Positions 1 to 64,000 of a stretch of DNA of 64,000 nucleotides are shown here, in pieces; within the stretch, counting starts at the first letter, position 1, and each line of letters starts with the position of its first letter. The position numbers and the translations under genes are program-made. The notes beneath the pieces are model-generated. The model was not told the origin of the DNA and searched no databases. It saw only the letters and a program-made list of their open reading frames with translations. The stretch spans positions 9,805 through 73,804 of the forward strand of contig JBBHKE010002700.1 of assembly GCA_037447655.1 (NCBI GenBank). The letters are read 5' to 3'. The DNA is from Zygnema cylindricum (lineage: Eukaryota; Streptophyta; Zygnematophyceae; Zygnematales; Zygnemataceae).

Positions 1-46
1 GAGAGAGAGAGGGAGAGAGAGAGAGGGGGGAGAGAGAGAGAGAGGG

Positions 47-84
<38 letters not shown>

Positions 85-95
85 TAGAGAGAGGT
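1..95. repeat. (GA)n low-complexity tract
   Basis: Nearly uninterrupted GA dinucleotides with short G runs at the window edge. A shorter CT tract follows at about 160-180 and further GA at about 283-308. The stretch from here to about 730 holds no gene I can support. Confidence 0.95.
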
Positions 96-730
96 AGATT
101 ATAAAATGGATCCTTGCATGCATCATTTGCGATCGTAGCCACATTGCATTGCATTCTATTGCTCTCTCTCTCTCTCTCACCTTCCCTCGTCGGCCAATGG
201 CTGCGACTCTGCCATGCGACCATTGACCTGCCACACGTGTGAGCCATGGGCCGACCTATGGGCGAACCGACCTCAGAATCTCCGGCGAGAGAGAGAGGGA
301 GAGAGAGTGCTAAAATTTCAAATCGAGCTTCTTGGCATGGAGAGGAGCACAAACTAGCTAACAAGTGAATTGAAATAACGATAGCACAAAAAAGAATGGC
401 AATTGACGAAACAGTCACAGACAAAAGCTTTCTTTTTTCAAATTTGTTAGTTTGAATTCTCTCCCTTTCGTCAATTTCATTTCTCCTCCAATTCTCTTTC
501 AGAAAGATTGAAAATTTGAAATGGTACAAAACCGTACGCGTCAGAGTAGAAAACGTCGTTTGGACAAAAAAACGACGATTTGAATATCAGTAGAAAGGAT
601 ACGTAATTTAATTACTGTGTTACAGCACCGTACTGTAATGTACAGAATAAATATAATTAATTTAGTTCTGAAAGTGCGGGAATTTCTTTGCTGATATTTC
701 GCACGAATTTATCATACCGTGCGATAACTA

Positions 731-940
731 CACCGTGAATCGTTATTAGTGTCAAACTGTCAATGTTTGTTTCGTCGCGTAAAACATCTTTTCTCCGTAC
801 ACACGTGTCAGATTGTGGATCTGACGGTTGAATTCTCAGCTTCTTAACGGCGGTTTCAAATTGAAAATGGGACAAGTGTGTACGGAGAAAAGATGTTTTA
901 AGTGGTGGAAGAATAATCACCACTAATAGCGATTTCGGTG
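731..940. mobile_element. TA-flanked mariner-like MITE, 210 bp
   Basis: The terminal inverted repeats begin CACCGTGAATCGTTATTAG on the left and read CACCGAAATCGCTATTAG inward from the right. Both ends are flanked by TA (729-730 and 941-942), which fits a Tc1/mariner-type TA target. An inner inverted repeat around AAAACATCTTTTCTCCGTAC folds the element into a long hairpin. It has no coding capacity. Relatives lie at 7739-7953, 7985-8384, 43571-44274 and 63171-63376. Confidence 0.75.
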
Positions 941-945
941 TACTG

Positions 946-1514
946 AAAATCTGAAACAGAATTTCGTGCGTCTCATGTCATGCGATCGCATGAAACGTAC
1001 GAAAGTTATTTTTTTAGAGTTTAAACTCTATGTACGGATTTCGTAAAAAAAAATCCCCACGGTCTGAATACGATGCCGTAGGTTCGAACCCGTAGAGTCG
1101 TCGAACGTTCGAATTCGCCGGATTCCGGTTCCTGCGATCAATGGCTAGCGGAGGAGATCTGTGCTCTCCCAAACTAGACGGGCTTCCAGGAGATCTGCAA
1201 CGTCATTCACGTTTTTGACACGCGTCTATTTTTCAAGCCTTGTAAAATCTTTCCATGAGCCAATTGAGGCGCGAACTAAAGACGGCTGACAGATATTCCA
1301 CGTGTACGATAGTGAAGGGGTGAAAGGCAATGGTTTGTGGTTGACTGTACGGTACTGCCTTTATGAGTTCTGAGTTACTGTACTTTCACCCGTTATAAGC
1401 TGCCACGTCTGCATCATCTTGTCGTAACGCCTCGCTGGGGAGATTTTGTGCCGGGGGTTTTAAGACAATGCATCGCAATGCGTGTTAGGTTCTGTATCGT
1501 ATATTTCACATATC
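946..1514. other. Intergenic, no gene seen
   Basis: Unremarkable AT-rich sequence with frequent GTAC and CGTAC words. No exon, RNA gene or clear repeat can be supported here. Confidence 0.5.
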
Positions 1515-1522
1515 GAATGAAT

Positions 1523-1979
1523 CATAGTTCAAAAGTAGGCGTTTCTATTGTAGGCCTTTTGTAGGCGCCATTATCGTAAGTTGTGTTATGGGTTTTTCAT
1601 GTGATCTTCTTAAATCGCTACTTTGATCAGCGACCGTCCGATCGTCCAAATCTGACGATAGTCCTATCGTAAGTTGCGTTATGGGCTTTTCATGTGATCT
1701 TCTTAAATCCCTACTTTGATCAGCGACCGTCCGATCGTCCAAATCTGACGGCTTGAATAAAAAATACCTCAAAACTCATAGAAAAATATTTTTTTGTCCG
1801 AATATTTTTCAAAATTTAGACATGACGTTTAATCCTCTATCGATCGATGTGCAACTCAACCCTATTACTATTTTTTTTCATTTTGCGACAGATACAATAT
1901 GGGTCTTAAGGCCATAATGTATATTTTGCGTACAATAGGCATATTGTATGGGCCTACTTTCACCTACTTTTGAACTATG
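1523..1979. mobile_element. MITE with 17-bp TIRs and perfect 8-bp TSD (hAT- or P-like)
   Basis: The ends are CATAGTTCAAAAGTAGG and its exact reverse complement. The flanking direct repeat GAATGAAT is perfect (1515-1522 and 1980-1987). An 8-bp target duplication is typical of hAT and P superfamilies. Inside, a unit of about 95 bp is tandemly duplicated (about 1573-1760), which creates a spurious small ORF on the minus strand. It encodes no transposase, so it is non-autonomous. Confidence 0.8.
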
Positions 1980-2058
1980 GAATGAATAATCCCCAAATGT
2001 TGTTTCACGATACAGAATGGGACATGCTTATTAATCACTTAATTGAAATACGGCTTTA

Positions 2059-2746
2059 GATGAAAAGTGGGGTTGTTTACTGGACGCTGTAAGATTCCGT
2101 ACATATTTGTACCATTTTTTTTTTTGTCCGACGAAACATGACGAAACATGTCTACTGGATGGCTCCAATATTATAGGCGTAAGTATCAACCGTTGGATAT
2201 TTCACTTTTTTAGATTCGCAAAGCAATCACGCACATCGTCCAGTTGAAGAGACTCTCCTCGGCGAGGAGAGTTTCTTCACACTGGTTGCGTACCATTGGT
2301 ACACGTGAAAAGTAATAATAAAATCCACCACGAACAGGCGATGAGAATCGAACACGTCGTACATGCCATGTGCTTTCCGCCACGGTGTAATGAAGGTCGA
2401 CCGAAATATCTTCGCAAGCTCCTTCTGACATCCGTTGACCTTAAAAGTTTGCGACGCCTTTTTGACATTCCGTTTCGAAATTTTGATTTTCAATTTCAAA
2501 ATTAAAATCTGGTCGCAATATTTTCGTGCATATCATTAATTACATCCACCCGTACAAATATTAAGTACAGATTTTCAGCTTGAAGAATATTTCTTGATTT
2601 TAAGAATCTGAAAATTAACCTACTTGGCGCCATTAATAATTGAGAAACGATGTCTACTCGCACGACATAATGGAAGGCAGTGCCAGTAGACACTAGAAAT
2701 AGACGTATCTGCATGTTTACTGGGACCGCCTAATGGAGAACAGGCC
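2059..2746. mobile_element. Harbinger/Tourist-like MITE, copy 1
   Basis: One end reads GTGGGGTTGTTTACTGG close to a TTA (2056-2058). The other end, read inward, has CCATTAGGCGGTCCCAGTA beside TTA (2747-2749). The same termini and body are found, in opposite orientation, at 42685-43412, and in part at 6688-7459. The centre carries a palindrome (ACTCTCCTCG/GCGAGGAGAGT, about 2250-2272). The left end seems to lack about 20 bp of TIR. The small ORFs in it are not conserved between copies and are ignored. Confidence 0.65.
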
Positions 2747-2749
2747 TTA

Positions 2750-3244
2750 GATTCCATCACTCCACTGTTATGAAAAGAATAAAACAAATTATTTATCGCC
2801 AAAATCAAGATGGTAACAACATCAAAGTACAAAACATGATTGTAACTAAAAAGAGTTGATGACCATAAAGGTAAAAGAGCAAAATCCTAAATACTAAAAG
2901 CGCAACAAAGGTTGTTGAGAAACCTAAAAAAGGAATCAAGTACAACATAAACCAAACCATACAAATATTACAAGTCACCTTAGGCACTAAAGCCTTGGTC
3001 TATGCCACACTCAAGGTCATAACTACTAATATCGTCTATATGCGCCGAATGGCGGCTATATTGTTTGTACATTCCTGAGTATGGTGTTGTGTAACCCTTT
3101 TTGCAAGAATCGACCACTTGCGACACTAAACTTCGTGCCATGAGTGACCACTGCTATTTACATTTTTTTAAGTTTTTTTGTAATCCTATTTATTTCGTAG
3201 TTATGTAGCGGAGCATAATAAAAGGTTTTTTTAAACAACGCCTC
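2750..3244. other. Intergenic, no gene seen
   Basis: AT-rich sequence between a MITE and an AT microsatellite. Nothing recognisable on either strand. Confidence 0.4.
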
Positions 3245-3252
3245 TTTCTATG

Positions 3253-3340
<88 letters not shown>

Positions 3341-3348
3341 CATAGAAA
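3245..3348. repeat. AT microsatellite inside a 104-bp palindrome
   Basis: A run of about 82 bp of alternating A and T is bounded by TTTCTATGCAA on the left and TTGCATAGAAA on the right. The whole segment is therefore a perfect inverted repeat that could extrude as a cruciform. Confidence 0.9.
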
Positions 3349-3449
3349 TAACAACAATATGAAAGTTGTCATTTTTTTTATCATTATTGTTATAATTACA
3401 TGACAAAAATATGTCATTTTATGTTGTACTGGAGAAATACAATAGCCAT

Positions 3450-4020
3450 GACTTTATTAAGAAAGAATGATGGTAAACTATTTAGGTTCATGGGAACCAA
3501 AAAATGAAAAGTAAACGGAAAAGCCAAAACTCGGAAACTAATTGTGGAGGAAAAAAACAAAGTGAAAAAAATAAGGTAAACAAAATAAGCAAAGATAAAA
3601 ATGGGCACTTCAAACAAAGACGATCAAAGACGAAACAATCACTCAAGTAAAGACATATCACTGTGTTATAAGCGAAATTACCTAACTAAAACTGAATATA
3701 TCTAATGATCAACGAAAAGCAACCTTTAAAGCCCATTAGGCTCGGGGGAGCACTTTCGAGGAGTTCCAAAATACACCTACGGTCCGTACCACAGTGGTTT
3801 CTTTCACCGAAGATAAAATCTTGCACTCGTTGTAGAGTCACAGATTAACTTTGACTGTAAAATGAAGTAAGGGCCGAAGCAGGAGGGCTCTAAAGGCCCC
3901 GTCTCTCAAAATAGCACCGACCACAAGTACGCAAAATCTTGTCCAAAACAAACTCAAGAATCTTGTGGAGAATATAGGCAAACTATTACAAACGTATATG
4001 GCAATGATTGACACAAGGCT
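3450..4020 (-). mobile_element. 3' end of a decayed non-LTR retroelement
   Basis: The sequence starts on the plus strand with CTTTATTAAGAAAG, matching the 3' end of the better preserved copy at 60175. Around 3720-3960 the minus strand shares the C-terminal coding pattern seen at 29940-30100 and 60540-60600 (LDKILRTCGR, with an FERRG-like run nearby). Only the last few hundred bases of the element are present, as expected for 5'-truncated copies. The reading frame is broken. Confidence 0.55.
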
Positions 4021-5220
4021 CACAACAACAAAATACCAGCTTTATGGAGGATTTTCGATAATAGGGTCACTACTCTTAGGCTCCACACAAACTTTTATGC
4101 AACCATTTTCTTTTTCTTCGCAACCATCGTTTTCCCCTCCCCTTTATTTGACTCCTAGTCGTCTTCCTCCTTCTTCATCTACAAATTCAATCCCTTTTTC
4201 CTTTCCCCCTTTTATGCCCTCATCCTAAATTAAACCGACACATCCCTTTTCCCAACGTTATACAATTACTAATATCCCCTCTTCTCCTATTCTATCTACA
4301 CAATCTCCTTCCCAAACCTCGACCTTAACCCATATCCCCTCCCCCCCTTTTCAGTCCACACTTGCTCTGTCGCAACCTTCTATCATTTCTTATGTCCCTT
4401 CCTCCCCTATTTCTTCCACCATTCCTCTTTCTTAACCTTCTACTTCTACCGATGCCTCTCCTTCCCTTATTGATTCCGCAACATCTTTTTCCCAACCTTC
4501 TACATCTACCCATGCCTCTCCTCCCCCTATTCATTCCACAGCATCTCATTCCCAACCTTTTTCATCTACCTATGCCTTTCCTCCCCCTATTCATTCCGCA
4601 ACATCTCCTTCCCACCCTTCTACATCTACCCATGCGTCTCCTCTCCATATTCATTCCACAACATCTATTTCCTAACCTTCTACCTCTACCCATGCCTTTG
4701 TTTCTCCCTATTAATTCCACGACTACTATTTCTCAACCTTCCACTTTTACCAACGTTGCTCCTTCATTTCATCAATACATACCATTTCTTGCACATCTTT
4801 CTGTCGGGCTTGGTTACATTGGGCCAATTGAAAAGAATACACGTACAAAGCAGCAAGAGTGATGTGAACGTGAGAGAGATATTTAAGGAGTGCCAATACG
4901 GATTAAATGGGCATCCTTTAATCAAAGTGTTATTGAATCATAAAGAAACGAGCAAATATATAAAGCAAGGATCTTCATTGTCGGTATGGGCGAACGGAGA
5001 AGGTGGAAGGTGGATTCTATGTGCTATAATTTTGCATTCTATTGAAAAACTAATGATTGTTCTAGGGTGGGACTTAACAAAAGCGATACAATATTTATAA
5101 AGACTTAGAATAAACCACTTTAATGGGAGCACGGTTAAACTAAAAGAGTCTTTAGCTATTTGTACTCCACCGGTTTGTAATGACAGTGTAAATGATAAAC
5201 AATTCCAACGAAACATGTTA
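4000..5220 (+). pseudogene. Decayed Ser/Pro-rich repeat protein, unknown
   Basis: From about 4080 one frame reads as a Ser/Pro/Thr-rich protein for over 600 bases, interrupted by a few stop codons. Its middle is a 20-residue repeat with the core PSTSTHASPPPIHS, encoded by the exact 60-nt tandem repeat listed separately. A one-base shift lies in the last unit, and downstream about 110 codons remain open in another frame (4756-5100), including SVWANGEGGRWILCAIIL. I recognise no family. It may be a broken host gene or cargo of a mobile element; a shared origin of the two halves is inference. Confidence 0.35.
4250..4745 (+). repeat. 60-nt tandem repeat, about 8 units
   Basis: Units have a constant 60-nt period, each with a core like CATGCCTCTCCTCCCCCTAT followed by TTCCCAACCTTC. 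Divergence between units is mostly point substitutions, with one single-base insertion in the last unit. A period divisible by three suggests it once evolved as coding sequence. Confidence 0.85.
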
Positions 5221-5299
5221 TGATTTACGAAATTAGAGGAATTATATGCAATCTTAGGTTAACTTAAAAGTGATGATGAGTTAAATAGAGATATGGCAT

Positions 5300-6680
5300 A
5301 TTTTTTTTATTGTTGTATTTAGATTTGGGTTTTATTATAGTTTCCACTTTAAAATGTTAATATTTTTACTTTTCGTAAGCATCGCAAATACTTGTATGAA
5401 ATGTAAACAATTATACTTTGTTTCATACAGATGCAAACAACCAAAGTATTGCACTTCAAGGTATTATTATAGTGTAAAACGTATGTATCGATGCTAACGA
5501 CAAGTAATATTGAAACAATTACATATAAGGCATATTGATGCAAAATATCAACAAAATACACAAAGCTTGTGTAACAACAAGTCATTTGTACAACAAACCT
5601 CATTATGCATCGACAAAACACTTGGTTTTTACCCTTTTGTAGTCGTTTATAGGGTTGTGGCAACCGATAACAAAAAGGGTTATACGTTTTTAGAGTTTGT
5701 GCAGCTATAATTCACCCTATAATCCCACCCTAACCTCCGATGCATGTCTAAATTGTCGATTAACCGATATCCAATCGATTTGGCCGGCAAATGGGCTATT
5801 GTGGTGTTTCGTAGTTCATTCGTCGTATTTTCAATGGATGGACATGGGTGTTATTAAAATTTTTGGTCGAAACACGCATTTGTACAAGAAACCTCATTAC
5901 ATGTTTTCAATATATCGACGAAAAACGATATAAAGAAAATAGTAACCAACCACTTACAACATAAAATATGCAAGTAATAACTTCATAGATTACTATTCAA
6001 CCTTTTGAAATCGGACGATATATAAACTCAAACAAGTATAATTAGACACTGTCTCCATCAGTATAATGAATACACAATGATATTGTAGCAATAGTTATCC
6101 AATGCAACAAGCGTTATAAAACAAATATTTTATAAGATTGATAAGTTATACAATTGGGACAGAAAGTTGCATGACTTATATAAACCATTTTTTTTAAAGC
6201 GTAGCTATGGAATAATAATAACAATGAAACTTGTGTTTATAATGCCACGATCGACCATTCAAAGCGCACCTACAATTAAGTTTTTTGTACATTTTATAAC
6301 TTCGTGTGAAGATAAAAATAAGATAACTTTGTGTGATATTACATGACTAATACTCCAACTAAACGTTTGATGGATATCCACACTTTTAATTATTGTTAGT
6401 GAAAATCTCCATGAAATGTTTACAAGCCATGTTGTTAAAGTCATAAAAATGGGTTTCGTATCGAACACTCGTTATTAAGGGTACAATATTGTAAACAATC
6501 AAACCCTATTCATAATTTGTTGTAATGATACTTGGCAGACTGCAAATTTATACCTTAAATACAGATGCTAACTGCAGTTTGACGCGAATCGAATCAGTGT
6601 GATTTAGGGCCAACAGAGCCGCGTGCGAATCACTTTACGGTTTTGGGCCAACTTCGCCGCGATTGAATCATTGTTATTTC
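5300..6680. other. AT-rich intergenic, no gene seen
   Basis: No exon-like coding, RNA gene or transposon end could be supported. Short ORFs here have no conserved features and normal AT-rich composition. Confidence 0.4.
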
Positions 6681-6687
6681 CGACTTA

Positions 6688-7459
6688 GGGTAACTTTCCA
6701 TCACGCAAAAGTGGGGTTGTTTACTGGATAAAGTACCTTGCCGTTCTAAGCCGTACGTCTTTTTTTTTTTTAACAAAAGATGTATACCAAAAAGTCGTTG
6801 AGATTCTCCAGACTTCTTGGCGAAAATTACCACCGTCCGATTTTCAACTTTTGACGCAAACGTCCCTTGTTTCCAATACATGGCTAGTCTCCTCCGACTG
6901 TCCTCAGCATGACACTTAGCGCTTACTGGACGCGTGTATTGGTCCACTTGTAAAATCAGCGTCGATCCACGACGGACGTGAAGTTACAAAGTTACATGTG
7001 GCAAATGGCTTGTACCTACTGACATTAAAGCCACTCTGTTCGACGACAAAAAATAGTTGGTTGTAGGACATCACGCCACCTTCATAAATGTGCGATACAG
7101 CGATAATACATTCACGTACAAATGGTACATTCTTGGACATTTGTACAAACTTTAATTTTGCAACGGTTTCGTGACCGTTGTTACGACAACAACCCTAAGA
7201 AAGTTCAGATTGTACATTAGCGTGAAACTACTATATATTTTAATCGGCGTCTGCGCGTACACATATGCAGCTGCGCGTACACATATGCAACTACAATTTT
7301 GTCCTTTTGGAAATGATGATGCTCAACAGGATCCTACGTGGTACCAATCGCAATCTAACACCTCATTCACTGGCACGACCTGATGGAAGGGTGTGACAAA
7401 TATTGCTGCCAGTAAAGGTGTTCGTACGATTATTGGGAACGCCTGATGGATGGTTACCT
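6688..7459. mobile_element. Harbinger/Tourist-like MITE, copy 2
   Basis: Flanked by TTA on both sides (6685-6687 and 7460-7462). The left end starts GGGTAACTTTCCATCA and the right end, read inward, AGGTAACCATCCATCAGG. Next to the left TIR is GTGGGGTTGTTTACTGGA, shared with the copies at 2059 and 42685. The internal sequence differs from the other copies and it has no transposase, so it is non-autonomous. The 3-bp TTA/TAA target is the signature of PIF/Harbinger. Confidence 0.7.
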
Positions 7460-7738
7460 TTAACGAGAAACTGCCACGTTTAAGCTATATATACCCGCTC
7501 AGGTCGGCGCAAAGACAAAAATGATTTCCTGGCCTTGGAACCTGGTCTAGGTTAATGTACAAACAATTAACGTACAAAAAAAATCTGTATACACCCCCTG
7601 GTCAGATTTTATGTCCGAAAAAAACATTTTTTTTTACATGAAACCGGCTTTGTATTTTGCGAAGTGTGTAGGTCACGGGGCATTTCGCCTTCTGTTAGGG
7701 CGACCAACACAACCTACACACTGCGGGCGAGAAAACTA

Positions 7739-7953
7739 CACCGCCAATCGTTATTAGCGTCGTGTACGCTAATCCTGTCCCGTTTTTTTTTTTTTAATTC
7801 TCAAATATAATTATCCACACTATTTAAAAAAACACTAATTCTCAGTTAGAGTAAACGATTTCTTCGAAAATTTCCAAATTCCCAATTAGCGTAAACCACG
7901 CTAATTATTCGTATACGCTAAAAAAACTTCATCGCTAATAACGATTGGCGGTG
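7739..7953. mobile_element. TA-flanked mariner-like MITE, 215 bp
   Basis: The ends are CACCGCCAATCGTTATTAGCG and its near-perfect reverse complement, flanked by TA at 7737-7738 and 7954-7955. It belongs to the same terminal family as the element at 731-940 but has a different interior. Confidence 0.75.
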
Positions 7954-7984
7954 TAACGAACCTTACCTGTACAAACAGCTTGTA

Positions 7985-8384
7985 CACCGTGACTCGTTAT
8001 TAGTGTTAATTTCTCCGTACACAATTGTCCGATTTTGAATTTGAGACCGCCAATCGGAAGCTCAGAATCTTACATTTCAATCGGAACCGTCGGATTAAAA
8101 ATTCGACAAGTGTGTACAGAGAAAAGATGTTTTAAGAGGCGAAAAAAACATTAACACTACACCGTGAATCGTTATTAATTAATAGAAATTATTAGAGTAA
8201 AGAAAAAATTAGCGTCATTCATTCTAATTTAGTGCCAGGAGACGTGGCAGATTATGGTCCACGACCTTAAATAGTGTAATTTATTATATTTAAGGTATCA
8301 ATGTCAAAATTTTGGGGTGCCGATATAGAGTACATAAGTCTAATAACGATTCAAGGTGTAATAGGCTAATAGCGATACACGGTG
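7985..8384. mobile_element. Mariner-like MITE interrupted by another copy
   Basis: The left TIR CACCGTGACTCGTTATTAG starts here after TA (7983-7984). The right TIR (GCTAATAGCGATACACGGTG) ends at 8384 before TA. A second element occupies 8160-8358. Removing it and one TA restores an element of about 200 bp closely matching the one at 731-940. Confidence 0.7.
8160..8358. mobile_element. Nested mariner-like MITE, 199 bp
   Basis: The ends CACCGTGAATCGTTATTA and CTAATAACGATTCAAGGTG are flanked by TA (8158-8159 and 8359-8360). It is inserted in the element spanning 7985-8384, so it is the younger of the two. Confidence 0.7.
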
Positions 8385-8399
8385 TAGCGAACGCGGTTT

Positions 8400-9115
8400 T
8401 GATAACAAAAACAGCGCAAAGAAAGCCCTTCACGCTCCCCACTAAAACTTCCGGCAATTCCGTCAGCTACTAATTATCCATCGACGGCCGCTAGCGTGCC
8501 TCATCGGACGGTTTTATTGAATCGTCCTTGGCCTCGTACCGGACTTATCAAAACAGTAATCCGCAGTATCCCGTATTACTCTCCATGTTGGTAAAATGTA
8601 CTTGGCGTTTATGGCTGCGTGCGATGAATTTTGTTAAATAGCATCTGTTATTATACCATGTGTTTCGCACGTGCTAACCATGTGTCGTGCGTGACATGCG
8701 TGCTTTGCCACGAGAATATCCACATTCCTCCTGCGAAGTTTCCCGGCAAGCTCGGCGATGCATCCTAATCCCTACCGTACGCGAACTTTCTGGTGCACAG
8801 CCAATCATTTGATCGGCGAACGTTCGATAGTTCGCTTAAATACGCTCTTAAGATACGAACAATATAGAAGTTTTCCCGCCGTTTACATACCGTAAGCATC
8901 AAATTAAAATCCATACTGCTCTCTTACACCCTCCCTACCGAACTACTATACGAACTGTACCGTTTAAACTCTCCAACCTATAGCAACGTAAATCCTCAAT
9001 TTTTGATTTTTAAAACTTCAAATATTTCCTTAGCCGTCTCTCGGACTCCTCTCTCTCCTTAGCATTATTTTTCCAAATCGTTTCAAGACCTTTTTTTTTT
9101 TTTTTTTTTTTCCAA
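8400..9115 (+). other. Upstream region of the copper ATPase gene
   Basis: Presumed promoter and 5' UTR of the HMA5-like gene. No TATA box stands out. A run of 22 T (about 9091-9112) lies directly before the start codon, unusual for a 5' UTR, and is followed by CCAAATGG. Confidence 0.4.
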
Positions 9116-12100
9116 ATGGTTCCTTCTCTCCAAAGTCCTCCTTTTCTTTCCTTCCTGCCAGGTCTTTTCTCTCATATCTCTAAAGGTAAAGGCTCTCGCT
9201 CTCCTCCTCCTTCCTCTCGCCCCTTAACTCGACCTTCGGATGGAGTCCTGCTGCCAGAATCTGCCCGACGAGTCTTATTGGTCCACGTGGCAGGCCTGCA
9301 GTGCGCCGCCTGTGCGGCTGCAGTGGAAAAAGCTCTCCGCCGATTGCCAGGCGTGGATTCGGGTGACGTGTCATTGGTCACAGGACGGGCCAAAATAGTG
9401 TACTGTACGGATGAGCTGGAGGTACGGACGAACCAACCAACATTCAATGTTTGTCAAATATTCGTTTCGAACTCGTGTCCGTACGTGACTACGCATGTGT
9501 CCACAGCATGCATGTTGTACGGATTTGTAGCGTGTCACACGCGTGGACATAGAATGGTGTCTTTTGTCGTTTGTGGATGTGATGATTAGTGTTTGAGTTT
9601 TTGTGTGGAGTTTTGGTGTCACGTCACATTAGAGTGGATATATGTTTTCAAGTGTTTGATTAAACCCTAAAAGTTTGAAATGTATGATGTTATATGAAAC
9701 AAATAAAAAATTGAAAGTTGTTTCACTTTTACAACATAGAGATGAATTTTGAAGGAAGAAGTTAAGCAACAAAAATGATAAATATTGGTGAAAATAATTT
9801 GGCTTTCAAAGAATGACAAAGTTTTAGAAATTTAAAAGGTTGTAGCGGTTCTTAAAAAACCCTAGACAACCATAAATCGAATGGACAAAACATTTTTTTT
9901 TACACATTGTTGATCGTTTACTAATGTTGTTTGAATCAAAGGTTTCCTATTACAATTTAGAAATTTTCGTACGCTTTTAACATTCGGTAGTTCCTGTCAC
10001 ATCAAATGAATGTAGTCAATTTAGTGAAGTGAATTTAGCCATTGTTAGACTCTACACCTCATGTTACAGTTTAGGATTAAGTCACGCGCTTGATTTTGTT
10101 ACCATACTTAAAGATACTTTGAATATGTTGTATCCCCATGTGAGTTGCTCGCATAAAACTGTCTTCTCTCATCGTGAGTTCTCCATCGATAAATTGGTTG
10201 GAAAGGTTCGTGGTCGACACTTTTTTGATCGTACCGTTGAAGCATTCTCCGTATCACTCACACTTTCGTGGAAAAAGTAACATGTTATGTGTTTCACATT
10301 CACGTAGCTTCAGTTAATTAAACATTTTACAATATTGTAAACCTGACATCTTGTTTCTTTTCTTTTGTTTTTATACAGGAAGAGACCATTTTGGAAGCCA
10401 TTGAAGATGCCGGTTTTTCCGCACAAATCCTCGAGGATTCGGATCCTGTAGTTCCTAAACCCCACATTTGTCGTTTGCGAGTGAAGCATATGACTTGTAC
10501 TTCATGTTCCGGAGCCATCGAACGAGCTCTTGCGGTTAGTCTCTCCTTCTTTACCAAAATTTCTCCCTATTGCTCTCTCTACCAAAATTTCTGTCCTCTC
10601 TCTCTTTAGCAAAATATCTCTCTACTACCATACCAAAATTTCTCTATTTCTTTCTCTCTCTCTCTATCAAAATTTCTCTTTGTTCTTGTTTTCTACTAAA
10701 TTTTCTCTTCTCTGTCTACCAGATTTTTTCTTTATTTCTCTATTTACCAGAATTTCTCTCTATTTCCCCCTCTACCAAAATCCCACTCTATTTCGTTCTC
10801 TCTACCAGAATTTCTCTTTACTTTTCTTTTTTACCATAATTTCTACCTCTGTCTCTCCCTATACCAATTTTTTTTTCTATTGCTCTCTTTACCAGAATTT
10901 CTCTCGATTTCTCTCTTTCTACCAGAATCTGACAGAAGAACCAAGCAGGCTTGCGATGTTATGAGTTTGGGAATAATTTTGCATAACAACTGGATTTTTG
11001 TCTCTTTCTTCTTGCTTGTCCATGATTTTTGGATTTTTTTTTGGAAATTAGTGCTTGTAACTGCTCCTACATTTGAGTTTCGCTCAGCGAAGTAATTTTC
11101 TTGCCATTTTTGGGTTGAAAGAGATATTTTGCTGATACTTCTTATTCCTATTTTGAATTCTTTCTTATTCGTAAGTCTTATTCTTATCATTATCCTTTTC
11201 CTAATCTTCATCCGTATCCTTATCCTTGTTTTTGTTCTTGTGCGTATCTGTATTCGCATTCTTAATCTTATTCTCATTCTCATTTTTAATTTTATTCTTA
11301 TTTTTTCATTCTTATCCTTTATTCTTCATTCTTATTCTGCATTCTTAGTTCTCATTCTCATTTTTATCCCCATCTATCCTAATCCTCATCCTTTGTGTGC
11401 AGAAAGTTGCCGGAGTCGAGAAGGCCACTGTTGCCCTTGCCACTGAAGAAGCTGAAATTATTTTTGATCCCAGAAAGTCAACCCCGCAACAGTTTATTGA
11501 GGCAGTGGAAGACGCCGGATTTGAAGCCGATGTGATTTACGTAAGTGGAGAAAGCACAACTCTCCAACTTCTGTTGGAAGGTACACATTCTCAAGAAGGA
11601 TACGACAACATTGAAAGTGCTTTATTACGGATTCCTGGAGTTAGTTCTGTGGAATTTAACGGAGATAAGGCGATTGTGACATACGATGTTGATGTGACAG
11701 GCCCAAGATCTATGATAGAAGCCATAGAACTTTCAGGACCTGGGGGGACATATAAAGCAAGTCTCGTGGAAAATGACCCAAGGGCGAGAAAGGGTGGTAA
11801 TAGCGATGAAGTGAAAAATATATGGAGCTTGTTTCTATGGAGTCTTATTTTCACAGTTCCGTTGTTTCTACTGGCTATGGTGTTGCCATATGTGCCTGTC
11901 GTGAAGACATGGGTGGAAGCAAACATGGTGAACAAGTATGTTAAAATCTGAGGCCCTTTTTGATTTCTTAATGTTTATAAATGCAAAATTTGTTTTTTTT
12001 CCAGTTTCGAAGGTTTAGCGAAAATTGAGGGCAACCTGATAAGGGACTACTAATGTTTTCTAATGGTTTAGTTTTTGTGGGATTCGAAAATGGATGTGAG

Positions 12101-12450
12101 GTTATTATGCGTTACTAGTTTGTTAGAGTGAGAACAGAGAACCGTATTTGTTTCAGTATATATTCCTGAAGTTGTTATGGTGTAAAACACAACATTCACA
12201 TAATTAATGCTTTTTGTGGAACTGTTCCTGACGGTTATTCAGAAAGCCTCTCTCTCTCTCTCTTTTTTTTCCCCTCAAGCATCTTTATTGCAAACCTTAT
12301 TCTGTTTTAGATCATTTTTAAGATTGCAGAGCACACATGTTTCACACATTCATTTTAACTTCAATTTGTTTAAACGTTTAGTTGCAATCTTCCCATTTCT
12401 GTCTGCCTTCTCCACGTCTTGTATTAACTTTTTTGTCATTCTGCTCTCCG

Positions 12451-12518
<68 letters not shown>

Positions 12519-12531
12519 TCTCTCTCTCTTG

Positions 12532-12562
<31 letters not shown>

Positions 12563-15500
12563 GCTCTCTCTCTCTCTGTCTCTCTCTGTGCAGACTTACA
12601 GTGGGTGCTCTTCTGCGATGGGCTCTGGCAACTCCAGTGCAGTTTATTATTGGGAGACGGTTCTATGTGGGAGCTTTTAAAGCTCTCCGTAATAAATCTG
12701 CAAATATGGATGTGCTTATTGCCATGGGAACAAATACCGCCTACTTCTATTCTGTTTACACAGTCATAGACGCCTCTCTATCTCCTATGCATATGGGAAT
12801 GGATTTTTTTGAAACCAGTGCGATGCTTATTTCTTTCATTATGCTCGGGAAATATCTTGAAGTTCTTGCAAAAGGGAAAACCTCAGATGCTGTTATGAAA
12901 CTTCTCCAATTGGCTCCGGATACGGCTATTCTTTTGGAGCTCGAACCAGGAAGTACACATTCAGGAGCTGTGATTTCAGAGAAAGAGATAAACACACGAC
13001 TTATTCAAAAAAATGACGTTATTAAAGTTGTTCCTGGATCGAAAGTTCCTATCGATGGGAGTGTTATATGGGGTCAAGCGCATGTGAATGAATCGATGAT
13101 TACAGGAGAAGCTTTACCCGTTTTGAAAGGATTAGGTGACAAAGTAATTGGTGGGAGTTTAAATGTGAATGGAGTAATGCATGTCCGTGTTACCCATATT
13201 GGAGGAGAAACAGCTTTAGCCCAAATTGTGCAATTAGTCGAGGCGGCACAAATGGCGAAAGCGCCGATTCAAAAATATGCCGACAGAATATCGTCAATTT
13301 TTGTGCCTTTGGTGAGTTTGTTTATTTGCTTGTGATCCCAGAAAAGAATGGTTATGAATGGTTACTTGTGATCCCAGAAAGAATGGTTACGAATGGTTCT
13401 GTTCTATGTTTTATGTTTTGTGCCTCTCGTGGGTTATTTTTCTGCTTGTTTTTCCATAGATTGGAGGTTAGAATTTATGAAATTGGGAGAAAAGGGGGAA
13501 TTGAAAGTGTTTAAGAAGACTCATTTTGTATGAATAGGTTTGTGTTTCATGTCTTATGTTGAATGTTGAATGTCTAATGTTTTGTGTTTCATGTTTTATG
13601 TTCAATGCTGCATGTTGTTTGTTTCATGTTTCACGCTTCACGCTTTATGTTCGATGTTCAATGTCCAATAATTTTTTGTTTTTTTTTTTATGTTTTATGC
13701 AGGTTATTTTGTTGGCGCTATCCGATTGGATGGCGTGGTATTTGGCCGGGAAGTTTGGAATATACCCCCATTCATGGCTTCCTCATTCCATGGATGCGTT
13801 TGTGTTGGCCCTTCAGTTTGGGGTTTCCGTTCTTGTCATTGCGTGTCCATGTGCCTTGGGACTCGCGACACCAACAGCTGTCATGGTGGCCACAGGAATA
13901 GGAGCTACACAAGGGATTTTGATAAAGGGAGGAGAGGCTCTGGAGAGAGCACATAAGGTGAGTCAGTGAGACACTTTTTTGTTATTTTTTTTTGGTCTTC
14001 AAGGGAGGGGAGAGAGAAGGGCTCTGGAGAGGCGTTGGAGAGAGCACAGAAGGTGAGTCAGTCAGACACTTTTCTATAACTTTTGGTTTTAAAGGGAGGA
14101 GAGGGAGAGGCTCTGGAGAGAGAACATATACACTTTTTTCAATTCCCTGTTTGCCTCTCAAATTGCGAAATTAATTATAAATCGGTGGAACCCAAATGAG
14201 AGCAAAAGGTCAAAGCGTCAGAATAGCGTTGAGAAGTTAACGTTTATTTGGCCCAAACAACTGTTTACGAAATGACTGTAAATGATAAAATGTAACTGAC
14301 AATGTAAATGACAAAATGACTGGTATATAAGATGTGGTGATCTGTCTCGTGTTTTTCACTCGAGAGTTTGAGAGGAACGTCTAGTTATTGTTGAGATATT
14401 ACATTTTGCGGCAGTTTATAACATATGTTACATGTATATACGTTTATGGAAAAATTGAGCTTAAGGGAATGAAAGTTTGTCCTTCGGTTTTTTTTGGCTC
14501 CCTGCTGGTTGTAATGCATTTAGATACTTCATGCTATTTTGCTTATTGCTTTGTTACTTAGCTTCTTGTTTTGTTATTTTGCTTTTTCTTTTGTTATTTT
14601 GTGTCTGATCTTGTTATGTTGCTGATTATTTTGTTATTTTGACTATCGTTGTGTTCCTTTTGCTATTCGTTTCGTTTGTTTGCTCTTGTTCTGTTCATTT
14701 GCTTCTTGTTTTGTAATTTTGTTTCTTGCTTTCTTTTCCTTCATGTTTGTCCTTTTGCTTCTTGTTTTATTATTTTCCTTATTGTTTTGCTTATTTTTTT
14801 GAGGGTTTCTTTTTCTGCAGATTAAATACGCTGTGTTTGACAAGACTGGAACTTTGACTGTTGGGAAACCTACAGTCACAAGTACACGAGTATTTGAAGG
14901 CACAAAAATTAGTAAGGGGGAGTTTTTATCCATTATGGCCGCGGCAGAGGTGAGAGACACGAAAAATTTCCTTCCCAAAAACTTAAAAACCCTAAAAACC
15001 CTCGATAACCTTCTAAAAAACCCTTGAAAACCCGAAGAGGCCTAAACCTTTGTCTGGAACAAAATTTTCAATGAGCAGCAGTTGAAGTAAAGTAATATGT
15101 CTTGTCACAAACTTTTTTACGGTCCCACCTCTCTTCCCGCAACTTTTTATTGTCAGAAACAAACTCATTTACAACGACGGTTTTGCTTCTTTCGCTTGTG
15201 TTTGTTCCCCTTTTTTGATGTTTTTTTTTTGCCTTTTTGTTGTTGTTTTCCTTTTATTGTTTGTTGTCAGGTTAACAGTGAACACCCTCTTGCAAAGGCT
15301 ATTGTTGACCATGCTCGCATGGAACTGAACTTAATGAACAATATCGGACTTTCCTCCATGGAAAACCAAAATACGGCCGTAATTTCCAACAATGATACGA
15401 TTGGTTTGCCGACTGCAACCGATTTTGAGTCAATCGTTGGATATGGAGTAAAGTGCCAGGTGTCAACGTCTAAAATCCTTGTGGGAAGTGGTCGACTTAT

Positions 15501-17383
15501 GAAAAGCAATAACTTAGACATGTCATTGGAGGCAGATGAGTGGTTACAAAGTATCGAAAACGGAGCAAAAACCGCGGTTTTAATGGCCATGAATGAAAAA
15601 GTGGTGGGAGGAGTTGCGGTTTCGGATCCAGTGAAACCGGAAGCTGCGACAGTTATAGATATGCTGAAGGAAATGGGTATAAGGAGTATAATGTTAACGG
15701 GAGATAATTGGGGTACCGCCAAAGCTATAGCATCGGAAGTCGGGATTGAAGATGTGGAGGCAGAAGTCCTCCCATCGGGAAAAGCGGAGAAAATCAAGCA
15801 GTTACAGGTACTTTCAAAAAATTGTCTTTTTCCTCCTCTCTCTCTCTCTCTCTCTGTGTCTTTCTCCCTTTTTTCCCTCTTCCCCTCTCTCTAAATATAT
15901 CTATCTCTATCTCTGTGTTGTTTTGTTTTGTCTTTGCTTTGTTAGGGCTTGCATCTTTTTAGCTTAGGGCCAGGAGATTTGTACTGTATCAAATTAGAGA
16001 AATTGCGGGTTTTTCTTTGTCGTCTTTGTGGATCAAATAATTTTTTTTGAGGTGGATTAGTTCATAAATTTGTTTGGTTCAGGTTTAGGTCAACAAAATT
16101 GTCCCTCAATTAGTTTTACTTGCAGTACCGTAACAGCCGTCCCTGTAGACTTAAATCGGGTGTAATCGAACTATAACCGAACTATTTCAATATTGAAACT
16201 ATTTTAATATTGTTTTGTCACAAAAGTGCAAAAATTGAAAGACATGCGTCAATTTGCCGTCCGATGACTATGTACCCTCGGCCAGTTGAAAGCTTCCGAC
16301 CTGTAATTTTTATAAACAATATTGTGCGAAGTTCAAGATCTCAAAAATTCGTCGCCAAAAGTTATATTCAAAATGTAAAATAATAAATTAAGCAATAATA
16401 AATATAGAACCGGCTTTGATTTGAAAATACTGAGAACAGAACCAGCTTCGAGCTGAAAATAATGAGTATAGAACCGGCTTCGGGTTGAAGAGGGTTGTGG
16501 TAATGTGGAGGCTGTGAGATGTATGTACTATTTTTAAACACTTATATAGTGAAGAAAAAGCACAGCATTTCAAGCCAAATGGTTTATCGGTTCATAGATT
16601 GTTAAGCCAAAAGGTTTATGGTTAAAACCTGATTTGGTTTAATTTATGAACTTGTCTTAACAATTGTGAATTACTTAGTACTGGTTTAATCCTTTCACAG
16701 CTTGAACGGAAGTGAATTCAATTGGTTCGAAAGTTGATTACGTTTTTTTTTTAACACAGTTAGTGGGGAAGAGGGAAAGGGAGAGAGATGTAGGGAGAGG
16801 GAAAGGCAGGAGAAAAGTGTTGATGACTGTTTATTTCTGGGAGTAGTGATTTTTTTTTTGTTGTTGTGATTTTGAGATGGTTGTGATTTTTAGAGAGTTG
16901 TCGTGACTCTTTGCCGTTCTTGTTGTGTGACATTTTGCTGTCTATTTTTTCGTCTTTTCTGTGTGACAGAGGTCCGGACGACAGGTGGCGATGGTAGGCG
17001 ATGGTGTGAACGATTCTCCGGCCCTCGTCGCGGCCGATGTGGGAATGGCCATTGGAGCCGGTACAGATATCGCCATCGAAGCCGCCGATATTGTACTTAT
17101 GAGAAGTAATCTCGAAGATGTTATTACCGCGATCGACCTTTCACGTAAGACATTCACTCGCATTCGTCTCAACTACTTTTGGGCCCTTGCGTATAATATT
17201 TGCGGGATTCCTATAGCTGGTGGAGCGTTTTATCCTCTGTTTCGGTTGCGTCTTCCTCCTTGGGTCGCCGGGGCGGCCATGGCTATGTCCTCCGTTAGTG
17301 TCGTTTGTTCTTCGTTGCTTTTGCGGCGTTACAAGCGTCCTCGTCGGTTGAACCTTCTTGATGTGGAGATCAGTTTACGGTAG
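9116..17383 (+). CDS. HMA5: Copper-transporting P1B-type ATPase, HMA5-like
   Basis: Pumps Cu(I) across a membrane with ATP. Exons by splice signals: 9116-9421, 10379-10534, 11403-11935, 12594-13311, 13703-13957, 14821-14949, 15271-15807, 16970-17383; all phases close, about 1015 residues, near the usual plant length. Visible in order: a metal-binding domain with CAAC (Cys63/Cys66, GLQCAAC instead of GMTCAAC), a second with CTSC (Cys142/Cys145), a third degenerate domain without CxxC, the actuator motif TGEALP, the membrane Cys-Pro-Cys (619-621), the phosphorylated Asp663 in DKTGT, the His-Pro pair (704-705), TGDN (842-845), GDGVND (888-893), and C-terminal membrane helices. The fit is closer to HMA5 than to RAN1/HMA7, from memory. 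The start is the ATG at 9116, the only one giving an intact first domain. The introns are pyrimidine-rich and full of local repeats. Confidence 0.93.
9422..10378 (+). other. Intron 1 of the copper ATPase gene
   Basis: Donor GTACGG follows a complete Glu codon and acceptor TATACAG precedes GAAGAG. The open frame that runs past the donor to about 9589 is read-through into the intron, not coding. Nothing else is evident. Confidence 0.7.
10535..11402 (+). repeat. Pyrimidine-rich degenerate tandem repeats in intron 2
   Basis: From about 10550 to 10930 the motif TACCAAAATTTCTCTCTATT recurs every 25-40 bases. From about 11130 to 11390 CTTATTCTTATC-like hexamers follow, up to the acceptor GTGTGCAG. 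The long ORFs here arise from the repeat composition and are not genes. Confidence 0.8.
12457..12593 (+). repeat. (CT)n microsatellite forming the 3' splice-site tract of intron 3
   Basis: About 130 bp of CT dinucleotides end in GTGCAG directly before exon 4 of the copper ATPase. The tract probably serves as an extended polypyrimidine tract. Its length makes it prone to slippage. The Leu/Ser-repeat ORFs in it are artefacts. Confidence 0.9.
13925..14136 (+). repeat. Tandem copies of exon 5 end and its splice donor
   Basis: The last bases of exon 5 plus its donor (core GGCTCTGGAGAGAGCACATA, then AGGTGAGTCAGTGAGACAC) are followed by two further copies at about 14003-14070 and 14093-14136. The first extra copy keeps an AAGGTGAGTCAG donor; the second has lost it. 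The true exon is the first copy, which keeps the frame into DKTGT. Confidence 0.75.
15808..16969 (+). other. Intron 7 of the copper ATPase gene
   Basis: Donor GTACTT and acceptor GTGACAG. It holds a CT tract (15836-15890) and three tandem copies of a unit of about 35 bp with the core AGAACCGGCTTCG (about 16406-16490). No MITE ends are seen. Confidence 0.6.
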
Positions 17384-17830
17384 TTGTGTAGTTTACGGTA
17401 ATTGTTGTAATTTTTGCGGTAATTGTGCAGTTTTCGGTAATTGTGCAGTTTACGGTGATTGTTGTAGTATGCGGTAATTGTTCAGTTTACCGTAATTGTG
17501 CAGTTTACGGTAATTGTTGTAGTATGCGGTAATTGTTCAGTTTACCGTAATTGTGCAGGTTACGGTAATTGGTGTAGTTTACATTAGTTGTGCAGTTTAC
17601 CGTAATTGTGCAGTTTACAGTAACTATGCAGTTTACGGTAATTGTGAAGATTATGGTAAACTGATGAGTTTTTGCGGTAAATTCTTATTTTTCGGTAATA
17701 GTGTGGTTTGTTGGAATTGTGTTGTTTTGGGCAATAGCTGTAGTTTTTGCGGAAAATTTGTAATTTTTGCGGTAATTTTGTAGTAGTTTACGGTAATTGT
17801 CGTTGTTTTCGCTAATAGTGTAGTCCGTGG
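17370..17830 (+). repeat. Minisatellite with core GTTTACGGTAATTGTGCA
   Basis: Units of about 17-18 bp, partly grouped in pairs, repeat some 20 times with substitutions (AGTTTACGGTAATTG, AGTATGCGGTAATTG, AATTTTTGCGGTAATTG). The first unit overlaps the end of the copper ATPase reading frame, so its last codons and stop (AGT TTA CGG TAG) have the repeat sequence. Confidence 0.85.
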
Positions 17831-18420
17831 GTATTTGTGTAGCGGAAAAGCGTCACAAAAGATTGTCTCAAAAGAGAATTTTACTTTTCTCTCGAGTATG
17901 TTATTTGTGTAAAAAAGTTTGAGCCATTTTGTACCGACTGTTTGTAACATTTTAAGAAATTCTGATCAACTTGTTCAATAATCAATATATGACTTTGTGA
18001 TTTCCTTCGTTCTTTAATCAGTTTTTTGTGAGAGCTTTTGAAGGGTAAAAACTATACTACTTCCTACATGTACTTTTGTTTTAGATAAAAAAAAGTCCAA
18101 GTTGGTACAATTTGAACTTAAACCGAACTTATATTTGAATAAAGCAACATCAATAAGTAAAGAAACCATGTCCTTTTTGTTGCATTAAAATGTTATTGTA
18201 AAAAGAAACATAAAAGGACAATGTTGTTTTGTTTTGTTTTGTTATTGTCCTTTTTTGTTTTTGTTATTTTTATATTTTTGTATAAAGTTTGGGAGCGTTT
18301 GGAAAACGAGGGAGACTTCTTGGACGACGACAAACTTATTGTGTTACCGTATTCAACTTTTTTGCTTTTTAAGTTGAGGGAGGATACAATAAAAAATGTG
18401 ATTCTTTTATCATCAGCATA
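17831..18420. other. Intergenic, no gene seen
   Basis: AT-rich sequence downstream of the copper ATPase, probably including its 3' UTR. No polyadenylation site can be fixed by eye. Confidence 0.4.
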
Positions 18421-18423
18421 AAA

Positions 18424-18517
18424 GTTTTTCTTATTTATACTATTTGTCCCCATAAGCCGTTTAGCGTTACTGATAGACGATAAAACGGTTTATGGGGACA
18501 AGTAGTATAAGTAAAAA
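18424..18517. repeat. Long imperfect hairpin
   Basis: The arms (18424-18464 and 18481-18517) share TTGTCCCCATAA-CCGTTT and its complement over about 35 bp with few mismatches, around a loop of about 16 bases. It could be a microRNA precursor, a very small foldback transposon or a structured RNA. The sequence alone does not decide. Confidence 0.55.
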
Positions 18518-18774
18518 CACTTTATTTATACTATTTATAGACGTTACTCATCAGAGTGATGATGTCTATACTATACACAAGATTACTAAATTACAACGTG
18601 GATCGTTATTAGCATTAAGGAATTATTAATATGAGGACTGTCTACTGTTGTTAGGTTCGGAAAAAAATAGCTTTAAGAAAGAAAACAATGTTTGTAATGA
18701 CGCTATTTTATGTTTGAAGGGCAAAAGAAACCAGGCCAGAGTTAGTGTTATTAACACTAACAGTGATTTGCGAC

Positions 18775-20278
18775 GGAAAGAAAAGAGAATCTTAACATAG
18801 AACCACGGTGCACAGTTTTGGAATGGCATGGAGATCTAAAGCGCTTTGGTATGCTGTCAGTAATAGACCATAGAAAACCCTAAAAAATCCTAAAAAACAA
18901 AATGCCTCGGAGGTTTGGAGCATGTTTTTGGTGATACATTGTCGATTTTATAGCGGTCATCCGAAAGGTTTATCTTGCATACTTTTGTTTTTTTTGTGCT
19001 TTTGGTATATTGACTCACGGTGTGTTTCTTAAGATTGTACATGAATGAGGTTTAGAGTGCGTAGTAGACGGCACACAAAATGTTTCCAGCGCACGAAATG
19101 ATTTCGTTAGTGCAGAATGTGTAGCACACGAAATTTTCTGTTGTGCAAAACCAAAAGAAAGCCTTTCTGGCCGATCAAACTAAAGACAAAAACACATTAT
19201 AATAGAAGACAAAAATACACACAAACGTCAAACACCTGATACCATTTACGGAAGCTAGGCCTCCCTGCCATGTAAGAAAAAAAACAAAAAGCCAGGTTGA
19301 TTGTGACATCCTTCTATGCACATATACAAAAACACATGCAAACTAGAGAGGGAGAGGGAGAGGGAGAGACCATCGCATGTAAATTCCACAACAGCGTGTT
19401 AAAACAACCCAATTAGGTCCAATATTTTCTGCATTTAATTTTAAGTTTAAAATTGATATATTATATTTTTCTTGATAATATTACTTCGTTTTATCCATGT
19501 ACTTCTTTTTTGCACCTATTGTACATTTTGTATTTCTAAAATTGTAACAAATCCAGATTATAAAATCAGGGAGCACACAAAAGGGACCCATTTCGGCAAA
19601 ACCCTAAAAATGGCAGAGTGAAACTTTTATCTGAGAGTTACAGAGTATAATCGAAATAAAAAAAAGTACAAAGAAAACCAAATACATCTGTAGACAATCC
19701 TATCTCCTTTTCAAAACAAGAAAATTGACCTCGGAGATATCTTCAAAAACATTCATCATAAACATCACGTAAAATTTTTCCCCAATTTTTTTTTTCTTTT
19801 CTTCCATTGTAAAAAAAAGAATATGTATCCTACCCCAAAAATAAAATCGGATACAACTCCCCAAAACGAGAAGCAATCTTCTTCAAAAACGAGGTTCACA
19901 CTCCCTAAATCCACACTAATCCTTACTACACACTAGACGCTCATGGAACTTCAAAAAAAATCAACTCTTTCTCTCTACTCTGCACACTAAAACATGGTAT
20001 AAAACGATCTCAACCTACTATAACCACCACCCATCAAGGAACCAACCTCCACAAACCAGAGAAAAAGTCCCGCCTAAAAAGATTACCCTTTCCACACTGA
20101 ATATGGTATCAGAACGACTCATCATCACTACCACTACTAAAACCTCGGAACATCTCCAAAATCTGAGGAAGAATCTCCACTCCTTTGACCGCCAGTCGAG
20201 AAACATTTTGGTAAATCGGAAACTTTAGCAAAATCTCCTCCAGTGTTACTATCACTGTCACTGTCACACATACGGTCA
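18775..20278. repeat. Segmental tandem duplication, unit A
   Basis: About 1.5 kb that aligns along its whole length with 20279-21782. Shared landmarks include AGTTTTGGAATGGCATGGAG near the start, CATGTTTTTGGTGATACATT, and the Ser/Asp-rich exon piece near the end. Differences are frequent, with many indels, so the duplication is not recent. Confidence 0.85.
20100..20278 (-). pseudogene. Broken copy of the last exon of the AdoMetDC-ODC gene
   Basis: The minus strand encodes CDSDSDSNTGGDFAKVSDLP and CFSTGGQ, the counterpart of the acidic Ser/Asp tail at 21604-21780. Eight bases are missing relative to the functional exon, so the frame ends early at VPRF. It lacks the upstream part of the exon (MGAYTQAAGSSFNGF) and has no acceptor. 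It lies about 1.5 kb downstream of the true stop codon and results from the tandem duplication. Confidence 0.8.
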
Positions 20279-21782
20279 AGCCAGAAAGAAAAATGAATCT
20301 TTACATACAACCACAGTGAAGAGTTTTGGAATGGCATGGAGATCTAAAGCACTTTGGTATGCTGTCAATAATTGTCCCTGTAAAACCCTACAAATCCCTA
20401 AAAACCCGAAAAAATAAAATACCTCAGAATGGAGCATGTTTTTGGTGATACATTGACGATTTTATAACGGTCATCCGAAAGGATTTCCTTGCATACTTTT
20501 GTTTTTTTTGTGCTTTTGGTATATTGACACGTTGTGTTTCTTAAGATAGTACACGAATGAGGTTTTGAGTGAGTAGTAGGCGGCACACCAAATGTTCCAG
20601 CGCACGAAATGTTTCGTTCTTGCAGAATGTTGCACATATAATTGCATGTTGTGCAAAACCAAAAAAACAAACTTTTCAGGACGATCACATTAGAGACAAA
20701 CAAATAAAAATAGAAGACAAAATACACAAACGACAAATCCCAAATACCATTTACGGAAGCTAGGCTTGTACAATGTATGAAAAAAAATAAGAATAGGCTG
20801 GTTGTGTCATCCTTCTGTACATAAATAAATATAAAAACACATGCAGATTAGAGGGAGAGGGAGAGGCCACTGCATGTAAATTTCACAGCAGCGTGTTACA
20901 ACAATCCAATTATATCCAATATTTTCCGCATTTAATTTTAGGCTGAAAATTGATCTATTATATTTTTCTTGTTAGTGTTACTTCATTTTATCTATGCTTG
21001 TACTTCGATCTTTTTTACACCTATTGCATTTTTTATATTTCTAAATTTGTAATAAATTCAAATTATAAAATCAGAGCACACAAAAAGGACCCTTGTCGAC
21101 AAAAAGATAAAAATGGCAGATAGAAATTTTAATCCAAGGGTTTCAGAGTATAATCAAAATACAAAAAAGTACAAAGAAAAACAAAAACATCTGTAGACAA
21201 ACCTATCTCCTTTTCAAAACAGGGAAGTTAACCTCGGAGATATCTTCAAAAACATTATCATTATCATCATAAGTACCATGCAAAGATTTTCCCCAATTTT
21301 TTTTCTTTTCCATAATAAAAAAAAAGAATGTATCCTACCCCAACAATAAAATCGGATACAACTACCCAAAACGAGAAATAAACTTCTTCAAAAACGAGGT
21401 TCACACTTAACCTTACATCCACACTAATCCATCCTGCACACTAGACGCTGATGGAGATAGAACTCAAAATCAGCTATTTTTCTCTCTACTCTCCACACTA
21501 AGGCAATTTCAATCTACTATAACCGCCACCCATCAAGGAACCAACCTCCACAAACCAGAGGAAAAGCCCCGCCTAAAAAACATCTTTCCACAATGATAAA
21601 GCATTAGAAGGACTCATCATCACTGCCACTACTAAAACCTCGGGACATCTCCCCATCTCCAAAATCCGAGGAAGAATCCCCACTCCCTTGACCGCCGGTC
21701 GAGAAACAATTCGGAAAATCAGAAACATTAGCTAAATCTCCTCCAGTGTTACTATCACTGTCACTATCACACAAGCGGTCAA
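20279..21782. repeat. Segmental tandem duplication, unit B
   Basis: This copy includes the 3' half of the functional last exon of the AdoMetDC-ODC gene (21604-21782) and about 1.3 kb downstream of its stop codon. The upper boundary lies inside that exon, just beyond the codons for Asp-Arg-Leu before the CDSDSDS run. Confidence 0.85.
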
Positions 21783-24700
21783 TCATCTCATTCACATCCT
21801 CGTTTTGAGAAGAGTAGACATAGTGCGTTGCAATATCTGCCGAACTAAAACCATTGAAGGAAGAACCCGCAGCTTGCGTGTAAGCTCCCATGCGAGGAAA
21901 TACCTGAAAAAAAAAACAGCAGAACATTAGACAAAATCCACTTCCAAAACAGAGAGGAGATTAGTGAAAAGAATACAGGAGAGAGGTGATGAGAAGAAAA
22001 AAAGGGAGATAAGAGAAACAGGACAATAGGGATAACAGGTAGAAGAGAGGGAACATAAGGCATACAAAGGAAGTATAAAAAGAAGAGTTATACTTAGGTC
22101 AATATAAAATGCATGAAAACAAATTCAAATATTAAGCAAAAGTGTACATAACCAAGTCGCCACATCTGTAGAAAATGTTTTTCAAATGATAAAAATGATA
22201 ATAATATGCACAACAAAGAAAAAAACAAGATATGGCAAGTCAACCAAAAACTCACCAGCCAATCACCACACTCTAACTGAGGGAGCCATACATCTCGAAG
22301 AACCGTATCCAATCCATCACAAGTCGGTCCAAAAATAGTTGAAAGATACATCTTACTGCCATTCCAAGAGCTACCAGATGCCTCTCTCTCCTTCCCAGGA
22401 CCTGCCACAGGCCTGGTAGTAAGCTCGGCATGGTCATACAGTAAACAATTCATCGACCCATACAGCCCATCATTAATCCAGTATTCTCTCTTCTGCTCTC
22501 CTCCCTTTCGGACACGTGTTCCAAAAACATGAGTAGCCAAAGTGGCTGGAGCCTCAGCAAAAAACCTTCCTGGTTCGGCTATAATCCGTACACCTGCATT
22601 CTCCGGGAAATACATATCCAAAGCAGCATTTATAGCCATGGCTGCCGCATTGAACCCTACTCCTTGTCCTCCCTTCGAAGTAAACCCTCCTCCAATATCG
22701 AGTAAAGTCATCTTCTCCATTCCCAGACTCTCTGCCATATCAAATATAGACCGAGCTGATTCAATTCCATCTGCAAAAGCTTGAGGATTAGAAGCCCCAC
22801 TACCCACATGGAAAGCAACACCTGCCACTTTCACATTCAGTTTCTTAGCAAGCTTCAACAAATCCTCGCAATCCTCAATTTCTGCTCCATACTTCACTCC
22901 GAGAGGACACCTGGCATTTCTATCATCCGCTCTAATCCTCAGTACAGCCTCCGCCTCAGGATGATACTTCTTCAGCTTAAAAAGCTCCGATTCTGAGTCA
23001 AAGGTGGTCAGAGCCACATCTTTCTCTTTTGCTGCCCTAATGTGAGTAGGCAGTTTACAAGGATTGGCATAGATTATGTTCTCTGGAGAAACTCCAAAAG
23101 ACGTGACAGCATCAAGCTCAGCTTTGCTCGCCACATCAAATCCAGTCCCAAGTGAAGACAAAAGAGCGATAATTGCAGGATCCGGATTACATTTGACAGC
23201 ATAAAAAGGGGTAACTCGAGGCATTAAAGTAGTCCAAAGTTTCCATAGCCTCATAACCACTCCGAGGTCCAGCAGATAGAAAGCTTCTTCAGCTCCTGTA
23301 GTACGGACAACTGAAGAAATGAACTTATCCACATCTGAGGGAGAGGAACCAATCAGCGACGGCTTAACTGACGCCAACACTGCAGCCGCAGAAGGCCCAA
23401 AATTCAAGAGAGTTTCCTTCACTGCTAGATCCAAAGAGTCAAAATTCTTTACTCCAGAAAGAAGCTTTAACTCCATTACAGAACTCTTCCGTGATAAGTT
23501 CTGCAGACCCTTCCCTCCACCCATCTTCGCACCACTCCCAATCGCCTCCAACTGTAACGGAATCGGAGAAACAGACACATTGAAACTTTCACGGTTCTCT
23601 AGGGCCTTAAAAGTGTGGAAAACCACTGCAGATCCCATGGGAAGTTCCTGACGAGAAGTTCCCTCGCAATAATAGTTCTCCAACTCTGGAAGCTGTCCTC
23701 CCCAAGATCCGGGCCCCTCAAACCCTGCCCCCCCATCCGAGTGGAGAGCCAATGAGAATTTCCCAGGTTTGAAAGTTTCCAAGACATTTTTAACCAGTTT
23801 GCCCAAGTTCGGGCCGTCGTTTCCGTACCCCATGGTCTCGAAGGAGGCGTAAGAAAATCCATCCTCAGGGGTAATATGGATAGTAGAATGGGCGTTTCCT
23901 TCAATCCCATTCATCGAGTACCCACAAGGCTCGAAGAGAAAATCGTCAATGTGCGATTTTGGCAATAGCTCTCCAATACCAGAAGCCTTGGTACATTCCG
24001 CGGGAGTTAAAAAACCTGCTTCTTGGTAAAACTGGGAGGCCACCTTCCTATCCAGCTTAGTCATACACATCTCCATGGTATAAATTGGTTCACGATAACT
24101 TTCCATTGACTTCCCTCCAAACTTTCCCCATTCTCCCTCTCCTCCCCCTTTGGACACCTTATCAATCCCCGCCACATACACATGCCAGTTGGGAAATTTG
24201 AGCGCATCTCCCATCACAAAAGCTTTCCCTCCACTCCCCAAGTGCCCAAAATGTTTCTCCAAGACCTTCGCCTCCGAGTCGAAAGAATGGTGAGGCTCCG
24301 GTTGAACTTGAGGAAACATGAAAGTGCCACGTGTATACTTGCACCTTGAGGGTAAAAACCCGACTTTCTCCGCTGACTTCAGTAAGTTAGGTATAGCGTC
24401 CAAGAGTTTAGTAGTTCCACATGTCTTGATCACCACTCTCTTGGGGTATACGAAAAGAGAAGACTCCGACAGCACATAGGAGTCAAAAAACTCATTAGGC
24501 AAATGAGAGACGATTGTGCAAGCAGCAGAAGACAAAGTTACATCCCAGTCTTCCCTCGAAATTCTCCGTAGGCCATCCAAATTTTCACCCTCCAAACTAT
24601 CTCCATCTTCTCCACACTCGGTTCCCACCTCCCAAAATTCAATTTCAAGCCTCTTTTCAAACCCCTCGAATCCAGGACAAGGGAGAGAGAGGCCTCCTAC

Positions 24701-24790
24701 TGAGTCACCTCCTCCATTCTGAACTCCCTCAACGATTATAACACTCTCCTCCATAGTACCCTTCTCCTCGGGAGGAAATAGTCCACCCAT
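21604..24790 (-). CDS. SAMDC-ODC: Bifunctional AdoMetDC-ODC fusion
   Basis: One protein of about 944 residues that should make both decarboxylated AdoMet and putrescine for spermidine/spermine synthesis in the cytosol. Exons 24790-22256 and 21903-21604, donor GTGAGT, acceptor TTTTCAG, phases close. After a leader of about 40 residues, residues 40-405 are a plant-type AdoMetDC: FEGFEKRLE, the self-cleavage site LSESS (Glu109/Ser110, Ser becoming the pyruvoyl group), and KTCGTT with Cys124 at the conserved spacing. Residues from about 440 are ODC: the PLP lysine in FYAVKCN (Lys533), HVGSG (His661), DIGGGF, EPGRFF, and GPTCDG with catalytic Cys824. The 60-residue C-terminus is Asp/Ser-rich and ODC-atypical. 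Start: ATG at 24790; an in-frame TTG upstream was rejected. The domains are joined in 2.5 kb of uninterrupted frame, so this is not a missed intron. The AdoMetDC-ODC order is known from Plasmodium; I know of no described plant case. Confidence 0.93.
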
Positions 24791-24861
24791 GGATGAATAC
24801 TTTTTCAAAATCCGAAAAAAAGATAACAGCTGTGCTAAGTGACTAAGAGGGTAGAACAGCC

Positions 24862-25556
24862 CTAAGTACCCTGAAAACTCTTAGCAGGGAGGCGTTATCT
24901 AAAAGAGAGGAGAATAAGTGGAAGAAGAGGGAGAGAAGAGGGAGGATAACTTAAAGTAGAAGACCTAATCTCTAAATGTCCTAGATTGAGGAGTATCTAA
25001 TTAGGGTTTATCAGGATGGTTTGCGGACACACTGCACAGAAACAAACAAAAAAAATATTTCAGCAACGGAAAAAAAAAACGGAGATGGTATCACAAACAA
25101 ATACAGCGGAAGAAAGGGCAATACAAAACATTTTTTCGAGGAATGAAAAACCAAGAAAGATTTGAACATCAGACAAAAACAGAAGACATACTACCATAAT
25201 ATTCCTATTACCAAATAGTTTCATGCTCTTTTTTACTCTTCCATACAGAAACCGAAATCAAAATCGATAAAAAAACCCATTGACTCGATATGAGACAAAA
25301 CTCTCAGAACTCAATGAGATACAATACGTTTCTCATTCGAAACACTAAACAACCACAAAAGTAGCTCACATAACTCTCAATAAATATGATATAAAAGGTT
25401 GACAGGTCTTACGTTCGAGTAGGCAGCAGTTCGGAAAAAGTCGATTCCTCCCCAGGGGCGAACGTCCTCAACTACGAATCCTAGCGGCGCCTCGTACTGC
25501 CTCGTGGCTAAATTAGTAATACTAGGTAAACTTGATGATGAGTCCTTTGGCTCCAT
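24862..25556 (-). CDS. Small uORF of plant AdoMetDC leaders (spliced)
   Basis: A predicted 50-residue peptide encoded upstream of the fusion gene. Exon part 25556-25413 encodes MEPKDSSSS, then YEAPLGFVVEDVRP, GGI and FRTAAYSN, the conserved core of the small uORF of plant AdoMetDC genes. A donor GTAAGA follows the Asn codon at 25412. The most likely acceptor (TTTTCAG, 24873-24871) adds Gly-Thr and TAG at 24864-24862; a slightly later acceptor would lengthen the tail. The stop lies about 70 nt before the main ATG. In the known plant system this peptide stalls ribosomes when polyamines are high, lowering translation of the main ORF. Here that would control ODC as well. Confidence 0.88.
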
Positions 25557-25564
25557 TACTTCAT
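25556..25564 (-). CDS. Tiny uORF overlapping the small uORF by one base
   Basis: ATG AAG TAA on the minus strand; the last A is the first base of the small uORF ATG. This one-base TAATG overlap is the arrangement described for plant AdoMetDC leaders, where ribosomes translate the tiny uORF when polyamines are low and then bypass the small one. Confidence 0.85.
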   Translation of the reverse strand: MK

Positions 25565-26246
25565 TCAGATGTTTTATAAATAAGATTTGAGTGCTGCAAA
25601 ACCGAACAAGAAAAAAGAAAAAACAACCACAACAGGTCACTAAGGAGAACAAAATAAAATAATTAAATCAGAGAACAAAATCTTTAAAGAAACTAAGGAC
25701 GATTTTTCGCTGGACTATCAACCATTCCAAGCCTCCATAGTAGATTCTGTCAATCTCTCCGGCTAACTCTGCCCTCCATGCATCTCCCTCCTCCCTCCAC
25801 TACCTCATACTGTCCCTCTTATCGTCCCTCTACATCTACATCGTCTCTTCCACCCTCTCAAACTATCTGCGTAATGTATAACAGCATCAAACGAGACTTA
25901 GAGAAAAATGGCAAACAGCCAGAAAAACGGAAATCCTTAAAATATAGAAAAAAAGACAGAAAACAATGTCTGCTGTGCAATTTTCATCCTCTAACGACAA
26001 ATACAAAATAGTTTGGATACTCACCAAAAATAAATGAAGTTCGCTGTCAAAAAAATTGAGAAGATGTCTTTAGCAGCGAAATAATGAAGCGATAAAACAA
26101 GAAAGTAAAACTTTCAAGTGATGGAAGTGTTAAATAGAAGCAGGAGAGTCTGGTGAGGGAGAGAGCAAATATATGCAGAGATTAGGTAGACAAGACAACA
26201 GATCAACACTAAAATTTAAGAAAGTAATTTTCTCTCTCTGCTTCTC

Positions 26247-26256
26247 TCTATTTAAA
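26247..26256 (-). promoter_or_regulatory. TATA-like box of the AdoMetDC-ODC gene
   Basis: TTTAAATAGA on the minus strand, followed by a GA-rich stretch, about 690 nt upstream of the uORFs. It is the only good TATA match at a sensible distance from the first leader exon. Confidence 0.5.
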
Positions 26257-26476
26257 GGCGGCGGCAAAAACCCAGTCATTCCAGCAACCAAATCTAGGGT
26301 TTCAGAACCCCGTGACACGTATAACGAAAGTGGATGATAATAGCCGTCCGATTCGCTGACTAGCCACCTGGATCCTCGTCGATTTGACGAAGAAACGTGT
26401 TGAAGCAACTTCTCAAAAATGCTCGCAGCCGTCCGATTCGGAGCTGACACTTGGATCTGAGTGTCGTTTAGTAATG

Positions 26477-26910
26477 CACGTGGAGAGCTTTGAAGGATCG
26501 AAAAATCCTGGCCATCCATCTTGACGCGGCACGTGACCGCAATAAGCCCTCGGAGGTTGAGCTTTCATTTCCAAGTCGGGATACGTCCACGTTAGGGGGA
26601 CTGTTGAGCAGTCACCCGAACATTTCCAAGTCTGAATACGTCCACGTTAGGGGACTGCTGAACAGTCATATGAAAAGATCTTTGTGGCGTCAACCGCACC
26701 GTCCGATTTAAAAGATCAATAAATCGACTGCTTGGATGAATTGACTTATGTTCGAAGGCGAGTTTATTAACCACAGCCGCAAACTTCGTGTTTCTGTGGT
26801 TTAGGTAGGAGCGTTTCTGTGGTTCAGGTGGTCTTGGATGTCGAATTCCGCGCAGTTTCGGTTGTAACGTGCGCGGCAATCTTTTACGTGTATTAACTAG
26901 CGAACACGTG
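26477..26910. promoter_or_regulatory. Three G-boxes (CACGTG) upstream of the AdoMetDC-ODC gene
   Basis: CACGTG occurs at 26477-26482, 26530-26535 and 26905-26910, 220-660 bp upstream of the inferred transcription start. G-boxes bind bZIP and bHLH factors in plants and often mediate light or stress responses. A unit of about 55 bp (TACGTCCACGTTAGGGG) is tandemly duplicated between them at about 26570-26665. Confidence 0.4.
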
Positions 26911-26919
26911 GAGAGCGCC

Positions 26920-27540
26920 TTCTTCATCGTTAACATCGACCGTCCGATCAGGCAGGATTATAATATTACTGGACTGCAGAGAAAACATTCCGCATTCCCG
27001 TCAATGCGGGCCAGCCCGTCCGCATGTCTAAGATTTTTGTCGGAATCCTGCACTCGCTCTCTCCGAGAATATCGGGGCCGTGTGCTCCACGGTAACGTAC
27101 GGTACGGTTTTCTCCGTTCAGTCCATCTCAACGGTCAAAATTCGGCAACATTCTACAGAAACGAAACCGTCCGTCTGAACGGTCCCGATTATTTAGGAGG
27201 TTACTTGAAACGTACTGCATTTTTTGTCAGTCAAGATTCGTCATGATCTTACAAGAAAACCTCCACATTTTATCGGCTGTCAAGATACGCCACCCTGAAA
27301 ACCAGCGTCCACGTTTTATGTGTCATTATTGACTTCAGTTAAAAGTTTAAACTCCATGCATGTTCCGTTGTTTTGCTTAATGCCACGCTGCCTGCCTGTA
27401 TCAGGGCTGATAAATAATTCAGTCGATACCTTTTCTGACCTAAAATCAGAAAGTAATGATATAAACACTATTTTAGGGAGATGCTATAGACTAAGCCAAT
27501 TGGGGCAATTTGTAATATAGGCCAAGCTCCACTACTAGAC
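26920..27540. other. Intergenic, no gene seen
   Basis: Higher in CG dinucleotides than its surroundings. No family, exon or transposon end recognised. Confidence 0.4.
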
Positions 27541-27544
27541 TACA

Positions 27545-29400
27545 ACAAGCTGTCCTCCTTGGTCATTCCTTTTCTAGAGCTGCGTGAGCTCTTCAGGCAA
27601 TTCACGCCCTCTCCATCCTCAGAGGCAACTTAAAAGCTTTGCGTTTGTTGCACCCTCTAGCACCTTACGTTTTCCTCTCCTTTGTTGAAGGGTATGATCC
27701 TCTTAAAACGTTTGATGTGGATAGTGAAGCTTTGACCGAGGCCCTCACCACGTCCACTCACCTTTCGACGGGCGATCCCTCTCGGATGGTTTATAAACTA
27801 CTTCCAAATATATTTCCTTCTGAGACCCCATCCTTCGGATTCGCCCTCTTGCAAAAGGAAACTTCCGAGATGGCTCGTGGACACACTCCTCATAGTGTAA
27901 TCCCACTTCTTACTGCCGCCCAACTTGAGGATGTTTATAAGATTATTGTGAGAAATCCATCCAATCGTTATTAATGAAGTATTGTATCGCTTGCTGGCTC
28001 ACGCTCTTTGCATCCCACTCCAATGAGCATTTCACGACCATCTTTCGTCGCATCAATTTGGTGTTGTAACAAAAGGGGGTTGTGAGGCGGTTCTCCATAG
28101 CTTGCGGGATTTATGGCCCTTCATTCAGATAAGGTGGTCCTTCAAGTCAATGTTGCTAAAGCCTTCAACACGGTTGATCGTAATGCTATATTCCGATAAC
28201 TACGGCCAGCCGCATCACCAATAAAGCAATTCTTCCTTAAGTCAATGTCGTTAAAGCCTTCAACACAGTTGATCGTAATGCTAAATTCCGATAACTACGG
28301 CAGGCGCCATCACCAATAAAGCAACCCTTCTTTTTTGTTCGGGCATTTTATTCTCAGCCTAGCTCGCTTATCTTTCATCTTAGAGGTCCTTTGAGTGATG
28401 TTGTCGCCTTAGAATATGCAACTAGCATTGGTCAAGGTGATCCTTTAGGGGAACCTTTTTTTTATTTATTCCACATTCGAGCATTATAAGCATTGGGTAC
28501 AACCTTTCTTCGTTGTTTATGTCTTTCAATCTTGGATGACACGCATATTGTGGGTCCGTACGATGCTTTATTTTTCAGCTTTCTCCCATTTTGCGGACCA
28601 ACTTCGTTGGATCAGGCTCTCAGTTAAACCATCTGTGTGTGTAGCATGGTGCCCAACGGGTTGGTCTTCCAATTGCCCCCTGCCCACGGGTTTCTTTGTT
28701 GCATCCCCAAACGAGGGTATAAAGGCTTTAGGATGCTCTATCGGCGCCCTTTATTTTGTCAACCAGGTAGTTAGTATTGTGTTGTTGGAAGACCATTCCC
28801 ATAGTGACGACCTTTCGAAGCTGTCGAACTCACAAGTGGCGATATCAAACTTCATCCGTTGTTTAGCCCCGGTTTAAGGGTTTTCGAAGCCCTCGAGTTG
28901 ACTTGGTTTTCCTACATGATGTTGGGAGGAAACGTGGTGACGTAGTTCTCACGGACCCCACTACGAAACACATTTTATCTCGCGAGGGTTTGCATACAAG
29001 TGTGGCGGCTGGGGACGCATCACCTACGAAAGAAAGAGACTATGCTCACTGAGATCCGTTAGATCAATTTGTCCCATTTGCGATTGAGATTTTTGGATCT
29101 TTGGACAAGTCATTCGATGACTTCATTTGCCAATGTGCGTGAAAAACGGTTGAATCTAGGGGGCTAAAAAGTCCTCCACTAATCCTTTTGGCTGCGTTCT
29201 ACAGTCAACGTGTCTCAACTGCCCTTCCGGAAGTGCAAGTTGCGAGTCTCTTTCGCCAAAGCACACTAGTTGATGACAAGCAGGGTCTTCCAGATTTTCC
29301 ATCAAGGGACTCGGTCCGCATCCATAATCTCCATGGTTGTGGACCTTCGCTTGTTTGTTGGTAGACTTGTCTAGGTTTTTTCTTTTTGTAGGCGATCAGC
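27545..29400 (+). mobile_element. Degenerate non-LTR reverse transcriptase element
   Basis: Spread over three frames are the marks of a reverse transcriptase: KGGCEAVLHSLRDL, then VVLQVNVAKAFNTVDR (28130-28185, the first catalytic block, with Asn where Asp is expected), SIGQGDPLG (about 28430, normally RQGDPLGG), and LDDTHIVGP (about 28534-28560, the YADD block with Ala replaced). Near 29180-29330 the C-terminal run FYSQRVSTALPEVQ follows. The catalytic replacements, stops and frameshifts show it is dead. A 95-bp segment covering the first catalytic block is tandemly duplicated (about 28144-28330). Confidence 0.75.
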
Positions 29401-29664
29401 TGTGGTACTTTTGTTTTGGTTATTTGCTCTTGTAACTTATGTTTTGTTTTGTTTCGTTTTTTTTTTTTTTCGTACCTTACTATTTTGTGACTCTCGTTGT
29501 CTCCAAATGTTTTTTTTCTGTTATACCTTGATGATTTTACCATCACGAATTTTGGAATGAGTACTCTTCTACAACACAGATTGTAGATGTTGACAACCGC
29601 CACAGGTGTTGTCCACGTATATAATTGTCACACAAACAAAAACTCCCTTAGAGAAATATGCCTA
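29400..29664. other. 3' ends of two tail-to-tail non-LTR fragments
   Basis: T-rich sequence after the coding end of the plus-strand element and before the minus-strand element that follows. The exact junction is not visible. Confidence 0.35.
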
Positions 29665-30640
29665 CTATTTTGTTTTGATGATAAAGCAGATTGAATTAAA
29701 AAGCGCGATGATAAACCATATGAGTCTAGTTGTACAAAAGCGGTGGCATGGCCAAAACTGAAAAACTACTAAGCAATATAAAACAAATAAAGCAACGTGA
29801 AGGAAAAAAAATGACGCGTAAAACAAAAGCACTCGAACCCAAGAAGAAAAACACAGCAACTCACTCAAACCAACATTACAACCCCAACCCCAACATTATT
29901 AAATATCTGCGAAAAGCAACCTCGTTAGTCACTTAAGCGCGGGGGAGCACGTTGAGGGAGTTCCGGAATACGTAGACGATCCATAACCAAAATAGCAGAG
30001 CGAAGGAAACACAAGCCTGCACTTGCTGTGAAGCCACGGAAAAACGTTGATGATAAAAAGAATTTAGGACCGAAGGAGGATGGCTCCCAAGTCCTCGTCG
30101 CTCGAAACATCATCTGGCACAAGGACAAAGAAACTCGTCCAACTGAACACCCAAACAACTAGATATCTCGACCGTAAAGTCGTCCATAGTGTCTTAGTGT
30201 GCATAATCACCCTCTTTCGCCTTAGTGGCATCACAGGCGGCCACCCCAACATGTCAAGCCGCTTGACCGACGATTGTAGCCGAAGGAGGGTTTGCCAAAA
30301 CAATGTCACCAAATATGTGTCAGATACCTCAAAGCAAAACAACATCGATCCGGCGGGAGGGAATAATGTGAGAATCTTCGCGACGCACAGAAAAGCCACT
30401 CTCCGAAGCGATAGTTGCAATAACGTCGTGAATAGTGTCGTGCGGGTAGATAAATTCTCCCCCATGGGAGGAATGAAGGAAATGGATGCCATAGGGTGTC
30501 AAAACAAGACCACAAGAGCAAGCTAGAGAGCGAAGTTAACGAGGATGAGGGAGGCCAAGGGAAAATCAGATGGCGGTGGTGAATTGAGCAGGTGTGAATT
30601 CGATCGTGGATAAAACAGGTGTAGCGGACATGTGAAGCTC
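29665..30640 (-). mobile_element. 3' part of a non-LTR retroelement (C-terminal domain)
   Basis: The minus strand reads, with stops and shifts, CGLVLTPYGIHFL, HGGEFIYPHDTIHDV, RRIDVVLL, DIVLANPPSA, AKEGDYAH and EISRCLGVQLDEFL, ending in SVLNSFYHQRFSVA. This resembles the C-terminal Cys/His and endonuclease-like region after the RT domain of one class of non-LTR elements. The same region recurs at 3450 and 60175. The element is 5'-truncated. Confidence 0.6.
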
Positions 30641-31230
30641 GTGTGCGTTTTCGGCACACCTTTATTTACCCAGGAACTTTGGGACTCTTTCTACCAGGTA
30701 GGGTCACCAGAGAACGGAGGAGGGAGTACACCAAACTGGAGAAGATTGTAGTATTTCCTAAACTGAGCGGAACGCACTTTATTTCGCGCCTAACAAAGGC
30801 CGGACGACAAAGTTATTATGCTTCAAAGATTATAATTATGTTATATGCGACCAGTTGCCACCAACCGTAGTGGGGGGTACATTGTGGAACGCCAAGTAAC
30901 TTTTCGGACTGTCCTCTAGATTATGCTATTAAATGTTGGTAGAAATTTAGTTCAGGTTCAACTGACTCTCGTGCCTATGTGAATCTCGTGCCTATGTGAA
31001 TCTGTTGCAGGCCACCTGGGCCGCCCAGGCTGCCACCCGGATGGTTGCCAATCCAACACTCCGCTCCACTCTTCTAGACGTTTAGAAACTTCTCTACACC
31101 AAGAGAAACAAGTCCGCAATCAAAAAATTCTCAGACTTTAAGTGCTTGAAGAATGAAACTCCACAAACTCTCTTCAACCGCCTTTCTAGCCTATAACAGA
31201 AGACGAAACTCTCAACAATCGATCTCCCGA
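30640..31230. other. Spacer before the gag-like region
   Basis: No coding region or LTR could be recognised. If the retroelement at 31233 had a left LTR, it should lie here, but no matching right copy was found. Confidence 0.35.
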
Positions 31231-31392
31231 CCATGGCAACTAAATATTTCATTGCTGTCCGCAATTTTTTCGGACCAACAAAGCAAGCTGCCCTAGACAA
31301 TTCGATTGCAAGTCAGGCGATCCACGATATCAACCCCTCTACCAAAGACACTTGGATGGCTGCTATGAAGTTGTGTGACCAAGGACATCTCC

Positions 31393-31842
31393 ATGGCTGC
31401 TATGAAGTTGTATGACCACCTCGTTCACAGTGAGGCAAGGGAAAAAGCAGTCACTAGCAAGGCCAGAGCGAACTTTGCGGGATTTGCCGGGGAAACGTCT
31501 TTGAACGATTAAGAACAGGCTGAACTTCAAGCTTTGCGGAAGCTCAAGGGGTAACATGTGGATGGTAGCGGGTCAAAACCTGCAATGGGGGCAGATGACA
31601 GAGTTTTTGTGTACAATTGCCTGAATTGCCAACAAACCGGCCATGGGTGGAAACGGTGCCCAAGGAAACTCAAACCTGAACTCCCCATCAAACAAAAGGA
31701 ATTTGAGAAGGAACGCGCTGAGAGGAATCGAAATCAGATGGATTGGAAACACGGAGAGAGGGGGGATGGAAGAACCTCGGTGAACAAGGAAACTTACCGC
31801 CCAACTCCCATGGCTGAAACCGCAAAAATGTGTCAATCTTAG
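31393..31842 (+). pseudogene. Gag-like fragment with CCHC zinc knuckle
   Basis: The frame reads LYDHLVHSEAREKAV, then two stops, then CLNCQQTGHGWKRC, a perfect Cys-x2-Cys-x4-His-x4-Cys nucleic-acid-binding knuckle, followed by a basic and acidic helix (KQKEFEKERAERNRN). This is typical of the nucleocapsid end of LTR-retroelement gag. In-frame stops make it a pseudogene. Confidence 0.7.
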
Positions 31843-32337
31843 CTGGGGCAAGTTAAGCTTCCCAAATTTGATGATGTACGGGTGTCAAATGAGCTGAGGG
31901 GAAAATACACCACCAAAGGCTCCAAATGTGCAGCCTCTGGTTTCATGGGACACTTAGAGGAATAGTATTTCCGCAAAAATGCAGTCCCAAAAGAAATGAT
32001 GCAGTTTGCCTTATTCAACGGTAAAGGAGAAACCGCAATAAATCCTCTCCCACTTCAACTCGTTTACCTTTGGGGGCATCGTGTCTCGTCTACACCAAAG
32101 GAAATGGAACGGACAACAGTCATTCAGCCAAAGCTTACAGCGAAAAGGATCAACCAATAGTAGAGTCAACAATTGGCCGCAATGGAAGTAGAATTGGCTG
32201 CCTTCCGCTTAGGATCGTCATCACGGGCCCCTCCTCTCACTGCAGCACAAAGACTCTAAAAACAGAAACAAGAGTTATTACAAAAGCTTGCGGAGCTTGA
32301 ACAGCAAACCACAACAGGTGAGGATGATGATGACGTA

Positions 32338-32874
32338 ATGGGTTTGGATTTCGAACCCCCAATGGCCCACCATGCACGCACTTTTTTGTCAGGAGCCTGG
32401 AATGTGGGGGTGGGGGATAGCCACCGACAACTTCCCAATTCTACCTCGGAGCAAAGGTTGGACTGGCGGCAAATGACCCAGAAAGACATTAACAGAAACG
32501 TCACGGGACCTCTATCCTTCACTCCCCGGGCAGTAATCCTAAATAGTGACATCGGTCTCGGAATTAAACCAACTCACCCACCATCTCTCCCTACAAAACA
32601 TAAACTGCCTCCCGGTTTTGAGAATTACCAGACAGAGAAACAACTCTGGGAGAAAGAATCACTAGAGAGAGAGAGACAAAGCAATCAAGACTGGTTTGAG
32701 AAATACATGGCAGAACGCCCGGAACACGACACTCCTGGAACACTTCGCGTACAGGATTTAGACACTAAAAGTGAGGATGCAAAGGGGGGGAGCCAGAGAA
32801 ACAGGAGAAACGAAGCTCCACAATTTCATCGCCTAAAACCCAACCTCCTTCCTCCAAACCAGTTGTCGTGTTAG
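32338..32874 (+). pseudogene. Retroelement polyprotein part between gag and protease
   Basis: 178 open codons in the same frame as the zinc knuckle and the protease. The sequence is polar and rich in Glu, Gln and Arg (ESLERERQSNQDWFEKYMAE) with no recognised domain. It probably belongs to the relic polyprotein. Confidence 0.55.
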
Positions 32875-33051
32875 TGAGGCACCTCATGCCATACGAACCC
32901 ACGCACGTGAAAACCTTCCCCTCGTTCTACAATTTGCCCGAAGAAATCCTCATCCAGGCACTAAGAGAGCAAATTCACCCGAGAAGAGAGAAAGTAGCTT
33001 TGGGAAATTAGCCCAGAGCCGTCTTTTTGTCCGCAGAAACCTAAAACCCCT

Positions 33052-33633
33052 ATGACGGATAGGGATTATAAAGCGTTATCAGTGGCTCTCATTCTGAACC
33101 GGACCGGAAATTTCAAGCTTAACAGGTACGGAGGATATCAGGAAGCGGTAGTCGATACCGGGGCGCTCCCAACCCTAATCACCACTTCTGCTTTACATCA
33201 GATGCCCAAGGAACTTTGGCCAAAAATCTGCCCGAGTGACATCTGCCTAAGCACGGCCAGCAGTGGAAGTCACCCGGTTGAATTTTTTGATGATGCCGAC
33301 CAACGAGTCAGAATTCAGCTCCCATTCTTGGTGGTGGAAGGCAAACAATTTGAAATTCTGTTGGGGATGGCCACATGGATCTGGCTGAATATGGGGTTAA
33401 GTGTGTGGAAAGAGCAGTTTACTGTTCGGAACCCAGAAGACCCTGAAGGGACCCAGGTGGTGGTTCCATTGGATTTATGGAATAGGGGGAAGACAAATGC
33501 CCATGTGTCCGGCTATTACCCTGTATATGCGACCTTTTTTCCGGAGAAACTTTTTGCCAGCTCCACAGATATAGCCGAGGAGATTCAGCAATTCCCTATT
33601 TCTAAGCAGTGGGAAGAACAATATCAGGATTGA
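33052..33633 (+). CDS. Retropepsin-like aspartic protease domain
   Basis: An open stretch of 193 codons. The active-site motif is VVDTGALPTLIT (Asp at 33154-33156, DTGA), and the second hallmark hydrophobic-Gly segment is FEILLGMATWIW, at the spacing usual for clan AA retropepsins. It would act on the element's own polyprotein. It is in frame with the downstream methyltransferase segment, separated by one TGA (33631-33633). The active-site aspartate is intact although the element as a whole is broken. Confidence 0.75.
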   Translation: MTDRDYKALSVALILNRTGNFKLNRYGGYQEAVVDTGALPTLITTSALHQMPKELWPKICPSDICLSTASSGSHPVEFFDDADQRVRIQLPFLVVEGKQFEILLGMATWIWLNMGLSVWKEQFTVRNPEDPEGTQVVVPLDLWNRGKTNAHVSGYYPVYATFFPEKLFASSTDIAEEIQQFPISKQWEEQYQD

Positions 33634-33642
33634 TTATTACAG

Positions 33643-34365
33643 ATGACGACACTTCGGCGAGGAGTGGATCGGAATTTTTCAGCTATATTACAAAACAAAA
33701 AAATTTCACTCATTCGGTCAAAATCTTCGGAGATCATGTCCAAAAGTGAGAAACTCAACCGACAAATGGTCTCATTGACAATTCCCAATTCAGGACTCAG
33801 GATTTTATCTCTATTTTCGGGAATCAGTTCTGATTTGGAAGCGATTTTAAAGGCAGGATACAAAGTGGAAGCCTATGAAGCTGTGGAGATATCCCCTGAA
33901 GCCCGAGCCGTCAGTGAACACCGCCTGCAACAGAAATTGGGATCTCAGCCAGATTACCAAAACCCACCCATTTTTTACCGGCCAGATGGGGAAAGGAAGG
34001 GGGAGGGGGTATCCTTTTCACCTTCCCATGTATTCATTTCCATATCCTGTCCGATTATCTCCTATGCTTTGCATGCATGTCTACAAGAGGAATTGGGGGC
34101 AGAAATAGGCATTATCACCATTACAGAAATCATCCGCATTTGGGGTTATTTGCAGGACTGTGGTGCAGACTATTTCAGGCGGCAGGCCTTATTCTTATGT
34201 TTCCCAAGCACGCTCGACAGACAGCCAAGCCCCAAAACGAGGACCACCACAAGAGGAAAAATTAGAGGGAAGCGCCTCGAGAATCTCGGATTTAATGGTG
34301 GCGACAACCTGATCGGAAATGGATTCCTGGACACGCGCAACGTACTTTTAACAAAGGTGGAATGA
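33643..34365 (+). CDS. C5-cytosine DNA methyltransferase-like segment, partial
   Basis: 240 codons in the same frame as the protease. Residues about 50-95 contain the AdoMet-binding motif I ILSLFSGISSDLEAI followed by AVEISPEARAVSEHRL, the pattern of motifs I-II in DNMT, DRM and CMT enzymes (FSGIG, then V-E-I). I do not find the catalytic Pro-Cys motif IV or the ENV motif VI in this frame; a decayed or shifted copy may lie between 33960 and 34200. It is therefore incomplete and probably inactive. Methyltransferases captured by retrotransposons have been reported in charophytes and dinoflagellates; that this is the same lineage is inference. Confidence 0.6.
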   Translation: MTTLRRGVDRNFSAILQNKKISLIRSKSSEIMSKSEKLNRQMVSLTIPNSGLRILSLFSGISSDLEAILKAGYKVEAYEAVEISPEARAVSEHRLQQKLGSQPDYQNPPIFYRPDGERKGEGVSFSPSHVFISISCPIISYALHACLQEELGAEIGIITITEIIRIWGYLQDCGADYFRRQALFLCFPSTLDRQPSPKTRTTTRGKIRGKRLENLGFNGGDNLIGNGFLDTRNVLLTKVE

Positions 34366-34394
34366 ACCGACATATCCACTAAGGTAGGAGGAGG

Positions 34395-34860
34395 GAGAGA
34401 ACGTGCGCGTCTAATAGTAACTGTTGGAAGGCGAACTCACCGTCTGAAGCCCTAGGGACCGCGGTGGCGAGAACTGGGTATCCGTAGCCAAGAAGCGAGA
34501 AACAAAAGTGGAGGCAATAAGGCACCAACTTCCCAAATAGTTAGTGGGAGCAACACGGGCAATCGATAATAAACCCAACCCCCCTACAGAGACTGGGAGG
34601 GATGCTTGAATGCGACCTGAAGGCCCAAACTTGCGATTAAATGCCCCACGGCCGAACAAAGTGTAAAGGACGTCCATGTGGCGGTCATCAATGGTTGAGA
34701 GAGAGGAGACAAACGATAGGGTGGGAGGGGATGTACGAGTAAGGTAGGAGGGGCGGTGGGGGAAACACCTAGTCAATAGAGCAAAAGCCACCTAGGGATC
34801 GAGAAGGTGAGGAAAGTCGTCCACGTGCGGTTCATGTAGCCCCTTGTGACGAGTGTCCCC
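34395..34860 (-). mobile_element. Non-LTR element fragment (RT C-terminal part)
   Basis: The minus strand encodes RIQASLPVSVGGLGLLS, then VAPTNYLGSWCL, the conserved stretch after the RT domain in plant-like non-LTR elements. Only about 0.45 kb remains. Its insertion or ligation here ends the methyltransferase-bearing relic. Confidence 0.6.
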
Positions 34861-35160
34861 GGAACACTTTAACTTCATTAGACTAAAAATTTGTAATATT
34901 TTAAATTTTTTGAGCATTTTGTTAAATGTCGCTTTGGGAAAGAAATGCACATCGACATTATTTTCAAAAAAGGACAAATGATGATTTTTTTTTGGTGTGT
35001 ATGATTGTCCACAAGCTTCACTTGATAAATGTCATTTCCCTCGTGGGTCTCAAATTGGGTCTGCAACCACATGTATGCGATTTTCTGTTTTTTTTTTGTT
35101 TTTTTTTTCCTTTTTTCTCTTTTTGTTTTTTTTTTTATGTTCAATAAAAGCTTGGTTTAG
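34861..35160. other. Intergenic, no gene seen
   Basis: Contains a T-rich low-complexity tract (about 35080-35140). Nothing else is recognised. Confidence 0.4.
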
Positions 35161-35289
35161 AACTCCCCCTCACAAGTCTATTGGATTGAGCTCCTCCATG
35201 TGGTCTAGATCGAAGCTATATCCAAAAGCTTCACCAACACTATGTTGTATATTTAGTCATAGGTTTAATGTGCGAAAACAATCGAAAAC

Positions 35290-35580
35290 ACTAGCTAATA
35301 CATTGTTACTCCATACAATATTGTTACTCCATACAATCGACATACTATGCACGAATAACCCGAATAGTACACATTGTACAGTATTCATCTACTCCATACA
35401 ATACACGTGCTATACACAAATTACCCATATAGTACACGTACCGTATAGTAGTTCTACTCCATACCGTATACCTACTGTACAGCATTTCTTCTACTCCATA
35501 TTATACTCATACTATACACAAATTACCTGTATAGTACGCATACTGTACGTTATATCTTCTGTACAAGTTGACAATAGATA
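35290..35580. repeat. Degenerate tandem repeats with CTACTCCATACAAT core
   Basis: Units of about 60-70 bp carry CTACTCCATA and ATAGTACACGTAC-like words in constant order, four to five times. The stretch from here to about 36720 is otherwise AT-rich with no gene seen, apart from a short CGTAAAAA repeat (about 36440-36530). Confidence 0.65.
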
Positions 35581-36721
35581 GTGTTTCCAATCGTGTTTTC
35601 CCACATTTGAACTATGGTTTTAATTAAACTTTATTTAAAACCGCAATGGAAATCATCTGGGTGTAAAAAGGATGAGAAAAGACGAAAAACTTGAGAAAAA
35701 ACTGATATGCAAACGGAAACGGAGACGGAAACAAAAATCACATGTAGTGGAATGCAAATCCTCACAGCCTTAAATGTCCCATATGTTTTGTTTTGTTCTA
35801 AGTAAAAAACAACGGGTTGATTGAGAGCTTGAACCAAAATAATTTGAGACACATTTAAAATGATTTAAAAAAACAACACAATTGTCGAAATGTGACTAAG
35901 ATGCTTCTCCCTTTCGACTCTTTTAAGGGAAGTTCACCGTGGATAAACAATAATAAATATTAATAATAAAGCCTTATAAAAAAATATTAACGCGAGGTTT
36001 ATACCCGTGTTCTTTGTCCTAATTCAGTTCTAAACGACATGAGTGTTTAAAAATTAGTAATAATTAACAACCAAATTAATAATAATTAATAATAATTAAT
36101 AACACCAAATTAGTAACAATTTATTGCGTATTAACATAAAAAAGAAAAAAATGAAGGAGAATGAAGTACCAAAATGTTAGGGAAAAAAAAAAGAAACTAA
36201 ATCAAAAATGAACATACATTCAAGGATTCAAAACAAACTTTGATTATTTGTCGTCTCTCTTCAGATGAGATTTTTCACTCTTATTTGGGCCATATATTAT
36301 TTATTTGAAAAAAAGTACAAAAAAACCTACTGACCTAAACTGAAATATTTTGCAACGCCAATTTCCTAAAAATACTGTCAAATTAAAATGCTCGGTTTAA
36401 AAGCACTGGCTAAAAGTCAAGCAAAAACTTAAAAACAACCCTTGAAAACGTAAACGTAAAATGTAAAAACGTAAAATCGTAAAAACGTAAAACTGTAAAA
36501 AGACAAAACAGTAAAAATGTCAACACGTAAAAAACTGAAAGACTCTAAAAATCAAAGACATTCAAAAATGTGGATAGTAACCAGTCGCGACGGAATGCAT
36601 ACACCTCCTTACTCTCCTTTGCAACTAATCTTAAAAAAAAAAAAAAAAAACTAAAACAAATTTTTTTAGATGAGTATCAAAGTTTGGATGTGTTTTTTTA
36701 TAACCGTTTACGTACCCTTTT

Positions 36722-39700
36722 TTAGAGATATTCACAATCGTCCCACGATTTACGGATAAGAGGCACTCCATCTTCTCTCCAAGAAATCCGTCCTTCACAC
36801 AATGCCGCGACTACAAAACTGTAAAGTTTATGTTCCTGTATTCCATTTTAAACCCGGAAACGAGAAAAAATTAACAAAGGTTAAAATTAAAAAGAGAAAA
36901 AAAGAAAGGTAACGAAGTTGTTGGAAAGCGTGGAAAATAGGAAGACGAAAAATAAATTATTATTACCTCGGCAAGTACTCGTTGTTGTACATCTTTCGGA
37001 GTGTCAAAAGGAAGAACAGGGACAACTTCCTGCGCTACGATTGGTCCGTGGTCGTACTTTTCGTCCACAAAATGTACTGTTGGACCGGAAAATCTGTACC
37101 CCATTAAAAACCATAAGCTCCTCTCCCCCTCTCTCTCGCACTCTTTCTCTATCTCTCCCGTCCCTCTCTTCCTCCCTCCCTTGCCTACTTATGTTTTGTA
37201 AAAAACAGTGCTTATGTTTCTTTGATTTCACCTAAAAACAAAAACAACTGAAATCCTAGAACAAAAGAAAAGGTAATGTAAAAAAAAAAGAAATTCTATA
37301 AATTAAAATTCACTCTGTTAACTCTGTTTGTTAAAAACTTAACTGAAACCTTACCTTTTTAACTCCAAAACACAAAAAACCCGACACAAAATATGGTGCT
37401 AATATAATTGAAAAGATGATCATATAAACACAATCGACAAAAAAACCTGACATCAGTTTAGTTTTACCTCTTATCCCAAACTGAATCTTCATCCCAAATC
37501 TTAAACCTTTCAACACCCTAAAAATCCAAAACCCTATAAAATCTCGAAAAAACCCTAAACCATAAACCATGGAAAACCCATGTACAACAACATACCTTGC
37601 ACCCGATTTCACGACTGCCTCGTGGACTTTTATCCCAAAATATCCCTTCCCTCCAAAAGCTGGAAGGAGAGCCGGATGGATGTTGAGAATGGCACGAGGA
37701 TACGATGTGACGAGCTCCGCGGGAAGAAGCTTGAGATAACCGGCGAGAATCACATAGTCAACTCCCAACTGCCTGCCCACCAGTCAGGATACAGTGTTGG
37801 GAGCATAGAACAAACGTAGTACACGATGTATTACATGGCAAAATACATGACTCAGAACATAACTTAGTCCATGACTTAGTACATGACTTGGTATTACATA
37901 GTACATGTCGAAACATGTAGTACACGACATCATACATGGTGTAGTACATGAGGTAGTGCATGACTTAGTACATGATTTGGTATATAACGTAGTACAAGAC
38001 TTTGTACACGACCTAGCACATGACTTAGTAGTCACTTTTTCGTCAATTATCCTATGAGTGGATTGATACAGGAACCTTATTTCTAAATTGCAGAAGCTTT
38101 TCATGACCTAGTACATGACATAGTACATTATGAAGCACACGACTTATTAGATGACGTAGAGCATGACTCAGTACATGACGGAGTACATAATGTAGTACAT
38201 GACTTAATACCTGACTTAGTACATACGGTAAGTACTTCATAGGGATGTAAATACTAAAAAACCCACGTCACTGTGGCACTTCCCTATGTCACATAAGTTT
38301 ACAAATTGTAAAGGATTTCTATGTGATGTCTGTTTTGAAATGAGGCGTTCGGAAGGGAATGGAAAAAAAAAAACACAGCGGATTCATGGGTGATGACGAC
38401 AAACAGAGTCAAGGAAAGAGCAACTCTGACCTGAGGGCCTCCACAAGCTCCTCTGACGACATCCCATCCGGTGCCCATTTCCCCCTTGGAAATGCCAAAA
38501 CCGGAATGTTGTGTTCTCTCGCATACTCGCATCCGCCACAATCTGCGCTTGGGGCCATTACCACTCCCACAATTGGGTCAAAACTCTCTCTTTGTCTCTC
38601 CCTCTCCTCTCCCTCTCTCTCACCCACTGTCACATATCCCATAACGAAGGTAATATATCACATGAACATGGAGACATCCGTTGCCAAGAGCAAAATAATG
38701 TTGACAATGGACTATATGAAGAAAAAGTTACATAGCCAAGAAGTGTGAAAAAAGCAGCAGTATGGATTAAAGTATATGATGGTCTCACACAAAATGCAGT
38801 ACACAAAAAAAATATCAGAGCCTGAAACCCTAAAAAACCCTAAACTGGTGTGCTTTATATAATGGGGACCTAAAATTGGTTAACTCCATACAAACCACGG
38901 TGGGCAATTCAGTCAGCATATAAGGACTTTTAACATACATACACAAAGTAGTATGGTCCAAGAGAAAAATGAAAAGAAATATGTCCAACCACTGTCCACA
39001 TAGTGGCTTGTACATGATAGTAATTTGGTAAAAAAAACATTCAATTTTTTTAATGTTGTAAATGCCAAATGTGGTAAACTAGATTTAATACTGCTCAAGG
39101 ACTGCTAGAAAATGTTGGGAACTTCAATATAACTGTGGCACGAACTCAAAAGACCTTTATCTCTTTCTAAACTTGACTTTGATGCCTGTCATCAAGTGAA
39201 AAAAAAAACGGAACGTCCGTAAGTTCCTGATCGATGAGCATTAAACACAAAATTCACCATAGATTTATACATAAACACATATTCAAAAAAATTATGTGAA
39301 AATGATTGGAGAGATTACTGTTCACTAAATAAAAGCCGTCAAAGCTGGGAATGCTTTGTCATTTTCTACCGTAAATAGCATGACCTATAACCGTATTGAA
39401 TCCTGTAGAGACTTGCTTTTAGTGTTGTGTATCGGCAGGGTTTTGCCGATAATCGATATGTACCTTTTTTTTGGCTTGCCGATGATCGATATATTGGCAC
39501 GATATATCGAAACTGGTGTTATCGCCAATAAAAAACCGATATCGGTTTTTTTTTATCGCGATAACACCGGTACCGATAACTATCGGCGATAATTGTACGG
39601 TTGTATCCTGTGGTACTGAACTGCCGTAATTCAGTTACACAGATTACGGAACAGATTTTTACACGTGGCATGCCACGCTATATACAGTGAAAAATATAAT

Positions 39701-42511
39701 ACAGTATATTATAAAGTACTATTATATAGCGTACTATACTTTTTCCACTTATCGCGCCGATAAGGAATTTGTTGGTCTCGGAGCGATATATCGGGACCCC
39801 TGACCGTTCGATAACCGATAACTATCGGTATCGGTGTTATCACGATAAATTTCTTGCCGATACACAACACTACTTGTTTTACACCAGTTTGTATCAGTTA
39901 TAACATGGAATAACTACTAAAATACTCATAGCACCAATATGAACGCAGGTCAGGTGAAAGCATTGTCAAAATCGACAAAACAAAATAAATGGATAAAACT
40001 GCAACGCTATGTCAGCAGCTCGATACAAAGATAAGGGAGAACACATCACGAAATTGAAAAAGGAAAATCTCCAGGTAACATCAAGCCTTGGTGTTTTATC
40101 CGATTGAGATTGAGAATAGAACTCTGTACACCACTACTGCTCTGAAAAGACATTAGCTAAAAAATAAGCTTGAATGGTTTCTCTCCGGTATAATCGGGTC
40201 AACCTGTGGGGACTTTGTTCACAAAAGAAAATTCACTTTTCGTCACACTAACTTGGTAACGCCTTTTTTTGACACTGATAAAAAAATTGAGTGTGGACCA
40301 TATAAATTCGGGGGAAGACAAATTCACATCTACGTGGACTTAGTTCCGAATCATCAGACAATCCACATTTAAATGTGGTCAAATGGTAAAGTAAGTTGTT
40401 CAAATAAAATGTTGGATTTATATAAAGATAACCGATGATACATTGATTACAAGTTTCCAGCCTTTCCAGTTCAAGAAAATAAAATACATGATTGCAGCAT
40501 TTTACGACAGGAAGAAAGGATTGAAACTCTGAAGTAAGAGATAAAACAAAAGAACGTGTACACAAAAGAATGTTAAATCTTGAAGAAGGTTTAATTTTGG
40601 CAAAGGTGATAGCTTTACATGGTTTTTAAGTGGAGAACAAAAGTGATAAGGGCACACAAAACATACATTTGAGCCTTAACGAACACAAATCACTATACCT
40701 CTCAACCATATCTAGTTTGGACAGACTAGTAGGATGCCAAAAAGAAATGATTGTATAATCCACCAAAAAAAAAATTATGCCCAAAAAAAGGGCCCACGTG
40801 GGCACTCTTAATCGACACGGTTTTGCTTCGGTAATCACATCGCCCATCGCTATTAGAGTTAATAACTGTAATTTGAGTGTGCACAGTTGTCACCTAAAAT
40901 CATAAAATAGTGTTAACAACACTAATTGTTGAAGTGGGACACAATGAGCTGTTAAATTTTGCAAAACATAATTTAATGTAGTTCGTTTCGACTTAACGCT
41001 TATAATTCACTAACTCTGATATATAATACAACATAGTATATTCTAATGAAATGTTGACGCTAATAATTCACTAACTCTAATAGCGATCAGTGTACTGTGG
41101 TCCACAGTAATTTATGTGTTGACAAAAGAAGTCCAACCATACATTGTCATTATTAACACTAATGTACTAATGAACTTTACTGTTTTATAACATTACACTT
41201 CCTATAGCTACTAGAGATAAAAATTCTATTTTTGACCCAAAATCGAATATTAGCATCAATGATACTATTTAGTAAACTGGCCCATAATGAGCCACGAGGC
41301 ACAACATGATTTATTGTAGTTAACTCTAGTGAAGTATAAGACTAATAATTCACTAAATCTAACGGTTATCGGCAGTGTACTTAACCGCCCATCGCTGTTA
41401 GCATTAACAACAGTTATTCAGTCGTGACTTTTTTTTGGCCGAAAATCATAAAATAGTGTTAATAAGCGAAAATCATAAAATAGTGTTAATACGACACAGA
41501 GGGCCACATAGGACCACACATGTTTTTTGTCTTTTTGTGTGACAGAGTGGAGTACGATCCGCCACATCTCTCAACGGCAAAAAACAATCGATAATAAAAA
41601 TAATCGATACATAATAATCGATACATTAATAATAAAAATGAAAAACATGGCCCTGAACCCTAAAGTGAATCTCCCCATCCCCTCAGGGGTTCCAAAAGGT
41701 TTCAGGTTTGTTATGAAAACATTTAAACGAATATAAGAGGTAAAGTTAAAAAGAAAAATAAAAAAGAAAATAAAGCACTGAAAATAACTGAATAACAAAC
41801 CTAAACCCTTTCAAAAAGAAGATATGAAAAGCCCTAAAATTACTGAATAACAAACCTAAAACCCTTTTGAAAACAAACAAATAAATAAATTAATAAAAAT
41901 ACAGAAAAATACAAAGAAAAAAAAATACAAAGAAGAAATACAAAAAAATAATACAAAAAAAAATACAAAAAATAATACAAAAAAGGCCTGACCAAAAAAA
42001 AAAAAAAAAAAATACCTGGTCTGTCGCTTACAACCACCGCTATTTGTCCGTACATTTTTCCCTCCAAGATTGACTTATGAATGGCTTGAAAATTGGAACC
42101 TCCTCCGGATACAAAAACTGCCAATTTTGCTTTCACAAAACCCCACGACTCTCTACTACTGTCTTCCAAATTTTGCCCTTCCGAAACTCCTCCCTGAGCC
42201 CTGACACCCGTCCGTACACTTTTCCGCCATGACCTGTCCGTACACCTGTCCGTACACTTTTTATGGCTGCAAGGACAGGGTTTAAGAAACAAAGGAGCAG
42301 TTTTTCCTAAAGTTTTCCTGTGTATGATCCCAGGGACATTATTCCGTACGTTTAAACAGATAAAATCTGTCGTTTTTTCTTGTTTCAGTTTTATTTGTGT
42401 GATTTTATTTAAAATAGTGTTGACAAAAACTCTGTTCTGTGTAAAGTTACATTCTTTGAGAGTGCTGTTAACAAAAAGCTCTCCTGTACCTGGCAGTCTG
42501 CAGGAGGCCAT
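36722..42511 (-). CDS. GART: Phosphoribosylglycinamide formyltransferase (GARFT)
   Basis: Transfers a formyl group from 10-formyl-THF to GAR in purine synthesis (PurN type). Exons on the minus strand: 42511-42016, 38542-38431, 37772-37596, 37093-36967, 36835-36722; phases close at about 341 residues. After about 130 residues without family similarity come KLAVFVSGGGSNFQAI, DCGGCEYAREHNIPVL, GVDYVILAGYLKLLP, NIHPALLPAF (catalytic Asn and His), GPTVHFVDEKYDHG (catalytic Asp), and WREDGVPLI near the end. Plant GARFT is organellar, and the N-terminal extension, poor in acidic residues at first, fits a transit peptide. The start is the first ATG of the open frame. Intron 1 (3.5 kb) carries an hAT-like MITE; intron 2 carries a TACATGACTTAG repeat. 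Confidence 0.92.
37810..38240. repeat. TACATGACTTAG repeat in GARFT intron 2
   Basis: A TACATGACTTAG-type unit of about 11-22 bp recurs more than 20 times with variation, split by unrelated sequence at about 38030-38095. It produces spurious Cys/Ser/Lys-rich ORFs on the minus strand. Confidence 0.8.
39420..39872. mobile_element. hAT-like MITE in GARFT intron 1
   Basis: The ends are TAGTGTTGTGTATCGGCA and TTGCCGATACACAACACTA. The flanking 8-bp duplication is CTTGCTTT (39412-39419) against CTTGTTTT (39873-39880), seven of eight identical. The interior is rich in ATCGATAT and TATCGCGATA words and self-complementary. A relative with a different core is at 43589-44028. Non-autonomous. Confidence 0.8.
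40830..41520. mobile_element. Degenerate mariner-like MITE remnants in GARFT intron 1
   Basis: GCCCATCGCTATTAGAG (about 40845), CTCTAATAGCGATCAGTG ending before TA (about 41094), ACGGTTATCGGCAGTG before TA (about 41371) and CCGCCCATCGCTGTTAGC (about 41390) are divergent ends of the family seen at 731. Their pairing into individual elements is uncertain. Confidence 0.4.
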
Positions 42512-42684
42512 GGTTCCGTACAGTGTCGTACGATATAAAGAGAAAGTTCAAGATAGAAAGAGCGACTGTTTTGCCACGTGTCGCTCTATCGAAGCTTCTG
42601 CTGTCACTTTGGAGTTGTAAGTGAAGAGTACAACTCCTTTTTAAAAGCCACGTGGCAAAGAAAGTGCTGTAATTTTGTCGCTAA

Positions 42685-43412
42685 GGGTAAGGTTCCATTA
42701 GGCGGTCCCAGTAAAAGTACGGACAAGTCTACTGACAGCGTTTACTGGAAGTCCGCTCCATTATGTCGGGCCAGTAACAAGCATTCCTCAATTATGATTG
42801 GCGCCACATAAGTTACAGTCCAGATTCTAAAAATCTTAAAAAAATCTACAAACGGGATATCTGTACGAAATATCTGTACGACCGGAGGTAGTTAATGATT
42901 TGTACATAAAGTTTTCGGCCAGATTTTGATTTTGAAAATAGAAATCGAAATTTCGAAACGGAATGGCAAAAAGAAGTGTCAAACTTTGAAGGTCGCGGCA
43001 AAACCTTGAATGTCAGACGGAGCGTGCGAGGATATTTTCAACCTGACATGCATTCAGCGTGGCAGGCGGCACATGGCCTGTACGACGTGCACGCCTGTGA
43101 TCCCTCGATCAAAGTAGATATGTATTTATTTTTTGACGTGTACCAATGGCAATCATCTCGTGGGCCCCAACTCTCCTCGCGAGGAGAGTTGGGGCCCACG
43201 AGATGATGTGCCCGATTGATTCGCAGATCTATAATAGGGAAACATCCAACGGTCAGGAATCACTCCTACATCATTGGAGCTTCCCGACAGCTTTCCAGTA
43301 GCGATGTTTCGTCTTACAAAAAAAAATTAATGGTACGGATATGTACGGTGATGTACGAATACGTACGGCGTCCAGTAGCAACCCTCACTTTTCGCCTAAT
43401 GGAACCTTACCC
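42685..43412. mobile_element. Harbinger/Tourist-like MITE, copy 3
   Basis: The termini GGGTAAGGTTCCATTAGGCG are perfect inverted repeats of 20 bp, flanked by TAA (42682-42684 and 43413-43415). It matches the element at 2059-2746 in opposite orientation along most of its length. At its centre is a 56-bp perfect palindrome. No transposase is present. It lies just upstream of the GARFT start codon (42511), so it may be in the promoter. Confidence 0.8.
43152..43207. repeat. Perfect 56-bp palindrome without loop
   Basis: Two 28-bp arms meet at CTCCTCG/CGAGGAG with no spacer and no mismatch; the outer ends are ATCATCTCG and CGAGATGAT. It is the core of the MITE at 42685-43412. The copy at 2059 has only a shorter central palindrome. 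Confidence 0.95.
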
Positions 43413-43588
43413 TAATACAATAATTAATAAATAAAGCTTTTCGTACAAGTTATTTCAGCTTGTACTGTCCTGTACTGTACTTTCCGCAAATTAAACGCGT
43501 TTGGTGGTTTTTTCGTACAGAGATATTCGTACACACGTCCTATGTACCATGAAGTTACAGTACTGTGGTACAATTCAACCGCTATTAG

Positions 43589-43769
43589 TAGTGTTGGGTA
43601 TCGAGGACCACTTGCCGATATTCGATATATACCGAATTTTAGGTACCCGATAATCGATATATCGCTTCGATATATCGATTATAGAAATATCGCGATGTAT
43701 TGCCGATATATTGCCGATATATCGTATCGACGATATATCGAAAATGAAAATTTTATTTTATTTTTCAAA

Positions 43770-43803
<34 letters not shown>

Positions 43804-43805
43804 CG

Positions 43806-43843
<38 letters not shown>

Positions 43844-44028
43844 ATTTCCGTACGTTTTTCCGTACAGTTTTTCGTACTCTCACTGTACGGACAAGCAATT
43901 TTTGCGATATATATCGCGATAATTTATGTTGGTCCCGGTACGATATATCGAGGAATCTGTTCGATCAATATTCGATATATCGAATATCGAAATTATCGCG
44001 ATATAAAACTACCCGATACCCAACACTA
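43589..44028. mobile_element. hAT-like MITE with C31-GCGC-G36 core
   Basis: The ends are TAGTGTTGGGTATCG and CGATACCCAACACTA. The flanking 8-bp duplication is GCTATTAG (43581-43588) and GTTATTAG (44029-44036). Much of the interior is made of ATCGATATATCG-like inverted words. The centre is a homopolymer palindrome at 43772-43842. It is related by its termini to the MITE at 39420. Confidence 0.8.
43772..43842. repeat. C31-GCGC-G36 homopolymer palindrome
   Basis: 31 consecutive C, then GCGC, then 36 consecutive G. It can form a hairpin and, on either strand, G-quadruplex or i-motif structures. The proline/glycine ORFs over it are artefacts. Confidence 0.95.
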
Positions 44029-44279
44029 GTTATTAGTGCTAATGTTTTTTTTTGCCACTTAAAATATTTTTCCTGCGTACATTCTTGTGAGAAAGAAAGT
44101 CTTTATTTCAAAAATTGCGATGGTACATTCTTGTTGGATTGTCAATCGTAGACCGCCAATAGGAAGGTAAGAAACTTGCATTTCAATAGCAACCATAGGA
44201 TTAACAATGCGACAAGTGTGCACGAAAAAATATGTTTTAAGTAGCGAAATAAATATTAATAACGATGGGCGGTGTACTG

Positions 44280-47100
44280 TACTTTGGGAGATGAAATACG
44301 GTTGTAATATCCACTCCGCATGCCTTGCGATACGTGTCGGAAATGCGTGCATGTCCGTACGGAACAACAACTTTGCAAGAATCTCAAAATCAGTTGTACG
44401 CTATAGATTAAGCATTTTGGGACATTTTTTATTTGGGGGAATTAACCGTTAAAGTAACTTCAAAGAAAAACCAACGCACTATACAACAAATTTAACTAGA
44501 AACAACACTTTCCGCCCACAAAAGTCTCCCGTGTTTATTTGCCATACAAGGGAAGTAACATATATTTGTGCAAGTATTGTAGTCTCATAAGAGGAAACCA
44601 ATGATGGTAAAATCCCACAACCCCCCGCCAATTGTTTACTAAAAATTCTTATAATATCCTTTATAAAGGGGGGGGGGGGAATTCGTACCCAACCCTTTCT
44701 GGTAAAATCTTTGAAGAGCATGGTAATGTTTTTTCTTTAAAGTTTTTTTAGAGATTTTCCACCAACAATTGAAACGGGCATAAATGCAGATGAAAGGAGG
44801 TGGAAACCGCCATTTTGTCATAAGTTCAAGTATCGTGGAAGACGTTCTTAAACATCATTTTGTACACATGTTACACATTTCCAATTTAATGTTTTGTTTT
44901 GTACTTTCACTAATGTTTTACCATGTTCCTCATACGTCATGAACGATGAGTTATATCACTCAAGTTGTTTTTACAACTTTGTTTCAACAATATCTATATG
45001 TCAGTTGAGCTCTTTGCACATTCATGCAACAATAAATCACATGTCTATATCACACTGCGAGTAACAACCGTGTTCATTTGGATGATAAAAAATTGTATCG
45101 TGTAACTAAGTGGGATGTGCCCATAATTGTGTTCAAACTTCGGTCAATCTTAAACTTTGCTGATTATTTAAAATACAAAATTGTCTAAAGGTTTTTGCAA
45201 CTTGTCACAACTGAGAAAGAATATGTAAAGGCAACAATTAGATTGGATTAGGCCATAAAGTGTTATAGGTATTTGAAAGTGTTAAACGAAATGTACGCAC
45301 CAATACTTACTCACGCTTATCGTCTACATCTTTAAAAGGGGTTACCATATACCCATTTTGTTAATCATATGTGGTCTTGTGGTCAGAGGGTTGTAATTAT
45401 TTTATAACTAAGGCTCGTTAACTAGATTTAAACATAATTTTTTGTTATCGAGTAAGAAAAAGTAACAGTCGTGTCGTCCCTATTCGTATATCAATGATAC
45501 AACGAGGGGTCTAAAGGTTTGTTAACCATAATTATCCACAAGCTTATCACTTATATTGCTTAGCCCCACAATTTATCGCGCCGTTAGGCCAAATTGGTTC
45601 ATTCGTTGTGCAAGGTGAACAGTCCTTCGCAAATTCGATTAGATAAAAATGACTTTTAAAATTGACATTGAAGTGTTTTTTATAATATGAAAGAAAAAAA
45701 CAACACACGGAGGCGAAAGTGATCATTCGAATTCATTGCACGTTTTATACGATCCCCAACAAACCCCGTAAAATGGTAGATAATCTGACTTTATTTTCAT
45801 TTAATGAACGTTTCACGAGGCATACTATCATAACATGTGGCTTTAAGGTGTTGAAAAATCATTTGACAAATGAGCGGTAAGTTAGAAACTATATTGTAAC
45901 ATACCGCAGTTATAGACGAAAAAATAGGCCATTGATCGCCATACGACATAGCATCAATATTAGCATATCGCATGAGGCATAACGTTATCGCCATGGCATA
46001 TTGGGAAGACGAAGAGACACCACATCGGTAAACAGCATCGCGTACTAGACGATATGTACAGGTTTACCGAACCAATCAGCTAATTATTAAGGTACCGATG
46101 CGACAGAATGTGCATGCCTTGACTTAGGACGGCACCATCTTGCAATGGGACACACTAAATTCCTGTACCGCAGTGTATCGAAGAATACCGTAAATTCTGG
46201 CATACTTAAATGTGAAACTCTTCCCCTGTCGTGAACTTCTTAAGACGAGATATGGAAAACTTAAAATCAAACTGAACAAAAGTATTGTATACGATCATAA
46301 TTAAAATTCATCGAAATGCTCTGCCACGCTGTAACAGACAGCCCCCAGCAAGTGACTCCACGTGGAATATTTTGGCGATATTTCCTGTTCATATTTCGTA
46401 GATACGATCTGTCGTTCTGTCCAGCACAGCGCCATAAATTTTGGCCAGAAAATATTTTCGCACTTACATGACTTGCATTTTGGCACAAGCTATGGTGTGC
46501 GATAGACAACATAAATGAATATTATAACGAAAATGGCACATGGGTCTGTTGGTGACTTGGTGTCCATGATTTTCCCGTCGCTATTAAAATTCCGTCCCCA
46601 CTAAATTCATGCTGCGACTCAAATCAATCATTAACACGACGTGATGAACACCGATGGGACCTTTACATGCAGCATGATTCATTAATTGCTAATGTACCGT
46701 ACCAAAAGTGTGTTCTAGGAAATTTCTGAGTTCGCCAATTACATGATGACCAATGGTCATTGTCCCGGTTTGCTCAAAACCAATAGGGTTCAGTGTCTGG
46801 CAGCTCGAACATTTTAGCATAGGACACGTCAGATAAAAGTACGACTATTGTCGTCATGTGAGCATGGAAAGCAGGAAAACTGTACCTTCCATAGTCCATT
46901 CTGACTTTTATACTAGTTCCATAGTGGAACGCAATGGAAACGCAACTAAAACGTGATGAGACGGCAAGTTTGGGTTCCTGCGTTTGGAAAACCCTGCACA
47001 AATAAGGCCTGTGACCTTGCAGATGTCTGAAGGGAAATTCGGGATGTCTTGCGCCACAACATCGTAGCCGCCTCGTTCATTTCATCTCTGCAGCCAAATG
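44280..47100. other. AT-rich intergenic, no gene seen
   Basis: I found no exon series, RNA gene or clear element. A G9 run lies at about 44669. Upstream parts of the exportin-T promoter are probably near the end of this stretch. Confidence 0.4.
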
Positions 47101-48250
47101 GTTGATTACATCCATTTGTCGTCTTTTCATTCAGTGTTCCAAAGAACAAGAGGACTGTCGGTGAGTTTTATACACTGTCTTAGCTTTACTTATGCATGTG
47201 TTTATTCATGTTGTATCTTTTTAACCACATTCGTACTCTGATGTTATTTGCTTTGCTTGCAAGAACATCAACAATTTATGTCATACGTCTGGAATGCAAC
47301 TGCATTGTGTGTGTTTTTTGCACAAATATGATCGGATTTGTCTAATTTTACTTTGCTTATGCAATTTTCTTTTCTGGCACCATCGTCAGCAAGTTATCCT
47401 GAAGCAATTTATGGTTAGGGTTCAATTTGTATGAACGCATTATGATTATGACTGTTCTTTACCGTCGTATCTTGCTTTTGGTTAACTTCAGAAGTGTAAT
47501 TGCTGTCACACACTTGACTTATTTTGGGTTCAGAAGCCATTTTATGGAATTCAATTAAAAATTAAATTAATTATGGTTCGTTTCCACATTTGGTAGCCGT
47601 CATCATCGCTTGTGCGTCTGGTTTGTTGGGGTTCAGGTCGTAATTTAGATCCCATACCTACAAGCTTTTTTCATTGTCCTTTTCAACATGTACGTGCTGT
47701 ATTTTCAAATTGTCCTACAGGGATCTAATGCTGTTCGGGCAGATTCTCAGCAGATACAGAAATAGGCAGGGTTTCCCTTAGTGGAGTTGCAGCAGCCTTG
47801 TTAATCTCTGGCCATTCATGTTTACATCTGTTATAATCAATTACATAGTTTATTTTGCTTAAAGCACTTTTGCTGGTTCTTGCAATATCTCTTTTTGCCT
47901 GCTGTATCTGACTACTCTTAAAGCCTTCCCAAGTATAAATATTTATATTTAAAAAAAACAGCTTCAATGGTTGTTATTAGCCACAGTGCCGATGATGCAT
48001 TTGCCCTTGGCCTTTATGTTGTCTGCCAGCTTAATAAATTCAGCTGGTATATTGAGTTATAGTTGTGATTTGGAGAATTTTCTAATAATTTTATATCAAG
48101 ACAAGTCTAGTAGTCACGCGGAATACTAGCTGGACCATTTATGTGTAACTTCATTCGTTTTCAAATATTTTAATTTTATTCCCGATGGTGATATTACAGG
48201 GTACAATTTCAGTGGTTTAGGTCCTCTTGAAAGGGCTCACTGTAATTTAC
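47100..48250 (+). promoter_or_regulatory. 5' UTR region of exportin-T with probable leader intron
   Basis: A good donor (ACTGTCG/GTGAGT, 47161) and an acceptor (GATATTACAG, ending at about 48200) would remove about 1 kb and join a non-coding exon to the start-codon exon. This is inferred from splice signals only. Confidence 0.35.
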
Positions 48251-51200
48251 ATGGATGATTTCGAAAAAGCTATTCTGTTTACTTTCGATCAGAGCGGGGC
48301 TGTTGATGCTCAGCTCAAGTCCCAGGCCCAGGCTTACTGCGATCAGGCTAAACAGTCAGCTGGGTTCTGGCGTGCTTGCCTGGAGCGAATAGCAGTTTCA
48401 CAATATGTGGAAGTGCAATTTTGGTGCCTTCAAAGCCTGGAGGAAATTATTCGACAGCAATATGGCTCTTTTAGAGCGGAGGATTCTCTTCTTCTTCGGC
48501 AGACTCTAACGTCCATTGTTTTGTCAAGTAATGAACAAAAGCTGCCTCCTTCAGACGTTGGGTTCAAGAAAGGTTTGTCTGTGATGGAAGACAGCAGATT
48601 GGCAGGCTGTGGGCCTGGGAACGCAGTAGTTTCTAGTGAAGGTTTGCAGAACCAGACTCGGCCTGCCTTTGTGCGCAATAAATTGGCACAGATAGTAGTT
48701 CTCCTCATCTTCTGTGATTATCCTTCCGGGTGGCCTTCTATCTTTTTAGACTTGTTGCAAGAGCTGGAACAAGGGCCTCATGTTGTGGATATGATGTGTC
48801 GTATTTGCAATACCCTTGATGAAGAAATCATCAGCTTAGATTATCCTCGCACTGCAGAGGAGAATGCAGCAGCCACACGGATTAAGGATGCTATGAGGCA
48901 GCAGTGCATTTCACAAATGGTGGACTCATGGTACAGACTGGTAGTAGCGTATGAGAGGGTAGAGCCTGGACTCAGTGCTTCTGTCCTTGAAACTATGCAT
49001 CGATTCATTGCATGGATGGATATCAATCTTGTCGTCAATGATAAATGGGTGCCATTATTTTTCCAACTACTTTCTTCTTCTGAAGTTCTTGAAAGGCTTC
49101 GTGGAGCTTCTGCTGCCTGTCTCTTGGCCATTGTATTAAAACGCATGGACGCATTGCAGAAATTAGCACTCCTTCAGCGCTTACAGATGATTCAAGTCTG
49201 CTCTGGAGTTACGGAAGCCAGGGACACAGATTTTGCAGTCAAGTTGTCTTCTCTCCTAACTGGCCTGGCTTCTGAATTATTAGAATGTTGCAAGAAGTTG
49301 GAGGTTAATGGTGCAGTCACTGCACCTGAGGCAGTAGGTGCTTCTGAATTGGCTCATAATATGTTAGACGAGGTACTTCCAATTGTTTTGCGGTTTTTGG
49401 AACATGGTGAAGAAGATATCTCGATGACCACTTTTCAGTTTCTTTTAGCCTATGTTGGAAATATAAAGAGGGTGGGTGCCTTGAGCATAAAACAACAGGA
49501 GCACCTGGCTCAAGTTCTGGCTGTCATAAGGTCCAGGATGCGTTATGATCCATCATTTGAAGAGTCTTTAGCTGATCCCGACAAGGAAGGATTGGAGGAG
49601 GAAGAAAGGATGAGTGAGTACAGACGGGATCTTTTTACACTACTGAAAAATATCTCTCGAATTTCCCCTGAAGTGACCAAGGCATTCATGCATTCATGCC
49701 TTTTAACAACTATTGCTGGGCAAAACACTTCTTTTGAAGACATGGAGGTCGCCTTGACCTTATTTTATCAGTTGGGGGAGGGTATATCCGAGGAGGCTCT
49801 GAAGCCAGGAAGTGGCCTCATGGCTGAAATGACTGCTGTGGTGATTACATCAAATATTCCTCATCACTCCCACAGAACAATTGCACTTCTGTTTTTGGAA
49901 ATTGTTGTCCGTTATGTTCGGTTTATTGAGCAGCATGGAGAGTATATTCCGCCTGTCCTGGCTGTGTTTTTGGGAGACAAAGGCATTCATCATCCAAATA
50001 TAAATGTGGCCAGTCGAGCAAGCTATCTCCTTATGCGCCTTGTAAAGGTTCTGCGAGTGAAGCTGTTGCCTTATGTGGAATCTATTTTGCAGGTAATTTA
50101 CATTCATTCTATTTGGATAACTAATTGTTTTGGTTACTTCCATTCTTTTTTTGGTTGTTTTTTGGAGTCTGTACATGTACTCGGGTTTCTCAATAGTAAG
50201 CTGGATACATGTACAATTTATGGAGCCCCGTTTATGAGGACAATGAAACAAATTTAACGACATTGGTGTCCACCTAGATGTGGTTTTTAAGGTCCAATGC
50301 TGTGGACAATTCAATCTGGTCAATTCTAGGATGATCGTGCTAAAAGAAGAAATAAAGGTTCTATTCTGATCGCCCATGGGTTTTATCACGTTTTACATGT
50401 TTGTTTTAACAGAGCTTACAAGATGTCCTTGCTGTAATTGCAACTTCTTCATCTTACAAAGTCATTACTGGCCGGGTTGAGGGGCCGTTAGATGAACGGA
50501 TTTACGCATTTGAGGTAATTTTAAGACTGACAATTTTGAGAGGTCCTTTAATCCAACATAATCAATGTATCATGGTCATTCATATCCTCAAAATATCTTT
50601 CTTTTCTCGTTGTGAATGCATGTGACTTCTTTTTCTGGATATATCCGTCTGCCAAAAGATGTGCTTTTATAATTCAGCAATTGACATTGTTAAATGGCTT
50701 TACTTTGACAGAGCTTTTGACCATGCATTGTGGTTGTTAGTTTGCATGAAGATGTCTAAACTTGCTAGTTCTGTTTCACTGCTTTTGGAACGAGAATACA
50801 TGGTTCAAATTTTGTGTGCCCCTCTTTTCGCAACCCATATTTTTTAATGTCTCTCTCTGGATGTTTCTTGCAGGTTGACGCGAGTATTCCTTGCTTTCAC
50901 ATCAGTAGCATAATTATAAAGCTAGAAGGACCTCAAGTTTAAATTGGCTGCGGTCAGCTGACATTTGCTTTTTTCTGTTTGTTTTGTCCTGGTTCAGGCA
51001 GTTGGGCTGTTGATTGGACTTGAGGATTTACCAGAGGAAAGAATGTCCAAGTACCTTTCAGCACTCCTTGTCCCTCTCTGCCAGCAGGTTTGCTTCATAT
51101 GCTCATTTTTTTTTATGCTGACAGTTTTTGATTTGCCAGCTATTCTTTCTTTTGCTAAAATTCCATGCCTGCAATGGCCTCATCTCGCAGGACCTAGCTG

Positions 51201-54200
51201 GAGAGTTAAATGAGGCTTAGACGCTTTTTTTGCTACGTTTTGGGTTGAATGAATGCACTTGAAGCATGACTTATCTAAACGTTATGGTACCATTTGAAGT
51301 ATTTTTTGATTGATTTTGCCATCCACATTTGGCTTTCTGATTTTAGCTTGTTGCTGCCCATCTTTAAAGTAAGGATGTTTGTGAAGCTTTGTTGTTTTTT
51401 CTGGAAGGAAATCAGGTTTCCATTTATAATGGATGTCGAGAATGTATCAGAATCTTGTTGGTCATGTTGATATGCCTGCCGTTTGCATTTTTTTTTGGGC
51501 TTGCTAGCTTTCTAGTTGTTGGGAATGTTATAATTGCTTTTGTCTGTGAACAGAGGTGCAGTTCACAAAACATTATTTTATGAGGCCTAATGTTCGTAAA
51601 AGTTTTTTTGTCTGGGTCAGGTTGACAATATTTTGTTGAAGGAATTGCGACCAGGAGATCCAGTGGGCTCACAAGCTACAGTTTGGTCTTTGCAGCAAGT
51701 TATTCTGGCCATCAGTTATCTTTCAAAGGTGGATGTCCAACGAGACTAAGTTTTTCAAAATAAATTTTGGACTCTAATTTGTGATTTCGTTCCTTAGAAA
51801 TCTCCCTAATTGCATTAGCAGTTGATTTCTCTCTGCCTTTCTGCTGTATGGACTGCTTATAATATGGATGGACAAAATGGAATATGGATGTTTTTTTGCC
51901 ACATTAACTTCTCTGTTCCAGATGAGATTTTTAGGCTTAGAAAGCTGGGACTTAAAATGAATCTCTTTTATACTTTTCACGGTAAATTATTTAGCTTAGT
52001 CCTTATTCGCAGGTTTTATTCATGATATAGTGATCATACTGGATCTTTACCTCTTCGGAACTGATTTTTGTAGGGTTTTGGAGAGCAACTTACTACTTCC
52101 AGAAGGCCTGAAATTGGAGGGTTATTCAAACAGGTGGGTGTGATGACTTATGGTGTTAGCTATCTGCAATACTTGCTTGAGCTGGTATTGTCAATTCCAT
52201 CAAATACACTTCAAGAAAACTAAATTGTTAGCAAACTACACTAATTTAAAAATTGTGCTGAATGTTGCGGTTTGTGCATCATGTTAAAATCTCCGTCATG
52301 ATAGATGCAGCCTTAGTCTGTCTGGATTTTGTTGCAGTATTTTATGGCAAGTTTACATGTTTTTGGTCTTATTGGATAGGGGCGGTCCACAATATCTTGC
52401 GTCTGTACAGATCTTATTTTCTCAAACCTTTTTCTTGGATTAGTTCTTGGATATTGTAGTCAAGACAGAAGTTCATGGGCAGTGAAGCAACTACAGACAA
52501 GTGAACGAGGTTTATGTGTGGAAACGAGTTTAAGAAGCTTAAGAGTTCTGGATGAGTTCTTATTGCAGGCTCTTGATATGGTTCTTCGGGTTCTCCAGGC
52601 CTTGCCAAAGAATAAGCCTCTGAGGGCTCGTGTAAGTTGCCATTGTATTCCCTTGTTTTTATTACAATAATATGGCACATTTAAATTAGGGAACCATTTC
52701 TGTTAAAGTTAAGGCAGAATAGAAGAATCCTAATTCTGGAACATGTTCATTTCAGTATTTATTTTGTAGTAATGACGCAATTTTATTTTTTCCATCATGT
52801 TTTTATTCTTTCATGTTATTGAGTGGTTTCACGATGCGGTATTGTTTCTTTACTCCAATCAAATTCGGTGAATTTAGAGTTATTGAGTCTTTTTTCTAAA
52901 AATGGGCTTATTTTAGTTCACTGTTATTTATTTGGCCAGGTCATCTCATTTCTGCATAGGATGGTGGAGACTCTTGGAACATCCATATTTCCTTTTCTTC
53001 CCACTGCTATTCAACAGTTGCTTCAAGAATCAGAGGTTTGTGGCCGGGAGGGAATATTGATATGCCGTTGAAGCATGTTTGGGACTCTAGTCTAATGTTG
53101 ACAAGTGTATTGACCTGATGAAAGACTTTCTACTTTCTATGTTCATTTGACAGAACTTTACCAGGCTTGTAATCCTTGATATGTACCCACTTCACAAATG
53201 ATGTTTCATCGTGCTTGCAATAATGGATTATGATGACCTTACAATAATTTGTTTGACTTCACACCCTCTGTTGTTTTCTTTTTTTGGAGTGGTTGTTCAG
53301 GCCAAGGACATGGTGGACTTCATCCAGCTCATGAGCCAACTTATGAATAAATTCAAGTCAAGTGTGTTACCAATTTTGTCAGAAGTTTTACATCCTTTGG
53401 TCAATCGCGTAACTGCTTTGTTGCCAGCCAGTGGTATTCCGCAAGGTTTGGGAATGAATACTGAGGTACAGTTGCCTCTTTTGGCTAATGAGTTTTAAAT
53501 GCATAACATGTTCTGGTTAATGGGTGGGATCCATGTTTCTGCTTGTTTCTTGTTGTTATTGCTTAAGCACACTCTGTGATCCCCTCCTGGTGTGTAGAGG
53601 AGAGAATATCAACTTTTTTTCGTAATAACTGTTGCTTGTTTCTGTGTCATTATTCACATGGTTCCTTTATCGTTTACAGCATTTTACTTCTGTGAAATTG
53701 ATTGGGAATGGGATAGAGCTGCAGCTTTCATGTTTGCACGTTTTTGTTTATATCACTTTGTTTTTTGTGAATTGTTGGAAACAGGAAGTGAGAGAACAGT
53801 TTGAACTTCAACGAACATTCATCATAATGTTGCAAGCTATTGCAACCAACAACCTCATCGATGTCTTTTTATCCCCACCAAATAATCTCTGTTTGCCTCA
53901 GGTTATTGGCTTTTTGCTAGAAGCGTGTGCAAGGCATCCAGACATCCTTCAACGCAAGGTGAGTCACAGTGGTTCAATATTTCAGCAGCATAATGTTACC
54001 CATCCTTTGTATGGACTTATCACTTCTGTTTGGAGTCGATTTATTCAATACTTTCTAAGGTGGATCACGTAAAGCTGCTTAGATTTTACATCAGTTAGTA
54101 TAGAGCACCTGTGAGTAGGGAAGCGTATGTGTCCATAACTGTGTGTAAATGTTTTAAACCTTGTTGTCAAAAGTGTTACTTGGGTGGTAATGGTGTATAA

Positions 54201-56637
54201 CATGTGTGATTGACATTTTTGGAAAAAAAATGCCAGCTGAACTTAAGGTTCATTATGATTGCTTCCAACTGTCGATTTAAAAATTAAATTTCCTTGGTTG
54301 TATCATGTGTTTTTTTTCTGGTCGAGACTAATTGCAGGTTTTCATAGTCAGCGGTTCACCACTTTGCATCTTGCCTAGAAAATTGCAATAGATTTATCAT
54401 TGTGGCTAGCTGGTGGATAATGTTTTATCGTTTGTTGCATTTTTTGTACAGGCATGCATCGCAGTATTTTTGAAGCTAATTTCAGACTGGTGTGGATTCG
54501 GCAATGAGCCTGAAAAGGTCAGGTCTTTAATGTATTTTTCTTCAATTTTGTTTGCCAAGCCGTATATTCGTCTTTCTCTGTCAATCTTTCTCGCAATTGA
54601 ACGGAAAGTAATTATTGGCGATATTTGTCCCAAAATAGATTGGCTTCTGCTTATGAGTTTAAAAAAATGAAATTTTGCTCTCTTTTAAATCCACCTTAAA
54701 CCCTTATAGTCTGTTGCAAACTTTCTCAATTTGTAACGTTTCCTGGTTGTGCAGGTCCCTGGCTTCCGCCGTTTTGCAGTGGAGCAGTTTTTTCCAGAAT
54801 GCTGTATTTTGTCGGTTCTAAGGTCAAATTTTGACTTGAGAGATGCAAATACAGTGAGCCCTAAAAACCTTACATGTTCAATGGTTCTTTAATTTCATTA
54901 TCCATGCAATCCTTTTCAGTTTATGTTCAGCCAATCTGGTTGTATTTGCCTGTTGTTTCTCATGTTCTGATAACTTTTTGGAACAAAATCAAAGGTAAAC
55001 TTGCTCTTAGATGTAACTTTGGACTGTACCTATCGTTTTCACAAGCTTCCTTTGTATTAAAGTCTTATCACAGCTTGGTGTCTTTATATTTGACTTTGCC
55101 ACCACTTGCTTCTTATTTTCTTTACAATTATTCTATAAATGTATGTTTCTCTCACAAGTTAGCCAGAAATATATTTTTTAGTATTTTCCCATTTTTTAAT
55201 GCTTTCATTATGTCAATTTGATACCCGTTTCTGCAGTACACGTTATTCGGAGATATTGCTCAAGCTCAAAAAGCTTTATATGAGAAAGTTGGCGACGAAT
55301 TTTTACTTCATGTTGCAACAGTTGTTTTGCCCTCTGTTCATTGCCCACCCAATTTGGCAGAGCAATATTGTTTTCATCTGCAGGTACACAATGATTTCCT
55401 TTTTTTTTTTTTCTTTTTTGGTTTCCTTATTGTTCTTTGTTTACAAGTTTTCGGTTTGGGTCCCTGATAACCCAATGGTTAAGTTGCAGTTATTAGTCGC
55501 ACCTTTTATGCAAAACAATGGAATTCTCTGAAAAGTTAATTGAACGTTGACGATCTAATGTTGATGTTCTACGTAGAGTCGCATATCATATCAAATTTCT
55601 GATGGTATTTTTTTGATACACTACACCGCGAATCGTAATTAGAGTAATGAAAAAATTAGAGTACAAAAACTAAAAGAATAAATTAGAGTAATGAACGCTA
55701 ATTTATGTGATAGAGCTTTTTCAACTATGAAGTTTACTCTAATTTATTTAAGTACTCTAATTTGGCACGCTAATATCCTCGACTGTAAATAAGGTATTCG
55801 TACAGAATTTGGCAAAACGTACAGTTTATCGTCACTATGACGCTTGCACTACGCAGTTTGTTAAAACGCAGTTACTTGATAACTGCCTGTATTAAATCAT
55901 TATTTGTACTTTTTTACTTAATAAAGTACAATTTTGCACGGTCGGAGGTCGTCCGTACTCCACACTATTTAAAACGAGCCTATATTAGAATTAAAAACGC
56001 TAATCAAACTTTACCTTAAATAGAATAATGAAAAAATTAGAATCGTTTACTCTATTTCATGTGATAGAGTCGAAATTTCGAGCGACCGAATTAGAGTAAT
56101 TTACTCTAATTACGATTCGCGGTGTACAGAAATGTCGTGTACTGCATCCCAAAGGTAATTTCATTTCTAATGTTTATTGAGATTTTTTTACTTTGCCTTT
56201 TTTTCTGTTCCCTGTTGAAAGTATCGCCTTTTGAGATACGCTTAGGAGAGCTCAATTTTGTAAAAAAAAAAACTTTTGTTTATTGTGACACATTTTTGAC
56301 CCATATCGTGTAAGGCCTCGATATGCAACTCTAGTTTTACTTGATCTTTGTTGTATCCTGTCTTGTATCTTTCGTATTTCCGAAAGTGTCTTGCATGTCT
56401 GTGCAATTTGAATGGCTCCAGCTGGCTGGAAATAGATTGTTCTGGTGTAAGAGCTTTTCTTTTTCTATCAGCACGTTTTTTATAACTTCTATCTTTTCGT
56501 GAACATTACTTTGTTATATGTGAGTTTTGCAGAGGTCTTCTGCGAAGGAGCTTAAGGCATTTTTGAAGCCTCTTATGGAACAGCTTCGACCTTTGCAAAA
56601 CGGAAACACTATGCTCCAACGACAACCTTATGGATAA
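48251..56637 (+). CDS. PSD: Exportin-T (tRNA export receptor, PAUSED/LOS1 type)
   Basis: Karyopherin that carries tRNA out of the nucleus with Ran-GTP. Exons: 48251-50092, 50413-50514, 50998-51087, 51621-51728, 52074-52133, 52569-52631, 52940-53035, 53301-53465, 53785-53958, 54452-54517, 54755-54853, 55237-55383, 56533-56637. Every internal exon is a multiple of three and the total is about 1038 residues; Arabidopsis PAUSED is slightly shorter. It starts MDDFEKAILFTFD, close to plant PAUSED, then VEVQFWCLQSLEEII, and NKLAQIVVLLIFCDYPSGWP, the Xpo1-type HEAT segment. Downstream exons are short amphipathic helices (AVGLLIGLEDLPEE, FIQLMSQLMNKFKSSVLPIL). The start is the first ATG; an in-frame TTG 24 bases upstream was rejected. 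All introns are in phase 0. Intron 12 holds a 501-bp MITE. Confidence 0.93.
55624..56124. mobile_element. Mariner-like MITE in exportin-T intron 12, 501 bp
   Basis: The TIRs begin CACCGCGAATCGTAATTAG and are identical at both ends for more than 20 bp, flanked by TA (55622-55623 and 56125-56126). ATTAGAGTAA words recur inside. It matches 63399-63900 closely along its full length, so this subfamily was active rather recently. No transposase is present. Confidence 0.85.
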
Positions 56638-56639
56638 AA

Positions 56640-58160
56640 AATGAATATCAGTCAACTTTTTGTTGAAGGTTCAAAAGTACCTATGTTCTTGAATTAGAGC
56701 CTCTTTTTGGTGTCACTTTGACTTTTCCTCATCATGTATCTATGGTTAGAACTTTCTCTGGCCCTGCATGTGCAAGACATATGCAAGTTAACATTTTCTT
56801 TATGGAATTCTCGAAGGAATAAAGCCAGGAAGGAGCAAAGGCAAACTGACCTAGATTATAGCTGCCTCATTTGTCAGTAGTGAGCGCAATTTTTTTTCAA
56901 CGATCACTAGTGTCAATTTTCCCGTCATTTTTGTTCTTTCACACAGCATGTTGATCTTATTAATTGCTCACTGTCTTGGGGAGGTAAAAAAAACCTCTCT
57001 CCAGCTGGTCTATTCTTTTTTTTTGACTCCTTGAGATTCCGTCAAACAATGAGCGAATTTCGCTCTGTGGATATTTTTTCTCTTATTCCATTGTTTGTCC
57101 AGTAAAGAGGTTGTCGAATCAAGCCAGAAGGGGTTAGATGATTAGAATAGAGGTGGAAAATGGTAATGGGATTTTTTGGTAGGTTCATCTGGCCGCGTTC
57201 ACTCTATGCTGATCCCTTATTCCAATTTTGAAGTTACTTTTCACCTTATTGTTGTTGTAAGAGTGTTCTCAAGCCGGCGAGATACCCGAAAAGGGCAATA
57301 AGAATATATTCAAGACTCTTCTCCTGTTTATTGTGTCAGAGAGCCCTCTGGGACCTTTAATTTTCATGAATGTTGGTGTTTTTCGATTTACGACTCTGAA
57401 GGAGCTTCAAAAAATCCTGCTGTCTAGCATCAACTTATTGAAATTTGGAGTGGTGAAATGAGTGGGATGGCAGGAACTCTGGCAGTTCAAAGGTATGAAT
57501 CCTCTCCTTTTCGTTCTTGTTCTCTTCCTTACTCTTTCCATTTTCTCCTTTTCCTGTTTAGTGGTTGCTGGTTGTTGTTGGTGTACCATCTTTGTTCAAT
57601 CATAATATTTATGCTGTTCTCAGTGTTTTAAGCCGAGTTCACGCATTATTTTCTTTCAAGCACATAAGTTGTAGCAACCTCTTAGTTCATAATTAAACCA
57701 AACTATCTCTACACTTGGATTCTCATAATGATGAGATGGTGAAAGAAAATGAATGTGTTTTAATAAAAGCATCATGCCCTGGTTTTTGGAATCAGATATC
57801 CAGAAGTCATCGATGTCAGTGAACAGTCTAGTATGGCATGTACTTTTCAAGGCTTGGATGTGTTTCGTTGTTAATCTTGTCTTTGTAAGAGCCCATAGGA
57901 GCGGTGCATTGTGGTAAATACGTCGTTCGCTGGTGGGCTTTGATTTATTTTTGTGGAACGTCTCTGAATACATGGTTTTGTATAAGTTTTGTAATTTAGT
58001 TTGTATAAGGAGTCTGATTTAATTTTGTGGAAGGCTCTCAATACCTAGATTTGTAGGTCTTTGGTGTAGTTTTTTAGATGGCCTCTGATTTAGTTTTGTA
58101 TATGGCTGATTTAGTTTTGTGGAAGGTCTTTTAATCCATAATTTTGGGGAAGGTTTTGAA
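56640..58160. other. Downstream region of exportin-T
   Basis: Probable 3' UTR followed by sequence without recognisable coding. From about 57990 a weak repeat of GATTTAGTTTTGTGGAAGG-like words appears. It leads into the snoRNA-like array. Confidence 0.4.
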
Positions 58161-58166
58161 TTAGCT

Positions 58167-58262
58167 GTTGTCCATTCATGACGTCAACTTGAAAGGCAGG
58201 AAACATATCCAAAAGGAATGATGATATAATTATTATACTGTTGAACTTCTGATGTGGACATC
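58167..58262 (+). ncRNA. Box C/D snoRNA-like unit 1
   Basis: First of four related units. A short terminal stem (TGTCCA with TGGACA) encloses a weak box C (CATGACG), an internal ATGATGA (C'-like), and box D CTGA at 58249-58252. It shares AGGCAGG-AAACATATCC and the segment before box D with the other units, but is the most diverged. Confidence 0.4.
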
Positions 58263-58459
58263 ATTGCTTCCTTTATACTAGTCTGATATTTTCGACGTTC
58301 ATGAGATAGTCAAGTATCGGTAGCGTTCTTGGTGGAATAGATGCGAGGAAAGGAGGGGTAGGAGGGGAGAGGGCAAGAGATGAGAGAAATGGGGGAGGAG
58401 AGTATGGAAGTGGAGTGTAGTATTGAGAGGGAAAATATTGGTAGGACATGATGTAGGAG

Positions 58460-58555
58460 GTTGTCCATAAATGATGTTAACACAAATGGCAGGGAACATA
58501 TCCAAAAGGAATGATGATATCTTTATAATACTGATGAACTCCTGATATGGACAAC
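58460..58555 (+). ncRNA. Box C/D snoRNA-like unit 2
   Basis: A perfect 10-bp terminal stem, GTTGTCCATA with TATGGACAAC, directly flanks ATGATGT (box C, 58471-58477) and CTGA (box D, 58542-58545). Inside are ATGATGA (C'-like) and ATACTGATGAACT directly before box D, conserved in all units. About 96 nt, a usual snoRNA length. Confidence 0.55.
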
Positions 58556-58789
58556 ATAGTTTTTTTCTATTTTAGTCTGGAAGTGTGGAGGCTGATGTTG
58601 AGGTTGAAGTAATTTGTGAAAGTGTCTTGGTGGAATAGTCAGAAGGAAAGGAGGTGTGGGAGGGGACAGGAGAGAAGAGAGAAGGGGTAGGGGAAACGGG
58701 AGTAGAGGAGTGGAGAGGCGAGAGGAAGAGGAGAGGGGTAATGGTGAAACTTTGCTAGGACATATCATAGGAAAAGATGGCTTAAAGAG

Positions 58790-58884
58790 GTTGTCCATAA
58801 ATGATGTTAACATGAAAGGCAGGGAACATATCCGAAAGGACTGATGAGTTTCTCAAATACTGATGAACTTCTGATCTGGGCAAT
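58790..58884 (+). ncRNA. Box C/D snoRNA-like unit 3
   Basis: The terminal stem GTTGTCCA pairs with TGGGCAAT with one G-U. Box C is ATGATGT, box D CTGA at 58871-58874, and an internal CTGATGA is present. GGCAGGGAACATATCC is shared with units 2 and 4. Confidence 0.5.
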
Positions 58885-59043
58885 CTCTTTTAGCTTGTAT
58901 TTTTTTTGTTCGACAAGATAAATTGGATTAAAGTTTTTGAAGTGTGGATCAAAGTTTTGGGAACTTTTATTGGAGAAAAGTCAAATTTGACGTTAATTTG
59001 AAGTAGAAACAGAGAGGACTTAATCTTCTTTGAAAATAAAAAG

Positions 59044-59140
59044 TGTTGTTCACATATGATGACTAGCTTGAATGGCAGGGAACATATCCGTAAGGAATGC
59101 TGAATTTTGATATACTGATGAACTCTGATGTGAACAACAC
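59044..59140 (+). ncRNA. Box C/D snoRNA-like unit 4
   Basis: The best unit: stem GTTGTTCACA/TGTGAACAAC, box C a perfect ATGATGA, internal GCTGA (D'-like) and TGATGA (C'-like), and box D CTGA at 59125-59128. The stem continues outward to a 24-bp perfect inverted repeat (59032-59055 with 59129-59152). I could not assign an rRNA or snRNA target. It might instead be a small foldback transposon. Confidence 0.55.
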
Positions 59141-59159
59141 TTTTTATTTTCCGCAGATG

Positions 59160-60170
59160 GCTTTGTGGTTTTGTGAAAATTAGCGTTGTAAAGCTGAGAG
59201 TGTCGGAAATATTTTAACTGGTTGGGAAGGGTTTGAGAGGAGGATATGAATCTAACCCACAGATCTTTAACAAACAAAAGTAGGGAAATAAGTTTGTTTG
59301 CATCCATCCCTTTTTTTCTTATTTTAGATTTTCAAATGTGTCTGAGTGCACGTTTTTAATCCTCTCTTACCTATTTTCAGTTGTTTCCCTGCCTAATTCC
59401 ATCTTATATACTGATAATGGATATGATGTGGGTTTTTAACTGTGAGTCTGAAACTTTAGAACTGTGTTTGCATCCGGATTTTGCAGGAGCTTTGAATACT
59501 TTCGTTAACTCCTTCAGAAGAATTTTTACTCCATCAATGGATAAGGAAAACATCAGTCCTAATCTCTGTCCTTTCACGAGGAGCTGGGGAAAGGTTCTTT
59601 TAATTTTTTGATAAATTTTGCAAAAGTTGAATCGGAATTAATTTTTATTCGATAGATTTGTAAAGTGGCACTGGGTTTGTCTTTGATTTCATAAATTTAT
59701 GAAAATGAAGCAAAATTTTCTCAAAGTTAGTTGATTCATACAGGTTTATTTTTGCTTTTAAGGATATTCAAATAGAAGCAGGGATGGTCTTCCTATAGAA
59801 TTGCAGAGTTACCTCTTTCTTTTTCTTTTGCTTCATTTGACCCTTTTGTACATATCAATTCAAATAATTTCAAAGAGCAGGATTTTTTTTTTTTTTTTTA
59901 TTTAATGCTTTCTTCTGTTCAGACCAATTTTTTTTATTTCTTTTGGTTTTGCTTGGATTCACATAACAGTAGTGTGGAATCTTATTTAAGGCTGAATTAT
60001 GGAATAGTGGAAATCATGTATGGTTTGTGCATGTTTAAAGCTGGAGTATTGCCACTTAGAGTGTGCCATTAGATCCGTTCACCACACTATGATCCTCCTC
60101 TTACTTTTGCTTCCCTTGATTTTCCTTGGTCTAAAATAGTCACGGTGTATCTATTTCATAAGCTACCAAT
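59160..60170. other. Intergenic, no supported gene
   Basis: An open stretch at about 59381-59611 with GT/AG-like borders was considered as an exon but shows no family resemblance. T-rich sequence otherwise. Confidence 0.35.
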
Positions 60171-60174
60171 ATAA

Positions 60175-61065
60175 TGTAAAACTTTATTAAAAAAGAACCT
60201 GAGTGGTAAATCATTTGAGAGTACATGGAACATCAAAACAAAGGCAAATACGAAATTGAAAAATCGGATACGGGTAGAAGCAAACAAAAAAGTAAAAATA
60301 CGTGGCAAGAATGAAACTACCACACAAATAAGGGCAAGCCAACAAAAGACATCGAAAGGGACAGCAAATATGAAATCAAAATGAAATAGTGCATCCAAAA
60401 CCCCTTAAGTTCCCTAGACTTCACATAGTATGCTGAGGCAGTGCCAAAATAAGACAATGTTCCATATCAGTTTGTCTATCCGGAAAACCAAACGACAACA
60501 AGAAGTAAAGACGAAAGCATAAAAACGCCTTATAACCACTCCTTTTAAAAGAACGCCGACCACAAGTGCGGAGGAACTTGTTCAAAACAACTCCTGAACG
60601 AGGAAATATCTCGATTGCCGACAGGATAAATTCGTCGATAGAATCACGGTGTGCACAATCACGCTCTTTCTTAGCACCGTCACGCGAAGCCGCTCCACCG
60701 TGCCGAGCCGCATGTGAGGCAAGCTTCGCCTAAACAATATTCTAAAAATACGAAGGTCAGCATCAAGTAAACCAGTATCAACCTGAAACCTCCCAACAAA
60801 AAAAAAAAAAAAAACTGGGAAGCAATAGCCACAAAGAGTCGCGAATAGTGTCGTGTCTGGGTCAACTATTCTTTATGGGAGCAACGAAGCAAATGGATGC
60901 CATCAGGCTTAAGGACATGATCACACGAGCAATTGAGAGGGTTGGGTAATTGTGCATGAGGTGGGCTACGCCTGAACTCGAGGACGGTGGTGAATTGAGG
61001 TGGTGTGAACAGTAGAGTGGAAAAAAAAGATCTAGTTAGTAACCAAGACCCAAAACCAAGGGTGT
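60175..61065 (-). mobile_element. 3' part of a non-LTR retroelement
   Basis: Begins on the plus strand with ACTTTATTAAAAAAGAACC (the 3' end). The minus strand encodes ASHAARHGGAASRDGAKKE, AHRDSIDEF and VLNKFLRTCGRR, matching the C-terminal region of the element at 29665. An A18 tract interrupts the frame at about 60800. It is 5'-truncated and inactive. Confidence 0.6.
60921..61063. repeat. Direct repeat, copy 1 (about 140 bp)
   Basis: From CACACGAGCAATTGAGAGG to ACCAAGACCCAAAACCAAGG. It is nearly identical to 62105-62243. This copy lies at the 5' (inner) end of the non-LTR fragment. Confidence 0.85.
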
Positions 61066-62098
61066 AGAAATTAATGGTTTTAAAGTATTTTCTAGGTCTG
61101 AATAGAAATAAAGAAGCCGAGGCAGTCTACCTCTAACTTCTCTCTCCAAACTCTCAAACATGTCGCAGTCACTGAGAAATTGGAGAGGAAGCTAGAGCCA
61201 TGGCTACCTAGGCTATCCTGAGGTTTACGGGACATTTATACTAGTTAGAGAGGAGATTATTTACTAAAAGGTATATGCCGGCCACAATTGATCCTAGTAC
61301 CTGCCGGCCGACAGATAGTAGGGAGCTGGTAGCCTAACCGTTAGGTCTAGAAGTAGTCTTACGTATTATATAGTACGATAATTAATTAAACATTAATTCG
61401 TAGGATAAATCATTTAACTATAACTGTTAACGAGATACATAGATCTGGTATGTAAAAATACGAATTGCGGTACGGATAAAGAATCAATACCGCGCATAGA
61501 TTTCGTAAGCGAAACAAATACCGCGCATGTATTTATTACGGCTACGATCAAATACGAGTTTAATCGGACGGCCGGAATTAGCGCCGAGATCGCGGAAGAT
61601 GAATTTGGCGGTTTGTGGGCATCGCCACATCGGATGACACGTGGCGATGTCACATTGGAGCACGGCATCTCCGAGGATTAAAGGAGCGAATCCGGACATA
61701 CCACGTGTCGACATTTAGGGCATGTCGTACAGTGTCCGTACATACAGTACACCGGCAGCTGTACTTTTGCGTACGGAACTGTAATCTGATTGGTTCCGTA
61801 CATCAGTAGATAGAGTCTGTGAGAGAGAACGGACTTAGAAAAATTAGAAGATAGGACCCTCTCTCCCAGAGAGCTTCTGTACAAAAGGTCAACTTTGACC
61901 CTCCATAACTTACTACTCAGGGGAGCAAATTCAGAGATTCTTTTTGCTATCGACTCAGGGGAGTCTTCTCTTCACAAGGGTGAAGTTGGTCAGGTTTTTG
62001 TCTGTCAGGGTGGCAGTTATTTTTGCCGAAACATAAAGGGGTCAGGGTTATCCTAGAGGCTTCTTCGAAGCTGTCCACTCTGAGGACTTATGGAGGTC
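61066..62098. other. Insert between the two direct repeats, no gene seen
   Basis: About 1.03 kb with higher CG content near 61500-61800. There is no recognisable coding, and no inverted ends were found. Confidence 0.4.
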
Positions 62099-62104
62099 TC
62101 ATCA

Positions 62105-62243
62105 CACGAGCAATTGAGAGGGTTGGGTAATTGTTCATGAGGTGGGCTACGCCTGAACTCGAGGACGGTGGTGAATTGAGGTGGTGTGAACAGTAGAGTG
62201 GAAAAAAAAGATGTAGTTAGTAACCAAGACACAAAACCAAGGG
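62105..62243. repeat. Direct repeat, copy 2 (about 140 bp)
   Basis: Differs from 60921-61063 by only a few substitutions. It is not followed by the rest of the non-LTR fragment. Confidence 0.85.
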
Positions 62244-62559
62244 CGGGTGAAACATCACATGGTAACATATTTTTACAATTGTGCCACATTTACATCAATA
62301 TTTAGTTTTTCAGTTTTGGCGTTGCCGCCCCTTTTTGTTCCCATGGACTCAGATGGTTTACCATCACGCTTTTTTATGAAGTCCAAATTTTTTCTTTCTC
62401 TTTTTAATTTAAACGTTATTCTATTTTGCGTTCACGATGTCCACACCATTCATCGGAAATCTTATTATTAACATTAACACAGTAATCATATTATTTACTT
62501 GTTAGTCGTTAATAACGATTTAATCGATATGGAAAATACTTAATGAAGGTAGCACGATG

Positions 62560-63020
62560 GTAAACAATCCGAGTACACAATGACAAAAAAGCAACAAGAA
62601 AACTGAAAAGTCAAATGTGGCGGAAACAAATTAAAAGGAAAAGGAGTCTAAAACAAAAAAAAATAACACACAAACAGAGGCAAGCCAACATTGAAAGGGA
62701 TGACAAGCACAAAAAACTACATCATAAAAGCATTCTAGAAAAAAAAACTACCAAACCATATCTTGATATAGTTTAAATAGTTACTAAAAGGAACTCCGCA
62801 ATCCCTCATGCGTCACCTTTGAGCAAAACAGCATCAATCCCTTTTGAATGAAAAATATGTTGAACCTCCCACCATACAGATTACCCTCGCTCAAAAGCAA
62901 CGATGGCTATAGTGGCGCAACATCGTCATGTTCCTGAACCAACTACTCCCCCATGGGAGCAGCGAATCAACTTTATGGGAGGCTGGTGGACAAGGTCGCA
63001 CGAGCTAACGAGAGAGCCTA
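62560..63020 (-). mobile_element. Non-LTR retroelement remnant
   Basis: Plus-strand words AGGCAAGCCAACA, CTCCCCCATGGGAGCAGCGAA and CGCACGAGC-AACGAGAGAGC match the 3' part of the elements at 60175 and 29665, with large internal deletions. No intact frame remains. Confidence 0.5.
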
Positions 63021-63170
63021 GAAATGGTTTAGTTTATGTCAGTGATATACATGGTGATATACAACAACCGACCCTTATTACTGCTTTGTAGTATTTTGAT
63101 ACACCATGTCAACCATCGTATGTTAGCTGTATCGGCGTCAATGGATCCGAAACCCCTTCCGATAGAACTA

Positions 63171-63376
63171 CACCGCGTATCGCTATTAGTGTTAATCACC
63201 TAAAACATCTTTTCTTCGTACACGCTTGTCGGATTATGGATCTGACGACGGCAATTACAAGCTAAGATTCTCATCTTTCGATTGGTGGTCTTTTATGTGA
63301 AAATTGGACAAGTGTGAAAGGAGAAAAAATGTTTTAATGGCGAATTTTTTTTTAACACTAATAGCGATACACTGTG
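63171..63376. mobile_element. TA-flanked mariner-like MITE, 206 bp
   Basis: Ends CACCGCGTATCGCTATTAGTG and CACTAATAGCGATACACTGTG, flanked by TA (63169-63170 and 63377-63378). The interior has the AAAACATCTTTTCT inverted repeat of the element at 731. Confidence 0.75.
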
Positions 63377-63398
63377 TAGAGTACAGTTCAGTACAGTA

Positions 63399-63900
63399 CA
63401 CCGCACATCGTAATTAGAGTAATGAAAAAATTAGAGTAAAAAAAGAGAAAAAAATAATTAGAGTAATCTACTCTAATTTATGTGATAGAACTGTTTCAGA
63501 AAGGAATTTACTCTAATTTATGCGATGTACTCTAATTTGGCAAGTTAATATCCTCTACTGTAAATAAGATATTCGTACAGAATCTGACAAAACGTACAGT
63601 TTATCGTCACTATGACGTTTGCACTACGCGGATTGTTAAAACGCAGTTACATGATAATGGCTTGTATTACATCATTATTTGTACTTTTTTTATTTATAAA
63701 AGTACAATTTTGCACGGACGGGAGTCATCCGTACTCCACACTATTTAAAACAAACATATATTTGAATTAAAAACGCTAATTAAACCTTACCTTAAATAGT
63801 ATAATGAAAAAATTAGAATCATTTACTCTATTTGATGTGATAGAGTCGAAATTTCGAGCGACCGAATTAGAGTAATTTACTCTAATTACGATTCGCGGTG
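63399..63900. mobile_element. Mariner-like MITE, 502 bp, second copy
   Basis: Ends CACCGCACATCGTAATTAG and CTAATTACGATTCGCGGTG, flanked by TA (63397-63398 and 63901-63902). It is close to identical in layout and sequence to 55624-56124. Confidence 0.85.
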
Positions 63901-64000
63901 TACTGTACTGTAATGTTGTACTTCTGTAGCCACTTATCGATTATGATTTGTACTTTTTTGGACCTAGCTATAATCAATATAGCAGTTCGATACATCGGAA

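Follow-up and report, generated by a model that had tools for sequence, protein, structure and literature searches.

The fused gene and its products

The window, the whole 64,000-nucleotide stretch of Zygnema cylindricum DNA analysed here, carries on its minus strand a gene that fuses AdoMetDC and ODC into a single protein of 944 amino acids encoded by two exons (24790-22256 and 21903-21604). Exon 1 (22256..24790, minus strand) is an open frame of 845 codons, with its ATG at 24790, and holds the N-terminus, the whole of AdoMetDC, a linker and most of ODC, as seen from Pfam and from the PDB relatives 1mhm and 1f3t. The AdoMetDC domain lies at residues 40-395 (23606..24673, minus strand; PF01536 SAM_decarbox, E 2.4e-105). 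The exon 1 part of the ODC domain, residues 511-845 (22256..23260, minus strand), is covered by PF02784 and PF00278, with Orn_Arg_deC_N at residues 511-745 (E 2.5e-76) and Orn_DAP_Arg_deC at residues 749-845 (E 7.7e-16). An intron of 352 bp (21904..22255, minus strand; GT-AG, GTGAGT...TTTCAG, phase 0) is predicted to be spliced out, and the protein joined across it reads as in relatives such as P0001. Exon 2 (21604..21903, minus strand) supplies the end of ODC, with Tyr853 as the Tyr389 equivalent, an acidic Ser/Asp-rich tail ending SSGSDDESF, and the stop codon.

Both domains are thus complete and in one frame, in the order AdoMetDC then ODC. A preliminary description of this DNA had proposed a single frame of 845 codons plus one exon, and its outer limits of 21604..24790 prove exact; it had also named a stop codon or gap near 23500, at the joint of the two halves, as evidence against fusion, and the sequence there has no stop, gap or N. 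An assembly chimaera at the joint is unlikely, as the relatives P0001, P0002, P0006 and P0009 (Trinity transcript names) are continuous across it, and they match exon 1 at 55-62% identity over 96-100% of length.

The LSESS proenzyme processing site occupies residues 107-111 (24458..24472, minus strand), placed by alignment and by the chains of potato 1mhm, whose B-chain match ends at query residue 109 and whose A-chain match begins at query residue 111. By alignment, the AdoMetDC half has Glu109|Ser110, Cys124, Ser292 and His305, and the ODC half has the PLP lysine Lys533, His661, Gly700, Glu739, Cys824 and Asp825, with Tyr853 in exon 2; we take the roles of these catalytic residues to be those usual for the two enzymes. 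The equivalents of Lys69, His197, Glu274, Asp332, Cys360, Asp361 and Tyr389, which mark a eukaryotic ODC rather than an ADC or LDC, are all found. The processing site, catalytic cysteine and main ODC motifs read earlier from the letters alone therefore hold up, every residue checked being present in both halves.

The same description called the AdoMetDC half plant-like, and its closest solved relative is indeed 1mhm, which we take to be potato AdoMetDC (1mhm_A, E 7.6e-68; next best 1msv, 3.7e-47). The ODC half matches T. brucei ODC 1f3t (E 1.6e-95). A structure model of exon 1 has a mean pLDDT of 84.7, with stretches below 50 only at 1-35, 62-67, 212-231 and in the linker at 416-436; among solved ODCs, its ODC part finds human ODC best (Foldseek E 4.6e-39). 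All catalytic residues checked are common to this protein and the eukaryotic PLP-dependent ODCs (T. brucei 1f3t, human 7s3f and 1d7k), but here ODC forms the C-terminal part of a longer chain and ends in an acidic tail. At the sites that we take to be potato Arg18, Arg114 and His294, which presumably replace putrescine activation, Arg47 and His350 agree and Lys151 has lysine for arginine. Lysine at that position is also found in 95 of 125 other fused rows and in 67 of 120 standalone AdoMetDC rows, and at the His350 position 83 of the 125 other fused rows carry Ser or Thr.

The uORF leader

Upstream of the main ATG lies a tiny uORF (ATGAAGTAA; 25556..25564, minus strand) whose final A also opens the start codon of a small uORF, a 1-nt overlap that we take to occur in other plants as well. 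The first exon of the small uORF has 48 codons (MEPKD...YEAPLGFVVEDVRPWGGIDFFRTAAYSN; 25413..25556, minus strand). A putative intron of 381 bp follows (GTAAGA...TGCAG; 25032..25412, minus strand), and the join yields the C-terminus CVRKPS* from the second exon of the small uORF (CVRKPS and stop; 25011..25031, minus strand). Spliced as predicted, the peptide matches PF08132 to its last position (E 3.5e-22). Between the small uORF and the main ATG at 24790 there is no further ATG. The claim that the gene keeps the plant uORF leader is thus upheld by the conserved small uORF peptide, on the predicted splicing, and by the tiny uORF overlapping it by 1 nt.

Standalone plant AdoMetDCs (potato 1mhm, Arabidopsis AdoMetDC1) have in common with this gene the AdoMetDC half, the processing site, the small uORF and the overlapping uORF pair; they differ in being without the ODC half and, by the trees below, represent the derived state. 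In Arabidopsis, AdoMetDC translation is governed by a dual uORF according to polyamine level, as an excerpt of PMC6504692 states, and by analogy the Zygnema cylindricum fusion gene may be under uORF control.

Distribution among relatives and known fusions

Every one of the best 120 of 1716 matches (120/120) is itself fused, with domains of both enzymes, and these relatives include chlorophytes, charophytes (early streptophyte algae among them), liverworts, Selaginella and ferns. A recent fusion limited to the Zygnema cylindricum lineage would fit the separate AdoMetDC and ODC genes of the named seed plants among the matches listed, but is rejected by this spread from chlorophytes to ferns and is hardly credible. 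The isolated fusion event first imagined for this locus must be given up, since the relatives are fused and standalone plant AdoMetDCs sit amid fused rows in trees; the proposed search for proteins with both domains does find them in charophytes, liverworts, Selaginella and ferns.

Across a set of 126 fusions the order is AdoMetDC-ODC without exception (126/126). All five ODC core residues are kept in 117 of the 126, as are all five AdoMetDC core residues, again in 117; the nine lacking a full ODC core and the nine lacking a full AdoMetDC core are mostly cases of gaps or incomplete sequences. These rows, together with Mesostigma, in which the ODC Cys360 equivalent is Gly and which may be a real case, are what could be cited for a fused protein with one active half and one merely structural half. 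For the window's protein, which has every checked residue in both halves, that reading is very improbable, and both decarboxylase activities are predicted from its residues. Judged by the residues checked, Marchantia polymorpha has an intact fusion protein, so that this species offers a tractable model.

Fusion of this type is already known from Plasmodium and Micromonas. The Plasmodium fusion also has AdoMetDC first and takes a much longer form, with parasite inserts. Green et al. (2011) reportedly described an AdoMetDC-ODC fusion in Micromonas, like Zygnema cylindricum a green alga with the same two enzymes fused; against that report on one alga, the fusion is traced here across the listed relatives to ferns. 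For Plasmodium, an excerpt of PMC5004602 places AdoMetDC and ODC within the same open reading frame, two enzymes in one frame as here. The matches listed name no Plasmodium sequence. The gene described here differs in its plant-type AdoMetDC and in the plant dual uORF that leads it, and an origin independent of the Plasmodium fusion is plausible. A published table (PMC6356823, Table 2) gives Micromonas pusilla XP_003057072.1 in both its ODC and SAMDC columns. Searches of open-access papers turned up no description of a green-wide spread of the fusion or of its fission, a weak result, as most subscription papers lie outside their reach; the Marchantia thermospermine paper PMC11020214 uses none of the terms ornithine decarboxylase, ODC, SAMDC and AdoMetDC.

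Trees, ODC remnants and the origin of the separate genes

The first AdoMetDC and ODC trees used 32 of 126 fused, 19 of 120 AdoMetDC-only and 21 of 114 ODC-only proteins. With the AdoMetDC root set on chlorophytes, not obtained from an outside group, the standalone AdoMetDCs of mosses, lycophytes, ferns and seed plants fall among fused rows. A topology that unites the fused rows in a single clade, separate from the standalone rows, is rejected for AdoMetDC (p-AU 4e-162) and for ODC (p-AU 2e-60). For AdoMetDC it is also rejected (p-AU 0.0014) in a reduced set that leaves out one short fused row, an incomplete Chlorokybus, and two standalone rows of liverworts; the reduced ODC set leaves out two Closterium standalones, Tetraselmis and Caenorhabditis. 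A more careful AdoMetDC tree, with eight rows dropped and five remnants added, has the fused Mesostigma and Chlorokybus (rows assigned by model prefix) branching before the standalone land-plant rows (100/98); several of its vascular-plant forks are weak (88/48, 86/50). Two trees conflict with species relationships: the ODC tree, for which a single long Caenorhabditis row served as root, puts Mesostigma and Chlorokybus outside chlorophytes (88), and in a joint tree the chlorophyte rows are not on one side.

Seven standalone AdoMetDCs keep pieces of ODC, two of them from named liverworts (Marchantia paleacea and Calypogeia fissa), and in the careful AdoMetDC tree such remnant rows adjoin fused liverwort genes at three places. 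Four of the seven have profile scores within or near the shuffle range and rest on pairwise alignment, which is no independent screen because the seven were picked from the profile screen. AdoMetDC remnants ahead of standalone ODCs were sought wherever the N-terminal extension reached at least 20 aa (103 of the 114 proteins), and none was found: the best E was 9e-4, while the best among 2060 shuffles was 2.2e-4. In liverworts, the ODC remnants show that the ODC half was lost. Taken with the interleaved trees, the remnants argue that green plants probably had the fusion ancestrally and that separation is derived.

Alternatively, the fusion could have arisen repeatedly from separate genes, a single time in chlorophytes and at least once in streptophytes, leaving the standalone land-plant genes partly ancestral; this would account for several observations. 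Standalone AdoMetDC is also listed for Selaginella, Calypogeia and Adiantum, and standalone ODC for Klebsormidium and for Closterium, whose entries may be fragments of gene models, and all five have the fusion too; a streptophyte-only ODC tree puts the fused rows on one side (support 76). Nor is the fusion universal in green algae, because Chlamydomonas, Volvox and Bathycoccus have ODC and AdoMetDC under different accessions (table of PMC6356823). Among the best 120 matches of each search there is no named chlorophyte standalone AdoMetDC. Against repeated fusion stand the identical domain order throughout, the fused state of the early streptophyte algae Mesostigma and Chlorokybus, as assigned by prefix, and the ODC-half loss indicated for liverworts; we consider it unlikely, and infer a single origin of the green fusion. 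It is highly probable that the protein is an old bifunctional polyamine enzyme of green plants, its AdoMetDC-ODC fusion dating from the green-plant ancestor and the standalone AdoMetDC genes of land plants being derived.

Putrescine and decarboxylated AdoMet are the two substrates of spermidine synthase, and ODC is active as a dimer. In the Zygnema cylindricum protein, the AdoMetDC part would cut itself at Glu109|Ser110 to form its pyruvoyl cofactor, and a flexible linker would lead on to the PLP-dependent ODC. ODC would make putrescine and AdoMetDC decarboxylated AdoMet, so that fusion in one translated chain may couple the two supplies at 1:1. With ODC dimeric, the fusion probably operates as (AdoMetDC-ODC)2, presumably joined through the ODC halves. 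The dual uORF in the leader would act as a polyamine-sensing brake on both enzymes at once, and land-plant standalone AdoMetDC would have come from the fusion by decay or excision of the ODC half in duplicate copies. With somewhat less assurance, we think it likely that the textbook plant AdoMetDC with its polyamine-sensing uORFs is the remainder of the ancient green fusion after repeated loss of the ODC half (in liverwort lineages, from opposite duplicates), leaving seed-plant ODC outside the brake that once governed both.

If this is true, the usual picture is reversed: in flowering plants, separate ODC and AdoMetDC genes are a derived state, and green plants started with one gene for both spermidine synthase substrates. 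Plant ODC would then be subject to polyamine feedback by way of the AdoMetDC uORF, in organisms that may not have conserved the antizyme mechanism (so an excerpt of PMC6504692).

The acidic C-terminal motif, searched with a loose pattern, occurs in 15 of 23 streptophyte fusions (unnamed ones classed by tree position) and in none of 13 chlorophyte fusions; overall, it is found in 18/126 fusions and 2/114 standalone ODCs. It was dropped as a marker of fusion since it also occurs in 15 of 120 standalone AdoMetDCs, four of these being remnant-bearing rows and 11 having other tails.

Structure of the fused gene

The fused AdoMetDC-ODC gene lies on the minus strand, where an exon 1 of 845 codons (24790-22256) opens at an ATG and is followed, across a 352 bp GT-AG intron deduced from the joined protein, by exon 2 (21903-21604) with the stop at its end. 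The exon-1 frame stays open for 53 more codons beyond the donor; splicing is preferred to unspliced read-through because the joined sequence, 944 residues in all, agrees with relatives such as the homologue P0001. Pfam places an AdoMetDC domain at residues 40-395 (E 2.4e-105) and two ODC domains at 511-745 (E 2.5e-76) and 749-845 (E 7.7e-16). By sequence, the closest solved structures are potato AdoMetDC (E 7.6e-68) for one half and T. brucei ODC (E 1.6e-95) for the other. All catalytic residues checked are present: the Glu109/Ser110 processing site, Cys124, Ser292 and His305 in the AdoMetDC half, and Lys533, His661, Glu739, Arg742, Asp786, Cys824, Asp825 and Tyr853 in the ODC half. Frame, domains and catalytic residues thus bear out the preliminary description of both enzymes in a single 845-codon frame plus one exon.

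An AlphaFold2 model of exon 1 only, built from 63 aligned sequences, has mean pLDDT 84.7 and pTM 0.64, with pLDDT < 50 at 1-35, 62-67, 212-231 and the linker 416-436. Its ODC part superposes on solved ODCs (best Foldseek match human ODC, E 4.6e-39). The 50 matches listed comprise ODCs and the related arginine decarboxylase of chlorella virus; support for the AdoMetDC part therefore comes from sequence.

The C-terminal tail (about 21604-21720, minus strand) is acidic and Ser/Asp-rich, ends SSGSDDESF, and resembles casein kinase 2 sites. By a loose pattern, a similar ending occurs in 15 of 23 fusions from Klebsormidium, zygnematophytes and liverworts, and in none of 13 from chlorophytes.

Upstream leader and predicted function

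Two uORFs were read from the sequence upstream of the main ATG (24790). The tiny uORF ATGAAGTAA (25564-25556, minus strand) shares one base, 25556, with the start codon of the small uORF (minus strand, start 25556), whose first part ends YEAPLGFVVEDVRPWGGIDFFRTAAYSN and then runs into GTAAGA. Inferred splicing of a 381 bp intron, from GTAAGA to TGCAG, leads to TGTGTCCGCAAACCATCCTGA, encoding CVRKPS and a stop. The spliced peptide of 54 aa aligns with PF08132 through to the final position (E 3.5e-22), and no ATG lies between its stop and the main ATG. The uORF pair and this match uphold the earlier claim that the plant AdoMetDC leader is kept. In Arabidopsis AdoMetDC1, two overlapping conserved uORFs set translation by polyamine level (excerpt of PMC6504692). 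Three fused proteins among the best 120 of 1716 matches carry a PF08132 annotation as well: P0034 (Closterium, match rechecked), and P0029 and P0044, whose prefix Chlat1 we read as Chlorokybus. All three are taken as gene models joining the uORF with the main ORF.

The predicted enzyme probably serves to feed spermidine synthase both putrescine and decarboxylated AdoMet in a coupled fashion, and the leader would put ODC under polyamine control without antizyme. Plant AdoMetDC is described as having lost both dimerisation and its dependence on putrescine (excerpt of PMC5201418), which makes the ODC half the likely site of dimer contact.

Spread of the fusion

Of 7987 candidates scored against the entire exon-1 protein, 1716 reach E <= 0.001, and each of the best 120 carries AdoMetDC plus both ODC Pfam domains. 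Fused proteins among these 120 come from Marchantia polymorpha, two Riccia, Calypogeia fissa, Selaginella moellendorffii, two Adiantum, Ceratopteris richardii, Klebsormidium nitens and Closterium, and from Trebouxia, Myrmecia, Bryopsis, Nannochloris, Elliptochloris, Micractinium, Coccomyxa, Cymbomonas, Tetraselmis and Apatococcus. Proteins with both enzymes' domains, which it had been proposed to seek in other plants, thus do occur in liverworts, Selaginella, ferns and green algae. Fused Mesotaenium, Spirogloea, Chlorokybus, Mesostigma and Nephroselmis are read as such from a model prefix or a cut-off name. The best 120 of 1716 include no seed plant or moss by name, but many of these 120 rows are unnamed. 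In trees the homologues P0001 and P0002 group with the window protein, followed by Mesotaenium and further rows read as zygnematophytes, so its source is probably a zygnematophyte alga.

In the fused protein P0097 Gly replaces the catalytic Cys of ODC, and P0247, of the same prefix Mesvir1 (read as Mesostigma), is a separate ODC; the ODC half of P0097 is perhaps dying in place.

Green et al. (2011) reportedly described an AdoMetDC-ODC fusion in Micromonas. In a table of PMC6356823, Micromonas has one accession under both enzymes, and Chlamydomonas, Volvox and Bathycoccus have separate ones, those of Bathycoccus counting slightly against an old fusion. The same fusion type as that of the window gene is known from Plasmodium (PMC5004602). 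Searches of open-access literature showed no account of a green-wide fusion or its break-up, which is weak evidence of novelty; neither is described in the excerpts of PMC12803844, PMC9992855, PMC10407285, PMC8503589, PMC11107197, PMC3476827 and PMC2075485.

Direction of change

Half-by-half searches listed at least 120 AdoMetDC-only and at least 114 ODC-only proteins, plus 5 further fusions. Rooting the AdoMetDC tree on chlorophytes puts the fused Mesostigma and Chlorokybus rows at the earliest branches; the fork after them has support 100/98, and standalone AdoMetDC of Chara, mosses, lycophytes, ferns and seed plants is interspersed among fused rows. A single fused clade apart from standalone proteins is rejected for AdoMetDC (p-AU 4e-162; 0.0014 with two liverwort standalones and one short fused row removed) and for ODC (p-AU 2e-60; 4e-75 with suspect or long rows removed). 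In Selaginella, Calypogeia and Adiantum a standalone AdoMetDC coexists with a fused gene.

Among streptophytes other than Mesostigma and Chlorokybus, the fused ODC rows group on one side (support 76, fork not starred). This agrees with an old duplication, after which seed plants, lycophytes and Sphagnum retained a standalone ODC line, but also with a later fusion. Against an old fusion later split into separate genes count the position of Mesostigma and Chlorokybus outside chlorophytes in the ODC tree, the joint tree, in which chlorophytes do not form a single side and two long rows join, and weak forks within vascular plants in the AdoMetDC tree.

C-terminal extensions of at least 20 aa, found in 113 of 120 AdoMetDC-only proteins, were compared with an ODC-half profile. 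Seven proteins match at E < 1e-3, against 2 of 2260 shuffles (best 2e-4): P0151 (1.8e-11), P0146 (Marchantia paleacea, 1.3e-10) and P0157 (3.1e-7) lie far beyond the best shuffle, and P0131 (6e-5), P0135 (Calypogeia fissa, 1.4e-4), P0128 (3.2e-4) and P0140 (7.9e-4) within or near the shuffle range. In local alignment to seven fused ODC halves, all seven of these profile-chosen proteins exceed all 300 of their shuffles (P0135 scores 122, shuffle maximum 62). In P0146 and P0151 part of the ODC core survives in decayed form, and P0157 retains the linker and ODC start. P0128, P0131, P0135 and P0140 retain the last ODC stretch and tail, reading SDSCEEYSIF...SSDD in three of the four, a pattern that suggests excision of the ODC core.

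A careful tree puts the remnant rows in three places, with starred forks: P0157 adjoins fused Calypogeia, P0146 and P0151 are the sister pair of these two, and the other four adjoin fused Marchantia and Riccia. From these positions, after duplication of the fusion two liverwort lines seem to have retained ODC on opposite copies. The converse search, for AdoMetDC remnants ahead of standalone ODCs, found none.

Other frames in the window

Judged from their translations, plus-strand frames at 11397-15894 resemble a copper-transporting P-type ATPase, a long plus-strand frame at 48227-50257 resembles an exportin-type protein, and a minus-strand frame at 41840-42511 contains a motif, AVFVSGGGSNFQAI, that resembles phosphoribosylglycinamide formyltransferase.
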